Position numbers and translations under genes: made by a program. A stretch of 64,000 nucleotides of DNA from contig JACPDL010000003.1 of the NCBI GenBank assembly GCA_016184005.1, positions 1-64,000 of the forward strand. Direction: 5' to 3'. The notes below the pieces were generated by a model. The model saw only the letters and a program-made list of their open reading frames with translations. It ran no database searches and was not told where the DNA came from. This document shows, in pieces, positions 1 through 64,000 of this stretch; positions within the stretch are counted from its first letter, which is position 1; each line of letters opens with the position of its first letter. The stretch comes from Candidatus Aenigmatarchaeota archaeon. Lineage in GTDB: Archaea > Aenigmatarchaeota > Aenigmatarchaeia > GW2011-AR5.

Positions 1-1074
1 AAGATTCGAAACGCCCGCTATGGTCAGCGTCGGGTTTATCAGTCCCGCCGACTGGCTGATGGTCAGGAAAGAGCCTGTAGCTATCGTCGCGTTGCCCCAT
101 GCCCGGTTTGCGCCGCCCGCCATTATGCTCTGCACGACGTCGGTGAACGCTGTGGCGTTTGACACGCCTGTGTTTGCGTCCGTGCCGCAATACAGGGAAC
201 CGCCTGCATCAGCCTTTATGTCGCATGACGCCACCTTGAATGTCGTTGACGTATAATTAGTGGCGTTTATCTGCCCTGTGACGTTCAGGTTGCCCTGAAT
301 GATCTGGCTCGCTGCAAACGTATTCTGCACGTTCGTCCTCGCAACGGATGCGTTGTCGTTCTTTTGTCTTGTATCCAGATTGAACAGTGACTCGTTCCTG
401 TATTCTGCCGAGACTGTCGGGTTCTGGAGGCTGCTTCCCCATGTCCAGTTAACAGTGGAAGAATTGCTGAACGTTAAATTTCCCCATGTCCTATTTCCGC
501 CGCCAAAGACCATGCTCTGCACGATGTCGGTGATTTTTGTACCGTTCAGTGTCTGCACCATCGCGGCTGTGATTATGTTGTTAGGAAAAAGAAGCGTGCC
601 GCCTGTGACCAGCTGCAGAATGCTGAAATTGCCAAATCCTGTGACGTTCAGGTTGCCCCTCACGTCAAGGGCTGTGATTGGCGCAGTCGTTGCTATGCCC
701 ACCCGGCCCGAATCGCGGGCAAGTATTGCTGTGTTTGTGACATTAAGATTGTCAGTAGTTACATTTATGTGGCCTCCTGAAGCATTGTGTTGCTGCACCA
801 GATAATCATTGAGAACATCGCCCCACAGATCTACATCGCCGCCTACTATAGGCAAACGAGCGGCATAGGCTAATGGTGAAAATAGAAAGATTAGTGCAAT
901 GAATATCGAAAGTTTTAAGTATTTCTGTCGTGTTAAATTAAACTGATCTGTATGAATAAAAGAAAAGATATCTGGAAAGAGCTTGAAGAATACAACAAGA
1001 ACCCTAAGTTCGTCAAAGCCGTATACGAATTTGTCCGCAAGACTACTTCTTAAGCTCTTTTTTGAATTGCTCAT
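1..1074 (-). CDS. Large exported beta-rich (adhesin/fibre-like) protein, 3' part beyond window
   Basis: An uninterrupted minus-strand frame enters from the left edge. It encodes a hydrophobic segment (KLSIFIALIFLFSPLAYA, a Sec-type signal peptide) followed by Asn/Thr-rich sequence with repeated phrases such as LNVTG and NATNYTSTTF, resembling phage-fibre or S-layer-associated proteins. The phrases DIVQSMVFGGGNR and DVVQSIMAGGANR show an internal repeat of roughly 100 residues. The only canonical in-frame start upstream of the signal peptide is ATG at 1074, giving a leader of about 60 residues that overlaps the neighbouring PIN gene end; the true start may be a non-canonical codon nearer 930. 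Likely cell-surface; specific function unknown. Confidence 0.65.
   Translation of the reverse strand, partial: MSNSKKSLRSSLADKFVYGFDELRVLVVFFKLFPDIFSFIHTDQFNLTRQKYLKLSIFIALIFLFSPLAYAARLPIVGGDVDLWGDVLNDYLVQQHNASGGHINVTTDNLNVTNTAILARDSGRVGIATTAPITALDVRGNLNVTGFGNFSILQLVTGGTLLFPNNIITAAMVQTLNGTKITDIVQSMVFGGGNRTWGNLTFSNSSTVNWTWGSSLQNPTVSAEYRNESLFNLDTRQKNDNASVARTNVQNTFAASQIIQGNLNVTGQINATNYTSTTFKVASCDIKADAGGSLYCGTDANTGVSNATAFTDVVQSIMAGGANRAWGNATIATGSFLTISQSAGLINPTLTIAGVSNL
952..1053 (+). CDS. Possible 33-residue small protein
   Basis: ATG to TAA encodes a highly charged peptide starting MNKRKDIWKELEEYNK and ending VRKTTS. The composition looks protein-like (amphipathic, Lys/Glu rich). A TATA-like TTTTAAGTA lies about 35-40 bases upstream, but there is no clear ribosome-binding site. 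It is convergent with the PIN gene (11-base overlap of the 3' ends) and antisense to the putative leader of the large minus-strand gene, so at most one of those two readings is likely to be right. Confidence 0.35.
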   Translation: MNKRKDIWKELEEYNKNPKFVKAVYEFVRKTTS

Positions 1075-1543
1075 AGCCTATAAACCCCGGTATATCAATT
1101 TTTAGCGCAGCGTTCACCACCGAATAAGCTTTCAATGCAAGTTCATTCAGCATTGTAGCGTTATCCTCTGAGACAACTATGTCCAGATTATGCAAAGACG
1201 CAGAAGCCACGATTAAGAAATCATTAAGCAATTTTGATTTGGAGGCTGTGCCGCCTAGTTCCCTATAAGCAGAGAAATAGCTTTCCGCGGTTTTCAAATG
1301 TTTATCCCTTAAGTCTAGTTCTTTGTCTTTTGTCATTTCATGATAAAGACTCAATAACACGTTTCGCAGATTGACTCCATCTACAATACCTTTTTTTGTT
1401 TTTCTAAGCTCTTTTCTAATTACCGTGCTTCCATACAAAACGATACCTGATGAAGTGATAGATCTTCTTATTTCTTCTCTTTTCTCGTCTACCGCAACCA
1501 GGCCGTATATATTCGTATCAAGTATTATCCTTTTCAATTCCAT
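1043..1543 (-). CDS. PIN-domain ribonuclease (VapC-like toxin)
   Basis: A 166-residue protein with the PIN architecture: LDTNIYG at residues 8-14 supplies the first acidic metal ligand (D9), KEL near 45 the conserved Glu, and LLNDFLIVASA and VSEDNAT the C-terminal acidic residues. PIN proteins are Mg-dependent RNases, in most cases toxins. The gene follows a small HTH gene by 16 bases on the same strand, so the two probably form a toxin-antitoxin-like operon in which the HTH protein binds the promoter. The partner is a wHTH rather than the usual AbrB/RHH antitoxin, so an rRNA-processing or regulatory role cannot be excluded. Confidence 0.75.
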   Translation of the reverse strand: MELKRIILDTNIYGLVAVDEKREEIRRSITSSGIVLYGSTVIRKELRKTKKGIVDGVNLRNVLLSLYHEMTKDKELDLRDKHLKTAESYFSAYRELGGTASKSKLLNDFLIVASASLHNLDIVVSEDNATMLNELALKAYSVVNAALKIDIPGFIGYEQFKKELKK

Positions 1544-1559
1544 CTCCTCTTTGACAAAT

Positions 1560-1754
1560 TCATTTCCTCCGAACCAGCTTCATGTTGCCGAATTTTCTGA
1601 TCTCTATCTTCCTCTCGGCTTCCAGCACCAGGCAGTATTTCGAGACGGTGCTGGCAGACATTCCGAGGCGCTCCGCCAAAGATCTGATAGGAAGCTCTCC
1701 GGAAGGCAGCGCAGACAAAACCTTCTTCTTGGCGTCCGCAGAAGCAGAATTCAT
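1560..1754 (-). CDS. Small HTH DNA-binding protein paired with the PIN gene
   Basis: A 64-residue protein: an Ala-rich helix, then LPIRSLAERLGMSASTVSKY, a clear helix-turn-helix, then a short beta wing (ERKIEIRKFGNMKLVRRK). It is the first gene of a two-gene operon with the PIN ribonuclease. Upstream, on the divergent side, three copies of AGTTAAG (two of them as an inverted repeat) suggest that it represses its own promoter. Likely antitoxin/autorepressor; the assignment rests on context. Confidence 0.65.
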   Translation of the reverse strand: MNSASADAKKKVLSALPSGELPIRSLAERLGMSASTVSKYCLVLEAERKIEIRKFGNMKLVRRK

Positions 1755-1782
1755 AATATTAATCTCTAACCTTAATATTTAT

Positions 1783-1822
1783 AGTTAAGCCTTAATCTTA
1801 ACTCGTAACAGTAACAGTTAAG
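1783..1822. promoter_or_regulatory. Candidate operator: AGTTAAG inverted repeat plus third half-site
   Basis: AGTTAAG (1783-1789) and CTTAACT (1797-1803) form a perfect 7-bp inverted repeat with a 7-base spacer. A further AGTTAAG lies at 1816-1822. The sites sit between the divergent HTH-PIN operon and the exported-protein gene at 1859, next to TATA-like sequences (TTAATATTTATAG at about 1772-1784; CTTATATT just after the third site). Good candidate for the HTH protein's binding site. Confidence 0.45.
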
Positions 1823-1858
1823 CTTATATTGACCCCCGCTGATTAATCAAAGAGGATC

Positions 1859-2530
1859 ATGAAAAGAAAGCTGTGTCTTGGGAGAAGCAAAGCTTCTCCG
1901 AGATTCCAAAAAGCTGCGCTTTTTGCGAATATAGCCGTGCTGATGCTGCTTCTCGTCTCATTCGCATACGCTTCAAATTACGGCTCAGGGCCTTACGGAA
2001 GGGGGGCTTACGGAAAAAGGACCGGCACTATATCGTTTGCCCTGGAGATGAACATCAACGGCTCTGCCAGCGATACTGCAGAGGTAGACGGTCTCGGAAG
2101 CGGGGTTTACACCGCTTCCAACATATCAGATTATTATGGATGCATTCAGGATTCATCGATAAGCCAGACGCCGGCTTTCGGCGTAGTATTCTCAGGCGGA
2201 AGATTTGACTATATCAATCTCTCTTCGAACACCACAGAAGGCAACTCTTTTAGGATAAAGATGTCGCAGAATCTCACAGGCAATAAATTCATCATACCTG
2301 CAACAAAGACAGGTTGCTCGGTAATCAAAAGCAAATTTGAAACTATAAGGACCCTTGGTTACATGCCTTCGGCCTTTGTACCGTTCACTACAAATAAGAA
2401 CCCCTTGGAAGTCTATGTATTATTCCCGGGAATAGACCTAATAGGGGATTTCTCAAAGACAGGCGCATTCAAGATACTGCTTGAAAAAAATGAAACAGAC
2501 CAGGTTGTTCAGATAACTGGCATACCGTGA
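1859..2530 (+). CDS. Exported protein, first gene of the pilin-like cluster
   Basis: A 223-residue protein with an N-terminal hydrophobic stretch (AALFANIAVLMLLLVSFAYA, ending near residue 37), then a Gly/Tyr-rich linker (YGSGPYGRGAYGK) and a beta-rich domain rich in Asn, Ser and Thr. The first 25 residues before the hydrophobic core are encoded by a hairpin-module array (1879-1928), so this leader is probably repeat-derived. GAGGATC just before the ATG may act as a weak ribosome-binding site. It overlaps the next gene by a few bases, indicating co-transcription. Family not recognised; probably an extracytoplasmic filament or surface component. Confidence 0.7.
   Translation: MKRKLCLGRSKASPRFQKAALFANIAVLMLLLVSFAYASNYGSGPYGRGAYGKRTGTISFALEMNINGSASDTAEVDGLGSGVYTASNISDYYGCIQDSSISQTPAFGVVFSGGRFDYINLSSNTTEGNSFRIKMSQNLTGNKFIIPATKTGCSVIKSKFETIRTLGYMPSAFVPFTTNKNPLEVYVLFPGIDLIGDFSKTGAFKILLEKNETDQVVQITGIP
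1879..1928. repeat. Hairpin-module array inside a signal-peptide coding region
   Basis: Two perfect hairpins, GGAGAAGC-aaa-GCTTCTCC and AAAAGC-tgc-GCTTTT, are joined by GAGATTCC. They are bounded by TCTTGG on the left and GCGAATAT on the right, the same ends as the arrays at 42.5 kb and 43.3 kb. The array lies within the 1859 gene and is translated as GRSKASPRFQKAALF. Confidence 0.8.
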
Positions 2531-2535
2531 TATAC

Positions 2536-3246
2536 ATGAAAGGATTCAGCTTGATTTCAGAAGTGATCGTTGTGGCAATAGTGGTTACATCAAGCGTTAT
2601 AATAATCAACATAGCCACGCCAATACTCGATGAAGGCAAGGAATACCAGAGGCTTTCAGTGGCAAAGGACATACTTACTACCATTGACGCTGTTATTTAC
2701 GAACTTGCCGGCGAGGCAAATGGCGCAAAACGTGTACTTAACTTTGGCTCGCTTCAAGACACCCTTATATTCAGCGGCAAGGAAGACAGGATTACTATCA
2801 AGCTTCCACTCAATGTGGAAATAATAACGCCCGGAACCAGGGTGCAGGAAGGCAACCTGATACTCTTTTCAGGAAGCACGATGAGCACGGACGATAACGG
2901 GACTGACCTGATAATGGAGAATGATGCAGTTCTTTTCTCGGTGAAAAAGGTTGGCGATTCAGCCACCCATGCATGGGTCAATACAACGCAGCTGATCACA
3001 ATGATAAGAAACAAGCAGCTGGATATCAACGTTTCTCCTTTATCCCAGATAATGATGGATGAAAAACTGAATTCTTCCTTCGGCGTGGGCTTCAGCGAGC
3101 TTACCCAGACAGGAGGCGGCCTGAGCAGCGCCGGAATAAGGTTCGTGATGAACCAGACGAACGCAAGCGTGAAGTATGAAGTGCTGTTTACGCTTTCAGG
3201 GAGCCATGATTTTGTTGAGATGGAAGTAAAGAACATTGTACTTTAA
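2536..3246 (+). CDS. Prepilin-like protein (class III signal peptide)
   Basis: Starts MKGFSLISEVIVVAIVV: a Lys-Gly cleavage site followed by a hydrophobic helix with a Glu near position +6, the signature of archaeal type IV pilin-like precursors processed by a FlaK/PibD-type peptidase. The rest is beta-rich with many Asn/Thr. A GTG start at 2527 would add three residues and overlap the previous stop; ATG at 2536 places the cleavage site normally. Second gene of the surface-filament cluster. Confidence 0.75.
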   Translation: MKGFSLISEVIVVAIVVTSSVIIINIATPILDEGKEYQRLSVAKDILTTIDAVIYELAGEANGAKRVLNFGSLQDTLIFSGKEDRITIKLPLNVEIITPGTRVQEGNLILFSGSTMSTDDNGTDLIMENDAVLFSVKKVGDSATHAWVNTTQLITMIRNKQLDINVSPLSQIMMDEKLNSSFGVGFSELTQTGGGLSSAGIRFVMNQTNASVKYEVLFTLSGSHDFVEMEVKNIVL

Positions 3247-3440
3247 CCGGTTCCGATATCTTCAGAAAGCAGAGCTTTCTGAAATTCTCGAAATCCTTTG
3301 GATTTCGGAATCTCAGAGAAACTCCGTTTCCCTGAAGATCTCGAAGAAGTTCCACTTCTTCCAAGACAAAGCGGAACCTTCGATTCCACTTGTACAACAA
3401 AAACCAATGTTTTTGTTGCACCTCCGAATATCATAACCGA
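3246..3440. repeat. Five- to six-hairpin array with outer inverted ends
   Basis: Consecutive hairpins: TTCAGAAAGC-aga-GCTTTCTGAA, CGAAATCC-ttt-GGATTTCG, CAGAGAAAC-tcc-GTTTCCCTG (one mismatch), GAAGAAGT-tcc-ACTTCTTC, a decayed GGAA..TTCC, and CAACAAAAAC-caat-GTTTTTGTTG. Linkers are ATTCTC, GAATCT and GATCT. The whole array is framed by CGGTTCCGATATCTTC and GAATATCATAACCG, which partly pair. It fills most of the gap between the prepilin gene and the chimeric gene. Confidence 0.85.
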
Positions 3441-3517
3441 AAATTAATTTTAATCCTGAAGTTCTCTGGCAGGCAGCCGCGGCAAACTTTATTATATTGC
3501 GAGCCAAATGAATAATT

Positions 3518-6067
3518 GTGATATTACAGTATAGGATTGCGGGGCTGGTTGCTGCCCTGCTACTGATGGCAGGCGTAGCCTTGTCTGCCTACACAGCCTC
3601 CTCTTCTTACGGTACATTGGGAAGGTCTGTTTCCCTTAATGTATTAATTCTACTGGCTTTGTTTTTGCTGTCGCTCCTTGGCCTGGGTTGTTATAAAGCC
3701 AAACAGAAAGCCGTTTCCGCCAACCTCATAATTTGCGCCATGGCGTTTTCAGGCGGCGCGGCTTTAATTTATGAAGTTGCTTCAACCCAAGCCCTGACGT
3801 ACTTTTTTAATTCCAGCTCTTATTCCGTTGCCACGGCAATTATTTCCTTTTTGCTGGGCTTGGCTTTGGGCAGTTTTATTATGTCTAAATATTTATCTAA
3901 AATAATAAATCCGATACAAACGCTGATAATTCTACAAGTATCAGCCGGCTTTTACGCTCTGTTGATTTTACCCCAGTACGGCTACATCATTTCGGCCATG
4001 TCGTTTTTATATGATATTGCCGCTGGCTCGGTGGCATTGATACTGATTATGAAATTTTTAATCGGCATAGTTTTCTTGCTGTTTCCGACAATAATGCTCG
4101 GAGCTTCTTTCCCGCTGGCTTCATCCTTAATTATCAAAGATGTAAAAACCGCGGGGAGTTATGTGGGCAAGCTCTATTCATGGGATTTGATCGGCGCGGT
4201 TTTGGGCGTGCTGGTTTCCGGTTTTGTCCTCTTGCCAATTTTTGGCTTGACCATAACTTTTGTTTTCGGCGCTACAATGAACTTGGCGGCCGGTTTGCTG
4301 ATTAGCAGAATTGGCGTGAAAAAAATGTGGCTGGCTTTGTTAGCCGTGGCGGTTTTTATTCCGCTTATCGCTCTTGCCATAAATAGCCAGGGCTTGGTTT
4401 TTGCAGACTCCGTCTGGGTGAAGGATGAATTGGGATCGCCAGTTAAGCAGCTCGCCAGTGGTATCTTGTTTCAGGAAAATTCGCCTTATGGCGAGATTAT
4501 GGTGACAAAAGACAACGGCTACACCACGCTTTTCATTGACAGGGCGCCGCAGTGCGGCACTGATTATCCGATTCTGACCCAAAATTTAGAAATACTGGTA
4601 AAAAAATTACCGAAAAACCGGCAGGCACTGGATGTAGGTATGGGTTGCGGTTATTCAAATCGTTTGCTTGGTGAAAGTCCTAATATCGCGCATTTGAATG
4701 TGGTGGAAATTAATCCGGCGATGTCAAAAATAATTAAATATTTCAACAACGAGCCGGTGTTGTACAATAAGAAAGTCAGCATTTTGAATGACGACATCAT
4801 GCACTATCTGGCTCGTTATCAGAACAAATATGATTTTATAAATGTGGATTTGAGCCACGCGGGCGTGAGCAATGTGGCGCCATTTTATACGTTGGAATAT
4901 TTCAAAATGCTCAAGCAGCATTTGGCCGAGGGCGGAACAATAAGGATCTGGGCTGCTTACGGCAATTACGAATATGCCAGGTCTTTCTACCAGACATTAA
5001 GCCGGGCGTTTAATAATGTAATAATAAAAACCGGAATTGATTGGGAAAATGATTATTTCACCAACATAGAATTTTATGTTGGCGCCGAAAATTTAATGCC
5101 CCAGACAGATGAAGAAAAAGCGCTGCAGGAGAAGCTGGATAAGGAGCCGATTCAGTTTATCAGCACCTTGGATAACCAGATGATCAGCCAAATCTGGCAG
5201 GCATGGGGCAGGTCTTATTATAAAGATTATTTTGATGCCAAGACTATTCAGCCGGAAAAAGACAAACCCTATATCAAAGACGCTTATCTTTTTCCGCTGG
5301 ATGTCAAGCCCGGTGATACAATGCAGGCCGGCGTGCGAGTGATTGATGTGGCTGGAGTCAAGTCGGTAAAGGTTTCATTTCCGCACGAAAAGGGAACGGA
5401 CTGGTTAGAGATGAAACTGGTTAAAGGCACTATGTATGACGGTTTCTGGTCGGTTGAATGGAAAGCGCACGATACGATTGATAAGGAATACGAGAGCCGG
5501 ATGATGGTGGAAAATGAACAGGGGATAAAGGCACAAAAGAATATTAAATGGAGTGATGCTGCAGGTGTTTCTTCCCCTGCGTATGCCACATTCGGCAAGT
5601 CCGTTTCGCTGAACCTTGCTTTCAACATCACGGGCAGGACAGCAGACAGCATCTCGGGCAGCAACGACTATGTCGCAGCCGCATCGCCGGATGCAGTGCT
5701 CGGTATAGCGAGCCCGAGGGCTTTTGGAAGCAGGTATGACGTGAATTACTCGTCTGACAACTACATAATTGAGCTCCGCACCCCGATTGAAGACTCGCGT
5801 TTTTTCATGGCTTTTACCCCCGGGAACTCAACGGTGATATCAGGCAAGATCGAGAGCCTCAAGGCTAACGGCATATTGGCAAAAACATTCGGCGACTTCA
5901 GGATAGTGCAGCCGGATGCACTGGACATGTTCTTCAGGGTCAGTTACAGCGATGTGAACATACTGGGCAGACTGCAGCTGGGGCCGGGAAGCAGGAGAAT
6001 AGGAATAAGGAACGATGGCATAGACAGCAAAGGCGTCACCAACGTCACCATTGAGCTGATAAGGTGA
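3518..6067 (+). CDS. Chimeric membrane protein with spermidine-synthase-like domain
   Basis: 849 residues from a GTG start. Residues 1-41 look like a native exported leader (ending YGTLGRSVSLN). Residues about 42-300 are a multi-helix membrane region, and about 330-560 a Rossmann methyltransferase-like fold with ALDVGMGCGYSNR, VVEINPAM and FINVDLSHAG, the arrangement of membrane-fused spermidine synthases. From residue 689 the sequence returns to the local style with a second copy of the leader motif (YATFGKSVSLN) and an Asn/Thr-rich exported-type domain. Codon use switches sharply: AT-rich with ATT and TTA codons in the middle, ATA and AGG codons in both ends. The enzyme motif has lost the usual DxTDP, so aminopropyl transfer is uncertain. 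Either a fusion by transfer into a surface-protein gene or an assembly chimera. Confidence 0.7.
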   Translation: MILQYRIAGLVAALLLMAGVALSAYTASSSYGTLGRSVSLNVLILLALFLLSLLGLGCYKAKQKAVSANLIICAMAFSGGAALIYEVASTQALTYFFNSSSYSVATAIISFLLGLALGSFIMSKYLSKIINPIQTLIILQVSAGFYALLILPQYGYIISAMSFLYDIAAGSVALILIMKFLIGIVFLLFPTIMLGASFPLASSLIIKDVKTAGSYVGKLYSWDLIGAVLGVLVSGFVLLPIFGLTITFVFGATMNLAAGLLISRIGVKKMWLALLAVAVFIPLIALAINSQGLVFADSVWVKDELGSPVKQLASGILFQENSPYGEIMVTKDNGYTTLFIDRAPQCGTDYPILTQNLEILVKKLPKNRQALDVGMGCGYSNRLLGESPNIAHLNVVEINPAMSKIIKYFNNEPVLYNKKVSILNDDIMHYLARYQNKYDFINVDLSHAGVSNVAPFYTLEYFKMLKQHLAEGGTIRIWAAYGNYEYARSFYQTLSRAFNNVIIKTGIDWENDYFTNIEFYVGAENLMPQTDEEKALQEKLDKEPIQFISTLDNQMISQIWQAWGRSYYKDYFDAKTIQPEKDKPYIKDAYLFPLDVKPGDTMQAGVRVIDVAGVKSVKVSFPHEKGTDWLEMKLVKGTMYDGFWSVEWKAHDTIDKEYESRMMVENEQGIKAQKNIKWSDAAGVSSPAYATFGKSVSLNLAFNITGRTADSISGSNDYVAAASPDAVLGIASPRAFGSRYDVNYSSDNYIIELRTPIEDSRFFMAFTPGNSTVISGKIESLKANGILAKTFGDFRIVQPDALDMFFRVSYSDVNILGRLQLGPGSRRIGIRNDGIDSKGVTNVTIELIR

Positions 6068-6080
6068 GTATTACGGAAGT

Positions 6081-6206
6081 CATATCTTCAGAAAGCATAG
6101 CTTTCTGAGATCTCGAAGAAGTTTCACTTCTTCCAAGAGAAACCGGCTAAATCCTCAAAGAACAAAGTTCTTTGGGATCTCAGGGAACGAAGTTCCCTGA
6201 AGATAA
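6081..6206. repeat. Four-hairpin array between ATATCTTC/GAAGATA ends
   Basis: Hairpins: TTCAGAAAGC-ata-GCTTTCTGAG, CGAAGAAGT-ttc-ACTTCTTC, CAAAGAAC-aaa-GTTCTTTG and CAGGGAAC-gaa-GTTCCCTG, joined by GATCT or GGATCT linkers. The outer ends TATCTTC and GAAGATA are complementary, as at 3246-3440. It lies immediately upstream of the GTG start at 6218. Confidence 0.85.
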
Positions 6207-6217
6207 TAATATTTCAG

Positions 6218-6670
6218 GTGTCTATTACGAAAGGCCAGTCAGTGCTTGTAAGCCATGCATTCATCGTAGGCATGAGTGTAGTACTTATAATAATCGTGAT
6301 CGCAACAATGAAAACAACAATAAACGACAATCGCGATTTTGTAGGCAGAAACGAGATAACGCAGGTCTGCTCCATAATGAAATCCTCGTTTGAAAAGATG
6401 CTTCTTGAACAGGTTTACATATCGCCTACAAATGCATCCGGCGGCAGGATAACCGTTTCATTGCCGCAAAGAATAGCTGACATGGGCTACAGGACAAGAC
6501 TTTCTGAAAATGACGTGATAATAGAAACAAACGGCGACCTGTTAATAAATGAAACGTGCAAAATTGGCCTCAATTCAACTTACTCTGGTTCTACAAAAGG
6601 AGGCAGGACACTTTTCGAGCTGATACGATATTCAAACGGCACCAGGGAGATAAAGATAGGCAATGTATAG
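6218..6670 (+). CDS. Prepilin-like protein
   Basis: GTG start. MSITKGQSVLVSHAFIVGM shows the Lys-Gly class III cleavage site and the hydrophobic helix that follows it (VVLIIIVIA). The mature part of about 140 residues is beta-rich with conserved-looking Cys residues (CSIMKSS, ETCKIG). It overlaps the next prepilin gene by 8 bases, so the two are translationally coupled. Likely minor subunit of a type IV pilus-like structure; family otherwise not recognised. Confidence 0.75.
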   Translation: MSITKGQSVLVSHAFIVGMSVVLIIIVIATMKTTINDNRDFVGRNEITQVCSIMKSSFEKMLLEQVYISPTNASGGRITVSLPQRIADMGYRTRLSENDVIIETNGDLLINETCKIGLNSTYSGSTKGGRTLFELIRYSNGTREIKIGNV

Positions 6671-7496
6671 AAAAAATAAAGGGAAAGGAGTCATCCAGCT
6701 GGATTTCATGATAAGCATCGGAATATTTTTCGTCGTATTTTCCTTCATCATCCTGGGCGTTACATCTTATCTCACCAACGTCAAAGGCACAATAGACATA
6801 GTAACGCTGCGCACGGAGGCTTTTTCTCTGCTGCGCTCGGCAGAAACAGATTTTTCGCCTTCAGGATGGAACGGCACCGGCAACATAAGCAGGATAGGCC
6901 TTGCAACAACCGTGAAAAGATTCAGGATTTATGTCAATAACAGCAAGCCTTTCTACATAAACCAGAGCCTGAATGTCACAGACCTGGGCTCTGAAATAAT
7001 CAGGCTTAATATGTCCGAGTTAGGCTTCCAGCGGCATGACTTCAATTCCACCGTTATTTATGATTCTGCAAATGCATCAGTGCCTTACCAGCGGAACGGC
7101 GACAACATCTCTCTCGCCGCAAACGTGAACTCGCTTGCCGTGGTATATTTCACTGTATACATAGACGACGACAGCAATTTTACCGGCGCAAGCTCGAGTG
7201 TTTCCGGCAGCGATACGCTGAATGAGCTTGTCGCAGCGCCTGAAAAAATAGAGGTCCTGCAGTACAATAAAATCCACAGGCTCAGCATATCCAGCTATTC
7301 GAATGTGAAAAATTCGACGCAGATAAGGAGCGATTTCAACATACTTCTTACAGACACCCTGACTAACACAGCATTTATGAATTACGGCGATATAGTAGCG
7401 AGAAGCTCTAATGTCGTTTCACTCGAGAAACTGGTTCTTTTCCAGAACTCGACTGGCGGAATAAGAAGGGGCAAGCTTCTGGTCAGGACGTGGTAA
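6663..7496 (+). CDS. Prepilin-like protein
   Basis: 277 residues; leader MYRKNKGKGVIQLDFMISI then the hydrophobic segment IGIFFVVFSFIILGVTSYL. GKG followed by Val-Ile-Gln and an Asp near +5 fits class III signal peptides. Large Asn/Ser-rich ectodomain. Start overlaps the upstream gene. Probably a membrane-anchored filament or pseudopilin component. Confidence 0.75.
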   Translation: MYRKNKGKGVIQLDFMISIGIFFVVFSFIILGVTSYLTNVKGTIDIVTLRTEAFSLLRSAETDFSPSGWNGTGNISRIGLATTVKRFRIYVNNSKPFYINQSLNVTDLGSEIIRLNMSELGFQRHDFNSTVIYDSANASVPYQRNGDNISLAANVNSLAVVYFTVYIDDDSNFTGASSSVSGSDTLNELVAAPEKIEVLQYNKIHRLSISSYSNVKNSTQIRSDFNILLTDTLTNTAFMNYGDIVARSSNVVSLEKLVLFQNSTGGIRRGKLLVRTW

Positions 7497-7550
7497 AGGC
7501 TTTTTCTTTTGGAAAAGAAAAACCCTTGGGAAAAAGAAAACAAAAAGAAA
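7497..7550. repeat. A/T-rich palindromic repeat (AAAGGC...CCCTTGGG type)
   Basis: AAAGGCTTTTTCTTTT, then GGAAAAGAAAAACCC and TTGGGAAAAAG. A near-identical unit recurs at 13090-13138, and a version interrupted by another hairpin at 7969-8035. The arms CTTTTTCTTTT and AAAAGAAAAAC pair. Lies directly after a stop codon. Confidence 0.6.
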
Positions 7551-7575
7551 ACAAAAGAAAAATGAGAAAGAGACG

Positions 7576-7968
7576 ATGAATATGAAAGGATATGTCTACA
7601 CGCTTGAAATTGTTATTGGCATGATACTGATGCTTGTAACGTTTGTCTCCCTTTTCTCCAGCCAGCCAAGCAAACCGGAAATAGAAGTGACCGTAATCAA
7701 GCAGTCCGGTTTCAACTCGCTGGACTTTATCAACAAGGAAGGGCTTCTGCGCGAGATTGTCCAGAATAATTCGGAAGCGGAACTGGAATCAAGGCTTTCA
7801 GCACTACTTTCAAAATCTTTAAAACCTGAGGTCGAGATATGCGCTGAAACCTGCGGAACAACCGGCGTATCCACAACAGGAAACGTGATAACCCTTGACT
7901 ATTATGTGTCTGCATTCAATGAAAACTATATGGGCAGGAGGGTAAAGCTGTGGCTTTGGAGAAAATGA
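7576..7968 (+). CDS. Small prepilin-like protein
   Basis: 130 residues; MNMKGYVYTLEIVIGMILMLVTF carries Lys-Gly, then Tyr, and a Glu at about +6 in the hydrophobic helix, as in class III prepilins. The C-terminal half contains paired cysteines (CAETCG) that could form a disulphide. Flanked on both sides by repeat arrays within the filament cluster. Confidence 0.75.
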   Translation: MNMKGYVYTLEIVIGMILMLVTFVSLFSSQPSKPEIEVTVIKQSGFNSLDFINKEGLLREIVQNNSEAELESRLSALLSKSLKPEVEICAETCGTTGVSTTGNVITLDYYVSAFNENYMGRRVKLWLWRK

Positions 7969-8138
7969 AGGCTTTTCTTTTAAACTTCTTTCTAAGAAGT
8001 TTAATCAAGAATATTAAGAAAAGAAAAGACCTTTGGAAACTCGAAGAAGCGAAGCTTCTTGTGCGCTCAGAAAAACAAAGTTTTTCTGAGCAAAGAAAGA
8101 AGGAAGAGGGTAGAGGGAGAAACGTAGTTTCTCCTCTT
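7969..8138. repeat. Composite palindromic region upstream of a pilin gene
   Basis: A copy of the AAGGCTTTTCTTTT...AAGAAAAGAAAAGACC repeat is interrupted by AAACTTCTTT-ct-AAGAAGTTT. It is followed by the hairpins GAAGAAGC-gaa-GCTTCTT and CAGAAAAAC-aaa-GTTTTTCTG, and then GGAGAAAC-gta-GTTTCTCC. The last 35 bases before the ATG are shared with 10775-10809. Confidence 0.75.
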
Positions 8139-8765
8139 ATGAAAGGCCAGATGTTCCTTCTTGCTTCAGTCATCATAGTGCTTGGCCTGATTTCTATCAG
8201 CAACCTGCTCGGCATATACAAGACAGTCGAGGAAACCAGACTGCAGGAATCACTGATGCTTGACAAGCAACTCAGGAACATAAAGACCGAATACGAATCA
8301 ATTGCCGCAGCCGCAAAGCTCGGCAACGATGTTAACGGCAGCGCAATAAGTTATCTGGCAAATTTCTCCGGTCTGTTGCGGAATACGGCGGATGTCGAGG
8401 TTTTCTATGTATTTGCTTACTTCAATGCCAGCGACAAAAATTATTCGTTGACAATAGGAAATTACCTTAAAGACAGCATAAATGTCACGGTAAACGCCAG
8501 CAGTTCTGATCCGGCAGGCATTTTCATAGGCGTGATTGACGACAGGAAGAATGAAACAAGAACTCCAGTTCATACTATTACCTCAGTCCCACTGTCTGGC
8601 ACTGTGCTCGTGAACGTTACTTATGCGATAAAGAGCTCAAATGTCATGGAAGCGGTTCCTGTCACAATATCCAGCAGAAACTACCTTATTCTGCTTTACG
8701 ATATAAAAGTCAAGGAGGGCAATGATTTCGTAAGTGTAAAAGACACTTATAACGTCACTTGGTAA
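8139..8765 (+). CDS. Prepilin-like protein
   Basis: From ATG at 8139 the protein starts MKGQMFLLASVIIVLGLISI, a standard Lys-Gly class III leader with hydrophobic helix; 208 residues, Asn/Ser-rich. The frame remains open upstream to 7950, but that extension is entirely repeat DNA (an AAGCTTCTT hairpin series), so I prefer the later start. The 35 bases before the ATG are nearly identical to those upstream of the 10810 pilin. Confidence 0.75.
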   Translation: MKGQMFLLASVIIVLGLISISNLLGIYKTVEETRLQESLMLDKQLRNIKTEYESIAAAAKLGNDVNGSAISYLANFSGLLRNTADVEVFYVFAYFNASDKNYSLTIGNYLKDSINVTVNASSSDPAGIFIGVIDDRKNETRTPVHTITSVPLSGTVLVNVTYAIKSSNVMEAVPVTISSRNYLILLYDIKVKEGNDFVSVKDTYNVTW

Positions 8766-8858
8766 GAGGAAGACAACTTCGTTTTCTTCCTTCTATCCAT
8801 CTTTCATGGGAAAGAAAAAAATAGAAAAATTATAGGGAGTCAGAAAAGGTCTTTGTTT

Positions 8859-9557
8859 ATGGAGCAACTGCTTACGGTGATGATACTGACGGCGGTCATA
8901 ATAACTGCGATAGGACTGGTTGTCAGCGTCAGCAACCCCCTGATCGAGTCGTCAAAGGAAACTGCCTCGATGAGAGACGCGGAATACCTCATAAAGCTAA
9001 TAGATGACAGCGTAAGAGAGGTTGTAAAGGAAGGCACAAACTCAAGGCGAATGTTAGATATACGGTCGGCAGGCGAGGTTGAGACACTGCCGGAAGAGGA
9101 CGCAGTCCAGATCGGCTTTTCTTCGAGAGCAGGGCTTGCTGATTATCTTACAAGACTCTTGAAAGGAAATATCCTCTTTATCGCAGGCAGCGACGTCAGC
9201 TGCTCAAACCTGACAAACATCACAATGGAAAACACCTTCATAAACGTCACCTTCAAAAAGACCCAGAGAACATCGCCCTTGACCCAGATAAACACAACAG
9301 AGAACATTGTCTCTATGCACGAGAAGACCGGAAACACGCGCGTCAGTTTTGTCAATAGCAGCATAATCATAAACGACAACCATTCCACATCCAGAGGCAC
9401 AGGCTACAGCGAACTGCTGCGCTCCGGAAAGAGCCTGCCTTCTTGCACAACTCATTTTTTTGTCAACAATTCGGCTATAGAGTATGATATTTACTATACG
9501 CTTTATGCAGGCGCCGATTTCCTGACAATTGATGTGAGGAATGTGCTGGAAAGATGA
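8859..9557 (+). CDS. Membrane-anchored prepilin-like protein
   Basis: Starts MEQLLTVMILTAVIITAIGLVVSVSNP: a single N-terminal hydrophobic helix without the typical Lys-Gly, so processing is uncertain. The remaining 200 residues are Asn/Thr-rich and beta-prone with scattered Cys. An in-frame TTG at 8853 precedes the ATG; GAAAAGGT at 8842-8849 could serve as ribosome-binding site for either. Part of the co-directional filament cluster. Confidence 0.65.
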   Translation: MEQLLTVMILTAVIITAIGLVVSVSNPLIESSKETASMRDAEYLIKLIDDSVREVVKEGTNSRRMLDIRSAGEVETLPEEDAVQIGFSSRAGLADYLTRLLKGNILFIAGSDVSCSNLTNITMENTFINVTFKKTQRTSPLTQINTTENIVSMHEKTGNTRVSFVNSSIIINDNHSTSRGTGYSELLRSGKSLPSCTTHFFVNNSAIEYDIYYTLYAGADFLTIDVRNVLER

Positions 9558-9562
9558 AAGTC

Positions 9563-9598
9563 TGTATCTTGGGAGAAGCGAAGCTTCTCTGAGATTTA
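9563..9598. repeat. Single hairpin module
   Basis: TATCTTGG-GAGAAGC-gaa-GCTTCTC-TGAGATTTA: one hairpin with the same left end (TATCTTGGGAGAAGC) as the arrays at 43284 and, in reverse, 42557 and 32507. Lies between a stop codon and the promoter of the next pilin. Confidence 0.75.
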
Positions 9599-9610
9599 GC
9601 GAAAAAATTA

Positions 9611-9618
9611 TTTATATA
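9611..9618 (+). promoter_or_regulatory. TATA box of pilin gene 9647
   Basis: TTTATATA located 29-36 bases before the ATG, the spacing expected for a nearly leaderless archaeal transcript. Suggests the second half of the pilin cluster has its own promoter. Confidence 0.55.
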
Positions 9619-9646
9619 GCCTGAAACAAGTAAATACAGTGATTTG

Positions 9647-10081
9647 ATGAAAGGCATTTCGCCTTTGATTGCAACAGTTATACTTATTGCATTGACCATG
9701 GCAATAGCAGGCATTATGGCGGCATTTGCGACCCAAATTACTTCTTCCAAGGTCACTGACTCGCAGGCCAAGGCCAACTGCTTGGGCACCATAGACCTGA
9801 GTTCTATAAACTTTGCCAATACAACAATAAGCGTTAAAGTCACGAACCAGAATGACAAGCAGAACCTTACGGGACTCGTGTCTGACATAGAATACGGCGA
9901 CCCGCAGAAGAGCAAAGGGCAAACAAACATCCAGATGAAAAACTACAATTTCTCCGACCCTCTCAAGCTTTCGACAAGTGACTGGTTTATATATGACACG
10001 GCAGACGCTACGACACCAAAAAGCATCTTCGTTTTTGCAACGAGCTGCGGCCGCGAATTCGGCACCAGGTTAATTCTATAA
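9647..10081 (+). CDS. Archaeal type IV pilin (Pilin_N family)
   Basis: MKGISPLIATVILIALTMAIAGI is the classical N-terminus of the archaeal type IV pilin N-terminal domain family (Lys-Gly-Ile-Ser-Pro-Leu-Ile-Ala). 144 residues; the mature domain has two cysteines (KANCLG and ATSCGRE) likely to form a disulphide. Promoter TATA at 9611. It is the first of a set of five related pilins, up to 12.6 kb, that share length, Cys pattern and C-terminal Cys. Confidence 0.85.
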   Translation: MKGISPLIATVILIALTMAIAGIMAAFATQITSSKVTDSQAKANCLGTIDLSSINFANTTISVKVTNQNDKQNLTGLVSDIEYGDPQKSKGQTNIQMKNYNFSDPLKLSTSDWFIYDTADATTPKSIFVFATSCGREFGTRLIL

Positions 10082-10086
10082 ATAGA

Positions 10087-10178
10087 CATCCTAATCAGAA
10101 CCCATAATATTAGATTTATTTAATCGGTTCCGATACCTCCGTTCTAGCCGGTTTCTACGGCTTCCGTAATAGAAAGAA
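10087..10178. repeat. GGTTCCGAT-ending inverted repeat
   Basis: ATCAGAACC and GGTTCCGAT flank an A/T-rich core containing AGATTTATTTAATC, followed by ACCTCCG. The same core and right end appear at 58198-58253, where the arms are AATAGGAACC and GGTTCCTATT. GTTCTAGCCG and CGGCT form a further hairpin to the right. The left end of the array at 3246 has the same CGGTTCCGATA motif. Confidence 0.6.
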
Positions 10179-10207
10179 TAAATATCAGGGGGAACATCAG
10201 ATTATTC

Positions 10208-10699
10208 ATGAAAGGCGTAAGCATGATGATTTCTGCTGTCCTGCTTGTAGGCCTGGCGCTGACATTGGGGCTTATTACATCTGATTTCGTCTCGAAATTA
10301 TCAAAAGAGCGGACACAGCAAATTACCAATATTACCAGAGAGAAACTTAATTGCCAGTTCGCAAACCTCTACATAAGAAACGCGAGCTTTGATTGCAACA
10401 ACAACTGCTCGTCCGGAATAAGCCATACGTTAAATGTTACTGTGGTCAATTCAGGCACAAAGGATGTAAAGATAGACAGCCTGTATCTGAGAAACACAAC
10501 TGGCGCCCTGTTCACTTTTACCACTGGCACTATAGAGCTTAACGCAAGCGGGGTGCTGACGATATCAAATGCGAGTACTTCTTCCTGCAGCGACGTAAAC
10601 AGGACGATAGACAGGGTTATCGTAAGCAGCATAAACTGTCCTGAAACGGCCTTTGACTCCATGCCCGGCAGCGATGTTGCGTTCTTGAGATGCGGCTAA
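10208..10699 (+). CDS. Archaeal type IV pilin-like protein
   Basis: 163 residues. MKGVSMMISAVLLVGLALTLGLI matches the class III/pilin N-terminus with Lys-Gly-Val-Ser. The ectodomain has five or more Cys residues, including a CNNNC pair and a C-terminal RCG, more than its neighbours. Asn/Ser/Thr-rich, beta-prone. Adjacent to paralogues at 9647 and 10810. Confidence 0.8.
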   Translation: MKGVSMMISAVLLVGLALTLGLITSDFVSKLSKERTQQITNITREKLNCQFANLYIRNASFDCNNNCSSGISHTLNVTVVNSGTKDVKIDSLYLRNTTGALFTFTTGTIELNASGVLTISNASTSSCSDVNRTIDRVIVSSINCPETAFDSMPGSDVAFLRCG

Positions 10700-10720
10700 T
10701 TTCAACTTTTGCTGTTAATT

Positions 10721-10728
10721 TTATATAG
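10721..10728 (+). promoter_or_regulatory. TATA box upstream of pilin gene 10810
   Basis: TTATATAG lies 22-29 bases before an ATG at 10750. If this transcript is leaderless, translation could begin there, adding a 20-residue repeat-encoded leader to the pilin at 10810; otherwise it leaves an untranslated leader of about 60 bases. Confidence 0.45.
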
Positions 10729-10774
10729 CACGCCCGACAAAGATTTCTTATGCAAAAGTCTTTTCATCAAAAGG

Positions 10775-10809
10775 AAGAGGGTAGAGGGAGAAACGTAGTT
10801 TCTCCTCTT
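10775..10809 (+). repeat. Shared pre-pilin leader with GGAGAAAC/GTTTCTCC hairpin
   Basis: GGAAGAGGGTAGAGG, then GGAGAAAC-gta-GTTTCTCC and TCTT, directly abutting the ATG. The same block precedes the pilin at 8139 (8102-8138). Its purine-rich part could hold ribosome-binding activity, masked or exposed by the hairpin. Confidence 0.6.
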
Positions 10810-11259
10810 ATGAAAGGCGTCTCGCCGATGATTGCGGTTGTTTTGCTTATAGCCATAACTGTCCTGCTGTCAGGAGTAATCTTTGGCTGGATAAAACTCT
10901 TTTCTTTTACAGAGACTGAAAAGATATCGAACCGGACAGAAGGGCTGACAAGCTGCTCCGGCTCGGCAATAAATATAGACGACGTCTATCTTGACTTCAG
11001 TGCAAATAAAAGCCGCGCGACGGTCAGGAACACAGGCCAGCTTACCGAGAGAATAACTTCTGCCCAGCTGCTGAACACAAACGGGGTTAACGCAACAGCG
11101 CTGGGCAACCAGACAGTGACAATAGCCCGCGGAGAGGTAAAGATCATAGAGTTCTCCCTGAACGGCACGATAAGCAATTGTGCCAACTTCTCCCAGGTAA
11201 AGGTTTCGACAATCTGTTCGAATGGCGTGTACAAGAAAACGCCAACCAATTGCGGATGA
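10810..11259 (+). CDS. Archaeal type IV pilin
   Basis: From ATG at 10810: MKGVSPMIAVVLLIAITVLLSGVIFGW, a canonical archaeal pilin N-terminus; 149 residues. Shares with the next two genes the pattern 'DDVYLDFSANKSRATVRNTGQ' style core, a central Cys (TSCSGS), and paired Cys before the C-terminal NCG. The frame stays open to ATG 10750 (see promoter at 10721), so a longer precursor leader is possible. The stop overlaps the next start (ATGA). Confidence 0.85.
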   Translation: MKGVSPMIAVVLLIAITVLLSGVIFGWIKLFSFTETEKISNRTEGLTSCSGSAINIDDVYLDFSANKSRATVRNTGQLTERITSAQLLNTNGVNATALGNQTVTIARGEVKIIEFSLNGTISNCANFSQVKVSTICSNGVYKKTPTNCG

Positions 11260-11720
11260 CGAGTATGAAACTGTATCATAAAGGCGTGAGCGGCGTTGTT
11301 GCCGCCGTGCTTCTCATAGCCATTGCTCTTATCCTTATTGTTTCTGTCAGTTCTTGGCTTACAGTACTGACACAAGATTCAACAACCACTATAACCAACT
11401 CAACATCCGAATTTGTCAACTGCGCAGCATCAGGCATTGTAATAGAGGATGTTTACATGGATTTCAGTTCTAACCTGTCAAGGGTATCGGTGAGAAACAC
11501 GGGCAGGAATACAGAAAATATCGTATCTGCCCAGCTGCTTAACACAAACGGCCAGGCGGCACCCCTGAATTCCTCGTTGCCCAACCTTACCATAGGCGAC
11601 ATAAAGACAGTAGTCTTCAGCATAAACGGCACTATAACAACATGTTCAAACTTCTCGCAGGTGCGTGTCGCTTCTTCGTGTGCAAGCGATACATATAAGC
11701 AGCGGCCGAACAACTGCTAA
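11256..11720 (+). CDS. Archaeal type IV pilin
   Basis: Begins MTSMKLYHKGVSGVVAAVLL; Lys-Gly-Val-Ser followed by a hydrophobic helix. ATG at 11256 overlaps the previous stop as ATGA, so translation is coupled; ATG at 11265 is an alternative. Paralogue of the 10810 and 11765 genes: same core (VYMDFSSNLSRVSVRNTGR), the same Cys positions and a C-terminal NNC. Confidence 0.85.
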   Translation: MTSMKLYHKGVSGVVAAVLLIAIALILIVSVSSWLTVLTQDSTTTITNSTSEFVNCAASGIVIEDVYMDFSSNLSRVSVRNTGRNTENIVSAQLLNTNGQAAPLNSSLPNLTIGDIKTVVFSINGTITTCSNFSQVRVASSCASDTYKQRPNNC

Positions 11721-11722
11721 AC

Positions 11723-11730
11723 TTTATATA
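11723..11730 (+). promoter_or_regulatory. TATA box of pilin gene 11765
   Basis: TTTATATA 32-42 bases before the tandem ATGs at 11762/11765, indicating a separate promoter for the last pilin pair. Confidence 0.5.
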
Positions 11731-11764
11731 CCGCCCATGAAGAATAAATGTACAGAGGCATATG

Positions 11765-12190
11765 ATGAAAGGCATAAGCACACTGATAGCTGCAGTCCTG
11801 CTAATAGCAGTAACACTCCTGATTTCTCTTATCGTGAGCACGTCGTTCACATCGCTTGTAAAGACCCAATCATCGACACTACAGACCCGCACAGGCGAGG
11901 CAGTCAACAACATAGAGGACGTATTCGTTGATGTTGCGTCCAACAGGGGAAGGGTCACTATTAGGAACTCCGGCCAGATAAGGGAAAATATAGTACGCGG
12001 CACAATGTTAAACGATACAGGCAGCCTGGCAACAGCACAGGATACTTTCCCCATTTCCATTGCAAAGGGTGCTCTCACAACACTGACTTTTGATACAACT
12101 ACGAATATTACATGCGCTAATTTCAACCGCGTCATAGTTACCACAGAATGCACTATAGCTACATTTGACAGGACCCCGAAAAACTGTTAG
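11765..12190 (+). CDS. Archaeal type IV pilin
   Basis: MKGISTLIAAVLLIAVTLLISLIV then the shared pilin core (VFVDVASNRGRVTIRNSGQ) and a C-terminal ECTIATFDRTPKNC. 141 residues. Its first 140 bases after the start are identical to 12221-12360 in the downstream duplicate, indicating a very recent duplication or gene-conversion event. Confidence 0.85.
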   Translation: MKGISTLIAAVLLIAVTLLISLIVSTSFTSLVKTQSSTLQTRTGEAVNNIEDVFVDVASNRGRVTIRNSGQIRENIVRGTMLNDTGSLATAQDTFPISIAKGALTTLTFDTTTNITCANFNRVIVTTECTIATFDRTPKNC

Positions 12191-12199
12191 GCGATAGCA

Positions 12200-12626
12200 A
12201 TGAATACCCCAAATCACCAGAAAGGCATAAGCACACTGATAGCTGCAGTCCTGCTAATAGCAGTAACACTCCTGATTTCTCTTATCGTGAGCACGTCGTT
12301 CACATCGCTTGTAAAGACCCAATCATCGACACTACAGACCCGCACAGGCGAGGCAGTCAAGCAGGGTACTTGTCAGAAACTCCGGACAGATACAGGAGAA
12401 CATAGTATCCGGCCAGATAGTGAACAAAACAGGCGTAGCTGGATCTTTGCTAACAACTGTGCCTCTGCCTATAGCAAGAGGCGATATTGTTTCTGTTGTT
12501 TTTAACACAAGTAGCAACGTTACAGTTAGTGCAGTTAATAACATAACTTGCGCCAACTTTGACCGCGTAATCATAACCACAGAATGCACTATTGTGACAT
12601 ACTCAAAAACACCTACAAACTGCTAA
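12200..12626 (+). pseudogene. Frameshifted duplicate pilin
   Basis: ATG at 12200 encodes MNTPNHQKGISTLIAAVLL, with bases 12221-12360 identical to 11768-11907. Immediately afterwards about 41 bases present in the paralogue are missing, and the homologous remainder (VRNSGQIQENIVSGQI, through TTECTIVTYSKTPTNC at 12626) continues in another frame. Neither half alone is a complete pilin. It could be a silent donor cassette, a decayed copy or an assembly collapse over the identical block; the downstream half is too different from the 11765 gene to be a simple assembly duplicate. Confidence 0.7.
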
Positions 12627-12627
12627 A

Positions 12628-12673
12628 CAAATCCCTTTCTTAAAAAAGAAAGGTCTCTGTACACCCCAAAGAA
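12628..12673. repeat. ACAAATCCCTTT hairpin repeat, copy 1
   Basis: AACAAATCCCTTTCTT-aaaa-AAGAAAGG, followed by TCTCTGTACACCCCAAAGAA. Same family as 12756-12803 (inside the SRP RNA) and 51752-51803: a CCTTTTCTT/AAGAAAAGG stem followed by a conserved TTTGTAAACCCCAAAAGAA tail. Confidence 0.7.
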
Positions 12674-12695
12674 AAATTAAGCGACTATTCTTACC

Positions 12696-12706
12696 TTTAA
12701 AATATT
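12696..12706 (+). promoter_or_regulatory. Promoter TATA of SRP RNA
   Basis: TTTAAAATATT lies 18-28 bases before the inferred 5' end of the SRP RNA, matching archaeal TATA spacing. Confidence 0.5.
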
Positions 12707-12723
12707 TTCATTCAATTAATTCT

Positions 12724-13077
12724 GGAGGCTAGGCCGGGCGGGTAGCGGTCGCCTGTACAAATCCCTTTTCTTGTAAGAAAAGGTCTTTGTAAACCCCAAA
12801 AGAACCGCAAAGACATTACAATAAGAAAAAGGATTGAGGTAAAACCTGCAGTCCGCTTTAGCTGGAGCCGAAGCCAACGGAAGGGAGCAGCAGTTTCAAG
12901 AGCCCCTCAGCCAAAGCTGAGAAGCCCGGACAGCTGGGATTTCAACTATAGCGAACCCGATGAGGCTGGGAACAGAGCAGTCGTAAGTTATATATGGAAT
13001 GCTCAGTTGAACCCGTGCGGAGCATAGTCTGGGGAAAAACTCTTCTTGCTGTTGCTGACAACCTGCGGCGCGCCTCC
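12724..13077 (+). ncRNA. ffs: Signal recognition particle RNA (7S), with internal repeat insertion
   Basis: The 5' end GGAGGCTAGGCCGGGCGGG continues with CGGTCGCCTGTA, the archaeal SRP Alu-domain pattern. CGGAAGGGAGCAGC near 12878-12891 is the hallmark SRP54-binding helix 8 loop of the S domain. GGAGGC at 12724 pairs with GCCTCC at 13072-13077, giving helix 1. The RNA is about 354 nt, longer than the usual roughly 300. The excess is a 48-base palindromic repeat (12756-12803) that follows CCTGT in the Alu domain. Functions with SRP19/SRP54 in co-translational targeting, relevant to the many exported proteins upstream. Exact ends are inferred from pairing. Confidence 0.82.
12756..12803 (+). repeat. 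ACAAATCCCTTTTCTT hairpin repeat, copy 2 (inside SRP RNA)
   Basis: ACAAATCCCTTTTCTT-gt-AAGAAAAGG, then TCTTTGTAAACCCC and AAAAGAA. Almost identical to the copy at 51752 and close to copy 1 at 12628. It sits where archaeal SRP RNA normally reads CCTGTAACC and would form an extra stem-loop in the transcript. Confidence 0.75.
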
Positions 13078-13084
13078 GTTCTAA

Positions 13085-13138
13085 TCCCTAAAGGCTTTTC
13101 TTTTTAGGAAAAAGAAAACCCTTGGGAAAAGAAAAACA
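13085..13138. repeat. AAAGGC...CCCTTGGG palindromic repeat
   Basis: CCCTAAAGGCTTTTC, TTTTTAGGAAAAAG, AAAACCCTTGGGAAAAG: same unit as 7497-7550. It lies just after the 3' end of the SRP RNA, where its C/U-rich strand could also affect termination. Confidence 0.55.
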
Positions 13139-13146
13139 AGCAGTTA

Positions 13147-13262
13147 TATGATTTTTAAGGGGAAAGAGGTTACATGGTGAAGCAAAGCTTCACCTGTACA
13201 GGTGGAATCAAAGATTCCACCACGTAGAAGGAGAAAACCGTAGGTTGTTATCCTCTTAAGAA
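13147..13262. repeat. Repeat region with two nested hairpins
   Basis: GGTGAAGC-aaa-GCTTCACC and GGTGGAATC-aaa-GATTCCACC are separated by TGTACA. They are flanked by GGGGAAAGAGGTTAC on the left and AGAAGGAGAAAACC with GGTTGTTATCCTC on the right, which resemble the ends of the repeats at 21349-21462. Confidence 0.65.
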
Positions 13263-13296
13263 AGCCTTAGAGAACACAAAGAAGACGGCCAGGCGA

Positions 13297-13917
13297 ATGC
13301 TAATGAAAATGTCGCATCATGTGACTGATATCAGGGAAATACGGGATATACTGATCTCAGCCATTGCGCTAGCTTTTGTCTTCTCGTATAGCGGATGGTC
13401 CCAAATCGGTAATATTCTGTCTGTTTTCCCTTATGCTGTACTTGCTGTTTCTGTCGGGTTTGTGCTGCACGAACTGGCACACAGGTATTTTGCCAGGAAG
13501 TACGAGTGCCGTGCAGAATACAAGATGTGGAAGCAAGGCCTGCTGCTTGCTGTAGCCATAACACTTCTTACAGATGGCAGGTTTGTCTTTGCAGCTCCGG
13601 GAGCTGTGATGATATACCCACGGGTTGACCTGTGGGGAAACGTAAAGGAGCTCAGCAGCAAGCGGTTCGGGATCATATCAATTGCAGGGCCGCTGACAAA
13701 TTTAGCTCTGGCCGGCGCATTCTTTGCAGCCAGCTTGTTTTGGCCATCGCAGATATTGCTCATGGGGATGCAGATAAACATCTGGCTCGGGCTGTTCAAC
13801 ATGATACCTTTTCCGCCCCTTGACGGCTCAAAGGTGTTTTCATGGAGCAAGATGATCTGGACAGCATTTTTTGCAGTATTCGCAGTTTTGTTCCTGTTTA
13901 CAAGCGGGATTATCTGA
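13297..13917 (+). CDS. Site-2 protease family (M50) membrane metalloprotease
   Basis: 206 residues, mostly membrane helices. HELAH at residues 58-62 is the zinc-binding HExxH, and NMIPFPPLDG at 168-177 supplies the third ligand Asp, the hallmark of M50 intramembrane proteases. Family members cleave membrane-bound regulators within the bilayer. ATGs at 13297, 13303 and 13309 are all possible starts. Stands alone with no PDZ domain. Confidence 0.85.
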   Translation: MLMKMSHHVTDIREIRDILISAIALAFVFSYSGWSQIGNILSVFPYAVLAVSVGFVLHELAHRYFARKYECRAEYKMWKQGLLLAVAITLLTDGRFVFAAPGAVMIYPRVDLWGNVKELSSKRFGIISIAGPLTNLALAGAFFAASLFWPSQILLMGMQINIWLGLFNMIPFPPLDGSKVFSWSKMIWTAFFAVFAVLFLFTSGII

Positions 13918-13947
13918 TTCTTAAAGATCCGAAGTTTATTGTTTAGT

Positions 13948-14453
13948 ATGCCAAAAGGAGCATTCCTACAGTATCCTATAGAAAGTGCAGTTGTTGATGC
14001 CGTTGCAGAAGCTGCAGACAGGCATAGACGTGCAAGAGATACAGTAAATGAACAACATCAGCTTAGTGCTTCTTGTGGTGTAGACTTAACGTCTCTCGAT
14101 TACGTTCCTACATTAACAGCTTATCCTCAGAGACATTGAAAACTGCTGTCTTTAGACAGCAGATGAAACACAATGTCTCTGGGATCACATCTTCTCACAA
14201 ACCACCGACTTTAGTCGGTGGTATATTAAGAAGATATGATATTGAAGAGATCAGAGAGGGTTCTCTAGAATCAGCTTTATCTGCCTATTTTGCAGTGGCA
14301 GGTACACCTGATTTTGTTGAGTCAGGCAGCGACTTTGTTGCAGTTGAAAATGCCCTCGGAAGGTATGGAAAATCTTTGAGAAGGAGATTCTTAGGTTTTC
14401 TTTCTGGAAGATATACAGTTGATGCACCAGCTCGTGTCGCAAGTGAGGCTTAG
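13948..14453 (+). pseudogene. Hypothetical gene split by a mobile element
   Basis: The 5' part encodes MPKGAFLQYPIESAVVDAV and onward to TLTAY; the 3' part begins IEEIREGSLESALSAYF and ends APARVASEA. Between them lies a 116-bp element (14125-14240) that shifts the frame. Removing exactly that element rejoins the two parts in frame as TLTAY-IEEIREG, a convincing continuous soluble protein of about 129 residues. Family not recognised. The 3' end overlaps the OB-fold gene on the other strand by 4 bases. Confidence 0.75.
14125..14240 (+). mobile_element. IS200/IS605-like non-autonomous element, copy A
   Basis: Begins CCTCAGAGACATTG after TTAT and ends AAGATATGAT. Structure: CAGAGACATT pairs with AATGTCTCTG around an inner CTGCTGTCT/AGACAGCAG hairpin, then ATCTTCT pairs with AGAAGAT around CCACCGACT/AGTCGGTGG. 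The last hairpin, an ACGACT/AGTCGT-like palindrome near an end, is typical of IS200/IS605 (TnpA/TnpB) elements, as is insertion 3' of a tetranucleotide without target duplication. No transposase is encoded. It interrupts the gene 13948-14453. Confidence 0.75.
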
Positions 14454-14731
14454 AGAATTTCCAATGTGCCGAATTTGCCGATGTTAAGCTGCAGCGCCCC
14501 GTTCCATTCAGTGATATAGCCGTTCTTTATCTTGATGCTGTCGCCTTCCTTGACCTTGTCTATATCGTCTCCCCAGAGAACAAGTATTATCTGGCCTGTC
14601 TGATCCTCGAGCACGCTCTCGGCAACGAGATTTCTGCCGAACTTTGTGTTAACTTCCCTGGGCTGCCTTTTCTCCACTACCTTCGCTGCAACATTCACAT
14701 TCTTGCTGTTTATAGTCAATTCTGATATCAT
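14450..14731 (-). CDS. OB-fold single-stranded nucleic-acid-binding protein (RPA/SSB-like)
   Basis: 93 residues, a single OB fold: NVNVAAKVVEKRQPREVNTK, then ESVLEDQTGQIILVLWGDD and GDSIKIKNGYITEWNGALQL, the pattern of archaeal RPA-like and SOSS-B-like ssDNA-binding domains. Probably binds ssDNA in replication or repair. Lone gene; the HerA-type ATPase lies downstream on the opposite strand. Confidence 0.75.
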   Translation of the reverse strand: MISELTINSKNVNVAAKVVEKRQPREVNTKFGRNLVAESVLEDQTGQIILVLWGDDIDKVKEGDSIKIKNGYITEWNGALQLNIGKFGTLEIL

Positions 14732-14873
14732 ACTCAGGATACCACCCAGTTGAAATATTTGTAATACCAGTGGTTTCCTGGTATCACAATCATCGTAATA
14801 TGAAAAATCATCCTTTAAAAACGATGTTTGATGATAAACGATTTTATTTGGAGGAAAAACAATAAATAGCTTA

Positions 14874-14957
14874 ATAAGTCGAGAACCAGAGCAGCTGGAA
14901 ACACCTTTGGTGTTTCATTCCACCAGTCATCCTTATCAACCTCCTCTCCTATATAAA
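14874..14957. repeat. AATAAGTCGAGAACC...CTTATCAACC repeat, copy 1
   Basis: Starts AATAAGTCGAGAACC and ends TCCTTATCAACCTCCTCTCCTA; the centre carries CTGG-AAACACC-ttt-GGTGTTT-cattCCACCAG. Same ends as 46249-46294 and, reversed, 21349-21462, but with a different inner hairpin in each copy. Confidence 0.7.
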
Positions 14958-14969
14958 AAAAGGAAAAAT

Positions 14970-16202
14970 ATGCCAGAAATAGTAATAGGCCGCGATGAAG
15001 AGGACTCAAGGAAATACGGCACAGAAGGCACATTAAGCATAGGCAAGCACCTCGTAGGCACAGGCGAGGAAACTCATCTCACAACGCCCGTGCTTCTTGA
15101 CGTCTTGCGGCCGCACGTTATAACATTGACTGGCAAGAGAGGCGAGGGCAAAAGTTATTCAATGGGGATAATTGCAGAAGAAATATTCAAGCTGCCCGAG
15201 AAAATAAAAAAGAATCTTTGCTGCATAATCATAGATACACAGGGCATATTCTGGACAATGAAGTCGCCTGACGAAAGGGAACTGGCACTGCTCAATACAT
15301 GGGGCATGAAACCGCGCGGTTTTCCTGTAGATGTTTTTGTTCCTGAAGGGCAGGAAAGATTATTCTCGCAAGCAGGGGTCGATTTTGACGGCGTGTTTTC
15401 TGTACTGCCGAGCGAACTTGGAATAGAAGACTGGCTGAGCGTATTCGAGCTGAAACCTAACGAGCCATTAGGAGTTCTTCTGCTGAAGGCTTTCTCAAAA
15501 TTGCCGGAGGCTTATAGCATTGACGACATAACTTCCTCTATTGCCCGGCAGGAATTCAACCAGACAGAAAAGCTTGCACTGCAAAACTTCTTCGAGGCTG
15601 CAAAATCATGGGGCATTTTTGGAGAATCGAAAATGCCAAAACTTCTTGAACCGGGAAAAATCTCTGTCATTGACGTCAGCTTGACGCCGCAAAATGTCCG
15701 TGCTTTGCTGCTTGCGCTGATGTCCAAACATATTTTTTCAGAGCGCGTGAAAGCAAGAAGACTGGAAGAATTATCAGAGATAGAGATCACTACATTGAAA
15801 AGAACGCCGATGCCGTGGATACTCATTGATGAGGCTCACAACTTTCTGCCTGATGATTCTGCAACTGCTGCAACCGAAATCCTTTCCACGCTGATAAAGG
15901 AAGGAAGGCAGCCGGGCATCACGCTCGTTTTTGCGACGCAAAGGCCCGAAAAGCTTCATCCTGATGCGCTGGCGCAGACAGACATAATCATCTCGCACAG
16001 GCTGACATCAAAAGCAGACGTTGATGCGCTGCGCAGCATCATGCAGACCTACATGCTGTTCGACATTGGCAGGTATCTCAATGAATTGCCAAAAGTAAAG
16101 GGTGTTGCAATAATTCTTGATGATAACTCAGAGCGCATATACAAGATACGCATGCGCCCGCGACAATCATGGCACGCCGGAGCAAGCCCTGTGGCAATAT
16201 AA
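14970..16202 (+). CDS. HerA-type / DUF87 P-loop ATPase
   Basis: 410 residues from ATG at 14970 (earlier codons fall in a repeat). Walker A GKRGEGKS at 55-62, Walker B-like WILIDEAH near 290, and a C-terminal arginine-containing FATQRPEKLHPDAL typical of the FtsK-HerA superfamily. HerA proteins form hexameric motors acting with the nuclease NurA in end resection; no NurA gene is adjacent, so it may be one of the free-standing HerA-like ATPases. The following RelE-like gene has its own TATA-like sequence. Confidence 0.85.
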   Translation: MPEIVIGRDEEDSRKYGTEGTLSIGKHLVGTGEETHLTTPVLLDVLRPHVITLTGKRGEGKSYSMGIIAEEIFKLPEKIKKNLCCIIIDTQGIFWTMKSPDERELALLNTWGMKPRGFPVDVFVPEGQERLFSQAGVDFDGVFSVLPSELGIEDWLSVFELKPNEPLGVLLLKAFSKLPEAYSIDDITSSIARQEFNQTEKLALQNFFEAAKSWGIFGESKMPKLLEPGKISVIDVSLTPQNVRALLLALMSKHIFSERVKARRLEELSEIEITTLKRTPMPWILIDEAHNFLPDDSATAATEILSTLIKEGRQPGITLVFATQRPEKLHPDALAQTDIIISHRLTSKADVDALRSIMQTYMLFDIGRYLNELPKVKGVAIILDDNSERIYKIRMRPRQSWHAGASPVAI

Positions 16203-16238
16203 GTGAAACTTAAATTCTAGGAATCAAATAAACTTGTA

Positions 16239-16502
16239 ATGTATAAAATTTTAATAGCTGATAGTGTTGAAAAATATATTGATAGATTGGATATCAAAGA
16301 AAGGACCAGAATATTGAAAAGGCTTGAAATGCTTTCAGAAAAACCTAAATCTGTTGGAGAACCTAGAGGCAGATTTTGGATACTAAAGGTTGGAAGTGGA
16401 GGCTACAGGATATCTTTCAGAATAATTGAAGAGGAAAATATTGTCAGAGTAACAGCAATAGAGCAGAGAAAATCTGAAAGATACAATCAATTCTATCAAT
16501 AA
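16239..16502 (+). CDS. RelE/ParE-family toxin
   Basis: 87 residues: YKILIADSVEKYIDRLD, then ILKRLEMLSEKP, RGRFWILKVGSGGYRISFRI and VRVTAIEQRKSERY, the beta-alpha-beta layout of RelE-type mRNA interferases with the basic/aromatic C-terminal motif. AAACTTAAAT at about 16206-16215 is a promoter candidate 25-30 bases upstream. A 55-residue ORF on the opposite strand overlaps the 3' end. Confidence 0.75.
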   Translation: MYKILIADSVEKYIDRLDIKERTRILKRLEMLSEKPKSVGEPRGRFWILKVGSGGYRISFRIIEEENIVRVTAIEQRKSERYNQFYQ

Positions 16503-16663
16503 ATCTTATACTTCTTTTTGAGCTGATCAAGCGTTTTGAATTTTCCTTTATCTATCTCTTCTTCACCCTTTTCAGATTTTTCAAGGAATCTTATATCTTC
16601 AAGTACCCTAACAAGGGCTGCCACGTCCTCTTTTGGAAGTTTCATTGTTATCATTTTTCCCAT
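16496..16663 (-). CDS. Small putative antitoxin, convergent with relE-like gene
   Basis: 55 residues starting MGKMITMKLPKEDVAALVR and ending TLDQLKKKYKIY: a short beta strand, helix and charged C-terminal tail, as in RelB-type antitoxins with an AbrB/RHH-like N-terminus. It overlaps the last 7 bases of the RelE-like gene on the other strand. Toxin and antitoxin are normally co-directional, so this convergent arrangement is unusual. Confidence 0.5.
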   Translation of the reverse strand: MGKMITMKLPKEDVAALVRVLEDIRFLEKSEKGEEEIDKGKFKTLDQLKKKYKIY

Positions 16664-16724
16664 AGTAATCAGCTTATTAATTCACATAGGCTGCTTATAA
16701 AACTTCTTAATTATCGAACTATAT

Positions 16725-17360
16725 TCAAATTCTTCCAACTAGAAGCAGGAACAGCAAAGGCAGCAGTATCATGACAGCCAGAGTGACCAGAATAATTTTC
16801 ATGCTTTGCTTGAATCCTTTCTCCTTCAGACCGAAAACAAGGCCGACAATAAGGCCGCCGAAGTGGCCGATGTAAGAAATGTTTGCTGCCGGCCCGAAGA
16901 CAAATTCGTATGCATTGTAAATGGCGTAAAACATTCCGAGCAGGGCAAGAGGAACTGGCACGAAAAAAGGATAAAGCGACAGGTCAACCGGCCGGACGAG
17001 CATTCCCACGCCAATAAGTGCAAATATGCCCGCAGACGCGCCTATCGAGACGGTATTGAAGCCGTATATCGGCAATGAAGCGAGATCCCCGGCAAACGCG
17101 CCGAGGAAAAATATGGCCAGCATCTTTGCAGCACCAAGTTCTTTTTCTACCGCAAAGCCGAAGAAAAGCCATATCAATATATTTGAAAGCAGGTGCTCTA
17201 TCCCGCCGTGAAGGAAGATAGAAGTTATGATTACATACGGCCTTTCAAGGAAATTCTGGCCCGAGAAACCATAAGTGTCGAACAGTGCCTCGGTATCCGA
17301 GAATGCCCCGTAAGCGAAGACAGCCAATACGGCAATAATCAGAAGAATTGTAACGCGCAT
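16725..17360 (-). CDS. Rhomboid intramembrane serine protease
   Basis: 211 residues with about six membrane helices. HGGIEHLLSN (51-60) is the rhomboid loop motif, GASAG with catalytic Ser109 and GHFGG with catalytic His166 complete the dyad. Cleaves transmembrane substrates. Shares a divergent promoter region with the secreted-protein gene at 17410. Confidence 0.88.
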   Translation of the reverse strand: MRVTILLIIAVLAVFAYGAFSDTEALFDTYGFSGQNFLERPYVIITSIFLHGGIEHLLSNILIWLFFGFAVEKELGAAKMLAIFFLGAFAGDLASLPIYGFNTVSIGASAGIFALIGVGMLVRPVDLSLYPFFVPVPLALLGMFYAIYNAYEFVFGPAANISYIGHFGGLIVGLVFGLKEKGFKQSMKIILVTLAVMILLPLLFLLLVGRI

Positions 17361-17409
17361 GATTCCCGTTGAAGCTGCAGCTTATAAAGTTTCTGACTCT
17401 AGGATTTTT

Positions 17410-17838
17410 ATGGCATTCAAAAAAGCAGCCGCATTGGCAGGCTTGCTGGTGCTTGCTCCTGCAGGAAGCCATGCTACACACATCACGCAGTATATAGATG
17501 CGGACGGTCCCAGAGTAAATGTAACTCTTGGCAATTTCGCACTTTATAATGATGCAAGATTCGTAGAATATAAGTGCAATGGCTCCAGATGTGTGAGATC
17601 AGAGACTATTCTCAAGGAGAAAAACGACGTATACAGAAGCCAGCGGACAAATAAACCGGTTGCCGCCGATGTCCCAGGAGGCCATATTGCAAGGCCCAGA
17701 TTGCTGACACTTGATTGTGCAAGATCAGCTGCGCTAGCCCAGGAATTTGCCTCGCGAAAATCTGCAAGGGAATGGGCAAGATACATGTCAAATCATCTTG
17801 ATTCTACAGGAATCCTTGCCGGCTGCCCGGAGCCCTAA
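17410..17838 (+). CDS. Secreted hypothetical protein
   Basis: 142 residues from ATG at 17410. Residues 1-22 (MAFKKAAALAGLLVLAPAGSHA) are a Sec signal peptide. The mature part has six Cys in pairs suggestive of disulphides (CNGSRC; CARS; CPEP end). A TATA box, CTTATAAAG at 17382-17390, lies about 25 bases upstream, indicating a leaderless transcript. Family not recognised. Confidence 0.65.
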   Translation: MAFKKAAALAGLLVLAPAGSHATHITQYIDADGPRVNVTLGNFALYNDARFVEYKCNGSRCVRSETILKEKNDVYRSQRTNKPVAADVPGGHIARPRLLTLDCARSAALAQEFASRKSAREWARYMSNHLDSTGILAGCPEP

Positions 17839-17839
17839 A

Positions 17840-17957
17840 GGCAGCACGGCACGCCCTTCAAGCATGAGATTGGCTGGCTGGACTGATACGGAGCCGCTTT
17901 TTTCGGGTCAAAGTTCTTGTTCAGCCTGCCACTTTTTGTGCAAGGCCACTAGAAAAA
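17840..17957. repeat. 118-base structured repeat, copy 1
   Basis: GGCAG at the left and CTGCC near the right pair. The core GCCCTTCAAGCATGAGATTG, GCTGGCTGGACTGATACGG, AGCCGCTTTTTTCGGGTC is identical to copy 2 at 19613-19738, followed by TTTTTGTGCAAGG and ACTAGAAAA. No ORF. It follows directly after a stop codon; could be a small RNA or a non-autonomous element. Confidence 0.7.
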
Positions 17958-18043
17958 GCTTTGCACAATAACCCCGAACTGCACAAAAAAGTCGTTTCTG
18001 AGTAAAAGTGAAACTTAAGTTATTTCATTAGCATATAGCTAAT

Positions 18044-18616
18044 ATGCCTGACAAAGATAGCGTTTCAATGATTCATGAAAATGCAAAAGAAGCAGCGGAT
18101 AGAATAAGCACGGAAATCATGGAGAGCATACATGGAAAGAAGGTTGTTTTATGTGGTTCGGGCTGCGACTCTGCTTGTACTGATACAAATCACCATAGAG
18201 ACTGCTGGCTTCAGAAAAGGAGGTCCCTAAGAGATACGCTAATCGGGGACTTGTTTATCGCCCCCGTTATTCTTGACGATATAATCGACGGAAGGAACCA
18301 TCATGTTACGGAAACAGAGATACGGTTCTGCAAAGACCATGCGGATGCCATTGTTTTATTTACTGGCAATGGACCAGGAATCAATAGGGAGTTTGAGGTG
18401 TTCAGACAGCAGAGAGAACTATTGAAAAAGTTGCTGGTGTTCGTACCTGCAGACTTCTATCCTTATATCAAGCCTGCTTCGGTAGGACCTTTTGCCGAGG
18501 CATTAAATCACTTCAAAATGAGGCAAGGTGGTCTGACTTTTGCGTATAATCCAATGGATATGTATGCGGCGCTTAGAAAGACCTTATTGGATTTCTTTAT
18601 TCTTCCCACTGGCTGA
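18044..18616 (+). CDS. Hypothetical soluble protein, possibly NDT/TIR-like nucleotide-sugar fold
   Basis: 190 residues. KKVVLCGSGCDSACTDTNHH at the start of the fold, then ADAIVLFTGNGPGINREFEVF followed by LLVFVPADFYP. A strand with a small-residue turn followed by an EFE helix and another strand resembles nucleoside 2-deoxyribosyltransferase or TIR-like domains, whose catalytic Glu sits in such a helix. This is a weak fold guess. CATATAGC just upstream is a TATA-like signal. Its 3' end overlaps the convergent HTH gene by 20 bases. Confidence 0.45.
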   Translation: MPDKDSVSMIHENAKEAADRISTEIMESIHGKKVVLCGSGCDSACTDTNHHRDCWLQKRRSLRDTLIGDLFIAPVILDDIIDGRNHHVTETEIRFCKDHADAIVLFTGNGPGINREFEVFRQQRELLKKLLVFVPADFYPYIKPASVGPFAEALNHFKMRQGGLTFAYNPMDMYAALRKTLLDFFILPTG

Positions 18617-18935
18617 TGTTCCCTTCTCTCAAAGCTTCCAGAATTCTTTGACCTCTTTCCGTCAATTCATAATTTACGGCGTCACCAAATCCATGGTTGG
18701 ATACAAGACCTACACTTACCAGAACTTGGATGTCGGCTGCGACGTCTATTTTATCTCTGTTGGTTATCTCGGCAAGCTTCTCTCTATTTATATGGGGATG
18801 TTCTTCTATGATTTCCAATAAAGAGCTTCTTCGTGCATCTTCTAACATCCTGAGTGCAGCGAGGACTTCTTTATTTGACATAGCATTCACCAATGAATAC
18901 TGATTGTCGGACTCGGTAGATAAAGATTTTGGCAT
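18597..18935 (-). CDS. Winged-helix transcription regulator (ArsR-like)
   Basis: 112 residues. NKEVLAALRMLEDARRSSLL, INREKLAEITNRDKIDVAAD and VSVGLVSNHGFGDAVNYELTERG form a winged HTH with the recognition helix around 60-75 and a beta hairpin wing. Convergent with the 18044 gene. No metal-binding Cys pair, so not a metal sensor of the classical kind. Confidence 0.65.
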   Translation of the reverse strand: MPKSLSTESDNQYSLVNAMSNKEVLAALRMLEDARRSSLLEIIEEHPHINREKLAEITNRDKIDVAADIQVLVSVGLVSNHGFGDAVNYELTERGQRILEALREGNISQWEE

Positions 18936-19125
18936 GGCAATATCACATCATCATATATCTATAGAGTGGTTAATTTTCTTAAAGACGAAATAAAGTGCAT
19001 GTCAGCGTACTATGTACGCCTATGTTCGAGCTTGGAGTGGACATAAAGTTTGGAGAAAGATAATTCAACATATAAAAAGGGGTTGAACTACATTATACTA
19101 CAATGAACTCAAAGGAGGTAATAGA

Positions 19126-19557
19126 ATGACAATTGAAAACGTTGAAGGTGCCTTGGAGATAATTGAAAACCATAGAATGGGACTTGATGAGTTAGCAAAA
19201 CTTCATCATAGTATTGGGAAAGATAGACTGGATTTGCTTGATAGAAAAATTAAGACTTTTATAAGCAGAATCTTCCCGGATTATGAAAGAAGACAAAAAG
19301 ACTATTATAACACAGTCCATGCTTTTGGCTTTGCCGTTGTTCGTGAGTATACAGATGCCGAAAAACAGGAAGAATATCAAGACCAGATAAGAAAAACGAT
19401 ACTGTTCGTAGATGATTTAATTGGCGAGCTAAAGGTATATGGCTTAGAATTCGATAAGAAAATAGGCCCCAAGAAAACAGAAACGGTCAAGGAGGTTTCT
19501 GGTGGTATCCCAGGATTAATAAGAGGTAAGTGGAGCAAGACAAAAGAAGAATCATAG
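19126..19557 (+). CDS. Hypothetical alpha-helical protein with strong Shine-Dalgarno
   Basis: 143 residues, highly charged, largely helical (DRLDLLDRKIKTFISRIF; EEYQDQIRKTILFVDDLIG). Not recognised. AAAGGAGGT lies 8 bases before the ATG, an almost perfect Shine-Dalgarno and rare in this window, where most genes look leaderless. That points to acquisition or a leadered transcript. Confidence 0.55.
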   Translation: MTIENVEGALEIIENHRMGLDELAKLHHSIGKDRLDLLDRKIKTFISRIFPDYERRQKDYYNTVHAFGFAVVREYTDAEKQEEYQDQIRKTILFVDDLIGELKVYGLEFDKKIGPKKTETVKEVSGGIPGLIRGKWSKTKEES

Positions 19558-19612
19558 TCATCCCAGAGCGGACGATGAGATGCCTTGGTTAAGTGTTGCT
19601 TAGTGTCCAACA

Positions 19613-19738
19613 GGCAGCCTACACGCAAAGTATCGCCCTTCAAGCATGAGATTGGCTGGCTGGACTGATACGGAGCCGCTTTTTTCGGGTCAAAGTTCTT
19701 GTGCAGGCTGCCAGTTTTTGTGCAAGGCTACTAGAAAA
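19613..19738. repeat. Structured repeat, copy 2
   Basis: GGCAGCCTACAC pairs with GTGCAGGCTGCC (11 of 12 positions), enclosing the same core as copy 1 (17840-17957). Copy 1 retains only GGCAG/CTGCC pairing. Ends TTTTTGTGCAAGGCTACTAGAAAA. Confidence 0.7.
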
Positions 19739-19785
19739 TCATCTGCAACATATATGATCCACTTCAGAAATGCTTTAAGAGTGGT

Positions 19786-19935
19786 TTGAGTAAAGAGGAA
19801 TCAATACGCTTCTGGACAAAGCGTAGAAACATTACAATCTTCAATCCTCTGGACAAGGATTTAGGATTCATGAATTGGACATTTCGGGAATTTGGACAAA
19901 TTACCGATAGGACTGTTTCTTTTGGATATGGGTAA
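19786..19935 (+). CDS. Possible 49-residue ORF or gene remnant
   Basis: TTG start followed by SKEESIRFWTKRRN, then IFNPLDKDLGFMNW and a C-terminal ITDRTVSFGYG. The frame is open for 10 codons upstream without a start and is then closed by a stop in the repeat, so this may be the 3' fragment of a gene truncated by repeat copy 2. Confidence 0.3.
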   Translation: MSKEESIRFWTKRRNITIFNPLDKDLGFMNWTFREFGQITDRTVSFGYG

Positions 19936-19998
19936 TTAGGCTCGAATTTAAAAGAGCTTTTCGATTGCGGGAAATATACTTCCCAGAAGTGAAAAACC

Positions 19999-21237
19999 AT
20001 GTCCGAACACGATGAAAACGTAGCAGCACACGTAGAAGAAATTATAGAGTCAGCTTCTAAACCTACTTCTGAAGCTGCTGTAGAGCCTGTCATTGATGCA
20101 AATCCTGCTCCAGCTGCTGCTCCGTTGCAAGAACACACAGTTGATCATATTATAGCATCTGCTTCGAAGCCTGTTGCGCCGCCGATTGCAAGAAGGGGCG
20201 TAAGCTTTGACAACGTCATTGATTTTGAAGCCCACAAGGCGCGGATCGCAATTTTTGGCTGCGGAGGCGCTGGGAATAATACCGTCACGGCACTGACTGA
20301 AAAGGGCATAGATGGCGCATCGACGGTTGCAATAAACACGGACGCAAAGCACCTTTACGTGAGCAAAGCACACAAGAAAGTGCTCATAGGAAAGAACCTG
20401 ACACAAGGATTGGGTGCAGGCGGTTATCCGGAGGTAGGCAAAAACGCAGCACTTGAGAGCAAAGGAGAGCTCAGGGAATTGCTCAAAGGCGTTGATCTTG
20501 TTTTCATCACATGCGGCCTTGGAGGCGGTACAGGAACGGGTGCAGCCCCTGTCGTTGCACGGATTGCACGCGAAACAGGCGCAATTGTCATAGCAGCCGT
20601 GACGCTTCCATTCAAGCTGGAAGGCGCAAGAATTATCAAGGCAGAAGAAGGCCTTGTCAATCTGCGGCAGGCTTGTGACACGGTCATAGTCATAGAAAAC
20701 CAGAGACTTCTGGAAATTGCAAAGGACATGCCTCTTAAGAAAGCGTTTGCAGTCGCTGATGATCTCATAGCCACGATGATAAAGGGCATATCAGAGACAA
20801 TATCCCAGCCGTCCTTGGTAAACCTGGATTACGCAGACGTAAAGGCGATAATGCATTCAAGCGGAGGGGTTGCTTCCATAGGTTTCGGAGAAAGCGATGG
20901 CGAAGACAGGGCATTTGAATGCATAAACAAGGCACTGAACCATCCGCTGCTTGATGTCGATTACAACGGAGCGACAGGCGCACTTGTACAGGTTATCGGC
21001 GGCAACGACATGAGGCTGGATGAAATCAACCGCATAGGCGAAGTCGTGCAGGAACACCTCTCGCATGATGCGCAAGTAATCTGGGGCGCCCGTGTCCTGC
21101 CAGAACTACAGGGCAAGATCCAGGTCATAACCATAATTACAGGCGTTAAATCACCATACATCCTTGGCCCTTTGTCCAGGGACGAGAAATCAAAAGTCAA
21201 GAAATCCCGGGAGCTCGGGATCGAGATAATAAAATAA
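19999..21237 (+). CDS. ftsZ: Cell-division GTPase FtsZ
   Basis: 412 residues. An Ala/Glu/Pro-rich N-terminal extension of about 75 residues precedes the GTPase: FGCGGAGNN (86-94), the tubulin signature GGGTGTG (175-181), and the T7 loop NLDYAD near 275 with the catalytic Asp. Polymerises at midcell to build the division ring. It is close to bacterial/archaeal FtsZ rather than CetZ. The C-terminus GIEIIK could be the SepF/membrane-tether docking tail. The N-terminal extension is longer than usual. Confidence 0.93.
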   Translation: MSEHDENVAAHVEEIIESASKPTSEAAVEPVIDANPAPAAAPLQEHTVDHIIASASKPVAPPIARRGVSFDNVIDFEAHKARIAIFGCGGAGNNTVTALTEKGIDGASTVAINTDAKHLYVSKAHKKVLIGKNLTQGLGAGGYPEVGKNAALESKGELRELLKGVDLVFITCGLGGGTGTGAAPVVARIARETGAIVIAAVTLPFKLEGARIIKAEEGLVNLRQACDTVIVIENQRLLEIAKDMPLKKAFAVADDLIATMIKGISETISQPSLVNLDYADVKAIMHSSGGVASIGFGESDGEDRAFECINKALNHPLLDVDYNGATGALVQVIGGNDMRLDEINRIGEVVQEHLSHDAQVIWGARVLPELQGKIQVITIITGVKSPYILGPLSRDEKSKVKKSRELGIEIIK

Positions 21238-21251
21238 GCCCCTTTTCGCGG

Positions 21252-21284
21252 AGTGTATGACGCACTAAAGTGCGTCTAATCATT
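21252..21284. repeat. Hairpin after ftsZ
   Basis: GACGCACT-aa-AGTGCGTC just 20 bases past the ftsZ stop. No U-tract follows, so it is more likely a hairpin module than a terminator. Confidence 0.5.
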
Positions 21285-21348
21285 CGAAAAGGCCCTTGGG
21301 TTCAAAAGAAACTCCAAGGATCCTAATATATGAGAAACAGGTGTTTTC

Positions 21349-21462
21349 TCACCATTAGGAGAGAAGGTTGATACGTGCAAAGAGCAAAGCTCTTTGACGC
21401 GTCAGAGAACTTTCAGTTCTCTGCACGAGGAAGAGAACCTAGGTTCTCGACTTATGCTGACC
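21349..21462. repeat. AATAAGTCGAGAACC repeat, copy 2 (reversed) with nested hairpins
   Basis: Reads (reverse of copies 1 and 3) TTAGGAGAGAAGGTTGATA, then a block CGTGCA...TGCACG that encloses CAAAGAGC-aaa-GCTCTTTG and CAGAGAAC-tttca-GTTCTCTG, then GAGAACCTAGGTTCTC and GACTTAT. Compared with copy 3 (46249), the enclosed block is extra: a nested insertion into the repeat. Confidence 0.75.
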
Positions 21463-21470
21463 ACACCCCA

Positions 21471-21545
21471 AAGATAGGCAGTTGGTTTGACTGAAAAGCG
21501 CGAAAGCGTGATTTAGGCCTTGCCAACTGCCTACTCTTTCTTTTT
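21471..21545 (+). other. Long stem-loop with trailing U-rich tract
   Basis: TAGGCAGTTGG pairs perfectly with CCAACTGCCTA, enclosing an inner AAGCGCGAAAGCGT hairpin, followed by CTCTTTCTTTTTT. It could be a small structured RNA with its own terminator or a transcription-end signal for the ftsZ side. No ORF. Confidence 0.4.
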
Positions 21546-21580
21546 TACAAAACTAGCGGAAGCTATGTCAAGAACTTTAA

Positions 21581-21697
21581 ATGATATGCTCTTGATACTC
21601 CCACGACTAAAGTCGTGGGTTTCTGAGAGCATGTCATCCCAACATTGTTTATGTAATATCTGCTGTCTGAAGACAGCAGTTTTAAGCAATGTTGTGG
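21581..21697 (-). mobile_element. IS200/IS605-like non-autonomous element, copy C
   Basis: On the minus strand it follows TTAT and reads CCACAACATTG...CTGCTGTCT-tc-AGACAGCAG...CAATGTTG, then ATGCTCT...CCCACGACT-tt-AGTCGTGGG...AGAGCATATCAT. Same ends and fold as copies A and B, but with different bases in both outer stems that remain paired (ATCTTCT/AGAAGAT in A versus ATGCTCT/AGAGCAT here; AGACATTG/CAATGTCT versus AACATTG/CAATGTT). Located just after the stop of the MgtC-like gene. Confidence 0.75.
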
Positions 21698-21708
21698 ATA
21701 AAGTTTTC

Positions 21709-22926
21709 TTAGATCAGCATTACTACAATCAGCAGCAATGCGAAGCCGGCTGTGAATGCAAGGACTTTCTTTGCCAGTTTGCTTTGCCTGAAGAAGTAGA
21801 TGGTTGCTATGTCGCCAAGCATGCCAGCGATGCTTGCAAGCACGATAGAAACGACGAATACCGGACTGCTTATCGCGCCCTGTGAAAACAGCAATGCCAA
21901 CGATGCTGCAACCGCATAGCCGCTTCCCAGCCCGCCAAGAACGCTTATCGGTATCACTGCCTCAGGCGCATATGACACTGCCATGCGTGAAACAGCGAGC
22001 GTCAGGAAGAAAATCAGGCCGAGATAAAGGGCGGGTTTTATCGCGAATGGCGACTCGAAATCGCGGGTGAAGTTCTTCTTCGGGAATTTCCTGAGGAAGT
22101 AAAATGCGAAAAACAGATACAGCAGAGAAGCACCAATCAGGCCTGCAAAAAGCAGCATTGTCCCTGCCTGTTCTGTGAACAATGATGCCGCAACCATATT
22201 CCTTGCTGTCATTATGACAAAAGCAAGCAGCGAGGAGAATGCAAACAGGTTAAGCAGCTTCTTGTTTTTCTTGTAATTCTGTATATTGGAAATGACAACA
22301 GCGGAAGAGCTGAAAATGCTGCCGAAGAAACTGGAAAGCATGACGCCTTTCTGCTCGCCGAAATGCCGCGTGGCAAGGAAGCCGGCAAATGAAACGACAG
22401 AAACTGCAAGAACAACTCCCCATGCCTCTCTGATGTTGACGCCCAGCAGGACGTAGTCTGGCAGGAACGGGTAGATCACAAAAGCCAGGATTGCAAACTC
22501 CACGGCGTTAAGTATTTCTTTCTCCGAGAGATGGCGGATATTTCCGACAAGCCTGTTTTTCGAGAAAAGCAGGAGAAATATTATTACTGAAGTCGCGATG
22601 GCTTCGCGATAAAACTCCAAAGCCACCATGGAGCCGATAAAATACGTCAATATTATAGTGACAGAAGTGGTTAGTCCCGTGTGTGCCTGGGTTCTTGTCT
22701 TGTACCAGAACAGCGACACAGCCAAAGCGCTTGCAATACCTATGCCCATGGCAAGAATAAGCGGCGAACCATACGTGAACGCAAAGAAAGTGGAGAGCAT
22801 GCCGAACAGGCAGATGAAAGCTGCCGTGCGGACGCCACTGCCCGGCCTGCCCTTGTGGTATTCCCTTTCTAGGCCGATGAAAGCGCCCAGGACAATACTG
22901 AGCAGGATTTTGTCCAGAAGCGGCAT
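21709..22926 (-). CDS. MgtC/SapB - DUF4010 membrane protein
   Basis: 405 residues, about 12 membrane helices. The N-terminal third (LGAFIGLEREYHKGRPGSGVRT) is the MgtC/SapB domain with its conserved ER..H/RP..G.RT motif; the remainder is a DUF4010-type helical domain. MgtC family members influence Mg2+ and phosphate homeostasis, but the transport activity of these fusions is unproven. No riboswitch or leader peptide is seen upstream. Confidence 0.8.
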   Translation of the reverse strand: MPLLDKILLSIVLGAFIGLEREYHKGRPGSGVRTAAFICLFGMLSTFFAFTYGSPLILAMGIGIASALAVSLFWYKTRTQAHTGLTTSVTIILTYFIGSMVALEFYREAIATSVIIFLLLFSKNRLVGNIRHLSEKEILNAVEFAILAFVIYPFLPDYVLLGVNIREAWGVVLAVSVVSFAGFLATRHFGEQKGVMLSSFFGSIFSSSAVVISNIQNYKKNKKLLNLFAFSSLLAFVIMTARNMVAASLFTEQAGTMLLFAGLIGASLLYLFFAFYFLRKFPKKNFTRDFESPFAIKPALYLGLIFFLTLAVSRMAVSYAPEAVIPISVLGGLGSGYAVAASLALLFSQGAISSPVFVVSIVLASIAGMLGDIATIYFFRQSKLAKKVLAFTAGFALLLIVVMLI

Positions 22927-22975
22927 GATTATTTTTAGCCGGAGCGGTTAATAAAGTTGAACAACGCTGCAAGAA

Positions 22976-23143
22976 TCAGCGCATGTAAGGATCGTCAGGA
23001 GCGTAGCCCTTTTTTTCATCGCGTCCGGGAAAAGAAGGCCCGGAAAGAACGTGTTGAGTATATTCTGAAAAATCTCTTTTTTCTTCTTTAGCAGTTGTTG
23101 TTAGCCGCGCTTTTTGAGAAAATAACCTTTTGAAGAATTCCAT
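22976..23143 (-). CDS. Small 55-residue protein downstream of TrmB gene
   Basis: MEFFKRLFSQKARLTTTAK, ending GRDEKKGYAPDDPYMR. The ATG is 1-2 bases after the TrmB stop, so it is surely co-transcribed. Basic amphipathic N-terminus, polar C-terminus, no recognised family. Confidence 0.55.
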   Translation of the reverse strand: MEFFKRLFSQKARLTTTAKEEKRDFSEYTQHVLSGPSFPGRDEKKGYAPDDPYMR

Positions 23144-23144
23144 G

Positions 23145-23969
23145 TCACTTCACTGGCTTTGAGTTGTGCCAGATAAGGTCGAACATCGGCTCAAGAAAGT
23201 TTGTAACAACGTGATCGCTTTTTGTCCAGAATGCAACATCCTGCGTAGGGTGTATTTTCGTATCGTCTGTCAGGCCGAGGACGAATTCCTGGCCGTCAAC
23301 GACGCACAATCTGCCGAGCAGCCTGTCAATTTTCTCGATATCATTAACGTTCCTTATCTGCGCGTATTTCGAAACTTCTTTTATGGTTTCCCCGTTCTGC
23401 TTCGTCATTGGCGCAGCTATCTGTATTTTCACGCCGCCGTCAGACGCTTTCTTGAGAAGGCTGCCATGATTTTCTGCAAGTTCAGCCAAGCCTGATTCTG
23501 TCGTGACAAATTTAACAGACTTTCTTGCCCTTTTCAGCATGCTCTCGACTTGCTGCAGCATTGCATATCTGCCTTTCAAAGCCCCGGTCAGGTCTTCAGG
23601 CTTCATCGTCTTCATGTTTTCTTTGTGCAACCTTTCCAGCTCTTTTATGGAATCGCTTTTTCCAAGGCGGTCAATTTTCTCGCCTAATTCCTGCGCTTCT
23701 TCAGCTATCTTCTTTTTCGCCCTGTCAAGCGCTTCTCTTGGATGGATCGCCACATATTTGAGCGGCTTTCCCGGCTGTATAACAATAAAACCCCTGCTTG
23801 CCAGGGATTCAAGAACATCATAACACCTGCTTCTGGGTACATTCGATATATCGGATAATTCGCCTGCAGAAGCAGCTCCTCTTGCTAGCAAAGCTGCCCA
23901 TAAGTTCCTCTCGTACTTGTTCAGTCCGACTGTTCTTAACGCGTCTAGCGTCCTTGGGCTTACCACCAT
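23145..23969 (-). CDS. TrmB-family transcription regulator
   Basis: 274 residues. The N-terminal winged HTH (GLNKYERNLWAALLARGAAS, then NVPRSRCYDVLESLASRGFI) is typical of TrmB; a coiled-coil region (130-180) leads to a phospholipase-D-like sensor domain (VKFVTTESGLAELAENHG). TrmB proteins control sugar or envelope genes in archaea. First gene of an operon with a 55-residue ORF; ligand unknown. Confidence 0.85.
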   Translation of the reverse strand: MVVSPRTLDALRTVGLNKYERNLWAALLARGAASAGELSDISNVPRSRCYDVLESLASRGFIVIQPGKPLKYVAIHPREALDRAKKKIAEEAQELGEKIDRLGKSDSIKELERLHKENMKTMKPEDLTGALKGRYAMLQQVESMLKRARKSVKFVTTESGLAELAENHGSLLKKASDGGVKIQIAAPMTKQNGETIKEVSKYAQIRNVNDIEKIDRLLGRLCVVDGQEFVLGLTDDTKIHPTQDVAFWTKSDHVVTNFLEPMFDLIWHNSKPVK

Positions 23970-24059
23970 TTTATGACACCATATAGTTTAAGTTGTCTCT
24001 TTAAGATACTAAATTACAAATAATAATGTTTATAAGCCTTTCCAGACCACTTTTGTGGG

Positions 24060-25226
24060 CTAGAACCAGCCGCCTTTCTTCTTCTCCTTCTCTTCATTGT
24101 ATTTCCTGTCAAGGGTTTCAACGACTTTTTTCACTTCGTCCACTGCACCGCTTGTGTCGCTGACTCCGCAGGAATTTCCAACACCAATAACCAGGACTGC
24201 CTGGCCTTTCTTCGCCCTTCTAATTGCGCGCATCACCGTTTCTCTTGTTTTCGGGAGAGCGTTGTATATGTCTTTTTTCATCGGCAATATCGCTTCTTCG
24301 ATCCCCAGCTTAACAACAATGGTATCAATAGGCATTTTCTTCGGCAGCAGGATATTTTCAATTATTTCTCTCTGGCCTATGCCGCCCATTGCAAAGCCAA
24401 CACCTTCTGCTACGCTGCCTGTTTTTTCTCCTTCCAGCTTACCGGCAGCATCTATCGTGACAACTCTTGCTATTCTCTTCTTTTTCATTATTTTTTCAAT
24501 CGCTTCATCCACGCGACCCAGATGCGGCGCAGGGCCCTTTGCTTTCAGGAAGTAGCATTTCCTGCCCTCGACAACCTTCTCAGAGACAACTACGTCTTCT
24601 GCTATCTCTTTTGGCTTATCCATGAAAGACGCCGCGGCCAATGGACCTATAGAATCGCCTATAGGCCAGCCGCTTGCGAAGGCTTCTGTGCCTTTCAGTT
24701 CGCTTTCAGCCACCTTTTCTATCATAGGCAGCTGCATGTGAATTATCATGGCTATCTGGAGATTCTTGAATTTCTTTGCAATCTCAAGGAAATGGCGCAC
24801 AACCTTGGATATTTGCCTCAAGCCTATTGCTGCGCGCAATGCGTAATTGAGCTCCTGCTTTTCCTTCTCAGAAATATCACCGGCTATCTCGTCTGTAAAC
24901 TCCTCAAATCTGTTTTCCATGCTTCTTATTGTCTGGTCTATCTTCTTCACAAGCCCGAAGGGATCAATAGAAGAAGGTTCAACGACAACAAGATCCGTGA
25001 ACTCGTCGATCCTGTTCTTCAATTCCTTCGACGGCGCCTTGCCTGACTTCTTCGCGGCAAGCGAGTTGGCCTTTCTTGACATCTCCTCCATCTTTATTGC
25101 CGACTGCTCTATCCGGTAAATAAGCTGCGAGAGCATAAGGCGCGGATAAACAAAGATGAATATGAAAAATATGATAAAGAACACTATCTGCCCCAGTACA
25201 TCAGTTGCTTGCAGGAAAAGAACCAT
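24060..25226 (-). CDS. DUF1512 family membrane-anchored protein
   Basis: 388 residues from ATG at 25226, preceded at the right distance by TTTATAAAG (25260-25267). One N-terminal membrane helix (VLGQIVFFIIFFIFIFVYPR), a coiled coil, then a conserved C-terminal domain (GFAMGGIGQREIIENILLPK; QAVLVIGVGNSCGVSD). This is the archaea-specific DUF1512 protein of unknown function. The longer frame to 25298 would place the promoter inside the gene. Confidence 0.8.
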   Translation of the reverse strand: MVLFLQATDVLGQIVFFIIFFIFIFVYPRLMLSQLIYRIEQSAIKMEEMSRKANSLAAKKSGKAPSKELKNRIDEFTDLVVVEPSSIDPFGLVKKIDQTIRSMENRFEEFTDEIAGDISEKEKQELNYALRAAIGLRQISKVVRHFLEIAKKFKNLQIAMIIHMQLPMIEKVAESELKGTEAFASGWPIGDSIGPLAAASFMDKPKEIAEDVVVSEKVVEGRKCYFLKAKGPAPHLGRVDEAIEKIMKKKRIARVVTIDAAGKLEGEKTGSVAEGVGFAMGGIGQREIIENILLPKKMPIDTIVVKLGIEEAILPMKKDIYNALPKTRETVMRAIRRAKKGQAVLVIGVGNSCGVSDTSGAVDEVKKVVETLDRKYNEEKEKKKGGWF

Positions 25227-25258
25227 GGAAAACACTTTTACTATAAAGATTAGAAAAA

Positions 25259-25268
25259 CTTTATAAAG
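25259..25268 (-). promoter_or_regulatory. TATA box of the DUF1512 gene
   Basis: CTTTATAAAG, 33-42 bases upstream of ATG 25226 on the minus strand; supports the shorter start. Confidence 0.45.
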
Positions 25269-25330
25269 GCAATCACAAGTACTTTCCCCGTAATGCACGC
25301 TTAAATAAAAAGTCAGGTCAATTAAATATC

Positions 25331-25942
25331 ATGCGAGGATTACTAAATTGGAAAATTTCAGCCACGGTCCTGATAACATTTGGCATGCTTCTTTTCATAC
25401 TTGGCCAGCAGCCGTCAGTCGGCTCGTTTTTCGCAAAGCTTGGAGAGAAAGTCCCTCTCAGATGGGGCGAAGAAAGCAGGAATGTCAGCTTCTATCTCTC
25501 GCTGGACAAGAAAATAGACTTGTCTGTTTCTGCGAAACGGGTGAATATAACTTTAGAGTCGCAGGGATTCGAAGGTGCCATAAGCGACACCAGTTTCAGG
25601 GCAACAAGGCTTGTTATCACCGACTTTTCAGGGAAGTTTGTATTGAATGATTCCGTTGTTATTGATGGAAACTTCCAGAATTCACAGATTGACGGCGTGA
25701 ATTTCGTGAATAAGAAGATTCAGGGAAACGGCTCTTTTTCATCCTTGATTATAGACGGTCTTGAAATCGAAAAGCTGGAATTGCGGTCATCTGGAAGAAT
25801 AACCGTAGGGAAGACAGAAACCAGATTCGAGAATGAAAGCGTTATTATCGAGAAGCCGGCAGGAAAAGTCATCATTAACAATACAACTGAGATAGAAGGC
25901 GTTGCAAAGAAGATACTGGTCGGCGGGATATCGACCGGCTGA
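25331..25942 (+). CDS. Hypothetical exported/anchored beta-repeat protein
   Basis: 203 residues. An N-terminal hydrophobic helix (SATVLITFGMLLFILGQ) is followed by a low-Cys, strand-rich region with periodic Ile/Val/Phe every other residue (VVIDGNFQNSQIDGVNFVNK), consistent with a right-handed beta helix outside the membrane. No family recognised. Divergent from the DUF1512 gene. Confidence 0.6.
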   Translation: MRGLLNWKISATVLITFGMLLFILGQQPSVGSFFAKLGEKVPLRWGEESRNVSFYLSLDKKIDLSVSAKRVNITLESQGFEGAISDTSFRATRLVITDFSGKFVLNDSVVIDGNFQNSQIDGVNFVNKKIQGNGSFSSLIIDGLEIEKLELRSSGRITVGKTETRFENESVIIEKPAGKVIINNTTEIEGVAKKILVGGISTG

Positions 25943-25947
25943 AAATT

Positions 25948-26469
25948 TTACTTGCTATCGCGACTGATTATATTGCTGTTGCCTCTTTCCTCTTCCTCGT
26001 CGTCCTTGAGTTCCACATAATCGTCGTCTTTCTTTGTTTTCTGCTTCCTCTTTTCCTGATCCTTGATGATCTTTTTCAACTTATCTTCGTCCTCTCTTTC
26101 TTTTATGATCTTGTCTATCTTCACATCACGTTTTTTCGCTCCTGCAGACTTCAACCTTCTTGTTATGGGGGAAGCAGCTTTTTCTGCAATGCCCAGAGTG
26201 ACATAAACAGACTTTGAGAACAGATATAAAAAATATGCTCCTAGCCCGACAGTCATGTAAAAGATTATTGAAGTGCCATCAATCGACAGCGGAAGGCCGA
26301 ATACGGCATTCATTAGTATGGGGAATAAAACAGCTGCAAAAGCAATAAGCAGGGAGTTGAAAACGATTTTCTTCAGTTTCTTTACCGACAGCACGAAAAG
26401 TATGAAGATAATTCCAAGAAAAATATGGGTTATAGATATTGACCCTATATCCAGGGGGATAATGCTCAC
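25948..26469 (-). CDS. Hypothetical membrane protein with charged tail
   Basis: 173 residues: three or four membrane helices in the first 105 residues, then a Lys/Asp/Glu tail (RDVKIDKIIKEREDEDKLKK; DDDYVELKDDEEEERG). Lies 6 bases after the stop of the PHP-phosphoesterase gene upstream on the same strand, so co-transcribed. Function not recognised. Confidence 0.55.
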   Translation of the reverse strand: MSIIPLDIGSISITHIFLGIIFILFVLSVKKLKKIVFNSLLIAFAAVLFPILMNAVFGLPLSIDGTSIIFYMTVGLGAYFLYLFSKSVYVTLGIAEKAASPITRRLKSAGAKKRDVKIDKIIKEREDEDKLKKIIKDQEKRKQKTKKDDDYVELKDDEEEERGNSNIISRDSK

Positions 26470-26475
26470 TTCCTA

Positions 26476-27315
26476 TTATTCAAAAATATTGTTGCTTCTT
26501 ATTGCACTGTAGCTTACTGCAGTAGCCAAAGAAATGTATGTTATAAGCTTGAATATGTTTTCAACACTGCCTGAATTGTGGTTAACAAGGGACAGGAGTT
26601 TCTTGCTTACTGGCTTCTTTGGCCAGCTGTAATTATTTTCTATATAATCAACGATCTGGTCGTAAGAAGCCTTTAGCCGCAACAAGCTCCATTCACGTAT
26701 CACGCTTATCGGTATATATTTGGATGTCGCAATGCCGGCTTTTCCTTTCTTTATCGCATTCATTATGCCATCAACATCATCTGCATCTATCTGGTTCAGG
26801 CCGCAACCCATCATTTCAAGCATGTGCGCGTCGCTGCCAGCCACTCCAGGGATTTCATTCTTCTGGGCAAATTTCCTTCCTTTTATGTTCGCTATCCTGT
26901 CGAGATTAAGGCAGTTGAATATTTCCATTGCATCGCAGAAGCGCGCGCCTTCCTTAATGCCGTCATCGTTTATGTCAAAGGGATGGGCTGCAATTGCAAT
27001 TGCTCCCTGTGAATGTATCTGGTCAATCGTCTCCCGCACATCCATATGAGGCTTTATCCATTCGCTGATGCCGATAGCGAGCACGTGGCCTTCACTTGTA
27101 TCAATTTCCTCAGAAGGTATGTGAAGAACCCCGTATTTCTTTGCTGATGCACCAGCAACTTTATGCGCCTTGAAAACGTCGTGGTCTGTTATAGCTACTG
27201 CCCCTACTCCAAGACGTTTTGCGTGTTTCATTATCTCGGCAGGAGAGTTTATCCCCTCTACCCTTACCTTTATCCTCTGGGAATAGTTCGAATGGCAATG
27301 AAGCTCAACAAGCAT
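26476..27315 (-). CDS. PHP-domain phosphoesterase
   Basis: 279 residues from MLVELHCHS. ELHCHSNYS, AITDHDVF, IPSEEIDTSEGHVLAIG and AHPFD, plus GSDAH, form the metal-binding motifs of the PHP family (polymerase and histidinol phosphatase). Likely hydrolyses a phosphate ester, for example a nucleotide derivative. The last 60 residues contain a hydrophobic stretch (IFKLITYISLATAVSYS) that may anchor it to the membrane. Confidence 0.82.
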   Translation of the reverse strand: MLVELHCHSNYSQRIKVRVEGINSPAEIMKHAKRLGVGAVAITDHDVFKAHKVAGASAKKYGVLHIPSEEIDTSEGHVLAIGISEWIKPHMDVRETIDQIHSQGAIAIAAHPFDINDDGIKEGARFCDAMEIFNCLNLDRIANIKGRKFAQKNEIPGVAGSDAHMLEMMGCGLNQIDADDVDGIMNAIKKGKAGIATSKYIPISVIREWSLLRLKASYDQIVDYIENNYSWPKKPVSKKLLSLVNHNSGSVENIFKLITYISLATAVSYSAIRSNNIFE

Positions 27316-27402
27316 TTTTACCAAGTTAACTTATGTTTCCCTGTTTTAATAGATAGTATGCGCCATCAACAGACATCATTTAAATGAAAGGATAATAATT
27401 AT

Positions 27403-27581
27403 CCTCAGAGACATTGAAAACTGCTGTCTTTTCTGCAAAGGACTTTTAAGAAGTCCTTTGCAGAAATCCAGGAGAGCTTCGCTCTCCATGAATTAGACAG
27501 CAGATGAAACACAATGTCTCTGGGATCACATCTTCTCACAAACCACCGACTTTAGTCGGTGGTATATTAAGAAGATATGAT
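27403..27581 (+). mobile_element. IS200/IS605-like element, copy B, carrying a hairpin module insert
   Basis: Follows TTAT and is identical to copy A over its whole length, except that 63 bases (27431-27493) are inserted in the loop of the CTGCTGTCT/AGACAGCAG hairpin. The insert consists of TTCTGCAAAGGACTT-ttaag-AAGTCCTTTGCAGAA and GGAGAGC-ttc-GCTCTCC joined by ATCCA. Intergenic, between the PHP gene and the Fic gene; this 300-base gap holds nothing else. Confidence 0.8.
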
Positions 27582-27650
27582 CATGGCACAAGCACAGTTA
27601 TGACCACACATAAACAGTCAGAAATTTTGCGTACGCCAGTAAAGATTGGC

Positions 27651-28613
27651 CTACATTGCCGTATCTTCGGTTTCTTCAAGATATTTGATTATAAGACTTA
27701 CCATAGGTTTTATATCGCCCTTATTTCCTTCTTCCAGCGCCTCATAGTACTTGCTTCTTTCCCTATATTTGATATTAACCATAGGCAGGCCGTTTTTTCT
27801 TAGTATGAAGTTAAGCAATAGCCTGCCGACGCGTCCGTTGCCGTCGCGGAATGGGTGTACAGACTCAAAGATGTGATGAAAGTAGGCAGCCACGACAACA
27901 GGATGGTATTTCTTCTTGTTTGACCTGTACCAGAGCATCATATGCTTGAATTGCTTTTCTACTTCTTCGGGCTTCGGCGGCATGAAACCAGCGCCTCTTA
28001 CATAGACCTGCACATCCCTGAACCTGCCGGCATATTTCCAGAGTATGTTGTGCATGAGCAATTTGTGCAGCTTTAGGACAAAATTTTTGTTTATATCACC
28101 TTTGTGAATCAGCATACAGTCAAAAGCGTCCTTATGGTTCTGAACCTCATTTATCTCGCGTACACTTCTTCCTTCCGGAACGATCTTGTCGAATAGTATC
28201 AGAGCTGTTTCCTGCAGCGTTACTGTAGACCCTTCTATAGCGTTTGTGTCATAGGTAAATTCAGTAACAAAACTCTCATAGTAATTTCTATATACGTCTT
28301 TGCTGAGTTTAGACTTGTTTTTTTGATAAAATTTCTTGATTCCGCTTATTTTCTTCTGATGATCTGCAGAAATCAGATTAAAAAGCGGATCTGATGATTT
28401 CCTCGATTTATCAGCTTTTTTCACCAATTCAGATTTTTTGTATCTAATAAGACGTTTCAGATCTCTACTATTTAGGTCTTTCCCAATGTAAATCCGAATC
28501 TTTTCCCACCCGCCACGCGATCTGACGTTCTTCGAACGTCCATTTCTCCTGCGTATATTCTCAACTATGTAAAAATAAGTGCCGCTTTTCTTTTTCTGCC
28601 TCTCCACATACAT
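27651..28613 (-). CDS. Fic-domain AMP-transferase (class II type)
   Basis: 320 residues. HPFRDGNGRVGRLL near 245-258 is the full catalytic Fic motif. TNAIEGS around 138 matches the (S/T)xxxE(G/N) inhibitory helix, here N-terminal to the core (class II arrangement). N-terminal about 80 residues contain a basic region (RRRNGRSKNVRSRGG) that could contact nucleic acid. Fic proteins AMPylate partner proteins. The promoter lies within a 12-bp inverted repeat (28620-28666). Confidence 0.85.
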   Translation of the reverse strand: MYVERQKKKSGTYFYIVENIRRRNGRSKNVRSRGGWEKIRIYIGKDLNSRDLKRLIRYKKSELVKKADKSRKSSDPLFNLISADHQKKISGIKKFYQKNKSKLSKDVYRNYYESFVTEFTYDTNAIEGSTVTLQETALILFDKIVPEGRSVREINEVQNHKDAFDCMLIHKGDINKNFVLKLHKLLMHNILWKYAGRFRDVQVYVRGAGFMPPKPEEVEKQFKHMMLWYRSNKKKYHPVVVAAYFHHIFESVHPFRDGNGRVGRLLLNFILRKNGLPMVNIKYRERSKYYEALEEGNKGDIKPMVSLIIKYLEETEDTAM

Positions 28614-28619
28614 GCTGTC

Positions 28620-28666
28620 TTTATGGGCACATATAAATAAAAAGCTTATTCAGGTGTGCCCATAAA
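28620..28666 (-). promoter_or_regulatory. Fic promoter with 12-bp operator-like inverted repeat
   Basis: TTTATGGGCACA (28620-28631) and TGTGCCCATAAA (28655-28666) are perfect inverted repeats. Between them, on the minus strand, is TTTATAT at 20-27 bases upstream of the Fic ATG. A regulator bound to both arms would occlude the TATA box. Which protein binds is unknown; autoregulation by Fic's basic N-terminus is possible. Confidence 0.5.
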
Positions 28667-28772
28667 TAAAACCGCTGCTATTGCTGGATTGCACAGATGG
28701 TGAACTTAACCATTCGCCCCAGTCAACAGTCAGTGGTTTTTCACATAAGCTAAACGAAAGGGGCGCTGAGAT

Positions 28773-29582
28773 TCACTTTGTGAACAGCTCGACGATATCC
28801 CTTTCATGCAGCCTGTATCTGAGGCCGGCTTTTATTTCCCTTGTCCTGTCGCTTTGCTTTCGCAATATTCGTGCAAAGCGGAAGTTCTTGAGAAAATCCT
28901 TGTGTATGCGCGCCGCGAAATCCCGCACAGTCGAGTTTTTCTTGAGTGCCATGGGGAAGATCTTTCCTGTTTCACGTTTTTTCGTGTAGACAAGCATGAG
29001 TTCCAGCGATTCCCATATCTTTTCCTTGACCTGCTCTATGCGTTCAAGCCTGGGGTTTATAAAAATATACTTCGTGCGCAGGAAATTCCTGTCCATCAGC
29101 TCTTCCAGTTTTTTAATATCCTCGCCTTTTGATACAAGCACCACCAGGTCACAGCTTCTTGCAATGCTCAGGTGCTCCGGCTCGAATGTTGACGGTATTT
29201 CTACTATCTGTATCTTTACGCCTTCGTAGTCCATCATGCCGACTTCGGGCTTTGTTGTTGTAAACGGCGTTTCTGATATCTTTGGCCTGGCATGCGTGAG
29301 CTTTGAAAGCAGCCAGGATTTGCCGGATTTAGTGTACCCTATCAGGCAGACTTGCGCCTCGCCTTCCTTGGCTATGCTGGTTTTTGTCCCGCCCCTCTTT
29401 TTCGTCTCTTTTTTCAGCTTTGCAAGCTTTGAGCGAAGCTGCGCGTGTGCATTCTCGCTGCCGTGATGCCTTGGCAGAAGCCTTATCATTTCCTCAAGGG
29501 CAGCTATCTTCTCTTCCTTGCTTTTTGCGGATCGGAAGCGGTCTTCGGCCTTGAAGTATTCAACAGGCGCATTCACGGGCAT
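28773..29582 (-). CDS. Degenerate OBG/DRG-type GTPase with TGS domain
   Basis: 269 residues. N-terminal helical domain, then G1 GYTKSGKS near 81-88, PFTTTKPEVGMMDYEGVKIQ (switch-like) and a C-terminal TGS domain (FARILRKQSDRTREIKAGLR; LHERDIVELF). DRG/Rbg GTPases act on ribosomes. DxxG is replaced by EIPS, and the NKxD specificity motif is not found (FINPRLER at that place), so nucleotide binding or hydrolysis may be altered. Confidence 0.75.
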   Translation of the reverse strand: MPVNAPVEYFKAEDRFRSAKSKEEKIAALEEMIRLLPRHHGSENAHAQLRSKLAKLKKETKKRGGTKTSIAKEGEAQVCLIGYTKSGKSWLLSKLTHARPKISETPFTTTKPEVGMMDYEGVKIQIVEIPSTFEPEHLSIARSCDLVVLVSKGEDIKKLEELMDRNFLRTKYIFINPRLERIEQVKEKIWESLELMLVYTKKRETGKIFPMALKKNSTVRDFAARIHKDFLKNFRFARILRKQSDRTREIKAGLRYRLHERDIVELFTK

Positions 29583-29700
29583 TATTATTTCTAATATTTG
29601 CTTCCGTATAAAAACATTCCAGTGCCAGAAAACCCCGTCCTACCGAAACATTCTTAAACCTATTCGTTACTAAATAATAGTTACAGAGTAGGAGACTGTT

Positions 29701-30129
29701 ATGCCGAAAAAAGTTGTTATAGTGGACGATGAGCCTGAAATAGCAGATATGTTGAGAGAAGTTGCAGAATCAGAAGGCTTTGAAGCTTATACAGCCGCCA
29801 ACGGCCAGGAAGGCCTTGCCGCTGTAGAAAGATACGACCCGGACGGCGTTTTCACTGACTTCAACATGCCAGTACTTGACGGCCTTGGGATGGCAAAGAA
29901 ATTAAGAGAGTTGGGTTATCGCAAACCCGTTTTCATGGCGACGAGCGATGTTCAGAAAGATTCCAGAGGAAATTGGTATTTGTCTGGTGGCATGCGAGAT
30001 AAATTGAAACAGTATGAAATTAGCGAAGTAGAGATTTTTAATTATATCAGCCGTTGTTTGTCAAAACCTTTAGATCTTCAGGAAATCCGCGCTGCTTTAG
30101 CTTCTATCCCCGCAACCCCAGAACAATAA
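29701..30129 (+). CDS. Stand-alone response-regulator receiver
   Basis: 142 residues. VVIVDDEPEIADML supplies the acidic pair (D9, D10), VFTDFNMP the phospho-accepting Asp, ATSD the Thr/Ser position and LSKPLD the conserved Lys. No output domain, so CheY-like. GTAGGAGACT just before the ATG is a plausible ribosome-binding site. No histidine kinase or chemotaxis gene is present in the window. The 3' end overlaps the methyltransferase gene on the other strand by 26 bases. Confidence 0.85.
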   Translation: MPKKVVIVDDEPEIADMLREVAESEGFEAYTAANGQEGLAAVERYDPDGVFTDFNMPVLDGLGMAKKLRELGYRKPVFMATSDVQKDSRGNWYLSGGMRDKLKQYEISEVEIFNYISRCLSKPLDLQEIRAALASIPATPEQ

Positions 30130-30682
30130 GCTCTTCCCAGTCTATCTTCTCTCTAGCAAGAACTTCTGGTGTGAAGCCGCAGCTTTCGGCGAACTCAATA
30201 ACTTCTTTCTCGCCTGTTAGCGATGAGATCAAAAGAAGAATTTTTCCGTTTTCAGTCAGTCGGCCTTTTGCGCCTTCCAGAAATCTCCCTATAACAGCCC
30301 TGCCCGTCTTGCCGCCGTCATAGCTTTCGTGTGTGTATTCATCATCGACAGGCAGATAGGGCGGATTGAAGACGATTAAGTCAAATGTGCCAGTTATTTT
30401 CTCGAAGAGATCCGAGAAGAAAAATTCTATATCCGCTTTGTTGTGGCGCGCATTTTCCATTGCTACAGCAACCGCATGCTCGCTTATATCCGTTGCACTA
30501 ACCTTTGCGCCTTCCTTTGCCATCAGGATAGAAAGGAAACCAGAGCCGCAGCCTATTTCAAGGCACTTCTTGCCCTTACGCTCCAATCTTTCCAGCGATT
30601 TTGCAAGAAGCAGCGAGTCTTCTCTGGGGTAGTATATATTTTCCGGCACTTCAAGCCCCATATCGCCGTAATAAAACATCAT
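30104..30682 (-). CDS. HemK2/PrmC-type protein methyltransferase
   Basis: 192 residues. YYPREDSLLL (N-terminal signature), CLEIGCGSGFLS (SAM loop I), ATDISEHAV, and FNPPYLP, the (N/D)PPY catalytic motif of N5-glutamine methyltransferases. Archaeal homologues modify release factor aRF1 on the GGQ Gln. Convergent with the response regulator. Confidence 0.85.
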   Translation of the reverse strand: MMFYYGDMGLEVPENIYYPREDSLLLAKSLERLERKGKKCLEIGCGSGFLSILMAKEGAKVSATDISEHAVAVAMENARHNKADIEFFFSDLFEKITGTFDLIVFNPPYLPVDDEYTHESYDGGKTGRAVIGRFLEGAKGRLTENGKILLLISSLTGEKEVIEFAESCGFTPEVLAREKIDWEELIVLGLRG

Positions 30683-30736
30683 TATGCTGCTTGAGATTCA
30701 AACCTTTAAGAAATAACACGGTAATGATTATAATCA

Positions 30737-32380
30737 ATGACAAATTCTGAAGCCGATTTGATTAGAAAATACGTGCTGATAAACGCCACGGAGCACGCCG
30801 GCCAAGCCCAAACAAAGAGCGTTCTAGGCAAGCTGCTCGCTGACCAGCCCGACCTGCGGGCACGCGCGCTAGAACTGCGCCCGATGATTGAAGATACAGT
30901 TGAAGACGTGAACAGGCTTGGGCTTGCCAGGCAAAAATCAGAACTGGACAAGCTTGGCGGTTACCAGCCGATAAAGCACCAGGAAAGAAAGGGCCTGCCG
31001 GAAATGGAAAGAGGCGACAGGTTCGTTGTCAGGTTCGCTCCAAACCCGGACGGGGCATTGCATCTGGGCAACGCACGGCCTGCGGTATTATGCGACGAGT
31101 ATGCAAAAAAATACAAGGGAAAGTTGATATTGCGATTTGACGATACAGACCCGAAAGTAAAGGTGCCGGAAAAGAAATTCTATAAATGGATAAAAGATGA
31201 CCTGAAATGGCTGGGTATAAAATGGCATGGAGAATATGTAGCCAGCAAACGCCTGAATATTTATTACAAATATGCAGAGGCTATGATAAAATCTTCTTCT
31301 GCTTATGTCTGCACATGCGGCGATGAATGGAAAGTTTTGCGCGACAAGTCAAAGGCCTGCTCCTGCAGATCGTTGGATAGCAGAAACCAGCTTCGCAGAT
31401 GGAAAAGAATGTTCAAGGGATTCAAAGAAGGCGAAGCGGTTCTTCGCATCAAGACAGACTTGGAAGCCAAGAATCCCGCTGTTCGCGACTGGCCTGCTTT
31501 CAGGATAGTCGATGCACCCAGACATCCGCTGGTCAAAAAGAAACTGTGGCCCCTATACAATTTTGCTTCGGCAATAGACGATCATCTCCTTGGAGTGACC
31601 CATATTTTCCGCGGGCAGGAACATTCAACAAACGAAGTAAAACAGAGATTCCTTTACCAGCATCTTAGATGGGAATATCCGCAAGTCATCACGCTCGGCA
31701 GATTCTCTTTATCAGGCATGGTACTCAGCAAAAGCCAGATAAGGGAAGGCATAGAAAGGCACATTTACAACGACTGGGATGATCTGCGGCTTGGAACGCT
31801 CAGGTCATTGAACAGGCGGGGCTTCCAGCCGGAAGCATTGCGCCAGATAATAATCGAGATCGGGCCGAAACCCAGCGATTTAACTGTATCAATGGAAAAC
31901 CTTGCTGCGTACAACAGGAAGCTGATAGACAAGACAGCAAACCGTTATTTCTTCATATCCGACCCCAAAAGAATTGAAGTGAAAGGCCTGAAACTCAAGC
32001 AGATAAAAATCCCCTTGCATCCCGAAGCAAAAAGAGGCTTCCGTTCTATCTCTATCGGGAAGACATTCTACATAGACACGAAGGACTTTGAAAACTGCAA
32101 GGGACTTGAAGTGCGGTTGAAGGACCTTTGCAATGTAAAGCTCGGGGAGAAATCAGAGTTTACAGGCTTTGAAGTCAAGCCGACGCCAAAAATACAGTGG
32201 GTGTCTGAGAAACATATTCAGGTAAAAGTAATAACGCCCGAGATTGAAATTAAAGGCTACGGAGAAACGGGCATTGCAAAGGAAAAGCCGGGATCGATAC
32301 TGCAGTTTGAAAGATTCGGTTTTGTAAAGATAGAGAAATCAGGCGGCAATATCGTGACAGCCGTCTGGTCTCATGAATGA
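30737..32380 (+). CDS. gltX: Glutamyl-tRNA synthetase (archaeal type)
   Basis: 547 residues. The N-terminal helical extension (1-80) is typical of archaeal GluRS/GlnRS-like enzymes; PNPDGALHLGNARP carries the HIGH-equivalent (HLGN), and LSGMVLSKSQIREG the KMSKS-equivalent. The C-terminal beta barrels are GlnRS-like. Charges tRNA-Glu and, in archaea, tRNA-Gln (then transamidated). The 3' end overlaps the subtilase gene by 10 bases on the other strand. A Cys-rich insertion (CTCGDEWKVLRDKSKACSC) looks like a zinc site. Confidence 0.93.
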   Translation: MTNSEADLIRKYVLINATEHAGQAQTKSVLGKLLADQPDLRARALELRPMIEDTVEDVNRLGLARQKSELDKLGGYQPIKHQERKGLPEMERGDRFVVRFAPNPDGALHLGNARPAVLCDEYAKKYKGKLILRFDDTDPKVKVPEKKFYKWIKDDLKWLGIKWHGEYVASKRLNIYYKYAEAMIKSSSAYVCTCGDEWKVLRDKSKACSCRSLDSRNQLRRWKRMFKGFKEGEAVLRIKTDLEAKNPAVRDWPAFRIVDAPRHPLVKKKLWPLYNFASAIDDHLLGVTHIFRGQEHSTNEVKQRFLYQHLRWEYPQVITLGRFSLSGMVLSKSQIREGIERHIYNDWDDLRLGTLRSLNRRGFQPEALRQIIIEIGPKPSDLTVSMENLAAYNRKLIDKTANRYFFISDPKRIEVKGLKLKQIKIPLHPEAKRGFRSISIGKTFYIDTKDFENCKGLEVRLKDLCNVKLGEKSEFTGFEVKPTPKIQWVSEKHIQVKVITPEIEIKGYGETGIAKEKPGSILQFERFGFVKIEKSGGNIVTAVWSHE

Positions 32381-35300
32381 CGCCTGTATCTGTATTTTCT
32401 CAAAAAGCGCAGCTTTTTGGAATTCTCAAAATGCAGAGCATTTTGGAATCTCGAAAAAACTTTGTTTTTTCGAAGATCTCGGAGAAGCTTCGCTTCTCCC
32501 AAGATTACACCCTTCTGTTTTTTACGGATTTTTCTTTTAGGCTTCTTCTTTAGGCGGAAAAAGACCAGCATGCCCGCAAGAATCACGACCCCGGCAACAG
32601 CCAGGCTGGTAGGGGAAGCCGCAACAAGGCCTGTGGGACCTATAACCCCTGTCTGGTTTTTTTCAGCGGCAGTTTCGTTTGCAAGCGCCTGGCTTGCAGG
32701 CATGACGTTTGTTTTGTTTGTTGCAGGTGCGCCGTTTCCTGTTATATTTGCTGCAGATTTATGTGCCACGTTTGGCGTTGCATTGCTTAATGATGCATTA
32801 GTGAGATTTGGTTTTGCCTGCGGTGCAGGTCTCGCGCCCCCTCCACCGCCCGAATAGCCGCCTCCGGAAGCGGAAGGACTTGGGCTTGCTGGCGGGGTAA
32901 AGGTGAAGGCTATTGTGTTCTTGATTTCATTTCCTGATGTATCATTTGCATACAGCACCAGCGTATTCGAGCCCTGGGACGCTGTTATTGTGGTGTTCGT
33001 GCAGCCTATAAGTGAAACATTGGAATCGTTGTTAAGCCTGTACACGCATCCATCAGCGGCAATATTGTCACTGGCAGTGTAATTAAGCGGAATTGACGAT
33101 GAAGCGTATGTTGTGGATGCGACAGGAGACGTTATAGTCACATTAGGCGCCTGCGTGTCATTGCCTGCCGCCGCACCCGAGAATGAGGGCAGATAAAGCA
33201 CTGAGGCATTTGTTGTCATGTTGTAGCAGGGCTTGTTTGTGAAATCTGCATTGCATGCGCTTTCAATCCTTGTTATGTCAGGCGCGTCTCGTGTGCCATT
33301 GAGATAGAAGTAAATGGCATAAACCTGCGGGAATGTTATTTTTGCCGCGTAGCTGTTTTCAGGCAGGGCGCCGTTCATGTCTACCCACGCAAGCGAACCG
33401 AAGACGCCGCCGCTTTGACTGAAGGCGGACGACACACTTCCGGCGCCCTCTATGTCGTCTGCTATGCCCATCATATTAGACAGGTTGAGGGCTGATAAAT
33501 TGAAATCGACTATTTCTATAAGCGTGCCTGTGAGGTTGAACCTCAGCGTGTAATTCTTTGCGGCATCCAGCGCTGAAACGCTGATCTCATTATCCGTTTC
33601 GAGGAATGTCATCGTTATGTTCCTTGCGGAAAGGCTTGCACTCAGGGAACCGAAATAGGACGTTACATTCTCCCTTGCCTTTATGAAAACAAGCACTTCT
33701 TGCGTGGCATTGAAATTGCCGGCCAGGTCTGCCAAGTAGGCCTTCAGCGTATAATTTCCGTCGCTCAGGTCCAGCGTTTTTGCCCATTCTTTCCCGCCGC
33801 CCGACATGCTTTCGTTGACAAAGTTGAGCTCAAGGACGGCCGAGGAAAGAGGCTCGCTTGCCGTCATGTTTATTGTTATCCGGCTTGTTTCGTGCGTTGT
33901 TCCGTTCAAAGGCGTGGGAGAAACAAAGCCAGCATCCGGCGGTATGCGGTCTATTGATGCTGACATCATGAAAGAATTTGCAGTGTTGCCGGCGAGGTCT
34001 GTTGTTTCGAAGTAAAAGCTGATTGTAGTGTTGTGCTGCAATGAAGTGAGGTTTATAAGAATGCTGCAGTTCCTTGTTCCTGAAAGGCATGCCATGCTGG
34101 TATTTGTGAAGTTCTGCGCCGCCCCCCAATAGAGGTTTGCGCGTCGCAGGTGCATTTCGCTGTACGACAATGAAAAATTCTCATTCAGGCCCCGCATGAA
34201 GGTGTTGTTTGCCGGCGAGAGTGCCAGAATCACCGGAGGCCTTGTATCAAGCGTTATATTCAGCGTCTCAGTTGCCGTGTTGCCTGCAGAATCGTTTGCG
34301 TGGATCCTGTAGTTATAAGTCCCGTCATCAGCTGTCTTGTTGGCGGTGCATGACACCAATGTCCCGTTGTTCAGTTTCACCATCGTCTGGTTTGTCCCGT
34401 TCCATTCCAGGATGCAGGCAGAAATGTTTGTTAAGTCCGAAACACTCACATTGATAAAAATGTAGTTTCTGCTGACAAAAGAATTGTTTACATCTGCTGA
34501 AACAATGCTTATAGTTGGTTTTACTGTGTCAATTGTGAAAATGACTGTTTGCGATGTTGCGTTATTCCTGCTCTGATCGCTGCATGTTACATTAAGCGGA
34601 TAAGTTCCGTCAGATAGGTTGAGAATATATGAATTTTGAACCCCAGATGTTGCATTGCCTAAATTTATTTTAGTGCCATTAAGGTTGCGCGAGCATTCCT
34701 GCTCTAGATTAAGATCGTCAATAGCTGTAAAGTTGACGATTATGTTGTTTTTGTTCAGGAAACTATTGTTAACAGGCCCTGTCAAGTCGACCGATGGAGA
34801 AATATTGTCGACGAACTTGTCAGATAGCGTGAAACTTGAGGTGATGTTATAAGCTGTATTCGCTGAAAGGCTTGATGGAACAAGCCTTGCGGTCCACATT
34901 CCAGCCGAGGCGTTAATTGAAACATTGATATGATTAGTTCGACTCGTGGAAAAAACAGAATTTCCTGAAGTGTTGTAGAGGCCCAACTGAATTGATGCAT
35001 TGTCAATCCAGCCAATACTCATGCTCAGGAGCGAGTTGTTTGTTGTATTAATTCTATAATAAGAAATGCCTCCTAAAGTGTTGTTTGTGAAAAACACCTC
35101 GCCGAAAGGCAAGAAATTCGAAGCTATTGAATACTTTGCACTTCCACTTACGGTTGTTGGCAGGACCAATATGTTCCAGTAACCACTTACAGGGTTGGTG
35201 ACTTTTATCATTTCTTCTGTTTGCAGCACAGAAGCCGATGATTTTACAATAGCGCCTGATGGATCCAGAAGTTGTAAGTCGAGATTCTGGTGCACTGAGT

Positions 35301-36612
35301 AATTCTCAGACCAGTAAACTGTTGCGCGTATTTCTGAAGAATTTACCGGCACGAAAATGCTGTGGATTTTGCCAATGTTTGATATGGTTCCTGATATCGT
35401 GTTGTTTATCTCGCCGAAAATCCGCGAAACATCTATCCTTCCAGCACCTTTGTCGCTTGTCTTCGAAAAATTCCCGTTGAGATCAAGAGCAGAGTTCATC
35501 ATTATCGCCTTGACTTCTGCAGGGGTAAGATTGTCCCTAGCTTGCAGCATTAAAGCGGCTATACCTGCAATATGGGGCGTAGACATGCTGGTGCCGCTTT
35601 TCTGCACGAAATCGTCCTGGGTTTCCCACCTGCTGTTTGCAGAGGCTATCGGGTTGCCGGGGGCGAGAACATCGGGCTTTATCCTGCTGTCGTCTGTGGG
35701 TCCCCTGCTCGAGAAACCGCTGACGGCATCCCGTGTTGTGCTGCCTTTTCCCGTGTCCGTGGAACCGACAGTTATGACCTTGTGCGCCAGTCCGGGCGAG
35801 CAGATGGAAAATGAGTTGCCTGTTGAATCAATTGTCCTGCAATTATCTTCACCGCTAGGTCCGCTATTACCAGCAGCTACAGTCACAACCTTGCCTTTGT
35901 CTGCTATATTGTCAAGATAAGATGAAAGCACGTCGCTCCCGTCAGCAGGAATCTCACGCCCGCCTAAACTCAGTGTAAGTATGTGCGCCCCGTTGTCAAC
36001 GCACCAGTCTACGCCGCGTAATATATCCGTATCTAAGCAGCGTCCAGCGTCGTCGCACACCTTTGCGTTCAGTATGCCTGCGCCGAAAGCCACGCCGCGG
36101 AAAACAGCGTCATTTCCGGCAGCTATTCCAGCCACATGCGTGCCGTGGCCGTAGATGTCCTGCGGGTTGCCGCCGCCCGTAAAGTCGGCTTCGTTCACGA
36201 CCCTGTCTGCAAGCGACGGGTGCGTTTTATCCACGCCAGTATCAAGAACGCATATCCTTATGCCTGAACCGTTGTAGCCTGTACCCCACGCCGTTGATGC
36301 ATTTATTATTGGAACAGATACATCGAGCAGTATCTTCTTTTCCCCGTTGGCCCATACCTTCTCGACAACAGGATCATTTTCAAGGGCATTAAGCATGCTT
36401 TTCCTTATTCTGGCTGTGTAAAAATTTGTTTGCCTGAACTGTTTGACGTTCTCAGCGCCCTCAATATTGTAGTTATCGTCCGCCTTGACGATTACTGTAA
36501 CCTTGTCATCCTGTGACTCGTATAACGCGGGGTCTATTTTTTGAGTACTGGCCGAATAGGACAAAGCAGCAAGTAATAGAAACAGGCATAAAAATGCGGC
36601 TAATATTCTCAT
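32371..36612 (-). CDS. Giant subtilisin-like surface protease
   Basis: 1413 residues. Signal peptide 1-21, propeptide-like region, then S8 catalytic domain: LDTGVD with Asp124, GHGTHVAG with His156, oxyanion AAGNSG and GTSMSTPH with Ser342. About 900 residues of Ig-like Asn/Thr-rich repeats follow, with recurring 'NATSQTVIFTIDT' / 'NTATETLNITLDT' units. There is then a Pro/Ala-rich linker, a membrane helix (SLAVAGVVILAGMLVFF), a Lys-rich stop-transfer, and a tail of about 40 residues encoded by a hairpin array (32391-32507). An extracellular, membrane-anchored protease. Confidence 0.9.
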   Translation of the reverse strand: MRILAAFLCLFLLLAALSYSASTQKIDPALYESQDDKVTVIVKADDNYNIEGAENVKQFRQTNFYTARIRKSMLNALENDPVVEKVWANGEKKILLDVSVPIINASTAWGTGYNGSGIRICVLDTGVDKTHPSLADRVVNEADFTGGGNPQDIYGHGTHVAGIAAGNDAVFRGVAFGAGILNAKVCDDAGRCLDTDILRGVDWCVDNGAHILTLSLGGREIPADGSDVLSSYLDNIADKGKVVTVAAGNSGPSGEDNCRTIDSTGNSFSICSPGLAHKVITVGSTDTGKGSTTRDAVSGFSSRGPTDDSRIKPDVLAPGNPIASANSRWETQDDFVQKSGTSMSTPHIAGIAALMLQARDNLTPAEVKAIMMNSALDLNGNFSKTSDKGAGRIDVSRIFGEINNTISGTISNIGKIHSIFVPVNSSEIRATVYWSENYSVHQNLDLQLLDPSGAIVKSSASVLQTEEMIKVTNPVSGYWNILVLPTTVSGSAKYSIASNFLPFGEVFFTNNTLGGISYYRINTTNNSLLSMSIGWIDNASIQLGLYNTSGNSVFSTSRTNHINVSINASAGMWTARLVPSSLSANTAYNITSSFTLSDKFVDNISPSVDLTGPVNNSFLNKNNIIVNFTAIDDLNLEQECSRNLNGTKINLGNATSGVQNSYILNLSDGTYPLNVTCSDQSRNNATSQTVIFTIDTVKPTISIVSADVNNSFVSRNYIFINVSVSDLTNISACILEWNGTNQTMVKLNNGTLVSCTANKTADDGTYNYRIHANDSAGNTATETLNITLDTRPPVILALSPANNTFMRGLNENFSLSYSEMHLRRANLYWGAAQNFTNTSMACLSGTRNCSILINLTSLQHNTTISFYFETTDLAGNTANSFMMSASIDRIPPDAGFVSPTPLNGTTHETSRITINMTASEPLSSAVLELNFVNESMSGGGKEWAKTLDLSDGNYTLKAYLADLAGNFNATQEVLVFIKARENVTSYFGSLSASLSARNITMTFLETDNEISVSALDAAKNYTLRFNLTGTLIEIVDFNLSALNLSNMMGIADDIEGAGSVSSAFSQSGGVFGSLAWVDMNGALPENSYAAKITFPQVYAIYFYLNGTRDAPDITRIESACNADFTNKPCYNMTTNASVLYLPSFSGAAAGNDTQAPNVTITSPVASTTYASSSIPLNYTASDNIAADGCVYRLNNDSNVSLIGCTNTTITASQGSNTLVLYANDTSGNEIKNTIAFTFTPPASPSPSASGGGYSGGGGGARPAPQAKPNLTNASLSNATPNVAHKSAANITGNGAPATNKTNVMPASQALANETAAEKNQTGVIGPTGLVAASPTSLAVAGVVILAGMLVFFRLKKKPKRKIRKKQKGVILGEAKLLRDLRKNKVFSRFQNALHFENSKKLRFLRKYRYRRHS
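32391..32507. repeat. Four-hairpin array forming the 3' end of the subtilase gene
   Basis: CAAAAAGC-gca-GCTTTTTG, CAAAATGC-aga-GCATTTTG, CGAAAAAAC-ttt-GTTTTTTCG and GGAGAAGC-ttc-GCTTCTCC, with linkers GAATTCT, GAATCT and AAGATCT; ends TATTTTCT and CCAAGATT. Same terminal hairpins as at 42498 and 43284 but two extra units inside. Confidence 0.88.
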
Positions 36613-36684
36613 TCCCTTCAGTATTTACATTGCTTTTGAATCTTTTAAGAATTCTGTTTCAAACAGTTTATGGCGTGTTTATTT

Positions 36685-37074
36685 ATGGCAGTGAAAACCA
36701 GGAAAAAGCCGGATAATCGCACGGTTGTCCTCACAGGCGGGACTTTCAACAGCCTGCATCCAGGCCACGAATATTTACTGAAGAAAAGCAAGATCCTTGG
36801 GGACTATCTTGTTGTTGTCCTGGCAAACGACAAGCACGACAAGAAGCCTGATGCAGTGCCTGCGAAAACCAGGAAGAAGAACATTGAAAAGCTCAGGATA
36901 GCAGACAGGGTTGTCGTAGGCTCACCAAACAGTTTTGTTGGTGTTGTTCACAGATTCAAGCCAAAAATTATAGTCTTAGGCTACGATCAAGAACTACCTG
37001 ATGAGGAAACGAAGAAAGCAGTAAAGAAGATGAAGATAAAGGTTGTAAGATGCGGCAGATACAAGAGTTACTGA
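36685..37074 (+). CDS. Nucleotidyltransferase, FAD synthetase (RibL) / cytidylyltransferase-like
   Basis: 129 residues from ATG 36685. LTGGTFNSLHPGHEYLLKKS holds the (G)GTF..HxGH nucleotide-binding motif, and VVLGYDQELP is the C-terminal substrate motif. Archaeal RibL makes FAD from FMN; glycerol-phosphate cytidylyltransferase is the alternative with the same fold. An earlier in-frame ATG at 36670 adds five residues. Confidence 0.78.
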   Translation: MAVKTRKKPDNRTVVLTGGTFNSLHPGHEYLLKKSKILGDYLVVVLANDKHDKKPDAVPAKTRKKNIEKLRIADRVVVGSPNSFVGVVHRFKPKIIVLGYDQELPDEETKKAVKKMKIKVVRCGRYKSY

Positions 37075-37220
37075 CCGCCATATGGAATGTGGAAGGCGTA
37101 AAGAACGCCCTGATGTTCACGGAAATAGTTGAATGGCTTTTCATCTCCATTCTGATCCCTAGAAAGAGGAATACGCTTTTCTTTATCCCTATCCGCAGGT
37201 GGAATGGACAACTGGTCTGA
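37050..37220 (+). CDS. Possible 56-residue ORF
   Basis: ATG inside the last 25 bases of the preceding gene; encodes MRQIQELLTAIWNVEGVKNA and onward to RRWNGQLV. Plausible helix but no family and no ribosome-binding site. The rest of the gap up to 37257 holds nothing else I can identify. Confidence 0.25.
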   Translation: MRQIQELLTAIWNVEGVKNALMFTEIVEWLFISILIPRKRNTLFFIPIRRWNGQLV

Positions 37221-37257
37221 CATAGGTTATAATTTTTCTTAAGTAATATTAAATAGC

Positions 37258-37848
37258 TTAATTCAAAGCATCAAGAATATCCTTTTCGCTCACAGGTCCC
37301 TTTCTCAGGACTTTTTTTGTTTGGGTGTCAAAGACTGTTGAAGGCATTACTTCAGGCAGATTTCCGCCGTCTATTATCAGGCTCACTTTTCCATCAAAGA
37401 CTTTTATCACGTCTTTAATCCTGTAGAGATTCGGCTCGTCTGAAATGTTTGCGCTGGTTGATGTTATCGGCCTGTTGAGCTTTCTTATCAGCTTGAGTAT
37501 GAATTTGTTGTCTGGAATCCTGAAACCTACTGCCTGTTTTCTTTGCTTCTTGCTTCTGACTACAAGCGTTATTGGGCCCGGCATGAATGCCCTAGCAAGC
37601 CTTTCCGCTTGCTTGTTCAGAGTGAAGTGCTTCTTGGCCATGGTTATGCTGCTTACAGCCACAGAGATCCTCTTGCCGGCCGGCCTTTGCTTTATTCTTA
37701 TGACCTTTACAACGGCTTTTTTGCTTGTCGCGTCAGCGCCTATGCCGTAGCATGTCTCAGTCGGGTAGATTATAACACCGCCTTTTCTCAGGATTTGCAC
37801 AGCTTTTTCCGCCGCCCGGTTGTTTGGCTTGAGGATCAGGGTTTCCAT
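37258..37848 (-). CDS. Threonylcarbamoyl-AMP synthase (Sua5/YrdC)
   Basis: 196 residues from METLILKPNN. GGVIIYPTETCYGIGADAT, KQRPAGKRISVAVSS, MPGPITLVVRSK and ITSTSANIS are the YrdC-domain signature. It makes threonylcarbamoyl-adenylate for the t6A37 modification of tRNA; Kae1, which transfers it, is encoded at 40697. The frame extends upstream to 37917, but the METL start gives the usual length. No C-terminal Sua5 domain. Confidence 0.88.
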   Translation of the reverse strand: METLILKPNNRAAEKAVQILRKGGVIIYPTETCYGIGADATSKKAVVKVIRIKQRPAGKRISVAVSSITMAKKHFTLNKQAERLARAFMPGPITLVVRSKKQRKQAVGFRIPDNKFILKLIRKLNRPITSTSANISDEPNLYRIKDVIKVFDGKVSLIIDGGNLPEVMPSTVFDTQTKKVLRKGPVSEKDILDALN

Positions 37849-37879
37849 GAAAGTCTTAATGGAAAGAAACGGATAAAAG

Positions 37880-39322
37880 CTATTGTGCCAGAAGCCTTTT
37901 TCCAAATAATTCTTCATGAGCTTGTTCTATTATTCGCTTGGAATCCCCGGTATAATTTTCAGGGTTGGCAAATTCATCTATTTGTTCCCTCGAAAGATAT
38001 CTGGTTACTTCTGGATCTTCCAGCAATGAATGTGCGTATTTTCTGCCTGACTTCATTGCTTCTCTTGCCAGTTTTCCAGATAAAGTCCTTGCCTTTTTTT
38101 CCGGCATGCCTTTATTGATGAGTGCATACCGGATTCTTTCTGATGTTGGCGCACCCAATGTTCTCCATATACCTGCTTTCAATTTTTCCGGCTGTGGTTC
38201 GACTCTTAGCAAAACATTTGCGGCAAGAGCATTTCCATAATCCAGCATGATAAAAGATTCCGGTATCTTTATCCTGTCAAGGGCAGAGCCTTCCAGATGT
38301 CTGGCATCTTCTCTCGAAGTTGTTTCGAGTATAGCAGTAAAATTTCCGTGAAGCCCGTAAGAAAGACCTACTGTCCTTTCCTCTACTGAAGGATTGCCTT
38401 CTTTATGTGGCATTGCTGATGATCCTATTGTTCCTTCATCAGGCTCTTCTCTTAGCTCGCCCCGTGCAGTATTTTTCAAATACTTTACCCATTTCAATAC
38501 ATTTGCTACAGTGCGCCCCGATATTGCCAAATCAGCAAAAATATATGCCAAATGTTCGCGTGGCGGGTCCTGAAGGGAAACGGAAGGCGTCAGGCCCCAT
38601 ATACCACAGCATTCCTGTTCAATCAGCCTGCCATCAATTCCGGCGGCTCTCATAGGATGAAAATTACCGGTTGCGCCTGAGAGTGTACCGACAACGTGGT
38701 TGTCGGAATCATAGAATAGTCTGTTTGCATTAGAATCGAGCATATATGCTTCTGTAGCAAGTCTCCTGCCAAGATATTCCGGCAGAGCGTCTGCACCATG
38801 CGTCGAAGCCATATGCAAATGACCCTGTTTAAGCCATTCGGTGGCAACACCCAAGCATGTATCCCTAAGTTCCTCAGTTCCGCGTATTAGTATTCCAAGC
38901 CCCTTCTTGAGCAAAAGGTATTTTGCAGTCTCTGAAGAATCGGCACTGGTCAAGAAAATATGAACGTAAGGCCTGGCGGCTTCACCCACTTCTTCTCTGA
39001 GCGTTTCAAATATAGAATCTTCCAGATGATGTGTTACGGCTTCTCTTTCTGCAACCCGTCCCAGAAAGTCGTCCATTCCTCCAGCCCGTATCCGGTATGC
39101 CACATCTTGTATTCTTCCAGCATGTTCAGGCGGCACCAGACGCGGATATCTTCTTGAAATAGCGTAAGGAACAATGCCTTCGACTTCAAGCATGGTACTA
39201 GTTATCGCAAACCTGTCATCCATCAGTTTTGACATTTCAGGCATGCCGTAGCGCGTGCCGACAAGCCCTCCTTCTGTTCTTCCGGAAGCATTTGTGTCTA
39301 ATTTCTTTGGTCTTCCAGGCAT
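37880..39322 (-). CDS. purB: Adenylosuccinate lyase family protein
   Basis: 480 residues from MPGRPKKLD. The lyase signature GSSAMPHKEGNP is complete; HLEDSIFETL, FLTSADSSETAKY, STHGADALPEYLG and HVVGTLSGATGNFHP match PurB, which acts twice in purine synthesis. No other pur gene is nearby. Could in principle act on a related substrate, but the motif set favours PurB. Confidence 0.82.
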   Translation of the reverse strand: MPGRPKKLDTNASGRTEGGLVGTRYGMPEMSKLMDDRFAITSTMLEVEGIVPYAISRRYPRLVPPEHAGRIQDVAYRIRAGGMDDFLGRVAEREAVTHHLEDSIFETLREEVGEAARPYVHIFLTSADSSETAKYLLLKKGLGILIRGTEELRDTCLGVATEWLKQGHLHMASTHGADALPEYLGRRLATEAYMLDSNANRLFYDSDNHVVGTLSGATGNFHPMRAAGIDGRLIEQECCGIWGLTPSVSLQDPPREHLAYIFADLAISGRTVANVLKWVKYLKNTARGELREEPDEGTIGSSAMPHKEGNPSVEERTVGLSYGLHGNFTAILETTSREDARHLEGSALDRIKIPESFIMLDYGNALAANVLLRVEPQPEKLKAGIWRTLGAPTSERIRYALINKGMPEKKARTLSGKLAREAMKSGRKYAHSLLEDPEVTRYLSREQIDEFANPENYTGDSKRIIEQAHEELFGKRLLAQ

Positions 39323-39355
39323 ATTTTCACTATACAATGCAAAGTTATAAAGGAA

Positions 39356-40429
39356 TCAGACTTTTACAAACTCCCCGACTGTTTTTTGCCTGCCTTCGCG
39401 GCGCAGGTTTGCGACACGGACGCCGACCAAGCGGATCCTCTTCTTGCTTTCGGCGAACTTCTTCAGCAGGTCTTTCGCAGTATTTTTTATTGTTTCAGCA
39501 TCATTAAAGTTCTGTTGCAATGTCTTCTGTCTGGTATGTGTTTCAAAGTTTTCATACCGGATTTTTAGGACGACGGTACGATACCATAAGCCTTCTTCAG
39601 CAAGAGTTGTAGCCAGGTCTTCTGCTGTTGCATCTATGATTTCGTTTATGAGAGCGATATCATTTGTGTCGTCTTTGAAAGTGTATTCACGGCCTACTGA
39701 CTGAATCCCTTCTGATTCTTCAACCTCGCTTTCATCCGAACCTTGAGCAAGAAAATGCAATTCAGTTCCCCATCTGCCGAACATTGACTGAAGCATTTGT
39801 ACATCAAAGTTTGCAATATCACCAATAGTTTCTATACCAAGTTCTTTCAGTGCTTTGTCTGTCTTCTCGCCAACACCGTATAGTTTTCTTGAAGGTAAAG
39901 CAGAAAGAAATGCCTGAGCTTCTTCGGGCTTTATGATTGTCAATCCTTGAGGTTTCTGAAAATCGCTGGCTGTTTTAGCTATGAGTTTGTTTGGACCGAT
40001 GCCGATGCTGCATGTTACATTCTCAGTAGTTTCTATTTCCTGTTTTATTCTGGCTGCGACTTCTGCGGCTTTTTCAAAGCTTTCTGCAGAGCTTATATCT
40101 ATGAAAGCCTCATCAATGCTGATTTGCTGGAACCTGTCTGCATGCTTGCGGAGGATTTTCATTACACCTTCCGCTACCCTATAATATAACGGGAAATTAA
40201 CAGGAAGGAATGCGGCTGCCGGGCAGAGGCTGTAAGCCTTTGATATCGGCATGCCCGAGTGTATGCCGTATTCCCTTGCTTTGTAGTTTGCAGTAGAAAC
40301 AACGCCCCTGCCTTTTCCTTTTTCTGGGTCGTGACCTATTACAACAGGCAGCCCTTTCAGTTCCGGCCTTTCTCTTTCCTCGCAGACCGCAAAGAACGCA
40401 TCCAGGTCCACGTGCATTATTATGCGCAT
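39356..40429 (-). CDS. dinB: Y-family DNA polymerase IV
   Basis: 357 residues from MRIIMHVDLDAFFA. The palm metal ligands are in HVDLDAFF and SIDEAFIDIS. The fingers motif STANYKAREYGIHSGMP, HhH-like region (GVGEKTDKALKELGIETIGD) and little-finger domain follow. Translesion synthesis. No C-terminal PCNA-binding QxxL motif is obvious. Confidence 0.92.
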   Translation of the reverse strand: MRIIMHVDLDAFFAVCEERERPELKGLPVVIGHDPEKGKGRGVVSTANYKAREYGIHSGMPISKAYSLCPAAAFLPVNFPLYYRVAEGVMKILRKHADRFQQISIDEAFIDISSAESFEKAAEVAARIKQEIETTENVTCSIGIGPNKLIAKTASDFQKPQGLTIIKPEEAQAFLSALPSRKLYGVGEKTDKALKELGIETIGDIANFDVQMLQSMFGRWGTELHFLAQGSDESEVEESEGIQSVGREYTFKDDTNDIALINEIIDATAEDLATTLAEEGLWYRTVVLKIRYENFETHTRQKTLQQNFNDAETIKNTAKDLLKKFAESKKRIRLVGVRVANLRREGRQKTVGEFVKV

Positions 40430-40469
40430 GCGTAGAACTTGCATCGAAACTTCTTATTGGCAGTCAAGC

Positions 40470-40709
40470 TCACTCAATGACTTCTACTTTCTCCTTGTCG
40501 GGCAAAAACTTGTCAAATAGTTTGTCTATAACGTAGTAAAACGCATACGATGGCACAAGGACAAAGAAGATTGCCCACGTAAGTATAGCAGCCGTATCTG
40601 CCGGGTGGAAAAGCGTGAAAAAGCCGGCGGCAAGCAGAATTCCAAAACCAAGCGTTGCAGCCGTTTTCTTCATCTCGCTCTTTTTCATGTCCAATTTCAG
40701 TTTAACCAT
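40470..40709 (-). CDS. Small membrane protein overlapping kae1 3' end
   Basis: 79 residues, two membrane helices (TAATLGFGILLAAGFFTLF and ILTWAIFFVLVPSYAFYYVI) and an acidic C-terminus. The start overlaps the Kae1 stop by 13 bases, so it is translated from the same mRNA. A conserved small gene after kae1 could be a KEOPS-related partner, but I see no such family. Confidence 0.55.
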   Translation of the reverse strand: MVKLKLDMKKSEMKKTAATLGFGILLAAGFFTLFHPADTAAILTWAIFFVLVPSYAFYYVIDKLFDKFLPDKEKVEVIE

Positions 40710-41692
40710 GCAACATCAGCCTCGTTTGTCCTCCATCTCTGCTTAAAATCAGCTTCTTCTGCTTTTATGCCTTTCTGATCGCTGGCAAAAGCAAGCATAC
40801 CGGCAACAGCTATCATAGCCCCGTTGTCGCCACTGAACTCTTTAGGGCACCCGTAAAACTTCGCGCCGCGCTCATTGCACATCATCCCGAGCATTTCATT
40901 CAATCGCTGCGAAGCTGCAACGCCGCCTGTAAGCAATACTTCCTCTTTTCCCGTATGCGCCAGTGCGCGCTCCGTAACCTCCGTGAGCATCGCATAGCAT
41001 GTTTCCTGAAAAGAGAAGCAAAGATCATCAAGCGCCGCGCCTTTCTTGAATCTCTGCAGCGCTGATGTCATGATGCCAGAGAATGAGAGGTCCATTCCCT
41101 TGACAACGTACGGCAGTTCGATGTAGTTCTTGCCTTGCTTGGCCAGGTTCTCCATTACAGGGCCGCCCGGATAACTGCCATCAGTCTCGCGTATGAACGT
41201 ATCAATTGCATTGCCAATGGAAATATCCTGCGTCTCGCCAAAAACCCTGTAATGTTTAGCCGCATACGCAATGACCTGCGTGTTCCCGCCTGAGACATAG
41301 AGCGTGACAGGATCGCGGGCGCCGGAAAGCAATTTCCCGATCTCTATGTGGCCGATGCAGTGGTTGACCGGAAGAAGAAGCTTGCTGCATTTATTTGAAA
41401 GCTGCTGCGCAAATTCCAGGCCCGCTTTCAGGCAAGGCGGAAGCCCGGGGCCGGCAGAGTATGCTATGGCATCTATGTTATCAAAAGAAACATCTGATTC
41501 GGACAAGGCTTTCTCCAGAACTTCCTTGGCGACAGTCCTGTGGTGCTCTGCTGCTTCTGAAGGATGGATGCCCCACCCATGCTTCGGCTTGTACACATCC
41601 CTTGCATTTGCGAGTATTTGCATGCCGCTGTCTTTTTCCACAATTCCTATGCCAAGCGTGTGTGCTGTTGATTCGATACCAAGGATTAGCAT
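40697..41692 (-). CDS. kae1: Kae1 / TsaD, t6A tRNA modification
   Basis: 331 residues. MLILGIESTAHTLGIGIV (ASKHA fold start), NHCIGHIEIG (metal-binding His pair), TLYVSGGNTQV, IDTFIRE and LLTGGVAASQRLNEML define Kae1. Kae1 forms the catalytic core of the KEOPS complex and transfers threonylcarbamoyl to A37 of ANN-decoding tRNAs. Unlike many euryarchaea it is not fused to the Bud32 kinase, and no Bud32, Cgi121 or Pcc1 gene is in the window. Confidence 0.93.
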   Translation of the reverse strand: MLILGIESTAHTLGIGIVEKDSGMQILANARDVYKPKHGWGIHPSEAAEHHRTVAKEVLEKALSESDVSFDNIDAIAYSAGPGLPPCLKAGLEFAQQLSNKCSKLLLPVNHCIGHIEIGKLLSGARDPVTLYVSGGNTQVIAYAAKHYRVFGETQDISIGNAIDTFIRETDGSYPGGPVMENLAKQGKNYIELPYVVKGMDLSFSGIMTSALQRFKKGAALDDLCFSFQETCYAMLTEVTERALAHTGKEEVLLTGGVAASQRLNEMLGMMCNERGAKFYGCPKEFSGDNGAMIAVAGMLAFASDQKGIKAEEADFKQRWRTNEADVAWLN

Positions 41693-41725
41693 GGGAGTAA
41701 TTTTATGAGAGCGTATAAAAACAAA

Positions 41726-41959
41726 TCACTCAAGTTTGTCGACTAAAATATCTTCATTTCTGCAATAAGACCTGAGGGCTTCAAGCTCCCCGCCTGTTAG
41801 GGATTTATCCGTTTCTATTTTTCTCCTTATCAGATCTGCCGAAGATCTGTAACCCAGTTCTGCAAGCTCCCTTACAACGGTGTGTTGTATCCACGGCAAT
41901 ACATCATTTGCAATGTTGCCTGGACGATTTTCTGAATATCTGAGAGAATAAACAGCCAT
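41726..41959 (-). CDS. Hypothetical 77-residue protein
   Basis: MAVYSLRYSENRPGNIANDV then helices ending SYCRNEDILVDKLE. Not recognised. Upstream on the same strand lies ATTTATAATC, a TATA-like signal at 25-35 bases. Its stop is 34 bases before the Kae1 start, so it may lead that operon. Confidence 0.5.
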   Translation of the reverse strand: MAVYSLRYSENRPGNIANDVLPWIQHTVVRELAELGYRSSADLIRRKIETDKSLTGGELEALRSYCRNEDILVDKLE

Positions 41960-42071
41960 TTAATCAGAGAATTATCTGACTTGAGATTATAAATAAATTG
42001 AAAACCCGGAAACCCGGGAAAAGTTTTTGCGCAAATCATTTTATGCGCTTTCACCAATTTCAGCTAAAAGC

Positions 42072-42104
42072 TTATTTCTTCTTAGCTTTTCTTTTCTTTG
42101 CCAT
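42072..42104 (-). CDS. Micro-ORF MAKKRKAKKK with Shine-Dalgarno
   Basis: Ten codons plus stop, all Lys/Arg/Ala after Met. GAGGTGA lies 7 bases before the ATG, a strong Shine-Dalgarno. A second micro-ORF with the same GAGGTGAAA leader occurs at 59085. Very basic, as in nucleic-acid-binding tails; real or coincidence cannot be settled here. Confidence 0.4.
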   Translation of the reverse strand: MAKKRKAKKK

Positions 42105-42149
42105 TTCTTTTCACCTCATAGCTTTGCAGCCAGATGAACATAAGTTGGG

Positions 42150-42183
42150 CTAGCTGATGAACTGTAAAACAGAATTCAGCTAG
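42150..42183. other. Stem-loop CTAGCTGA/TCAGCTAG
   Basis: CTAGCTGA and TCAGCTAG pair, with CTGT/ACAG inside. It lies in the 290-base divergent gap between the hypothetical gene at 41726 and the gene at 42288, near TTTATATA at 42214-42221, which is probably the promoter of the latter. Otherwise the gap holds only the micro-ORF. Confidence 0.4.
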
Positions 42184-42287
42184 AATTCACCTTTAATATA
42201 TTGTGTAGGTTAATTTATATACATTTCGCTTTTCAGAATCTTGTTGTAGTGGAAATTTCATTAATAATTTTAGAAGAAATAATTTTT

Positions 42288-42653
42288 ATGCCAACAGCAG
42301 GTCAGCTTGGACTTAGAAAAGGTGATGTTGTCCGTCTCGCTACAGTCTACAAAGAATTTGCCGCTTCAGATTTAGCAGGTAATCCGTATTCTGTCAGAAG
42401 ACTGATGGGCCTTGACATGACCGGAGGGCCAAGGGTTGAAGTCATAGAAACTCATGTTCGTCATCCAAGCGCTAAAGGATTCTATACTAGAGTTATGTAT
42501 ATTCTCAAAAAGCGCAGCTTTTTGGAATCTCGGAGAAGCTTCGCTTCTCCCAAGATAGATGACGACCCATATTCAGGAACATTATCAGAAGAGTTGGGAT
42601 ATATCTGGGAAAGGTTTGAAGGTTTCGTGGGACCTGTAGAAAGATTAAAGTGA
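42288..42653 (+). CDS. Hypothetical protein carrying an in-frame hairpin-array insertion
   Basis: 121 residues from ATG 42288; a GTG at 42249, correctly spaced from TTTATATA, would add 13 residues. GQLGLRKGDVVRLATVYKEF and LDMTGGPRVEVIETHVRHP look like a small beta-barrel. Residues LKKRSFLESRRSFASPKI are encoded by a hairpin array (42498-42557) and split the domain from its C-terminal half DDDPYSGTLSEELGYIWERF. The insert is a multiple of three. Family not recognised. Convergent with S27ae. Confidence 0.6.
   Translation: MPTAGQLGLRKGDVVRLATVYKEFAASDLAGNPYSVRRLMGLDMTGGPRVEVIETHVRHPSAKGFYTRVMYILKKRSFLESRRSFASPKIDDDPYSGTLSEELGYIWERFEGFVGPVERLK
42498..42557. repeat. Two-hairpin array inserted in frame in a coding region
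   Basis: TATATTCT, CAAAAAGC-gca-GCTTTTTG, GAATCTC, GGAGAAGC-ttc-GCTTCTCC, CAAGAT. This is the reverse complement of the array inside the 1859 gene and shares its ends. Confidence 0.88.
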
Positions 42654-42654
42654 C

Positions 42655-42912
42655 TTATTTCTCCATTTCGCTGTAGAAGCAGCGTCCGCAATATTTCCTG
42701 TTCTTGTATCTGGCAAGGAATATGCCTGCGCCGCAGCGCGGACATTCTTCGTTTTTGCGCGTGACTTTTTCGCCTTCAATCTTGTAAAGTTTCCACACCT
42801 GGACTTTCTTGTGCTTCTTCTTCGACTTGGGCCTCTCTTTCTGCGATTTCTTCTCCTTCTTCTTCTCTTCCTTTACAGGTGCTGCCGCTTCTTTTTCTGG
42901 TGGTCTGGCCAT
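42655..42912 (-). CDS. rps27ae: 30S ribosomal protein S27ae
   Basis: 85 residues. The C-terminal half VWKLYKIEGEKVTRKNEECP, CGAGIFL and YCGRCFYSE holds the four-Cys zinc ribbon of S27ae (C-x2-C, C-x2-C). The first 35 residues are a Lys/Glu-rich extension (EEKKKEKKSQKERPKSKKKH) not found in most archaea. Follows S24e by 6 bases in the same operon. Confidence 0.9.
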   Translation of the reverse strand: MARPPEKEAAAPVKEEKKKEKKSQKERPKSKKKHKKVQVWKLYKIEGEKVTRKNEECPRCGAGIFLARYKNRKYCGRCFYSEMEK

Positions 42913-42918
42913 TAATTA

Positions 42919-43224
42919 TCACTCTTGCTTTTCCTCTTTCTTTTCTTGCTTCGTTTCCTGCCCCTTTTTCTCTTCTTTTGCCGCTTCTTTCTTGACAATC
43001 TTTTCTTCCCACACAAAGACCTTAGCGCGGGATTTAGGCAAACCCGTTTCAGTGAAGATGTGCTTTATTTCAACCTTGTCCGCATCCGTCTTGAGCTCTT
43101 TTGATATCCACTGCTGCAGCGCATCCTTTCTGGGTGAAGCTTCGCTTTCGTGTTCTATTTCTGCAGCAATCTCTTTCCTCTTCAAGAAAGGATTATGCTT
43201 GTCTGACAGAATATTGACTTTCAT
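42919..43224 (-). CDS. rps24e: 30S ribosomal protein S24e
   Basis: 101 residues. MKVNILSDKHNPFLKRKEI and VEIKHIFTETGLPKSRAKVF are the S24e signature. The C-terminal Lys/Glu-rich tail (KKEAAKEEKKGQETKQEKKE) is longer than usual. Second gene block of the rpoE-spt4-S24e-S27ae operon, separated from spt4 by a hairpin array. Confidence 0.92.
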   Translation of the reverse strand: MKVNILSDKHNPFLKRKEIAAEIEHESEASPRKDALQQWISKELKTDADKVEIKHIFTETGLPKSRAKVFVWEEKIVKKEAAKEEKKGQETKQEKKEEKQE

Positions 43225-43283
43225 TTTTAAACCTCAATCCAGATTTCACATTTTCCTCTTAACAATCCTCTTGCAGATGCGAT

Positions 43284-43398
43284 CATCTTGGGAGAAGCTT
43301 CGCTTCTCCGAGATCTTCGGAGAAACTGAGTTTCTCCGAGATTCCGAAATCCTTTGGATTTCGAGAATTCCAAAAAGCTGCGCTTTTTGAGAATATTG
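43284..43398. repeat. Four-hairpin array within the rpoE-ribosomal operon
   Basis: ATCTTGG, GGAGAAGC-ttc-GCTTCTCC, CGGAGAAAC-tga-GTTTCTCCG, CGAAATCC-ttt-GGATTTCG, CAAAAAGC-tgc-GCTTTTTG, AGAATATTG. Linkers GAGATCTT, AGATTC and AGAATTC. It fills the gap between spt4 and rps24e, so it will be transcribed in the operon mRNA. Confidence 0.9.
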
Positions 43399-43421
43399 TC
43401 TGCCAGCAGGATATCTCATTT

Positions 43422-43601
43422 CTAAACCCTTATGGCATATTTGCCCGGGGCTGTTATCCCCAGCCTTTTTGCTATCTCTGACTCTGTGTCGAATATAATA
43501 ACGACTCCCTGAAAGCTTGTTGTCGTGTCGTTTGTCTTGCAGACAGGGCACTGCGTCTTCTCGACAATCCTTTTGCAGTTCCTGCACGCTCTTCTTGCCA
43601 T
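43422..43601 (-). CDS. spt4: Transcription elongation factor Spt4 (RpoE'')
   Basis: 59 residues from MARRACRNCKRIVE. CRNC and CPVC zinc ribbon, then SFQGVVIIFDTESEIAKRLG and PGKYAIRV, matching archaeal Spt4. Works with Spt5 to keep RNA polymerase processive. Starts 4 bases after the rpoE' stop. Confidence 0.92.
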   Translation of the reverse strand: MARRACRNCKRIVEKTQCPVCKTNDTTTSFQGVVIIFDTESEIAKRLGITAPGKYAIRV

Positions 43602-43605
43602 CTTA

Positions 43606-44148
43606 TCACTTCTTCTTTTTGCTTCTTTCAATCCAGTCAAGCGAGCCCATGCAAGGCTGGCGCATCGTGAGCGATATTTTGTTCCTGCCTTTCCCAAGCG
43701 AAACAGCTACAACACGGGCGCGCACGACATCGCCTTCCTTCAGGCGATAGTTATTCTTTTTGCCGGTGAATATAGCATTCTTTGCATCGTAAGCGATCTT
43801 GTCGTCCATCACCTGCGAAACATGCACAAGCGCATCCAGAGGCCCTATCCTCGTGAACGCGCCGAATTCTGTGATATCAACAACCTCGCCGACAACAACT
43901 TCGTTCATCTCTGGCATGTAGACCATTGCTTTGAATTCTGCGGGATAGAATATTGCCCCGTCTTCAGGGACTATTTTTCCCTCGCCTATGCTGGTGACTT
44001 CTGTCACGGCAAGGAAAACCCCAAGATCCGGATTGATCTTGCCCTCAAGGTTTTCCTGAAGGCTTTCTTTAACTGAATCTTCTACATTCAGATCAAACTT
44101 TGTGGGGTGCACTCGCACTTCGTCTCGTATTGCCAGGATTTTGAACAA
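43606..44148 (-). CDS. rpoE1: RNA polymerase subunit E' (Rpo7)
   Basis: 180 residues. N-terminal RNP-like domain (MFKILAIRDEVRVHPTKFDL) and C-terminal S1/OB domain (GEVVDITEFGAFTRIGPLDA; KISLTMRQPCMG). Forms the stalk with Rpo4; binds nascent RNA. First gene of the operon with spt4, rps24e and rps27ae. Confidence 0.93.
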   Translation of the reverse strand: MFKILAIRDEVRVHPTKFDLNVEDSVKESLQENLEGKINPDLGVFLAVTEVTSIGEGKIVPEDGAIFYPAEFKAMVYMPEMNEVVVGEVVDITEFGAFTRIGPLDALVHVSQVMDDKIAYDAKNAIFTGKKNNYRLKEGDVVRARVVAVSLGKGRNKISLTMRQPCMGSLDWIERSKKKK

Positions 44149-44271
44149 AATTTATCATCCCATTCTCCAGAGTAATTGATCAATGTCAGCTTTAGTTTTC
44201 AGAGTGAGGAATTTAAATCTATCTTTTATGGGTTCTGTTAACTTAGTAGGTATTGCCCTTCAGAATTTAAA

Positions 44272-46230
44272 TTAGATTAAGGTCAGCAAAAGAGGCGCAA
44301 TGACTATTGAGAGCGTGTTCATTGTCTTGATGAGCGAGTTTATTGCAGGGCCGCACGTGTCCTTGCACGGGTCCCCGACTGTGTCGCCCACGACTGCAGC
44401 TTTGTGGGCATCGCTTCCCTTGCCGCCGAGGTGTCCTGACTCTATGTATTTCTTTGCGTTGTCCCATGCGCCTCCTGCGTTGGCGAGCATCAGTGCGAGC
44501 AGCAGGCCCGATGCAACGGAGCCTGCAAGCATAGCGCCCAATGCTTCCGCGCCGAGCAGCAGGCCGACAAGAACAGGCCCAAGCACTGCTATCAATCCGG
44601 GCATAGCAAGTTCGCGCAATGCCGCCTGCGTGCTTATGTCAACTGCCTTTGCATAGTCTGGTTGCGCTTTGCCTGACATTATGCCCCTGATTTCCTTGAA
44701 CTGCCTGCGCACTTCCTTGACTATAAGATGCGCAGCCTTGCCGACAGCCCGCATGAGATATGCTGAAAACAGGAATGGAATTGCAGCGCCTATAAGCAAT
44801 CCAACAAGGACTGCGGGTTTTGTTATATCGATGCTTATCAAGCCGGAGGCTTCAGTGAAGGCGGCTAATAGTGCTAAAGCCGAAAGCGCAGCAGAAGCAA
44901 TTGCTATTCCCTTTGTCGTTGCCTTCGTTGTGTTGCCTACAGCATCCAGCGCGTCCGTGACTTTTCTTGTGCCGGGCCCGAGCTTTGCCATTTCTGCAAT
45001 GCCGCCCGCATTGTCAGTGATCGGGCCAAAAGTATCAATTGTCATGATTATTCCAGTTATTGAGAGAAGTCCCATTACCGACAGCGCTATGCCATACACG
45101 CCTGCAAACGAATAGGAAGCAATGACAGCAAGTGAAATCACTACCACAGGCAATATCGTGCTCTTCATGCCCGCCGCCAGCCCCGCTATGACATTTGTTG
45201 CAGCTCCAGTCTCGCTGCTTAACGCTATTTCTTGTACAGGTTTTTTCTCCTTGGAGGTGTAGTATTCAGTGATTTGTGAAATGAGAACTGCAGCAATCAG
45301 CCCGGATAGAACTGAAAGAAACGCGCTTGTGCTGTTCATAAACATTACTGAAATCGCATAGGATCCTATTGCAGCCAGCAGGGCGGAAACAATGAGGCCC
45401 CTGTTCAATGCAGGCCAGATTTCTTTTTCCTTCTTCGCGCGGACAGCGAATATTCCTATTACCGATGCAATTATCCCTACAACAGCAACGAGCAAGGGGA
45501 ATATAACGCCATCAAACCCGAGGCCTGCTCCAAGTATCATGGCAGCAATTATTGTGACTACATAGGATTCGAAGAGGTCCGCACCCATTCCAGCACAGTC
45601 ACCTACGTTATCGCCAACGTTATCTGCGATAACTGCCGGATTGCGCGGGTCGTCTTCAGGAATGCCTTTCTCCAGTTTGCCAACAAGGTCCGCACCCACG
45701 TCAGCCGCCTTTGTATATATGCCGCCGCCTACCCGGGCAAACAAAGAGATCAGCGAAGCGCCAAACGCAAAGCCAACGATCAGCTTAGGGTCGCCGTAAA
45801 CTGCGAATAATGCCGTGACACCAAGAAGGCCAAGGCCCACGATTGCAAATCCGTTCACTGCGCCTGCGCGAAGCGCAACAGACATCGCGCTGCTGAGGCC
45901 TTTTTCAGCAGCCTTTGCTGTGCGCGCATTTGACTTGACGGCAACTATCATGCCTATATATCCAGCCAATGCGGAAAGAACCGCGCCAAAGACAAAAGAC
46001 AGAGCAGTAATTGTTCCAAACACAAAATAAAGCAGAACGGCAAGCAATGCCGCAAATATGGAAACAGTCCTGTACTGCCTGTTGAGATAAGCCTTGGCGC
46101 CCTGCTGTATGACGGCAGATATATGCCTCATCTTTTCATTGCCTTGGTCTTTCCTCAGGGTTGAGTAAGCAAGAACGAACGCAAAGAGCAGTGAGAACAG
46201 GCCTGCGGCCGTTATCAGTTCAAATATCAT
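44272..46230 (-). CDS. hppA: Membrane-bound proton-pumping pyrophosphatase, K+-independent
   Basis: 652 residues, about 16 membrane helices. DVGADLVGKLEKGIPEDDPR and ADNVGDNVGDCAGMGADLFE are the pyrophosphate-binding motifs. GNTTKATTKG has Lys where K+-dependent enzymes have Ala, placing this in the K+-independent H+-pump class. C-terminal GDTVGDPCKDTCGPAIN is intact. Converts PPi energy into a proton gradient, a cheap energy source for a small genome. Confidence 0.94.
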   Translation of the reverse strand: MIFELITAAGLFSLLFAFVLAYSTLRKDQGNEKMRHISAVIQQGAKAYLNRQYRTVSIFAALLAVLLYFVFGTITALSFVFGAVLSALAGYIGMIVAVKSNARTAKAAEKGLSSAMSVALRAGAVNGFAIVGLGLLGVTALFAVYGDPKLIVGFAFGASLISLFARVGGGIYTKAADVGADLVGKLEKGIPEDDPRNPAVIADNVGDNVGDCAGMGADLFESYVVTIIAAMILGAGLGFDGVIFPLLVAVVGIIASVIGIFAVRAKKEKEIWPALNRGLIVSALLAAIGSYAISVMFMNSTSAFLSVLSGLIAAVLISQITEYYTSKEKKPVQEIALSSETGAATNVIAGLAAGMKSTILPVVVISLAVIASYSFAGVYGIALSVMGLLSITGIIMTIDTFGPITDNAGGIAEMAKLGPGTRKVTDALDAVGNTTKATTKGIAIASAALSALALLAAFTEASGLISIDITKPAVLVGLLIGAAIPFLFSAYLMRAVGKAAHLIVKEVRRQFKEIRGIMSGKAQPDYAKAVDISTQAALRELAMPGLIAVLGPVLVGLLLGAEALGAMLAGSVASGLLLALMLANAGGAWDNAKKYIESGHLGGKGSDAHKAAVVGDTVGDPCKDTCGPAINSLIKTMNTLSIVIAPLLLTLI

Positions 46231-46248
46231 CTATTTTGCACACACCCA

Positions 46249-46294
46249 ATAAGTCGAGAACCTAGGTTCTCTTCCTTATCAACCTTCTCTCCTA
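46249..46294. repeat. AATAAGTCGAGAACC repeat, copy 3 (minimal)
   Basis: AATAAGTCGAGAACCTAGGTTCTC encloses a perfect 16-base palindrome GAGAACCTAGGTTCTC, then TTCCTTATCAACC and TTCTCTCCTA. Shortest of the three copies, so probably closest to the basic unit. Lies between hppA and the PIN gene and touches the PIN stop. Confidence 0.7.
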
Positions 46295-46648
46295 TTCTTC
46301 AGTCAGGAGTTTCCATTGCCTTAATCGGATTATTTTGATATTATGCCTTTTTAAGCTTTGTATAAGTATCCTGTCGTTTGTGGCAACAGGGCAGTTATTT
46401 TTCACTGCATAGTCCAGAATCGCGCTGTCCGGATTTCCTTCCGCACTGACTACCTTCACGTTGTTTTCAGCCAACCCAAGCGCTACTTTCGCATGAACAG
46501 CCGGCTTGCCTTTTCCTTTTGCAATCTTTTTGAGCTCCTTGATGCATTGCACCGTCGTCAGAAATTCATGCCCTTTGAGCCTGCTGTATATATCAACCTT
46601 ATGCTGCGCAGGGAGCATGAGAAAATTAGTATCGAGAAGCAGTTTCAT
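46292..46648 (-). CDS. PIN-domain protein (Fcf1/VapC9-like)
   Basis: 118 residues. MKLLLDTNFLMLP, TTVQCIKELKK, DSAILDYAV and VATNDRIL give the four acidic PIN positions. The archaeal single-domain type resembles the rRNA-processing Fcf1/Nob1 group more than toxins. Overlaps the upstream CYTH gene by 4 bases, so co-transcribed and lacking an antitoxin partner. Confidence 0.8.
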   Translation of the reverse strand: MKLLLDTNFLMLPAQHKVDIYSRLKGHEFLTTVQCIKELKKIAKGKGKPAVHAKVALGLAENNVKVVSAEGNPDSAILDYAVKNNCPVATNDRILIQSLKRHNIKIIRLRQWKLLTEE

Positions 46649-47160
46649 TTCACCACTCTCCTGTAACCGAATTTTTCCAGATCATCTTTTATATCCCCGA
46701 ATGACTTGCCGCAAAGCATGCCGCCGGCGATGAATTCTTCCTGCGTGACTTCAGCAAGGCAGAAATCCGGCATTTTGAATGCGTTCTTTTCTTCCTCTGA
46801 ATCAAATTCGAAATCCACAAGGACAAGCCCGCTCAAGCTGCCCTGGAAAACATCTATCTCGGCCTTTTTTCCTTTGTGAGAATATTCATACCTTATTTTG
46901 CGGACTTTCTTGCCGTCCAGGGCCGCAAGCGCAGCAAATTCTTCTTCTGTGAGAAATATATTCTGCTCTTCGAAAACAGACGTATCATTGTCTTTCAAAG
47001 GAACTTTCTTTGTTATAATGAATTTATCTCCATTCTTTCTAATCCGCATTTTCGGGTGCGCATCTGATTTTGGAATGTAAATGTCTATAATTTCTTTTGA
47101 CTTGCAGCTGCCCAAATCCGGCAAATGTCTGACAAGAAATGTCCTTTCGACTTCTTTCAT
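46645..47160 (-). CDS. CYTH-domain (triphosphate tunnel) protein
   Basis: 171 residues. MKEVERTFLV gives the ExExx(K) N-terminal motif; KMRIRKNGDKFIITKK, EEQNIFLTEEEF, YEYSHKGKKAEIDVFQG and LVLVDFEFDSEEE build the eight-stranded tunnel of CYTH phosphatases / thiamine-triphosphatase or class IV adenylate cyclases. Substrate unknown; archaeal members may cleave inorganic triphosphate. Confidence 0.8.
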   Translation of the reverse strand: MKEVERTFLVRHLPDLGSCKSKEIIDIYIPKSDAHPKMRIRKNGDKFIITKKVPLKDNDTSVFEEQNIFLTEEEFAALAALDGKKVRKIRYEYSHKGKKAEIDVFQGSLSGLVLVDFEFDSEEEKNAFKMPDFCLAEVTQEEFIAGGMLCGKSFGDIKDDLEKFGYRRVVK

Positions 47161-47184
47161 AATTCGTGTTTGTGTGGAAAACTC

Positions 47185-47487
47185 TTAAAATGAATATCTG
47201 CCAAATAATGAATGTCTACCCGTTTTTTCTGCTGCTATTGCCAAGGCTTGCTTGACTGTTGCATGTGCTTCGCTATTTCTTGCCTGTGGAGAAAAAGACA
47301 TTTCTTGCCCATTCAAAGTTTCCCAGTGTGCAGCAGTGGCATAATTCGGATTTGCTGAAATTCTTTCTGCAAGGCTTGGCCCATGCCTTTTACCTGTCAG
47401 TGCTGAAGTTTTGTATCGCCGTGCTGCATATTGCACTGGTTCTGCAACTAAACCTTCATGCCCAAAATAAAAGGTGTCTCTGGCCAT
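47185..47487 (-). CDS. Hypothetical 100-residue protein
   Basis: MARDTFYFGHEGLVAEPVQY, Ala-rich middle (ALTGKRHGPSLAERIS), C-terminal TGRHSLFGRYSF. Not recognised. 24 bases separate its stop from the CYTH start on the same strand. Confidence 0.45.
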   Translation of the reverse strand: MARDTFYFGHEGLVAEPVQYAARRYKTSALTGKRHGPSLAERISANPNYATAAHWETLNGQEMSFSPQARNSEAHATVKQALAIAAEKTGRHSLFGRYSF

Positions 47488-47638
47488 ACAAATCCTGGTT
47501 CTATTTCCGCATTGAATTATTTAAGCTATGGATAAACCCTGAAGAAAGACATCTGTAATTGTTTTGTAATTGGATTGTAAATAAGAAAAATAAAATAAGA
47601 ATGTCAAATTTACTCTTGGTTTTCTCTGGTTTCAAAGT

Positions 47639-48046
47639 TTACTCTTTGTCTTCGTCTGAAGATTCTGATTCCGATTCCCAAGAAGACTCTTCCTTCTCTT
47701 CCTTTTCTTCCTTCTCTTCTTTTTCTTCGGACGAGTCCTCGCTTTCTTCTTTCGACTCGGAGCTGCCGACCTTTTCACCAATGGCGAACTTGTTTGCAAC
47801 TTCTTTTATTCTTATTCTGCACTCTTCGCCTTTCTTTGCGCCGTGGACAAAGATGATGAAATTCTCTATTTTTGTTATTCCATCGCCTTTTGCACCGACA
47901 TCGGTGATCTTTACGTCGTACTCTTCGCCTAACTTTACTGGCTTAGGTTTGTCAAAACTGTCTCTTCTTCCAAAACCTCCGCCTCCGCCGCCTCCGCGGC
48001 CGAAACCTCCAGATCCGCCACCATTTCTATCTCTTCTTCCGTACAT
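47639..48046 (-). CDS. TRAM-domain RNA-binding protein
   Basis: 135 residues. Gly/Arg-rich N-terminus (GGGSGGFGRGGGGGGGFGRR), TRAM core (KLGEEYDVKITDVGAKGDGI; FVHGAKKGEECRIRIKEVAN), then a long Ser/Glu acidic tail. Stand-alone TRAM proteins act as RNA chaperones in archaea. Both the RGG-type head and the acidic tail are unusual extras. Confidence 0.85.
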   Translation of the reverse strand: MYGRRDRNGGGSGGFGRGGGGGGGFGRRDSFDKPKPVKLGEEYDVKITDVGAKGDGITKIENFIIFVHGAKKGEECRIRIKEVANKFAIGEKVGSSESKEESEDSSEEKEEKEEKEEKEESSWESESESSDEDKE

Positions 48047-48192
48047 TTACACGCACTCCTTTATTCATTTTTAGCTGTTTTCCAGCTTCGGCTAGTAAGC
48101 AGTTGAATGAAGACCTAGCAGAACTAGACCCATCTACCGCCCTAACCTATCTTTATTACCGTACATCAAATATTTAAATAGTTCATAGTAGC

Positions 48193-48906
48193 TCATTCAA
48201 GCACAAATTCCACACGGCGGTTTTCCTTGCCCTTGTTTTCAGCTTTTGTGATTACTATCTTGCCAATTTCTTTCGTGTTCTTCACATGCGTGCCGCCGCA
48301 TGCTTGCGCATCGAAGCCAGTAATATCCACTACGCGCACCTCATGCATTGCATCTGGCAGCGGTTTATGCTGCAGCCTTACTAAATTCTCGATCTTGTTT
48401 GCTTCTTCACGCGGCATTATGAGCCATTTCACATCCATGCCTTTCTTTACTGCCTCATTTGCCTTTTCCTCGTAGCTGTTTATTTTCTCCTTGTCGAAGT
48501 CCTTTAAAGAAAAGTCTATTCTTGCACGATCTATGTATATTTGCTTGCCAGTCACCATCGCATCAGTCTCGTTGAAGATGACACGTGAAAGTATGTGGCA
48601 TGCTGTGTGATAGCGCATCAACGTATAGCGCCTTGACCAGTCTACAGAACAAGACACGATATTCCCGACCGAAAGACCGGCCTTGTCAACCTTGTGCACC
48701 ACCCTGTGTCCTTCTTTTTTTGATGATAAAACAGCATATCCCTTGTCGTTGCAGACCATCCTGCCTTCGTCTGCCGGCTGCCCTCCGCTTTCAGGATAGA
48801 ACGCTGTCCTGTCCAGAGCGATTTCCGTGCCGTCTGCAGACACTTCAGTGACTTCCGCCTGCCAGTCATTCAGGTAGCAATCCAGGTACCAAAGCATTTG
48901 TGTCAT
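48193..48906 (-). CDS. alaX: Alanyl-tRNA editing protein AlaX
   Basis: 237 residues from MTQMLWYLDCY. HTACHILSRVI (the HxxxH zinc site of the editing domain) and CGGTHVKNT (Cys and His ligands) match AlaX. It has an N-terminal AlaRS-like barrel, so AlaX-M type. Hydrolyses Ser- or Gly-tRNA-Ala. A T-rich TATA-like sequence lies upstream. Confidence 0.9.
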   Translation of the reverse strand: MTQMLWYLDCYLNDWQAEVTEVSADGTEIALDRTAFYPESGGQPADEGRMVCNDKGYAVLSSKKEGHRVVHKVDKAGLSVGNIVSCSVDWSRRYTLMRYHTACHILSRVIFNETDAMVTGKQIYIDRARIDFSLKDFDKEKINSYEEKANEAVKKGMDVKWLIMPREEANKIENLVRLQHKPLPDAMHEVRVVDITGFDAQACGGTHVKNTKEIGKIVITKAENKGKENRRVEFVLE

Positions 48907-48986
48907 AGAAATCAAATCTAATTGAATGAATTTAAGCTAAAGAATCGCCGGCAATATTTTTAACCTTTATTATTAGATTGTACAAA

Positions 48987-49631
48987 ATGCCTCAAGACAA
49001 AGAAACAGATCCAGATCTAGCAGATGATATGCTCTTCGGGCCACTAAGTGATTTTCTTCGCCTTGAAAGATCCAGCTTTGATGATGTTGTATGGGCAGCA
49101 TCAAATGGAAGTCCGTCGCAAAAAAGTGAAATAAAAAAGAAAAAAGATTTTTTCCAATATAAAGGCTTCGTTCTTGAAGCTTATGCCAAAAGAAAATTAA
49201 GAGAGTTCTCAAGAACCTGTGGATGTATTTTTGTACCAGCTGAGATTAAGGAAGGAAAGCTATCAGAAAGCGTCTTTTTCTCTATGGATGAATATGGGAA
49301 TACATATTTCTATCAAGATGGAGGGGCAATTGCAGAGATAGACGATATTTATGAGCTTAATGGTTCTTTGTCATGCCCTGTAATATTTGAGATAAGTTTT
49401 GCAATAATGCCACCTAAACCTTCAAGATCGTCTTTCAAAAGAGGCCTTGTAAAAGAAATCTACAAACAGCCTCCGTATTGTTGCAAAATAAGGCCGGCAA
49501 AAGTTGGAGAGGATGTCGGTTTAAGCAGGGGAGCATCTGATTATTACAGAAGAATACTGATTCCATCCTCCCCTGTATTCGTGGCTGTTTCTAGATACCT
49601 GTGGAAACAAGATGGCAATAATCCTATTTGA
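48987..49631 (+). CDS. Hypothetical 214-residue protein
   Basis: Starts MPQDKETDPDLADDMLFGPL with no membrane helix. Mixed alpha/beta, with CGCIFVPAEIKEG, YFYQDGGAIAEIDDIYE and SFAIMPPKPS. CFEISF-type strands and several lone Cys. Could be a nuclease-like fold, but no motif is clear. Convergent with the glycosylase gene (8-base overlap). Confidence 0.5.
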   Translation: MPQDKETDPDLADDMLFGPLSDFLRLERSSFDDVVWAASNGSPSQKSEIKKKKDFFQYKGFVLEAYAKRKLREFSRTCGCIFVPAEIKEGKLSESVFFSMDEYGNTYFYQDGGAIAEIDDIYELNGSLSCPVIFEISFAIMPPKPSRSSFKRGLVKEIYKQPPYCCKIRPAKVGEDVGLSRGASDYYRRILIPSSPVFVAVSRYLWKQDGNNPI

Positions 49632-50256
49632 AAACCTCTCCAGTCTCTTCTGACCAGAATAGAAGATCCAGTTCTGGAAAAGGTATGTTTATTCTGTCAG
49701 CGAATTCCTTCATCTTTTCTTCTATCTCCAAATATTTCTTGGGCGTCAGTGATTTAGGCAACGATTCTATTGCTCCGTGCTTCACTAAGTTCTTGAGAAT
49801 ATGCCTGTCAAGTATCGCTATATCTTCCCAATAACCGATATTGCGCAGGAAATGTGAGGCTTCCTTGTAGCCGAAGCCTTTGATGTTCTTTACCAGCCAT
49901 TCGCGCGCTTGCTTGGCATCGGAGAATTCATTCAGGTGCTTAGTTACATTTGAGCCGTTTAGAAATTTCCTGTTGTAGACAATATGCCTTGCTTTCGTGT
50001 GATGAAAACGTGCATATGCCTTGATGATCTTCTTTATCTGATTGACCTTACCAGAAAAAAGCACGTCGTGTGTTTGAAGCTTTTCTATAGCAACCCAGCA
50101 TCTGCGGCCATTCGATTGTGGGGTAAGCAAACAAAACGCAAGCTCGGCGAAAATTACATTGCCGTCTTTGTTGCGCACGTCTTTGAATTCTTTGAGCCTC
50201 TGTTTAATGACATTTTTCCTTTCCTTATATTGCTGGCGAAGATAAGAAACATCCAT
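49624..50256 (-). CDS. ogg: 8-oxoguanine DNA glycosylase/lyase (archaeal Ogg2-type)
   Basis: 210 residues from MDVSYLRQQYKERK. The HhH motif NIKGFGYKEASHFLRNIGY carries the catalytic Lys, followed by IAILDRHIL with the catalytic Asp (HhH-GPD). C-terminal FPELDLLFWSEETGEVFK is typical of archaeal Ogg2. Excises 8-oxoG. The upstream extension of the frame overlaps the NTP-pyrophosphohydrolase gene on the other strand and is disregarded. Confidence 0.88.
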   Translation of the reverse strand: MDVSYLRQQYKERKNVIKQRLKEFKDVRNKDGNVIFAELAFCLLTPQSNGRRCWVAIEKLQTHDVLFSGKVNQIKKIIKAYARFHHTKARHIVYNRKFLNGSNVTKHLNEFSDAKQAREWLVKNIKGFGYKEASHFLRNIGYWEDIAILDRHILKNLVKHGAIESLPKSLTPKKYLEIEEKMKEFADRINIPFPELDLLFWSEETGEVFK

Positions 50257-50307
50257 ATATTTGCATTTGCTGCAAAAGGATTTATTCCTAAAACACCAAC
50301 AATCATC

Positions 50308-50604
50308 ATGAAACTTGTCAGGGATAAGATACCAGAAATCATGAAAGAGAAAGGAAAACATCCAACCATTCACGTGGCGGAAGATGGTGAATATTGGCAG
50401 ATGCTCAAGGAAAAACTAAAAGAAGAAGCAGAAGAATTCTGGGGAAATGAAAACGTTGAGGAGCTTGCTGATATCTTAGAAGTGATTCACGCTATTTGCG
50501 AGTTTAATGGTACAGAAATGCAGAAAATCGAAGAAATGAGGAAGAAAAAAACTCAGAAAAGGGGGAGTTTCAAAAAAAGAATAATTCTTGATGAGACGAA
50601 GTAA
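50308..50604 (+). CDS. MazG/PRA-PH-like nucleotide pyrophosphohydrolase
   Basis: 98 residues from ATG 50308. MKLVRDKIPEIMKEKGKHP, LKEKLKEEAEEFWGNENVEE and LADILEVIHAICEFNG give the EExxE..ExxD all-alpha NTP-PPase pattern of PRA-PH/MazG proteins. It may cleave a non-canonical nucleotide or phosphoribosyl-ATP; no his gene is near, so a house-cleaning role is likelier. Next to a DNA-repair glycosylase. Confidence 0.82.
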   Translation: MKLVRDKIPEIMKEKGKHPTIHVAEDGEYWQMLKEKLKEEAEEFWGNENVEELADILEVIHAICEFNGTEMQKIEEMRKKKTQKRGSFKKRIILDETK

Positions 50605-50605
50605 A

Positions 50606-51748
50606 TCATTTCAAGAATTTTTCTATGCGATTCATTGCATGTTCTATCAGCCTGTAATCGGTGGCGAAAGAACAACGGATATAGCCTTCGCCGTTCTTGC
50701 CAAATTCACTGCCCGGCACGACGGCGACTTTGGCTTTTTTCAGCAGCGTATTGGCGAAGCGGAAGCTGTCTTTCGAGAAATTCCCGATGTTTGCGAATGC
50801 GTAGAAAGCGCCTTCAGGTTTCACTGTGTGCATGCCCAATTCATTAAGCCTTTTCACAATCAGATCGCGCCTTCTTCTGTATTCCTTTACCATAGCCTGC
50901 GTATATTTGCTGCTCATTTGGAGCGCTTTGGCGCCCACCATCTGTGATATTGTAGGCGCGCATATGGTGCTGTACATGTGGATCTTCGTCATTGCCTGCA
51001 CGATGTCTTTTGGCGCAATGCAGTAGCCTAAGCGATACCCGCACATAGCATAACTCTTCGAGAATGTCTGCAGGGTTATTGCATAGTCTTCCATCCCGTT
51101 CAGGCTTGCTAGGGATATGTGCTTCTTTCCATAGATTATCTTTTCGTAAGCCTCGTCGCTGAAAACATAGATATCGTATTCTACTGCAATATCCGCTATC
51201 TCTTCAAGCGTCTTCTTGCTCAGCACGTTTCCTGTCGGGTTTGCCGGCGAATTTATTATGAGTGCATGCGATTTCTTCCTGTCCGCTGCTTTCCTTATGT
51301 CATCGGGATCTATTTCCCATTTGTTCTTCTCGTGAAGCGTGAAAGGCACAGGAACGGCGTCAGTCAGCTCCACGCTTGGCGTGTAGCCAAGAAAACCCGG
51401 GTCTGGAATAAGCACCTGCTCATTGACATCAACCGTGCATTGCAGAGCAAGCATCAAAGCTTCCTGGCTGCCTGCTGCAACAACTATATTCTCCGGGCCG
51501 CAACGAATTTTATTTTCCTTTCCCAGCTTCTTTACAATCGCTTCCTTCAGTTCTTTCCTGCCGCCAGGCGGTGAATAATGGTTGAACTGCGCGAATTTTT
51601 TGGTCCATGCGACTATTGGCTTAGGCGCAGGAAAGTCCGGTTCGCCGGGACCCAGAGAAATGACATCCTTTCTCTGCACAGCTATCTCAAGCATCCTGCC
51701 GATGAGCGCCTCGGGCAGTTCGCGCTCGCGCTCTGAAACGTGCCTCAT
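50606..51748 (-). CDS. Class I/II PLP-dependent aminotransferase
   Basis: 380 residues. LGPGEPDFPAPKPIV, SPPGGRKELKEAI, AGSQEALMLAL, NSPANPTGNVL, SDEAYEKIIYG and TFSKSYAMCGYRLGY (PLP lysine in SKSYAM) are all present. Typical aspartate/aromatic aminotransferase of fold type I; substrate unresolved. Confidence 0.9.
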   Translation of the reverse strand: MRHVSERERELPEALIGRMLEIAVQRKDVISLGPGEPDFPAPKPIVAWTKKFAQFNHYSPPGGRKELKEAIVKKLGKENKIRCGPENIVVAAGSQEALMLALQCTVDVNEQVLIPDPGFLGYTPSVELTDAVPVPFTLHEKNKWEIDPDDIRKAADRKKSHALIINSPANPTGNVLSKKTLEEIADIAVEYDIYVFSDEAYEKIIYGKKHISLASLNGMEDYAITLQTFSKSYAMCGYRLGYCIAPKDIVQAMTKIHMYSTICAPTISQMVGAKALQMSSKYTQAMVKEYRRRRDLIVKRLNELGMHTVKPEGAFYAFANIGNFSKDSFRFANTLLKKAKVAVVPGSEFGKNGEGYIRCSFATDYRLIEHAMNRIEKFLK

Positions 51749-51751
51749 AAC

Positions 51752-51803
51752 AAATCCCTTTTCTTTAGGAAAGAAAAGGTCTTTGTAAACCCCAAAAGAA
51801 ATT
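51752..51803. repeat. ACAAATCCCTTTTCTT hairpin repeat, copy 3
   Basis: AACAAATCCCTTTTCTTT-agg-AAAGAAAAGG, then TCTTTGTAAACCCC and AAAAGAAATTC. Same sequence as the unit inside the SRP RNA (12756-12803). Located directly upstream of the aminotransferase start. Confidence 0.8.
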
Positions 51804-51853
51804 CAAGACCTTCTCTAAGGAATTAATTATCACGGTAGAATAAAAAGAACTAG

Positions 51854-52819
51854 TTAAGATATCTTTCTACGTTTTCCTTTTTCCAGCGCATCAAGTCGTT
51901 TCTGCATATCAGTTAATGTTTGCTCGGTACTGTATTGTCTTGTTTCTATCGTTTCGACCGCTTGCTTTAATACAGTCTGTCGGCCTGTCTCTTCAGCAAT
52001 TTGTCTGCGCATATTAGCTAACATCTCAGCCTCTTCCGCCTGTCTACTTCTCCTTCGAGCATCATATTCGGATCCTGCGAGCACTCCTGCCACTCCGACT
52101 GCTCCAAAGACTCCAAACAGAAGTGCATTATAAAGCCTGTCACGAGCATCCCCCAGTGGTTCGACAATTAATCTTAATGCGCGCTGGTTTTCTTCAGAGG
52201 AGAAATAAGCTTCAATTTTGTCAAGTTCTGCATAGAGTTGCCCGTTCAATTGCGTTTGATTTAAGTCGAGAGAACCATCAAAGTGCCGGAAAACAAATTC
52301 CTCGTTGCTTTCTCCTTTTGCTCTGTGCAATGTAGCCCTGTCCTTATTTGCAACCATTTTATTCATTTCGCGGAAAAGGGCGTTTCTTATTTCATGATAA
52401 GAAGCAAACTCTCCTTTTTCACCCCGTTTGGTGCCATCACTGAACAAGTAATTGTATACTCGCCATAATTCATCTTCTAATGCGTGTTTGGGATGTAAAC
52501 TATCAAAATATGTCGCCCCTAGTAATTTAGGGCGCATATCTTCTGTTCTATGCTCGATAAACCTTCTTGGGTCAGTCTCTGCAGCCACGTAAATTAATTC
52601 CTTGGCGTTCCACACGCCGTCTTCGCTGTATTTTGCCAGATTTCCTTTTATGTCCTGTGCAATCTCTGCCTTGGCAGCCATGTCGCGCGCTGCGATGTCG
52701 CCCCAGTTTCTTACTATAGGTACTGGATGGAAATAACCTCCTAATGCTGCAGCCCCTGCCACCGCAGTGACTGCTGCCGCCTTTCTGAGTTTCTGATAAA
52801 ATTTTTCCACGCCTTTCAC
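51854..52819 (-). CDS. Membrane-associated coiled-coil protein
   Basis: 321 residues. N-terminal hydrophobic segment (AAAVTAVAGAAALGGYF), a helical middle, a second membrane stretch (LLFGVFGAVGVAGVLAG) and a C-terminal coiled coil (LKQAVETIETRQYSTEQTLT; MQKRLDALEKGKRRK). No family recognised. MKGVEKFYQK is not a pilin leader: the helix is preceded by many charges. Confidence 0.55.
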   Translation of the reverse strand: MKGVEKFYQKLRKAAAVTAVAGAAALGGYFHPVPIVRNWGDIAARDMAAKAEIAQDIKGNLAKYSEDGVWNAKELIYVAAETDPRRFIEHRTEDMRPKLLGATYFDSLHPKHALEDELWRVYNYLFSDGTKRGEKGEFASYHEIRNALFREMNKMVANKDRATLHRAKGESNEEFVFRHFDGSLDLNQTQLNGQLYAELDKIEAYFSSEENQRALRLIVEPLGDARDRLYNALLFGVFGAVGVAGVLAGSEYDARRRSRQAEEAEMLANMRRQIAEETGRQTVLKQAVETIETRQYSTEQTLTDMQKRLDALEKGKRRKIS

Positions 52820-52903
52820 CCAGTTATCTTATGCTTGCAATACCTAAGCAGAAAATCTATTAAAAACAGCACAATGAATCTTGTGTAATTGATTCGTGAT
52901 TGT

Positions 52904-53428
52904 TCACAGCCATTTCTCGTCTTCAACGCCCTTCCTCTTGTTCGCTGCGCGCGCCAGAACAAAGAATAAGTCAGAAAGGCGGTTGATATAGACAAAAACA
53001 TAGTTATTGAGCTCCTCATGCGCCTTCAGCGCCACTATGGACCGCTCAGCGCGCCTGCAAATTGTTCTGCAGATGTGCAATACAGCGGCTTCTCTTGATC
53101 CTCCGGGAAGGATGAACCTGTTAAGCGGTTCCAGTTCGCTTTCAAGCCTAGAAATATAATCTTCAAGCCTTTTCACATCGTCGTGGATTATCCTTTGGCG
53201 CTTTTCAGCGATATCAAGAGGCGTTGCGACATCGGCGCCGGCAACAAAAAGGTCCCGCTGCACTTCTTTCAGTATCTGTCTTATTTCACCGCCATCGAAG
53301 CCTGAAACAGCCAGGCCGACGAATGAATTCAATTCGTCCAGTGTGCCTATAACGCCGATGCGCACAGAGTCTTTCCGCGTTCGCCTGCCGTAAAGGCTTG
53401 TCTCTTCCTTGTCCTGGAAAATTTTCAT
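52904..53428 (-). CDS. ATP:cob(I)alamin adenosyltransferase (PduO type)
   Basis: 174 residues from MKIFQDKEETSLYGRRTRKD. DELNSFVGLA and FILPGGSREAAVLHICRTIC with RRAER are the PduO-type ATP- and cobalamin-binding motifs. It makes adenosylcobalamin, the cofactor required by the ribonucleotide reductase at 55870. Confidence 0.9.
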   Translation of the reverse strand: MKIFQDKEETSLYGRRTRKDSVRIGVIGTLDELNSFVGLAVSGFDGGEIRQILKEVQRDLFVAGADVATPLDIAEKRQRIIHDDVKRLEDYISRLESELEPLNRFILPGGSREAAVLHICRTICRRAERSIVALKAHEELNNYVFVYINRLSDLFFVLARAANKRKGVEDEKWL

Positions 53429-53457
53429 GATTGCTATACACACAGAAAGCATAAAAG

Positions 53458-53691
53458 ATGAAAAAAGAAGATAGAATAGTGTTGGATTATAGATTAACAG
53501 TTTTTGATCAGGACGGTATAGATGTTTACACTTTACAATTTTCAGAGGCAGAATTTCAAACCCGCATTGGACATGGAGAATTCGTTCCAGTTAACGGCGA
53601 CACATACAGATGGGGATTTTTATGCTGCAAACTGAAAGACTATAAACCATATCAGTTTGAATCAATTAACTCTAAAGCCATCCAATGTTAA
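53458..53691 (+). CDS. Hypothetical 77-residue protein
   Basis: MKKEDRIVLDYRLTVFDQDG followed by VYTLQFSEAEFQTRI and a C-terminal FESINSKAIQC. Strand-rich, single domain, no family. Upstream sequence is the divergent 30-base gap with the cobalamin adenosyltransferase gene. Confidence 0.5.
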   Translation: MKKEDRIVLDYRLTVFDQDGIDVYTLQFSEAEFQTRIGHGEFVPVNGDTYRWGFLCCKLKDYKPYQFESINSKAIQC

Positions 53692-53718
53692 TGGTTTAAA
53701 CATGTATTGTGGTGCATT

Positions 53719-54879
53719 ATGTCTTTCCGCGAAATACTTTCTATGCCGGGCATGAAGCCTGTATTGTTCAGTTTATTCATTGCGAGTTTGGGTTTCGGCA
53801 TTATCCTGCCCATACTGCCTTTCTATGCGCTCTCTCTGGGCGCAGAGCCATTCCAGCTCGGTATGCTTACAGCCACCTTCGCATTGATGAGCTTAATCTT
53901 TGCACCTTTTCTAGGCAGATTGGCTGAAAAGAAAGGAAGAAAAAATGTTATTCTTGTCTGCATGGCAGGCTATGCACTTTCTTATCTGCTGTTCACATTT
54001 ACAAATTCGCTTGCGATGGCTTTTGTTGCGCGCGGCTTGCAGGGATTCTTTACAGCAGGCATCATGACAGCATGCGTCTCTCTTATCACAGATATGAGCA
54101 GCGAAAGCCAGAGGGGCAAAGCAATGGGGCTTTTTGGCATGACGTTTTCCCTTGGATTCATAATGGGTCCTGCTATCGGAGGATTCGCAGCTGCCATTTC
54201 AGTCCAAACAGCTTTCCTGCTTGCTGCCGTGCTCTCAATTGTTGGCATTGCCTATGTTCACAGCCGGTTAAGAGAACCGCCAATGAAAGACGCCGATATA
54301 GTCCAGAAAGAGGTGTCCATGCTTACACACATCTCATCCCCTCTTCTTTTGATTTTCATGTCGGTTTTCATGGTAACTTTCATGATAGGCGGGATGGAAG
54401 CGACATTGGCGTTATACACATCTGAGAAATTGAGCTTCACTTCAGCCGAAGTGGGCTTGATTTTCACTTTCATAGGATCAGTAGTCATGATCGTCCAATA
54501 CCTTGGCGGAAGCCTTGTAAACAAAGTAGGCGAAATAAGGCTTATCCAACTGGGTCTGGCTCTTTCAGGCCTTGGTTTCTTCCTGCTCGTTTTTGCAAGC
54601 AACTGGGTTTCCCTGCTCGTGCCCGTTGCAATATTCGTAACGGGCAACGCAATAGTCTTCCCTTCAGCAAACTCATTGCTGTCAAAGAAAGCAACGGGCG
54701 ACAGGGGCGCCGTGCTCGGGCTTGCCACTTCTTTTAGGTCTTTAGGCCAGTTCGTCGGACCCTTGCTGGCTGGATTCCTGTACGGGATAAATCACAGCTA
54801 TGCATTCCTGGGGCTTGCAGTAGTTATATTGGTGTATTTTGCGGTCTTCTCAATTATATCCATGAAGAAGCTGAAGTGA
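53719..54879 (+). CDS. Major facilitator superfamily transporter
   Basis: 386 residues from MSFREILSMPG, about 12 membrane helices. GRLAEKKGRKNVILV (loop 2-3, the MFS G-x-x-x-D/E-R/K signature variant) and MGPAIGGFAA/FVGPLLAGFLYG (antiporter motif C-like) suggest a drug/proton antiporter of the DHA1 kind. Substrate not deducible. Confidence 0.85.
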   Translation: MSFREILSMPGMKPVLFSLFIASLGFGIILPILPFYALSLGAEPFQLGMLTATFALMSLIFAPFLGRLAEKKGRKNVILVCMAGYALSYLLFTFTNSLAMAFVARGLQGFFTAGIMTACVSLITDMSSESQRGKAMGLFGMTFSLGFIMGPAIGGFAAAISVQTAFLLAAVLSIVGIAYVHSRLREPPMKDADIVQKEVSMLTHISSPLLLIFMSVFMVTFMIGGMEATLALYTSEKLSFTSAEVGLIFTFIGSVVMIVQYLGGSLVNKVGEIRLIQLGLALSGLGFFLLVFASNWVSLLVPVAIFVTGNAIVFPSANSLLSKKATGDRGAVLGLATSFRSLGQFVGPLLAGFLYGINHSYAFLGLAVVILVYFAVFSIISMKKLK

Positions 54880-54939
54880 TTTTTATTAGATTCTCAAAAA
54901 AAGTATTTGTATTTAACCTTGTCATTAATAACAAAAACT

Positions 54940-55467
54940 ATGTCAGACGACATAGAAGCAAGATATCAAGAAGCTAAACGCTCTATTGAATCCTATGTTA
55001 GCGTGTTAAGACGAGATGCACATTTAATCCATGGCGATTTATCTAGAAGATACGACAGGAATCCTTTTCTTGGAACAGAATTGGAATTTATTCCTCAAGC
55101 CTATCGTGAAGACAGAGCTGCTGCTGATTTTATCAGACTTCATGGTTCGGATGAAATAACAGGTTGGGAAACAGCAAGTCTTCTCGCCACAGAAGTTGGA
55201 GTTCTCCAGTATGCAGAAGATCCGCAAGGCAAATGGTTTCATGTTAGTCGCAACGTGCCGGAAAGAATGTTAACTCATGAATTAACAATGAATTGCACGA
55301 ATTTTCATGCTTTTAAGAATATTTTAAGATTTGGACCTGCATATTATGATCCTCACAAATTCATAGCAACTTATACTTTTCCTCCTGGTCGAGAGGATAA
55401 TGCTTGGCAAACTTATTATGCTGCAGAAATGATGCCAGGTGTTTCTGTGAGCATGGAAACTAGATAA
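54940..55467 (+). CDS. Hypothetical soluble protein
   Basis: 175 residues from MSDDIEARYQEAKRSIES. Notable FLGTELEFIPQAYREDRAAA and HVSRNVPERMLTHELTMNC; no family recognised. The promoter candidate is a TATTTAACC-rich stretch 30 bases upstream. Convergent with the next gene. Confidence 0.5.
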   Translation: MSDDIEARYQEAKRSIESYVSVLRRDAHLIHGDLSRRYDRNPFLGTELEFIPQAYREDRAAADFIRLHGSDEITGWETASLLATEVGVLQYAEDPQGKWFHVSRNVPERMLTHELTMNCTNFHAFKNILRFGPAYYDPHKFIATYTFPPGREDNAWQTYYAAEMMPGVSVSMETR

Positions 55468-55479
55468 CTTAGTTAAGAA

Positions 55480-55791
55480 TCAATTCTGAGAGTAAGCTAT
55501 GCCTCTTCCGCCTGTTTGCTCACTGACTAGAAATCTCAAGTGGGCTTTGCCTTCTTCTGTTTGTAACTCAGCATCAAATCGTACACCTGCAAAAGAGCCC
55601 AAGACATCATATTTCCATACTGTAGAAACAATGCCTTCGTAATCTCCACCTTTAACTTCCCTTTCGCCTTCTTTCCTAAGGTACATTCCTGTTGCATGAT
55701 AGACTAGCTCTTCTCTGCTTTCTTCAGAAATTGCCGTACTTGTAGATAGAAAAGTAACGCCCCATCTAAAACCACGATTATTAACAGACAT
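55480..55791 (-). CDS. Hypothetical 103-residue beta-rich protein
   Basis: MSVNNRGFRWGVTFLSTSTA; alternating strands (GSFAGVRFDAELQTEEGKAH; LRFLVSEQTGGRGIAYSQN). No family. Upstream sequence contains TTATTTAAAC, a TATA-like element at about 25 bases. Confidence 0.45.
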   Translation of the reverse strand: MSVNNRGFRWGVTFLSTSTAISEESREELVYHATGMYLRKEGEREVKGGDYEGIVSTVWKYDVLGSFAGVRFDAELQTEEGKAHLRFLVSEQTGGRGIAYSQN

Positions 55792-55869
55792 TTTTCTATC
55801 GTTGACAGTTATTTATTTAAACTTATCAGTAGTGACATGATTTCTAAAGAAACAAAAAAGTCTGCGCAT

Positions 55870-58146
55870 TTATGCGCAAATACCCCAGCCGCACTCTACG
55901 CAGGTGACGCAGCCTTCCTTGTGCTCGACAGCGCCTGTGCAGCTCGGACATTCGGTCACTGTGTGCTTGTTTACTGCGCCGCCTACTGGAACACGTATCA
56001 TCGGCTTCTCTATTGCTTCGATAGGGATAGCCAGTTCTTGTTCCTTCTTCTCTTCCTTTGCCAGATGCAGGACTTCCTTCACTCTTGAGCCGCTCCTGTA
56101 GACTGTCAATGACTTGCAGCCAAGCTGCCAGCCGAGGATGTACGCATCGCTCACGTCTTCTTTCGTAGCGTCGTTAGGGAAGTTGCATGTTTTTGATATG
56201 CTGTTGTCTATGTTCTTTTGGAATGCAGCCTGCATCCTTACATGGTCCTCGGGCCTGATGTCAAGCGCAACTACAAAGATTTTCTTCAGGTCTTCCGGGA
56301 GATCAATGCCCTGTACGCTTCCATGCTCCTCTACCTGCTTCATGATTTCATCTGAATAAAGCCCGCGGTCTTTCAACGCTTTCTCGAGGTGCCGGTTCAG
56401 GTAGGAAAGCGACTGGCCGCCCATTATGTTTGATTTCCTGTAGGCAAGGGCGAAATAAGGTTCTATTCCGCTTGCGCAGTCACATATCATGCTTATTGAT
56501 CCAGTGGGCTGCACTGTTGTCAGCGCCGCGTTCCGCATCTTTATGCCCTGCCGTCCATAGATGCTTTGCTTCCAGTTAGGAAAGCTGCCCTTCTCTTCTG
56601 CAAGCTCACTGGACATTTCATGCGCCGCGTCGTTAATGAATTTTACAACCTTCTCGGCTGTGTCGAAACCTTCTTGCGTGTCATAGCCTATGCCCAACCG
56701 TATCAGCATATCAGCAAAACCCATTACGCCAAGGCCGATTCTTCTGTTACTTCTGAAGGTCTTGTTCACCTTTTCTACAGGAAAGTCTGTAAGGTCTATT
56801 ACATTGTCAAGCATTCTTACTGAATGACGCGTAACGTATCTGAGCCTCTCCCAGTCTACCTGGCCATCTTTAACGAATTTGTCAAGGTTTATGGATCCGA
56901 GATTGCACACGTCGCCGTCGTGGAGAAATTGTTCGCCGCACGGATTGCAGGCCTCTATAGGTCCAAGCTGTGGCAGGGGGTTTGTCTTGTTCACGTTGTC
57001 TATAAAGATTACTCCAGGCTCCCCGTTGTTCCACGCAGCACCTATTATCTCTTCCATTATTTCCCTTGCTGTCATGGTCTCTTCTTTTATGTCAAGCACT
57101 GTTCCGTATTCGTCTCTAATGATCCTTCGTGGTTTCATCTCCATTCCACGCCATTCGCACATCCAGGGCGAAGGCGCGTTGTTCATGACTTTCTCCATGA
57201 AGCCGTCTGTAAGCGCGACTGAGATGTTGAAATTCCTTATGTCTCCTTCACGTGCCTTGCAATGAATGAACTCCAGCACGTCAGGGTGCGTGACTTTCAT
57301 GACAGCCATGTTTGCTCCATGCCTGCCCTGCTGTTTGATAACTCCAAAGGACGCATCATAAACGCGCAGGAAAGATACAGGACCGGACGCTACCCCGCGC
57401 GAGCGTACAGCGCGCCTGCCAGCCGGCCTAAGCAAATGGAATGGGAATCCAAGACCAGAACCGGCCTGTTGCAGCAAGCATGCTTCCTTGAGCGTCTCAA
57501 AAATGTCGTCCATGCTGTCTTCCATGTGCAGCACGATGCAATTGGAAACAAGCCTGGTGGGTGCTCCTGCATTTGTGAGTGTCCTTCCTGCTGGAAGGAA
57601 TTCCAGACTGCTCATGACTTCCCTGAATTCCTGCTGAAGCTTAGAAATCTTTTTCTGGTTGGCGCCATATTTCTTCTCCACTGTAGCTAGCGCTTTAGCT
57701 ACGCGCTCAAACATCTCTTCAGGCGATTCAAGCACGTTGCCGTCATTGTCTTGTATAAGATATCGTCCTGCAAGAACACGCAATGCATTCAAACTAAGAT
57801 CCTTGTACATTCTTGTGAAGCGGCCGCCTAGTATCCTCTTGGCTTCGTCCCTGATCTTCATCCTTTCCTGCCTATAAATTATATAGTGCTTTGCTGTCAA
57901 GGCGTGGCCGTTATCGATGAGTACCTTTTCAACAACGTCCTGGACTTCCTCAACAGTAGGAATATAATTGCGCTGCTTTGATGCCCTGTTCTCAAGAACC
58001 TTGATAACCTTCTCGGCCAGTTCTTCTGCGAGTTTAATGTCCTTGCCCCCGACAGACTGAGCCGCCGAGAATATAGCCCCAACTATCTTTCTCTTGTTAA
58101 AGGCCACCATTTTTCCGTCTCTTTTCATTATCTCCTTTGTCTTCAT
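55870..58146 (-). CDS. nrdJ: Adenosylcobalamin-dependent (class II) ribonucleotide reductase
   Basis: 758 residues from MKTKEIMKRDGKMV. ATP-cone (2-95), then the catalytic barrel: LVSNCIVLHMEDS, NACNPCGEQ-type IEACNPCGEQFLHDGDVCNL, and TVQPTGSISMICDCASGIEP. The C-terminal Cys-rich tail (CPSCTGAVEHKEGCVTCVEC) is the redox-shuttle tail of NrdJ. Reduces ribonucleotides using adenosylcobalamin; the adenosyltransferase lies at 52904 and the repressor NrdR directly upstream. Confidence 0.94.
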   Translation of the reverse strand: MKTKEIMKRDGKMVAFNKRKIVGAIFSAAQSVGGKDIKLAEELAEKVIKVLENRASKQRNYIPTVEEVQDVVEKVLIDNGHALTAKHYIIYRQERMKIRDEAKRILGGRFTRMYKDLSLNALRVLAGRYLIQDNDGNVLESPEEMFERVAKALATVEKKYGANQKKISKLQQEFREVMSSLEFLPAGRTLTNAGAPTRLVSNCIVLHMEDSMDDIFETLKEACLLQQAGSGLGFPFHLLRPAGRRAVRSRGVASGPVSFLRVYDASFGVIKQQGRHGANMAVMKVTHPDVLEFIHCKAREGDIRNFNISVALTDGFMEKVMNNAPSPWMCEWRGMEMKPRRIIRDEYGTVLDIKEETMTAREIMEEIIGAAWNNGEPGVIFIDNVNKTNPLPQLGPIEACNPCGEQFLHDGDVCNLGSINLDKFVKDGQVDWERLRYVTRHSVRMLDNVIDLTDFPVEKVNKTFRSNRRIGLGVMGFADMLIRLGIGYDTQEGFDTAEKVVKFINDAAHEMSSELAEEKGSFPNWKQSIYGRQGIKMRNAALTTVQPTGSISMICDCASGIEPYFALAYRKSNIMGGQSLSYLNRHLEKALKDRGLYSDEIMKQVEEHGSVQGIDLPEDLKKIFVVALDIRPEDHVRMQAAFQKNIDNSISKTCNFPNDATKEDVSDAYILGWQLGCKSLTVYRSGSRVKEVLHLAKEEKKEQELAIPIEAIEKPMIRVPVGGAVNKHTVTECPSCTGAVEHKEGCVTCVECGWGICA

Positions 58147-58197
58147 GCCTTCCACCCCTCATATTTTATTGCCTTGATCTTGTTTTCAGTTTCCAGC

Positions 58198-58253
58198 ATT
58201 AATAGGAACCCAGCATATTACGTTTATTTAATCGGTTCCTATTACCTCCGATT
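58198..58253. repeat. GGTTCCTATT-ending inverted repeat
   Basis: AATAGGAACC and GGTTCCTATT enclose CAGCATATTACGTTTATTTAA, followed by ACCTCCG. Same core and right end as 10087-10140. The arms differ (CAGAACC there, AGGAACC here) but pair in each copy. Confidence 0.6.
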
Positions 58254-58273
58254 CAATAATGCAGGAATATATC

Positions 58274-58361
58274 CTGAAGGACATAAGTTTTCAGACAAAT
58301 TACAATGTCCTTCAGATACACCAAAGACATTAATTGTACGAATAATTAATGTCTTTCAGTA
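58274..58361. other. Two strong stem-loops in the nrdR-nrdJ gap
   Basis: CTGAAGGACAT pairs with ATGTCCTTCAG (11 bp), and AAAGACATTAATT with AATTAATGTCTTT (13 bp). Both are directly upstream of nrdJ and downstream of nrdR; they may control nrdJ expression or be another palindromic element. The spacing and TCCT/GAT ends are reminiscent of the IS200/IS605-like copies, but the inner hairpins are missing. Confidence 0.45.
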
Positions 58362-58368
58362 TAAATGG

Positions 58369-58809
58369 TCAGCTGACCCTTTTCAGCAGCCTCACTTCTT
58401 TCTCAAAGGCCGATATGTCGCCGAACGCCCTGTAAACTGACGCAAAACGAATGTATGCAACCTTGTCGATGTGCTTGAGTTTCTCCATGAGAATCTCGCC
58501 TACTGTCTGGCTTTGGATTTCTGCGCCATAGCTGCGTAGTTCGGCTTCTACGTCGTTAACTGTCTTCTCGATTGTTTCCTGGCTGACAGGCCTTTTCTCG
58601 CATGCTTTCAGCACGCCGCTGAGAAGCTTCTGCCTGTCGAATCTTTCCCTTCTGCCATCTTTCTTGATGATTATGATGTTGACTTCAGGCCTCTCGTATG
58701 TTGTGAATCTCTTGATGCATGAAAGGCACTGCCTCCTTCGGCGCGTTGTCTCCTCGCTGTCACGCTTGTCAGTGACTTTCGTCTCTTTGTACCCGCAGAA
58801 GGCGCATTT
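58369..58809 (-). CDS. nrdR: Transcriptional repressor NrdR
   Basis: 146 residues from MKCAFCGYKETKVTDKRDSE. Zinc ribbon CAFC...CLSC and RRRRQCLSCIKRFTTYER, then an ATP-cone (IIIKKDGRRERFDRQKLLSG). NrdR binds ATP/dATP and represses ribonucleotide reductase genes. Here it lies immediately upstream of nrdJ on the same strand, the typical regulator-target arrangement. Confidence 0.92.
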   Translation of the reverse strand, partial: KCAFCGYKETKVTDKRDSEETTRRRRQCLSCIKRFTTYERPEVNIIIIKKDGRRERFDRQKLLSGVLKACEKRPVSQETIEKTVNDVEAELRSYGAEIQSQTVGEILMEKLKHIDKVAYIRFASVYRAFGDISAFEKEVRLLKRVS

Positions 58810-58958
58810 CATGAGGAACACCAATTCGTGTTATATTGTGGCCGCGCGTGTGCGTAGCACAACATATTGTAGCTTTAGAGTCCCATATAAAAAGGCTTGC
58901 TGTAATGCAAAGTAGTCTTCAGAAAGGTGAAATCACTGGAAGGAAGTTATAGCGATTT

Positions 58959-59022
58959 TTGCATCTGCAAAGAAGCAAAGCTTCTTTGAGACTCTGAAAA
59001 GCTTTGCTTTTCAGGAGAATAG
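58959..59022. repeat. Two-hairpin array
   Basis: CAAAGAAGC-aaa-GCTTCTTTG, linker AGACT, CTGAAAAGC-ttt-GCTTTTCAG, then GAGAATAGCG. Same organisation as the other arrays with different stem sequences. Just upstream of the promoter at 59029. Confidence 0.8.
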
Positions 59023-59028
59023 CGGTAA

Positions 59029-59038
59029 CTATATATAT
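59029..59038 (+). promoter_or_regulatory. TATA box of micro-ORF 59085
   Basis: CTATATATAT, about 47-56 bases before the ATG, with a GAGGTGA Shine-Dalgarno in the leader at 59073-59079. Confidence 0.4.
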
Positions 59039-59084
59039 CAGGCAGCGACAAAAACAAAATAGAATTTTTGATGAGGTGAAATCC

Positions 59085-59144
59085 ATGCCTGTAAAGAAAA
59101 AACACAAGCACAGCACTAAGAAAAACATATGCGAGTACTGCTAA
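59085..59144 (+). CDS. 19-residue basic micro-protein
   Basis: MPVKKKHKHSTKKNICEYC: Lys/His-rich with a C-terminal CEYC pair that could bind a metal or form a disulphide. GAGGTGAAATCC precedes the ATG at ideal distance, and a good TATA box lies upstream; the same GAGGTGAAA leader precedes the micro-ORF at 42072. Confidence 0.45.
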   Translation: MPVKKKHKHSTKKNICEYC

Positions 59145-59171
59145 TCCTTTCTTATTTTGCTATCGTAAAAA

Positions 59172-59251
59172 CTACTGGTTTTGCTCAGATGAATCTTCGA
59201 TTCATCTGGCAACTTAAGTCGAGCGAAGCTCAACTTCAAGTCAACCAGTAG
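59172..59251. repeat. Cruciform: two hairpins inside an outer stem
   Basis: CTACTGGTT and AACCAGTAG form the outer stem; inside are GATGAATC-ttc-GATTCATC and AAGTCGAGC-gaa-GCTCAACTT. The right arm forms the last codons (YWLT) of the regulator gene at 59236, so the element extends into the coding end. Confidence 0.7.
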
Positions 59252-59832
59252 ACGAACACGATAGCGAAAGAAATCCTCAAAGAAACCACCACATTCATGT
59301 GATGGTTGCATAAGGGAAAATTATCGACAAGCCTGTCAAGGAAGCTTTCCTTGTGCGCAAGCAGGCATTTTATTATCATCTTCCTGCACTCGCTGTTCTT
59401 TATCGAATAGAAGCGGAAACGCCCTTTCTTGTTGTGCTTTATTATGCCCTTTTCCATCAGGTACTTCAGGCTCCAAGACAGGCTTGAGGGCGAGTACCCG
59501 AGGTCAGAAGCGATCTTCAGCGCATTGGTCTTGTTATTCTCCATGAGATATACTATAATGTGCCTGAAAGGCTTGTGGCGCAGTATGTCAAGCAGTTCTT
59601 TCTCGCTTTGCTCATAAGCCGTGTCGCTTACATAATAACGCAAGAAGCGGCCAGTTCTCTCTGCCCTCAGCAACCCCTGCTTGACCAGGAAGTGCAGGTG
59701 ATAATCGGCAGAGCCTGTAGCGACACCTACTCGCCTCTGGACTTCCCTGAAGTGAATGCCAGGCGAGCCTTTTATACAGTCGTATATCTTTCTTCTGGTG
59801 TCAAGCTCAAGAAAATCTGATACAATCGTCAA
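59236..59832 (-). CDS. Double winged-helix regulator with membrane tail
   Basis: 198 residues. Two archaeal wHTH domains: HFREVQRRVGVATGSADYHL and YSPSSLSWSLKYLMEKGIIK, followed by a hydrophobic C-terminus (VVVSLRISFAIVFVYWLT) that could anchor it at the membrane. Overlaps the upstream membrane protein gene by one codon (stop/start), and is the last gene of a four-gene operon. Confidence 0.78.
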   Translation of the reverse strand: MTIVSDFLELDTRRKIYDCIKGSPGIHFREVQRRVGVATGSADYHLHFLVKQGLLRAERTGRFLRYYVSDTAYEQSEKELLDILRHKPFRHIIVYLMENNKTNALKIASDLGYSPSSLSWSLKYLMEKGIIKHNKKGRFRFYSIKNSECRKMIIKCLLAHKESFLDRLVDNFPLCNHHMNVVVSLRISFAIVFVYWLT

Positions 59833-60249
59833 TCACCTGCGGTATATGTACATAAGCATCATGAATGAGAGCAGTATAAGGAACTCCAGCCCTCTTTCTG
59901 CGTGTCCAATGAAAACCGTTTCTCTTGGGAAGAAATTATCAATGAGGAAAAGAAACTCCTTCAGCGCGAAGAAGAAGAACGCGAGAGAAATTATGAATAT
60001 CCTTATGTCTTTCTTCCGCTTGAACGCGATGAGTGAAATGCCCAAAAGGGCGAAGGATGCCACTGTTGTCCCAAGTATAAGCAGGTCCAGTGCTGTGATG
60101 ATGTTGTCCTTGCCGCCTATCTGGAACTCCAGCCCGTGAAAGCCGAACTGCTGCAGGACGACGATGTAAAACACAAGCGCTACTATAAAGAACGCGTAAA
60201 TTCCAGCTACCGCATAATAAGAAGATACTCTAGATTCCTTCTGCTTCAT
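59833..60249 (-). CDS. Hypothetical four-helix membrane protein
   Basis: 138 residues from MKQKESRVSSYYAVAG; helices at about 8-32, 48-75, 85-105 and 115-135. Basic loops. Sits between two small genes and a membrane-tethered regulator, suggesting a sensor partner for the latter. Family not recognised. Confidence 0.55.
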   Translation of the reverse strand: MKQKESRVSSYYAVAGIYAFFIVALVFYIVVLQQFGFHGLEFQIGGKDNIITALDLLILGTTVASFALLGISLIAFKRKKDIRIFIISLAFFFFALKEFLFLIDNFFPRETVFIGHAERGLEFLILLSFMMLMYIYRR

Positions 60250-60289
60250 CTGCCGCCATGCCTCCAATAAGAACACTTCCCTGAAAAGA

Positions 60290-60457
60290 TTAAAAAGACT
60301 TCTGGCGGGACTCGATCCACACGTTTCCTTTCTCAAACGCCAGTCCCCTGTTTTTCTCCACAAGTATTCTTTCTATCTCTTTCAGCTCCTTCATCTTCTC
60401 GCTTAAATCGAGTTCATTTATGGTGTCGTCTGTGTCCAGCTCAAAGACGATTTTCAT
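60290..60457 (-). CDS. Small 55-residue protein
   Basis: MKIVFELDTDDTINELDLSE then charged helices ending FEKGNVWIESRQKSF. Stop 40 bases before the membrane protein start. Not recognised, but its codon use and spacing inside the operon look genuine. Confidence 0.55.
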   Translation of the reverse strand: MKIVFELDTDDTINELDLSEKMKELKEIERILVEKNRGLAFEKGNVWIESRQKSF

Positions 60458-60461
60458 CTGG

Positions 60462-60572
60462 TCACTTCCTGAATTGGTAGCCGCACAGGTTACAGAAGAT
60501 TACGCTGTGCGATTTCACTATCTTTCCCCTGAAGCCATCGCCGCAGTAATGCTTCTTGAAATAATTCTTCAT
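60462..60572 (-). CDS. Small 36-residue Cys-containing protein
   Basis: MKNYFKKHYCGDGFRGKIVK, ending SVIFCNLCGYQFRK: a CNLC pair plus an earlier Cys/His resembling half a zinc ribbon. Stop 4 bases before the next ATG. First gene of the operon 60572-59236. Confidence 0.5.
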   Translation of the reverse strand: MKNYFKKHYCGDGFRGKIVKSHSVIFCNLCGYQFRK

Positions 60573-60884
60573 TCCCAAACCACCCCGTTTTATCAAGACA
60601 AAACTAATCTGCTTTTCTGTCAGCTGCAGCGAAATGAAGCCTGCATAATGCTATCGTGATGCCGCTCAGACTTGCGAGAAAAGTTGCGTCTTTTTTGCAT
60701 GCAATACAGTTCATCAAAACCACTGGTTAACTATATGCAGCGCGTTTAATAGTGGTTTTGGTACAAAGCTCGAAAACTAGTGCAAAAATTGAAACTTCGC
60801 ATTCCACTGTTTTCTGGTATTAACGGAATAGTTACTAAGCAGTAACTTCCAGGATTAAATACTTTGCTATCATAGTTGATTTCT
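60573..60884. other. Divergent intergenic region with AAAACCACT palindrome
   Basis: No gene is visible. AAAACCACT (60716-60724) and AGTGGTTTT (60751-60759) form an inverted repeat around AACTATATG, a possible TATA, so this may be an operator for either the small-protein operon or the gene at 60885. Confidence 0.35.
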
Positions 60885-61574
60885 ATGACATACGCAGAAA
60901 TTGAGACAATGCAGAAACAGGCAAAAATATTATTCGAGCCAAGCGGATGGGCACTGTCTTATCAAAAGCTGCACGACCAGACGGATGTCTCTGGCTGGGA
61001 AATGTTTCTCTTGGAAAGCCATGATAATTTCAACAACCCTTTTGCCCAAGCGATGCAAAGCTTATACACAAATAAAGGCTGGTTCGGATTAATTCTTAGA
61101 GACGTTATCAGAGACGGCGGAACAGGCACGGATGACAAAGGAAGGCTGCACTTGACTTATGTTTCTCACGCGGGCACAGAATGGGAACAAGCACATGACA
61201 TAAAAGCTCCAAAGAATGGTTTTTACGTGCCAAACGACGATTGTGAAACAATAAACGGAGTGGTTGTGCCTTTCCAGCCCGGAACAATAGTTCCTTTCGA
61301 GACTGTGAAAAGCAAAAAAGAAGCAGTGAAAAGATTTGAAAAACACGGACTTGATCCAGAATACGTATCTCGTGCTCATAGATTAGACAGCTATAAAGAT
61401 GATCCGCGGTTCGCTGGTCGCGACTTCGGCCCCGGCCTCGACGTCGACGGCCGCTTCGACGCGGGTTTCGTCGGGCGCCCTTCCTGCTCCGGCTTTGGCT
61501 GGATTGCCTCTCTTCCAGCTTATAGAGAACAGGAACTTGTGATGAGAGTTCGCGCTATCAAAGAAAAACGATAA
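60885..61574 (+). CDS. Hypothetical protein with a GC-rich patch
   Basis: 229 residues from MTYAEIETMQKQAKILFEPS. Sequence LTYVSHAGTEWEQAHDIKAP and SGFGWIASLPAYREQ suggest a soluble enzyme or sugar-binding protein, not identified. Bases 61418-61497 (GRDFGPGLDVDGRFDAGFVG region) are far richer in G and C (CGG, GGC, GTC codons) than flanking codons. Confidence 0.55.
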   Translation: MTYAEIETMQKQAKILFEPSGWALSYQKLHDQTDVSGWEMFLLESHDNFNNPFAQAMQSLYTNKGWFGLILRDVIRDGGTGTDDKGRLHLTYVSHAGTEWEQAHDIKAPKNGFYVPNDDCETINGVVVPFQPGTIVPFETVKSKKEAVKRFEKHGLDPEYVSRAHRLDSYKDDPRFAGRDFGPGLDVDGRFDAGFVGRPSCSGFGWIASLPAYREQELVMRVRAIKEKR

Positions 61575-61616
61575 AGCAAGTATAAATTATCCGCAACGGC
61601 ATCTTCAACTGAACAT

Positions 61617-62450
61617 TTACACAAGCGATATGAAGAAAAAGATTCCTGCAACAGCATAGGCAGCCATAAGCCTGGGATAACTTTTCTCGACATTCTTCAT
61701 CTTTCTGTGCTCGAGATAGATTATTGCGCCGGTCGCTAACGCAAACCACGCAAAATAATTCAAAAATCCCGCCAGTGCAAGATAAGCTATTGTAGCCCCT
61801 GCAAGAAGCACAAAAATCTTTGAGAGGGCCACCATTTTCTTCAGCCCTAAACGGGTTGAAGTTGTTCTAACCCTGCCCTTTTTGTCGTCGTCAATGTCTC
61901 TTACCTGCAATAAGATATGCCCGCTTGATGCTACAAGAAACGGGATTAAACCTAATGTATGCATGTTCAATGTTATTTCTTTTCCTGCGGCGAGTGCGAC
62001 AATGTAAAAAGGCAGCGTGCCGTAGCCCAGACCGTTCCATATAGTCTCTAAATAAGGCCTTTCCTTGATGCGCAGCGGCCGCGCCGAGTATGCGATTATC
62101 ATGAAATCAGAGAATAAGACAAGATAGAAGACTGCCGCCGGTAAAAAAACGTAAGCAACAGCCGCAGGCATGATCATTAGGATTATGCTGGTTGCCAGGG
62201 CTGTTCCTTTGGAAACCTTTCCGCTTGCAACAGGAAACCTGTAAATCTGCCTGCTCTTCCTGTCGCTTTCGTAATCGCAGTAATGGTTGAATGTGATGCT
62301 TGCCGAGCAGACCATGATGAAAACCGGCACCAACAGCATGTAGGGCAGCGAGAGCGGTGCGTCGATGGCGAGGAACGCAATGAGATAAATTCCAAGCACG
62401 AAAATTGACACGTTTGGACGCAGGAGATGGTTTAAGTCGGTGGGGTTCAT
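61617..62450 (-). CDS. UbiA-family prenyltransferase
   Basis: 277 residues from MNPTDLNHLLR, about nine membrane helices. FNHYCDYESDRKSR (N/DxxxD motif 1) and RDIDDDKKGRVRTTSTRLG (motif 2) are the prenyl-diphosphate binding motifs. It could make menaquinone or archaeal ether lipid (DGGGP synthase); the DIDDDKKGR form fits the latter class loosely. Confidence 0.83.
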   Translation of the reverse strand: MNPTDLNHLLRPNVSIFVLGIYLIAFLAIDAPLSLPYMLLVPVFIMVCSASITFNHYCDYESDRKSRQIYRFPVASGKVSKGTALATSIILMIMPAAVAYVFLPAAVFYLVLFSDFMIIAYSARPLRIKERPYLETIWNGLGYGTLPFYIVALAAGKEITLNMHTLGLIPFLVASSGHILLQVRDIDDDKKGRVRTTSTRLGLKKMVALSKIFVLLAGATIAYLALAGFLNYFAWFALATGAIIYLEHRKMKNVEKSYPRLMAAYAVAGIFFFISLV

Positions 62451-62504
62451 GATTATCATTTGATGATACTTAAAGAATATAATTCAAAATAATTAAAGCA
62501 AGGA

Positions 62505-62612
62505 TTATCTGAATTTAGCACGATCTTTCGACTCCTTCCATTTTCTTAATTTCTTGTCTGCGCCGAACATGCTTAACCCAATCTTTTCCAGAAGCCCCTT
62601 TTTGTCCTTCAT
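62505..62612 (-). CDS. Small 35-residue basic protein
   Basis: MKDKKGLLEKIGLSMFGADK, then KLRKWKESKDRAKFR. Amphipathic helix; ATG preceded by AAATTTATTT, a TATA-like stretch. Lies divergent to the HAD gene. Not recognised. Confidence 0.35.
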   Translation of the reverse strand: MKDKKGLLEKIGLSMFGADKKLRKWKESKDRAKFR

Positions 62613-62665
62613 TACAAAATTTATTTGGCTGCACATTTCTTAAAGATTTTTCGCCAACTATTCGC

Positions 62666-63337
62666 ATGATCAGGGCTGTGCTCTTCGATCTCGACAACAC
62701 CCTCATAGATTTCATGGGGGCGAAGATGCGCTCATGCGAGGCAGCAATTGACGCGATGGTCGGCGCAGGATTAAAGATGGAGAAGAAGAAAGCCATCGAT
62801 ATTCTTTTCGGTCTTTACAACCACTATGGAATAGAGTACAAGCTGATATTCCAGAAATTCCTGTTCAGTGTTATCGGCAAGATGGACATGAAAATACTGG
62901 CAGCAGGCATAGTTGCCTACAGAGAGGTGCAGGCTACATACCACAAGCCATATCAAGGTGTTCTGCCATTACTCGCGGTGCTTAGAAAGAAGGGTCTCAA
63001 GCTCGGCATAGTATCTGACGCGCCTGTGCTCAAGGCTTGGCTTCGCCTTACAGAAATGGGCGCTGCAGAATATTTTGATGTTGTTGTCGCATACACAGGA
63101 AAAAGAAAGCCGCACCCTTTGCCGTTTAGAAAAGCCATCAAAGCTTTGGAGGTGAAGCCGGAGGATATTCTGTTTGTCGGCGACGATCCGAGGCGCGATA
63201 CAAAAGGAGCTAAAGCCTTGGGCATGAAAACAGCGCTTGCGAAATATGGTCTCCAAGATAAGTTCAGAAAATATGTTAATAAATACAAAGCAGATTACGA
63301 GCTGGCGAGATTCAAAGATCTGTTAGAAATAGTTTGA
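62666..63337 (+). CDS. HAD-superfamily phosphatase
   Basis: 223 residues. VLFDLDNTLID (DxDx(T/V), motif I), LGIVSDAP (motif II), GKRKPHPLPFRKA (motif III Lys) and FVGDDPRRDTKGAKALG (motif IV). Phosphoglycolate-phosphatase-like with a helical C1 cap. Substrate unknown. Confidence 0.9.
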   Translation: MIRAVLFDLDNTLIDFMGAKMRSCEAAIDAMVGAGLKMEKKKAIDILFGLYNHYGIEYKLIFQKFLFSVIGKMDMKILAAGIVAYREVQATYHKPYQGVLPLLAVLRKKGLKLGIVSDAPVLKAWLRLTEMGAAEYFDVVVAYTGKRKPHPLPFRKAIKALEVKPEDILFVGDDPRRDTKGAKALGMKTALAKYGLQDKFRKYVNKYKADYELARFKDLLEIV

Positions 63338-63464
63338 TAGCTGTGCAGCAAAATAGTTCAGCTTATTCCAAGAATCCCGCTTATTGCATCCAGATCTGAT
63401 AAGATGTTGTTTTTTGTATATATAACGCTTCTGTTATCTTAGGGCTCAGGTCATAGCTTGCTTT

Positions 63465-63728
63465 TCATTTCCCAATGGCCCATGCTTTAAACTTGTCGTA
63501 GGTCGTCGAGCCGCAGATCCATTTCTCAGTTTTCTTGTTGAAGAAGAACGGCACGCCGCCGCAAAAGCCCTTGTCGAGCTGCCGGAGGAGTTTTGCATTC
63601 GCCTCATTGTGCCACACCTCGAGGCGCTGGATTTTTAATGCCGTTTCTTTCTCGAGTCTGTCGATAAGCGGCTCCATTGTCTTGCAGTGCGGGCACTCCG
63701 TGCCGTAGAACTCGAGCAGGTCTGACAT
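63465..63728 (-). CDS. Thioredoxin-fold protein
   Basis: 87 residues. YGTECPHCKTMEPLID has a CPHC redox pair (DsbA-type dipeptide), followed by GFCGGVPFFFNKKTEKW with the cis-Pro (GVPFF) and an extra Cys. Glutaredoxin/thioredoxin-like, no signal peptide, so cytosolic. Confidence 0.82.
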   Translation of the reverse strand: MSDLLEFYGTECPHCKTMEPLIDRLEKETALKIQRLEVWHNEANAKLLRQLDKGFCGGVPFFFNKKTEKWICGSTTYDKFKAWAIGK

Positions 63729-63830
63729 ATATTTTATTTGTCAGACTGATAAATAAAGTTTTGCTTAAGATTGTATAGCGATTACCGACAACCAACTTTA
63801 TATTCTCTTTTATGTGTAATCCTTATAGTG

Positions 63831-64000
63831 ATGTATATGTCCAAGGAATTTAATGTAATTATAGAAAAAGGCGAAGACGGCTATTTGATATCAGAAGTAA
63901 TGGAGCTTCCGGGCTGCCATACCCAGGCCAAGACTCTGGACATGCTTATGAAAAGGACACGAGAAGCTATTTCTCTCTATCTAAAAAGCAAGAAAGGCTT
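63831..64000 (+). CDS. HicB-like antitoxin (cut by window end)
   Basis: Starts MYMSKEFNVIIEKGEDGYLI, then VMELPGCHTQAKTLDMLMKR and TREAISLYLKSKK: the partial RNase H-fold HicB domain (GYLISEVMELPGCHTQ). TATA TTTATATT lies about 30-38 bases upstream. The HicA toxin, normally adjacent, would lie beyond the window. Confidence 0.78.
   Translation, partial: MYMSKEFNVIIEKGEDGYLISEVMELPGCHTQAKTLDMLMKRTREAISLYLKSKKG

Follow-up and report, generated by a model that had tools for sequence, protein, structure and literature searches.

A 120-nt mobile element in the tiny genome of an uncultured archaeon appears to carry, in several of its copies, a second and smaller mobile element inside a hairpin loop. 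We consider the following account, taken as a whole, probable: the 120-nt element belongs to the IS200/IS605-type MITEs, pairs of short hairpins are mobile units that nest in one another and in the MITE, the filled copy (copy B) is a jump of an already filled lineage, and a TnpA moves these elements in trans. We have good confidence in two of these parts, the assignment of the 120-nt element as a non-autonomous IS200/IS605-type MITE and the mobility of the hairpin pairs as real units.

The window covers the first 64,000 nt of contig 4 in the source genome (G000; 919 kb, five contigs). This genome has an archaeal 23S rRNA, and one of its proteins, an H-PPase, has its nearest matches in Woesearchaeota, Nanoarchaeia and Micrarchaeota; this suggests, short of proof, a DPANN archaeon, and the H-PPase gene is widely shared. 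We compared the whole of G000 with the second genome of the genus (G001), for which contigs 1–60 were used, each up to its first 20 kb (676 kb). The two congeners have 524 kb in common at 90.8% identity, so empty sites could be read directly, and all indels of 18–1500 nt between them were collected (n = 189). Two further genomes that carry the MITE, G009 and G011, were included, the latter from another genus (g6). The 120-nt element family is present in 13 of the 19 genomes of the taxonomic family. Coordinates without a contig refer to the window and its forward strand unless marked (−); those of the form C5:60650 give contig and position, in G000 unless stated.

Copy A (14125–14240; the empty form, 116 nt) and copy B (27403–27581; the filled form) agree at every base, including the flanking TTAT (14121–14240 versus 27399–27581), save for 63 extra nucleotides in B, as the preliminary description had reported. 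The element proper runs from CC to GATATGAT, and the TTAT before each copy (27399–27402 for B) is retained target. The extra bases lie at CTT|TAG (in sequence, CTGCTGTCTT|TAGACAGCAG), the apex of the inner hairpin P2, in agreement with the earlier placement in the loop of an internal hairpin; three alignments are equivalent, with the insert at 27431–27493 or shifted by one base either way. The insert folds into two hairpins, a hairpin pair. Both had been called perfect, which holds for hairpin 1 (27430–27466), with a perfect 16-bp stem, and not for hairpin 2 (27466–27493; foot ATCC..GAAT), which has an internal loop on its 3' side. Hairpin 1 is perfect in B only: every other copy has a single bulged G there and reads CCTTTGAGAAA in place of CCTTTGCAGAAA, and one additional base in B turned the imperfect palindrome into a perfect one. 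A further empty copy in the window (21581–21701, −) belongs to a second subfamily.

The 120-nt element is built of four helices. The outer stem P1 (ATCC, bulge and stem, closed by GGAT) encloses P2, and a second outer stem, P3 (ATCA ... TGAT), encloses P4; the central AT of the element is common to P1 and P3. In copy B, the 5' arm of P1 (ATCC, a bulged T and CAGAGACATTG) lies at 27401–27416, the arms of P2 at 27421–27428 (CTGCTGTC) and 27496–27503, those of P3 at 27527–27536 and 27570–27581, and P4, the right-end hairpin with its TTTA apex, at 27542–27563. In 19 empty copies, drawn from several genera of the taxonomic family, pairing was kept in 91.8% of cells and two-sided changes occurred in 25 of 40 pairs. 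The covariation score was 0.437, compared with 0.159 in shuffled data, and slid controls reached no more than about 0.10; there were 119 doubly changed cells versus 38 when shuffled. All four helices show covariation; in the arms of P2, 98% of cells were paired, with compensatory changes in five of eight pairs. The element thus has a conserved hairpin near each end, P2 and P4. Directly 5' of each stands AAAC, invariant in the 19 elements (A20, A21, A22 and C23 before P2; 27418–27421 in B, at the 5' foot of that hairpin). Its position matches that of the guide motif in IS200/IS605 elements, by which analogy AAAC is a candidate guide motif.

The ends and empty sites support the IS200/IS605-like assignment made in the preliminary description. 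TTAT precedes all 42 full-length left ends in the two genomes, with random sequence upstream, although the search profile itself includes TTAT. Empty sites in G001 read TTAC|AACTT, TTAT|TTAGG, TTAT|GCTG, TTAT|AGCA and TTAT|TTTTG; insertion is 3' of TTAY, and the target stays on the left and is not duplicated. Copy A splits an ORF of 130 aa (13948–14453) at TTAT|ATTG, and the flanks joined without the element (CC..GATATGAT) read in frame. No Rfam family reached the gathering score in the window stretch, and one pattern scan of a genome-contig set and four scans of a viral-contig set gave no matches. Bulged hairpins, a T-rich target, the lack of target duplication and precise empty sites are together best fitted by single-strand transposition by a Y1 HUH transposase. 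The element would move as single-stranded DNA and enter 3' of TTAY, and would be defined by two CTTTAG-type hairpins (P2 and P4), each preceded by AAAC and each surrounded by an outer stem (P1 and P3).

That the hairpin modules are mobile, as proposed earlier, is borne out by the comparison with the congener, with the pair rather than the single hairpin as the unit. Among hairpin-rich insertions of 45–330 nt between G000 and G001 (n = 76), lengths peaked at exactly 54 nt (10 insertions) and exactly 108 nt (9 insertions), and both sizes (two hairpins and a nested pair, respectively) have clean empty sites in the other genome. Each hairpin of the 54-nt unit has a foot of 3–5 bp, a one-base bulge and a stem of 7–10 bp. 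Such bulged hairpins number 205 in G000, compared with 7 in a first-order Markov shuffle. Where adjacent hairpins differ in bulge side, the 5'-side bulge comes first and the 3'-side bulge second in 98 pairs (49 in G000, 42 in G001, and 4 and 3 in parts of G009 and G011); the reverse order was found in none. The 108-nt unit consists of one pair (m2+m3) placed at the AT junction of another (m1+m4), and unrelated loci hold 20 solo m1+m4 pairs and 22 m1[m2m3]m4 nests. In the window, m1+m4 pairs of 54 nt lie at 1877–1930 and 42501–42554 (−), a 108-nt nest of m2+m3 at the AT junction of m1+m4 at 43287–43394, a 108-nt nested pair missing at the same site in the congener at 32396–32503 (−), and an m2+m3 pair inside a longer array at 3284–3337 (−). 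Families of three or more copies account for 26 of the 43 hairpin insertions of 45–130 nt. Nesting was also seen next to P2, within the loop of P3 and at the middle of a pair, between its hairpins, and the largest nest spans C3:29710–30124.

Target and element often end alike. Identity of at least 2 nt between the two termini was seen in 40 of 64 hairpin insertions, compared with 12.8 after permutation (maximum 24 of 500), and we restrict the claim to this result; such microhomology could also come from deletions. A strict rule, in which the target dinucleotide equals both the internal junction and the right end, fits many pairs and was set aside, as the GA|..TG nested pair does not follow it. 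We propose that, in this archaeal lineage, pairs of 52–63 nt form the basic unit of mobility. They would enter short sites, and in many cases target and element would end in the same ~2 nt. They may often land at a junction or loop of an existing element, whose stems are left unbroken.

Other repeated or inserted sequences were noted alongside the pairs. A different family of small palindromic repeats (TTTTTCTTTTGGAAAAGAAAAACCCTTGGGAAAAAG..), unlike the bulged pairs, occurs at 7501–7543, 13097–13139 and 51758–51800. An exact direct repeat of 141 nt, its copies 453 nt apart (11767–11907 and 12220–12360), probably lies within a repetitive coding region. The match to archaeal 23S rRNA (L110:1922–5832, which is G000 C5:61922–65832) extends over 3.9 kb against a model of 2987 positions, which suggests that this rRNA holds about 0.9 kb of inserted sequence.

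The filled loop of copy B is one case among several. In G000, the P2 loop is filled in B and at C5:60650, C4:315520, C4:134737, C4:362990, C2:17507, C1:49627, C4:235359, C3:29710 and C5:51340, and a different pair fills it at C4:316207; in G001 it is filled at C27:5980, C26:8780 and other loci. With about a dozen filled copies besides B in the two genomes, the filled loop is far from a chance event. Members of the B insert family also occupy P4-type loops (C2:31577, C4:235359, C3:29710, C5:46140, and contigs C30 and C36 of G001). All detected copies of this family sit in hairpin loops, at CTT|TAG or a close equivalent, and none elsewhere; only 57 of the 376 CTTTAG sites in G000 are hairpin apices. 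On the question, raised earlier, of whether filled loops always carry modules with the same ends, inserts of the B family do share their ends. In G011, a pair unrelated to that of B occupies the corresponding site in P2, and inserts are also present at the P1/P3 junction and in the P4 loop. Empty loops are present in all genera examined. These two observations disfavor a filled, B-type ancestor from which A arose by deletion.

A second MITE family, with the right end GAGGATTT(T)CAT, was observed at C5:46126–46300 and at G001 C36:8726–8896, and in both copies the right-hand loop is filled by the hairpin-pair family found in B.

The B insert would be a mobile element in its own right, smaller than its host and broadly alike in design, with two adjacent bulged hairpins with the 5'-side bulge first and the 3'-side bulge second. 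Several filled elements occupy clean TTAT empty sites (at C5:60650, for example, G001 reads TTAT|TTTTGCA), which shows that an element can jump with its loop filled. A filled element would remain mobile and take its passenger along, and nesting would in this way build larger elements, up to ~400 nt. We propose that B arose as a jump of such a filled lineage.

A possible but rather unlikely alternative is that a pair entered a loop a single time, and that recombination or gene conversion of the inner hairpin then carried it from one subfamily to another. The B insert is 98% identical to that at C4:134737, an element of another subfamily, and the backbones at C4:134737 and C4:362990 are chimeric. 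However, the B insert family occupies at least five stem sequences across both genomes, and the stems GCTGTC, CACGAC, CTACCGAC, ATCAAC and CCAGTAAC share only CTT..TAG; P2 and P4 are both hit. Recombination may explain the spread within the CTGCTGTC stem family, not all cases.

A fresh insertion of a pair into the P2 loop after B was in place, in line with the recent arrival suggested by the preliminary description, seems improbable to us. It would account for the identity of A and B outside the insert, and the pairs are demonstrably mobile. However, the same backbone as that of B occurs in filled form at C5:60650 and C4:315520 and in the congener at C27:5980 and C26:8780, and filled elements transpose whole. 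G001 has nothing that corresponds to the surroundings of B, so the order of events cannot be read there. The simplest reading of copy B is that a lineage filled at an earlier time jumped independently.

Still less likely is that the hairpins were made or copied by templated synthesis at loops, through replication slippage or template switching and with no transposition, the second mechanism offered in the preliminary description. Tandem duplications inside single element copies, of P4 (30 nt) and of P2, were seen in G001 (C9:15108–15257 and C32:7076–7228), as expected of slippage at hairpins, and the sole sign of templating in B itself is the one-base correction of hairpin 1 to a perfect palindrome. 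Against this stand multi-copy families with fixed ends, to one of which the insert belongs, at unrelated loci and with exact 54- and 108-nt units and clean empty sites, and we consider templated synthesis disfavored and not needed. The least likely reading, that the hairpins function as RNA structures or as terminators and that deletions account for the differences in presence and absence, would suit their strong intergenic bias (27 of 205 bulged hairpins lie inside ORFs, though ORFs cover 74% of the genome) but not the occurrence of one family at many unrelated loci with an exact unit length, the nesting of hairpins in one another and in the MITE, or the lack of an Rfam match at the gathering score.

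We infer that the MITE and the pairs are both moved in trans by an IS200-type TnpA, a Y1 HUH enzyme of which G000 has copies truncated where contigs end. It is the likeliest mover of the MITE and the pairs, a proposal that we rate at about even chances; that one enzyme serves both is a guess because the pairs are without an AAAC-type guide. Y1_Tnp was detected at three contig ends of G000 and in three genes of G001, and the ends and target of these elements differ from those of the MITE; the host IS200 of G000 has a TTTAA-type site. No autonomous element with exactly the MITE's ends was found in G000 or G001, no Y1_Tnp was detected in G009 or G011, though both carry the MITE, and TnpB was absent from G000. 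Neither an IS110 transposase (PF01548) nor a serine recombinase (PF00239) was matched in G000, G001, G009 or G011. An IS200 of genome G004 (locus L207) was considered as the autonomous parent, with ATATGAT 18 nt after its right hairpin, and was dropped, as TnpA relatives suggest an end nearer the hairpin (TT?AC). Contig breaks of the G000 assembly fall at an element of IS200 type (with ends AATTCCACC.. and a TTTAA-type site; loci L054–L063), left ends of which open contigs C1, C3 and C5, while right ends with the last 35 TnpA codons close C3 and C4 and open C2.

The MITE resembles IS200/IS605 elements and their MITEs in its small subterminal hairpins, its insertion 3' of a short T-rich target that is kept on the left and not duplicated, and its 5' motif. 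In IS608 and ISDra2, the guide motif lies just 5' of the hairpin foot, and the IS608 target is TTAC (PMC5934647, PMC6006769). Unlike these, the archaeal element has outer stems that enclose the hairpins, the AT at its cleavage site pairs with a central GGAT, its hairpin loops hold nested mobile pairs, and no linked autonomous copy was found. The pairs recall REPINs with TnpA_REP/RAYT, in which inverted hairpin units move as doublets (PMC3116915, PMC6006769): both are mobile doublets, intergenic and present in many copies, with compensatory changes that keep the structure. They differ from REPINs in having feet of AT-C/T types rather than GTAG/GTGG, two independently folding hairpins of inverted polarity (98 to 0) rather than one long hairpin, and very diverse stems within one genome.

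Likenesses outside prokaryotes are by description. Double-hairpin elements of fungal (Allomyces) mitochondrial DNA, as cited in PMC7218506, are tiny, optional, dispersed and presumed mobile, and so are the repetitive hairpin elements of sponge mitochondria (PMC2800124). Such elements share with the archaeal pairs an optional presence, two adjacent hairpins and a length of tens of nucleotides, and we claim no common membership; they are mitochondrial, and the passages of these sources that treat them do not describe loop-specific nesting. The archaeal pairs are a variant within known kinds of mobile DNA, and their loop-targeted nesting is unusual. Cyanobacterial small dispersed repeats, the subject of Elhai et al. 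2008, are likewise said to be very small and thought to be mobile; we liken them to the pairs by description only. More tentatively, and with some doubt, the pairs may represent a class of mobile DNA of only ~54–63 nt in which two hairpins are bulged on opposite sides, with some families that would enter only single-stranded hairpin apices (CTT|NAG).

With 54 nt and two bulged hairpins, the pairs are a concrete example of a minimal mobile unit in archaea, for which only IS200-type TnpA has been reported among the TnpA subclasses (PMC6006769) and no REP-type system with a transposase class of its own is reported. Two questions become testable with them: the lower size limit of transposable elements, and the use of single-stranded loops as preferred targets. 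Many hairpins of the window would thereby be explained as mobile DNA rather than as regulatory signals. Hairpin loops can be safe landing sites within other mobile elements, with the passengers carried along, and, if the pairs do form such a loop-entering class, the mobile elements of this archaeal family would grow by hairpin-in-loop nesting while still mobile.
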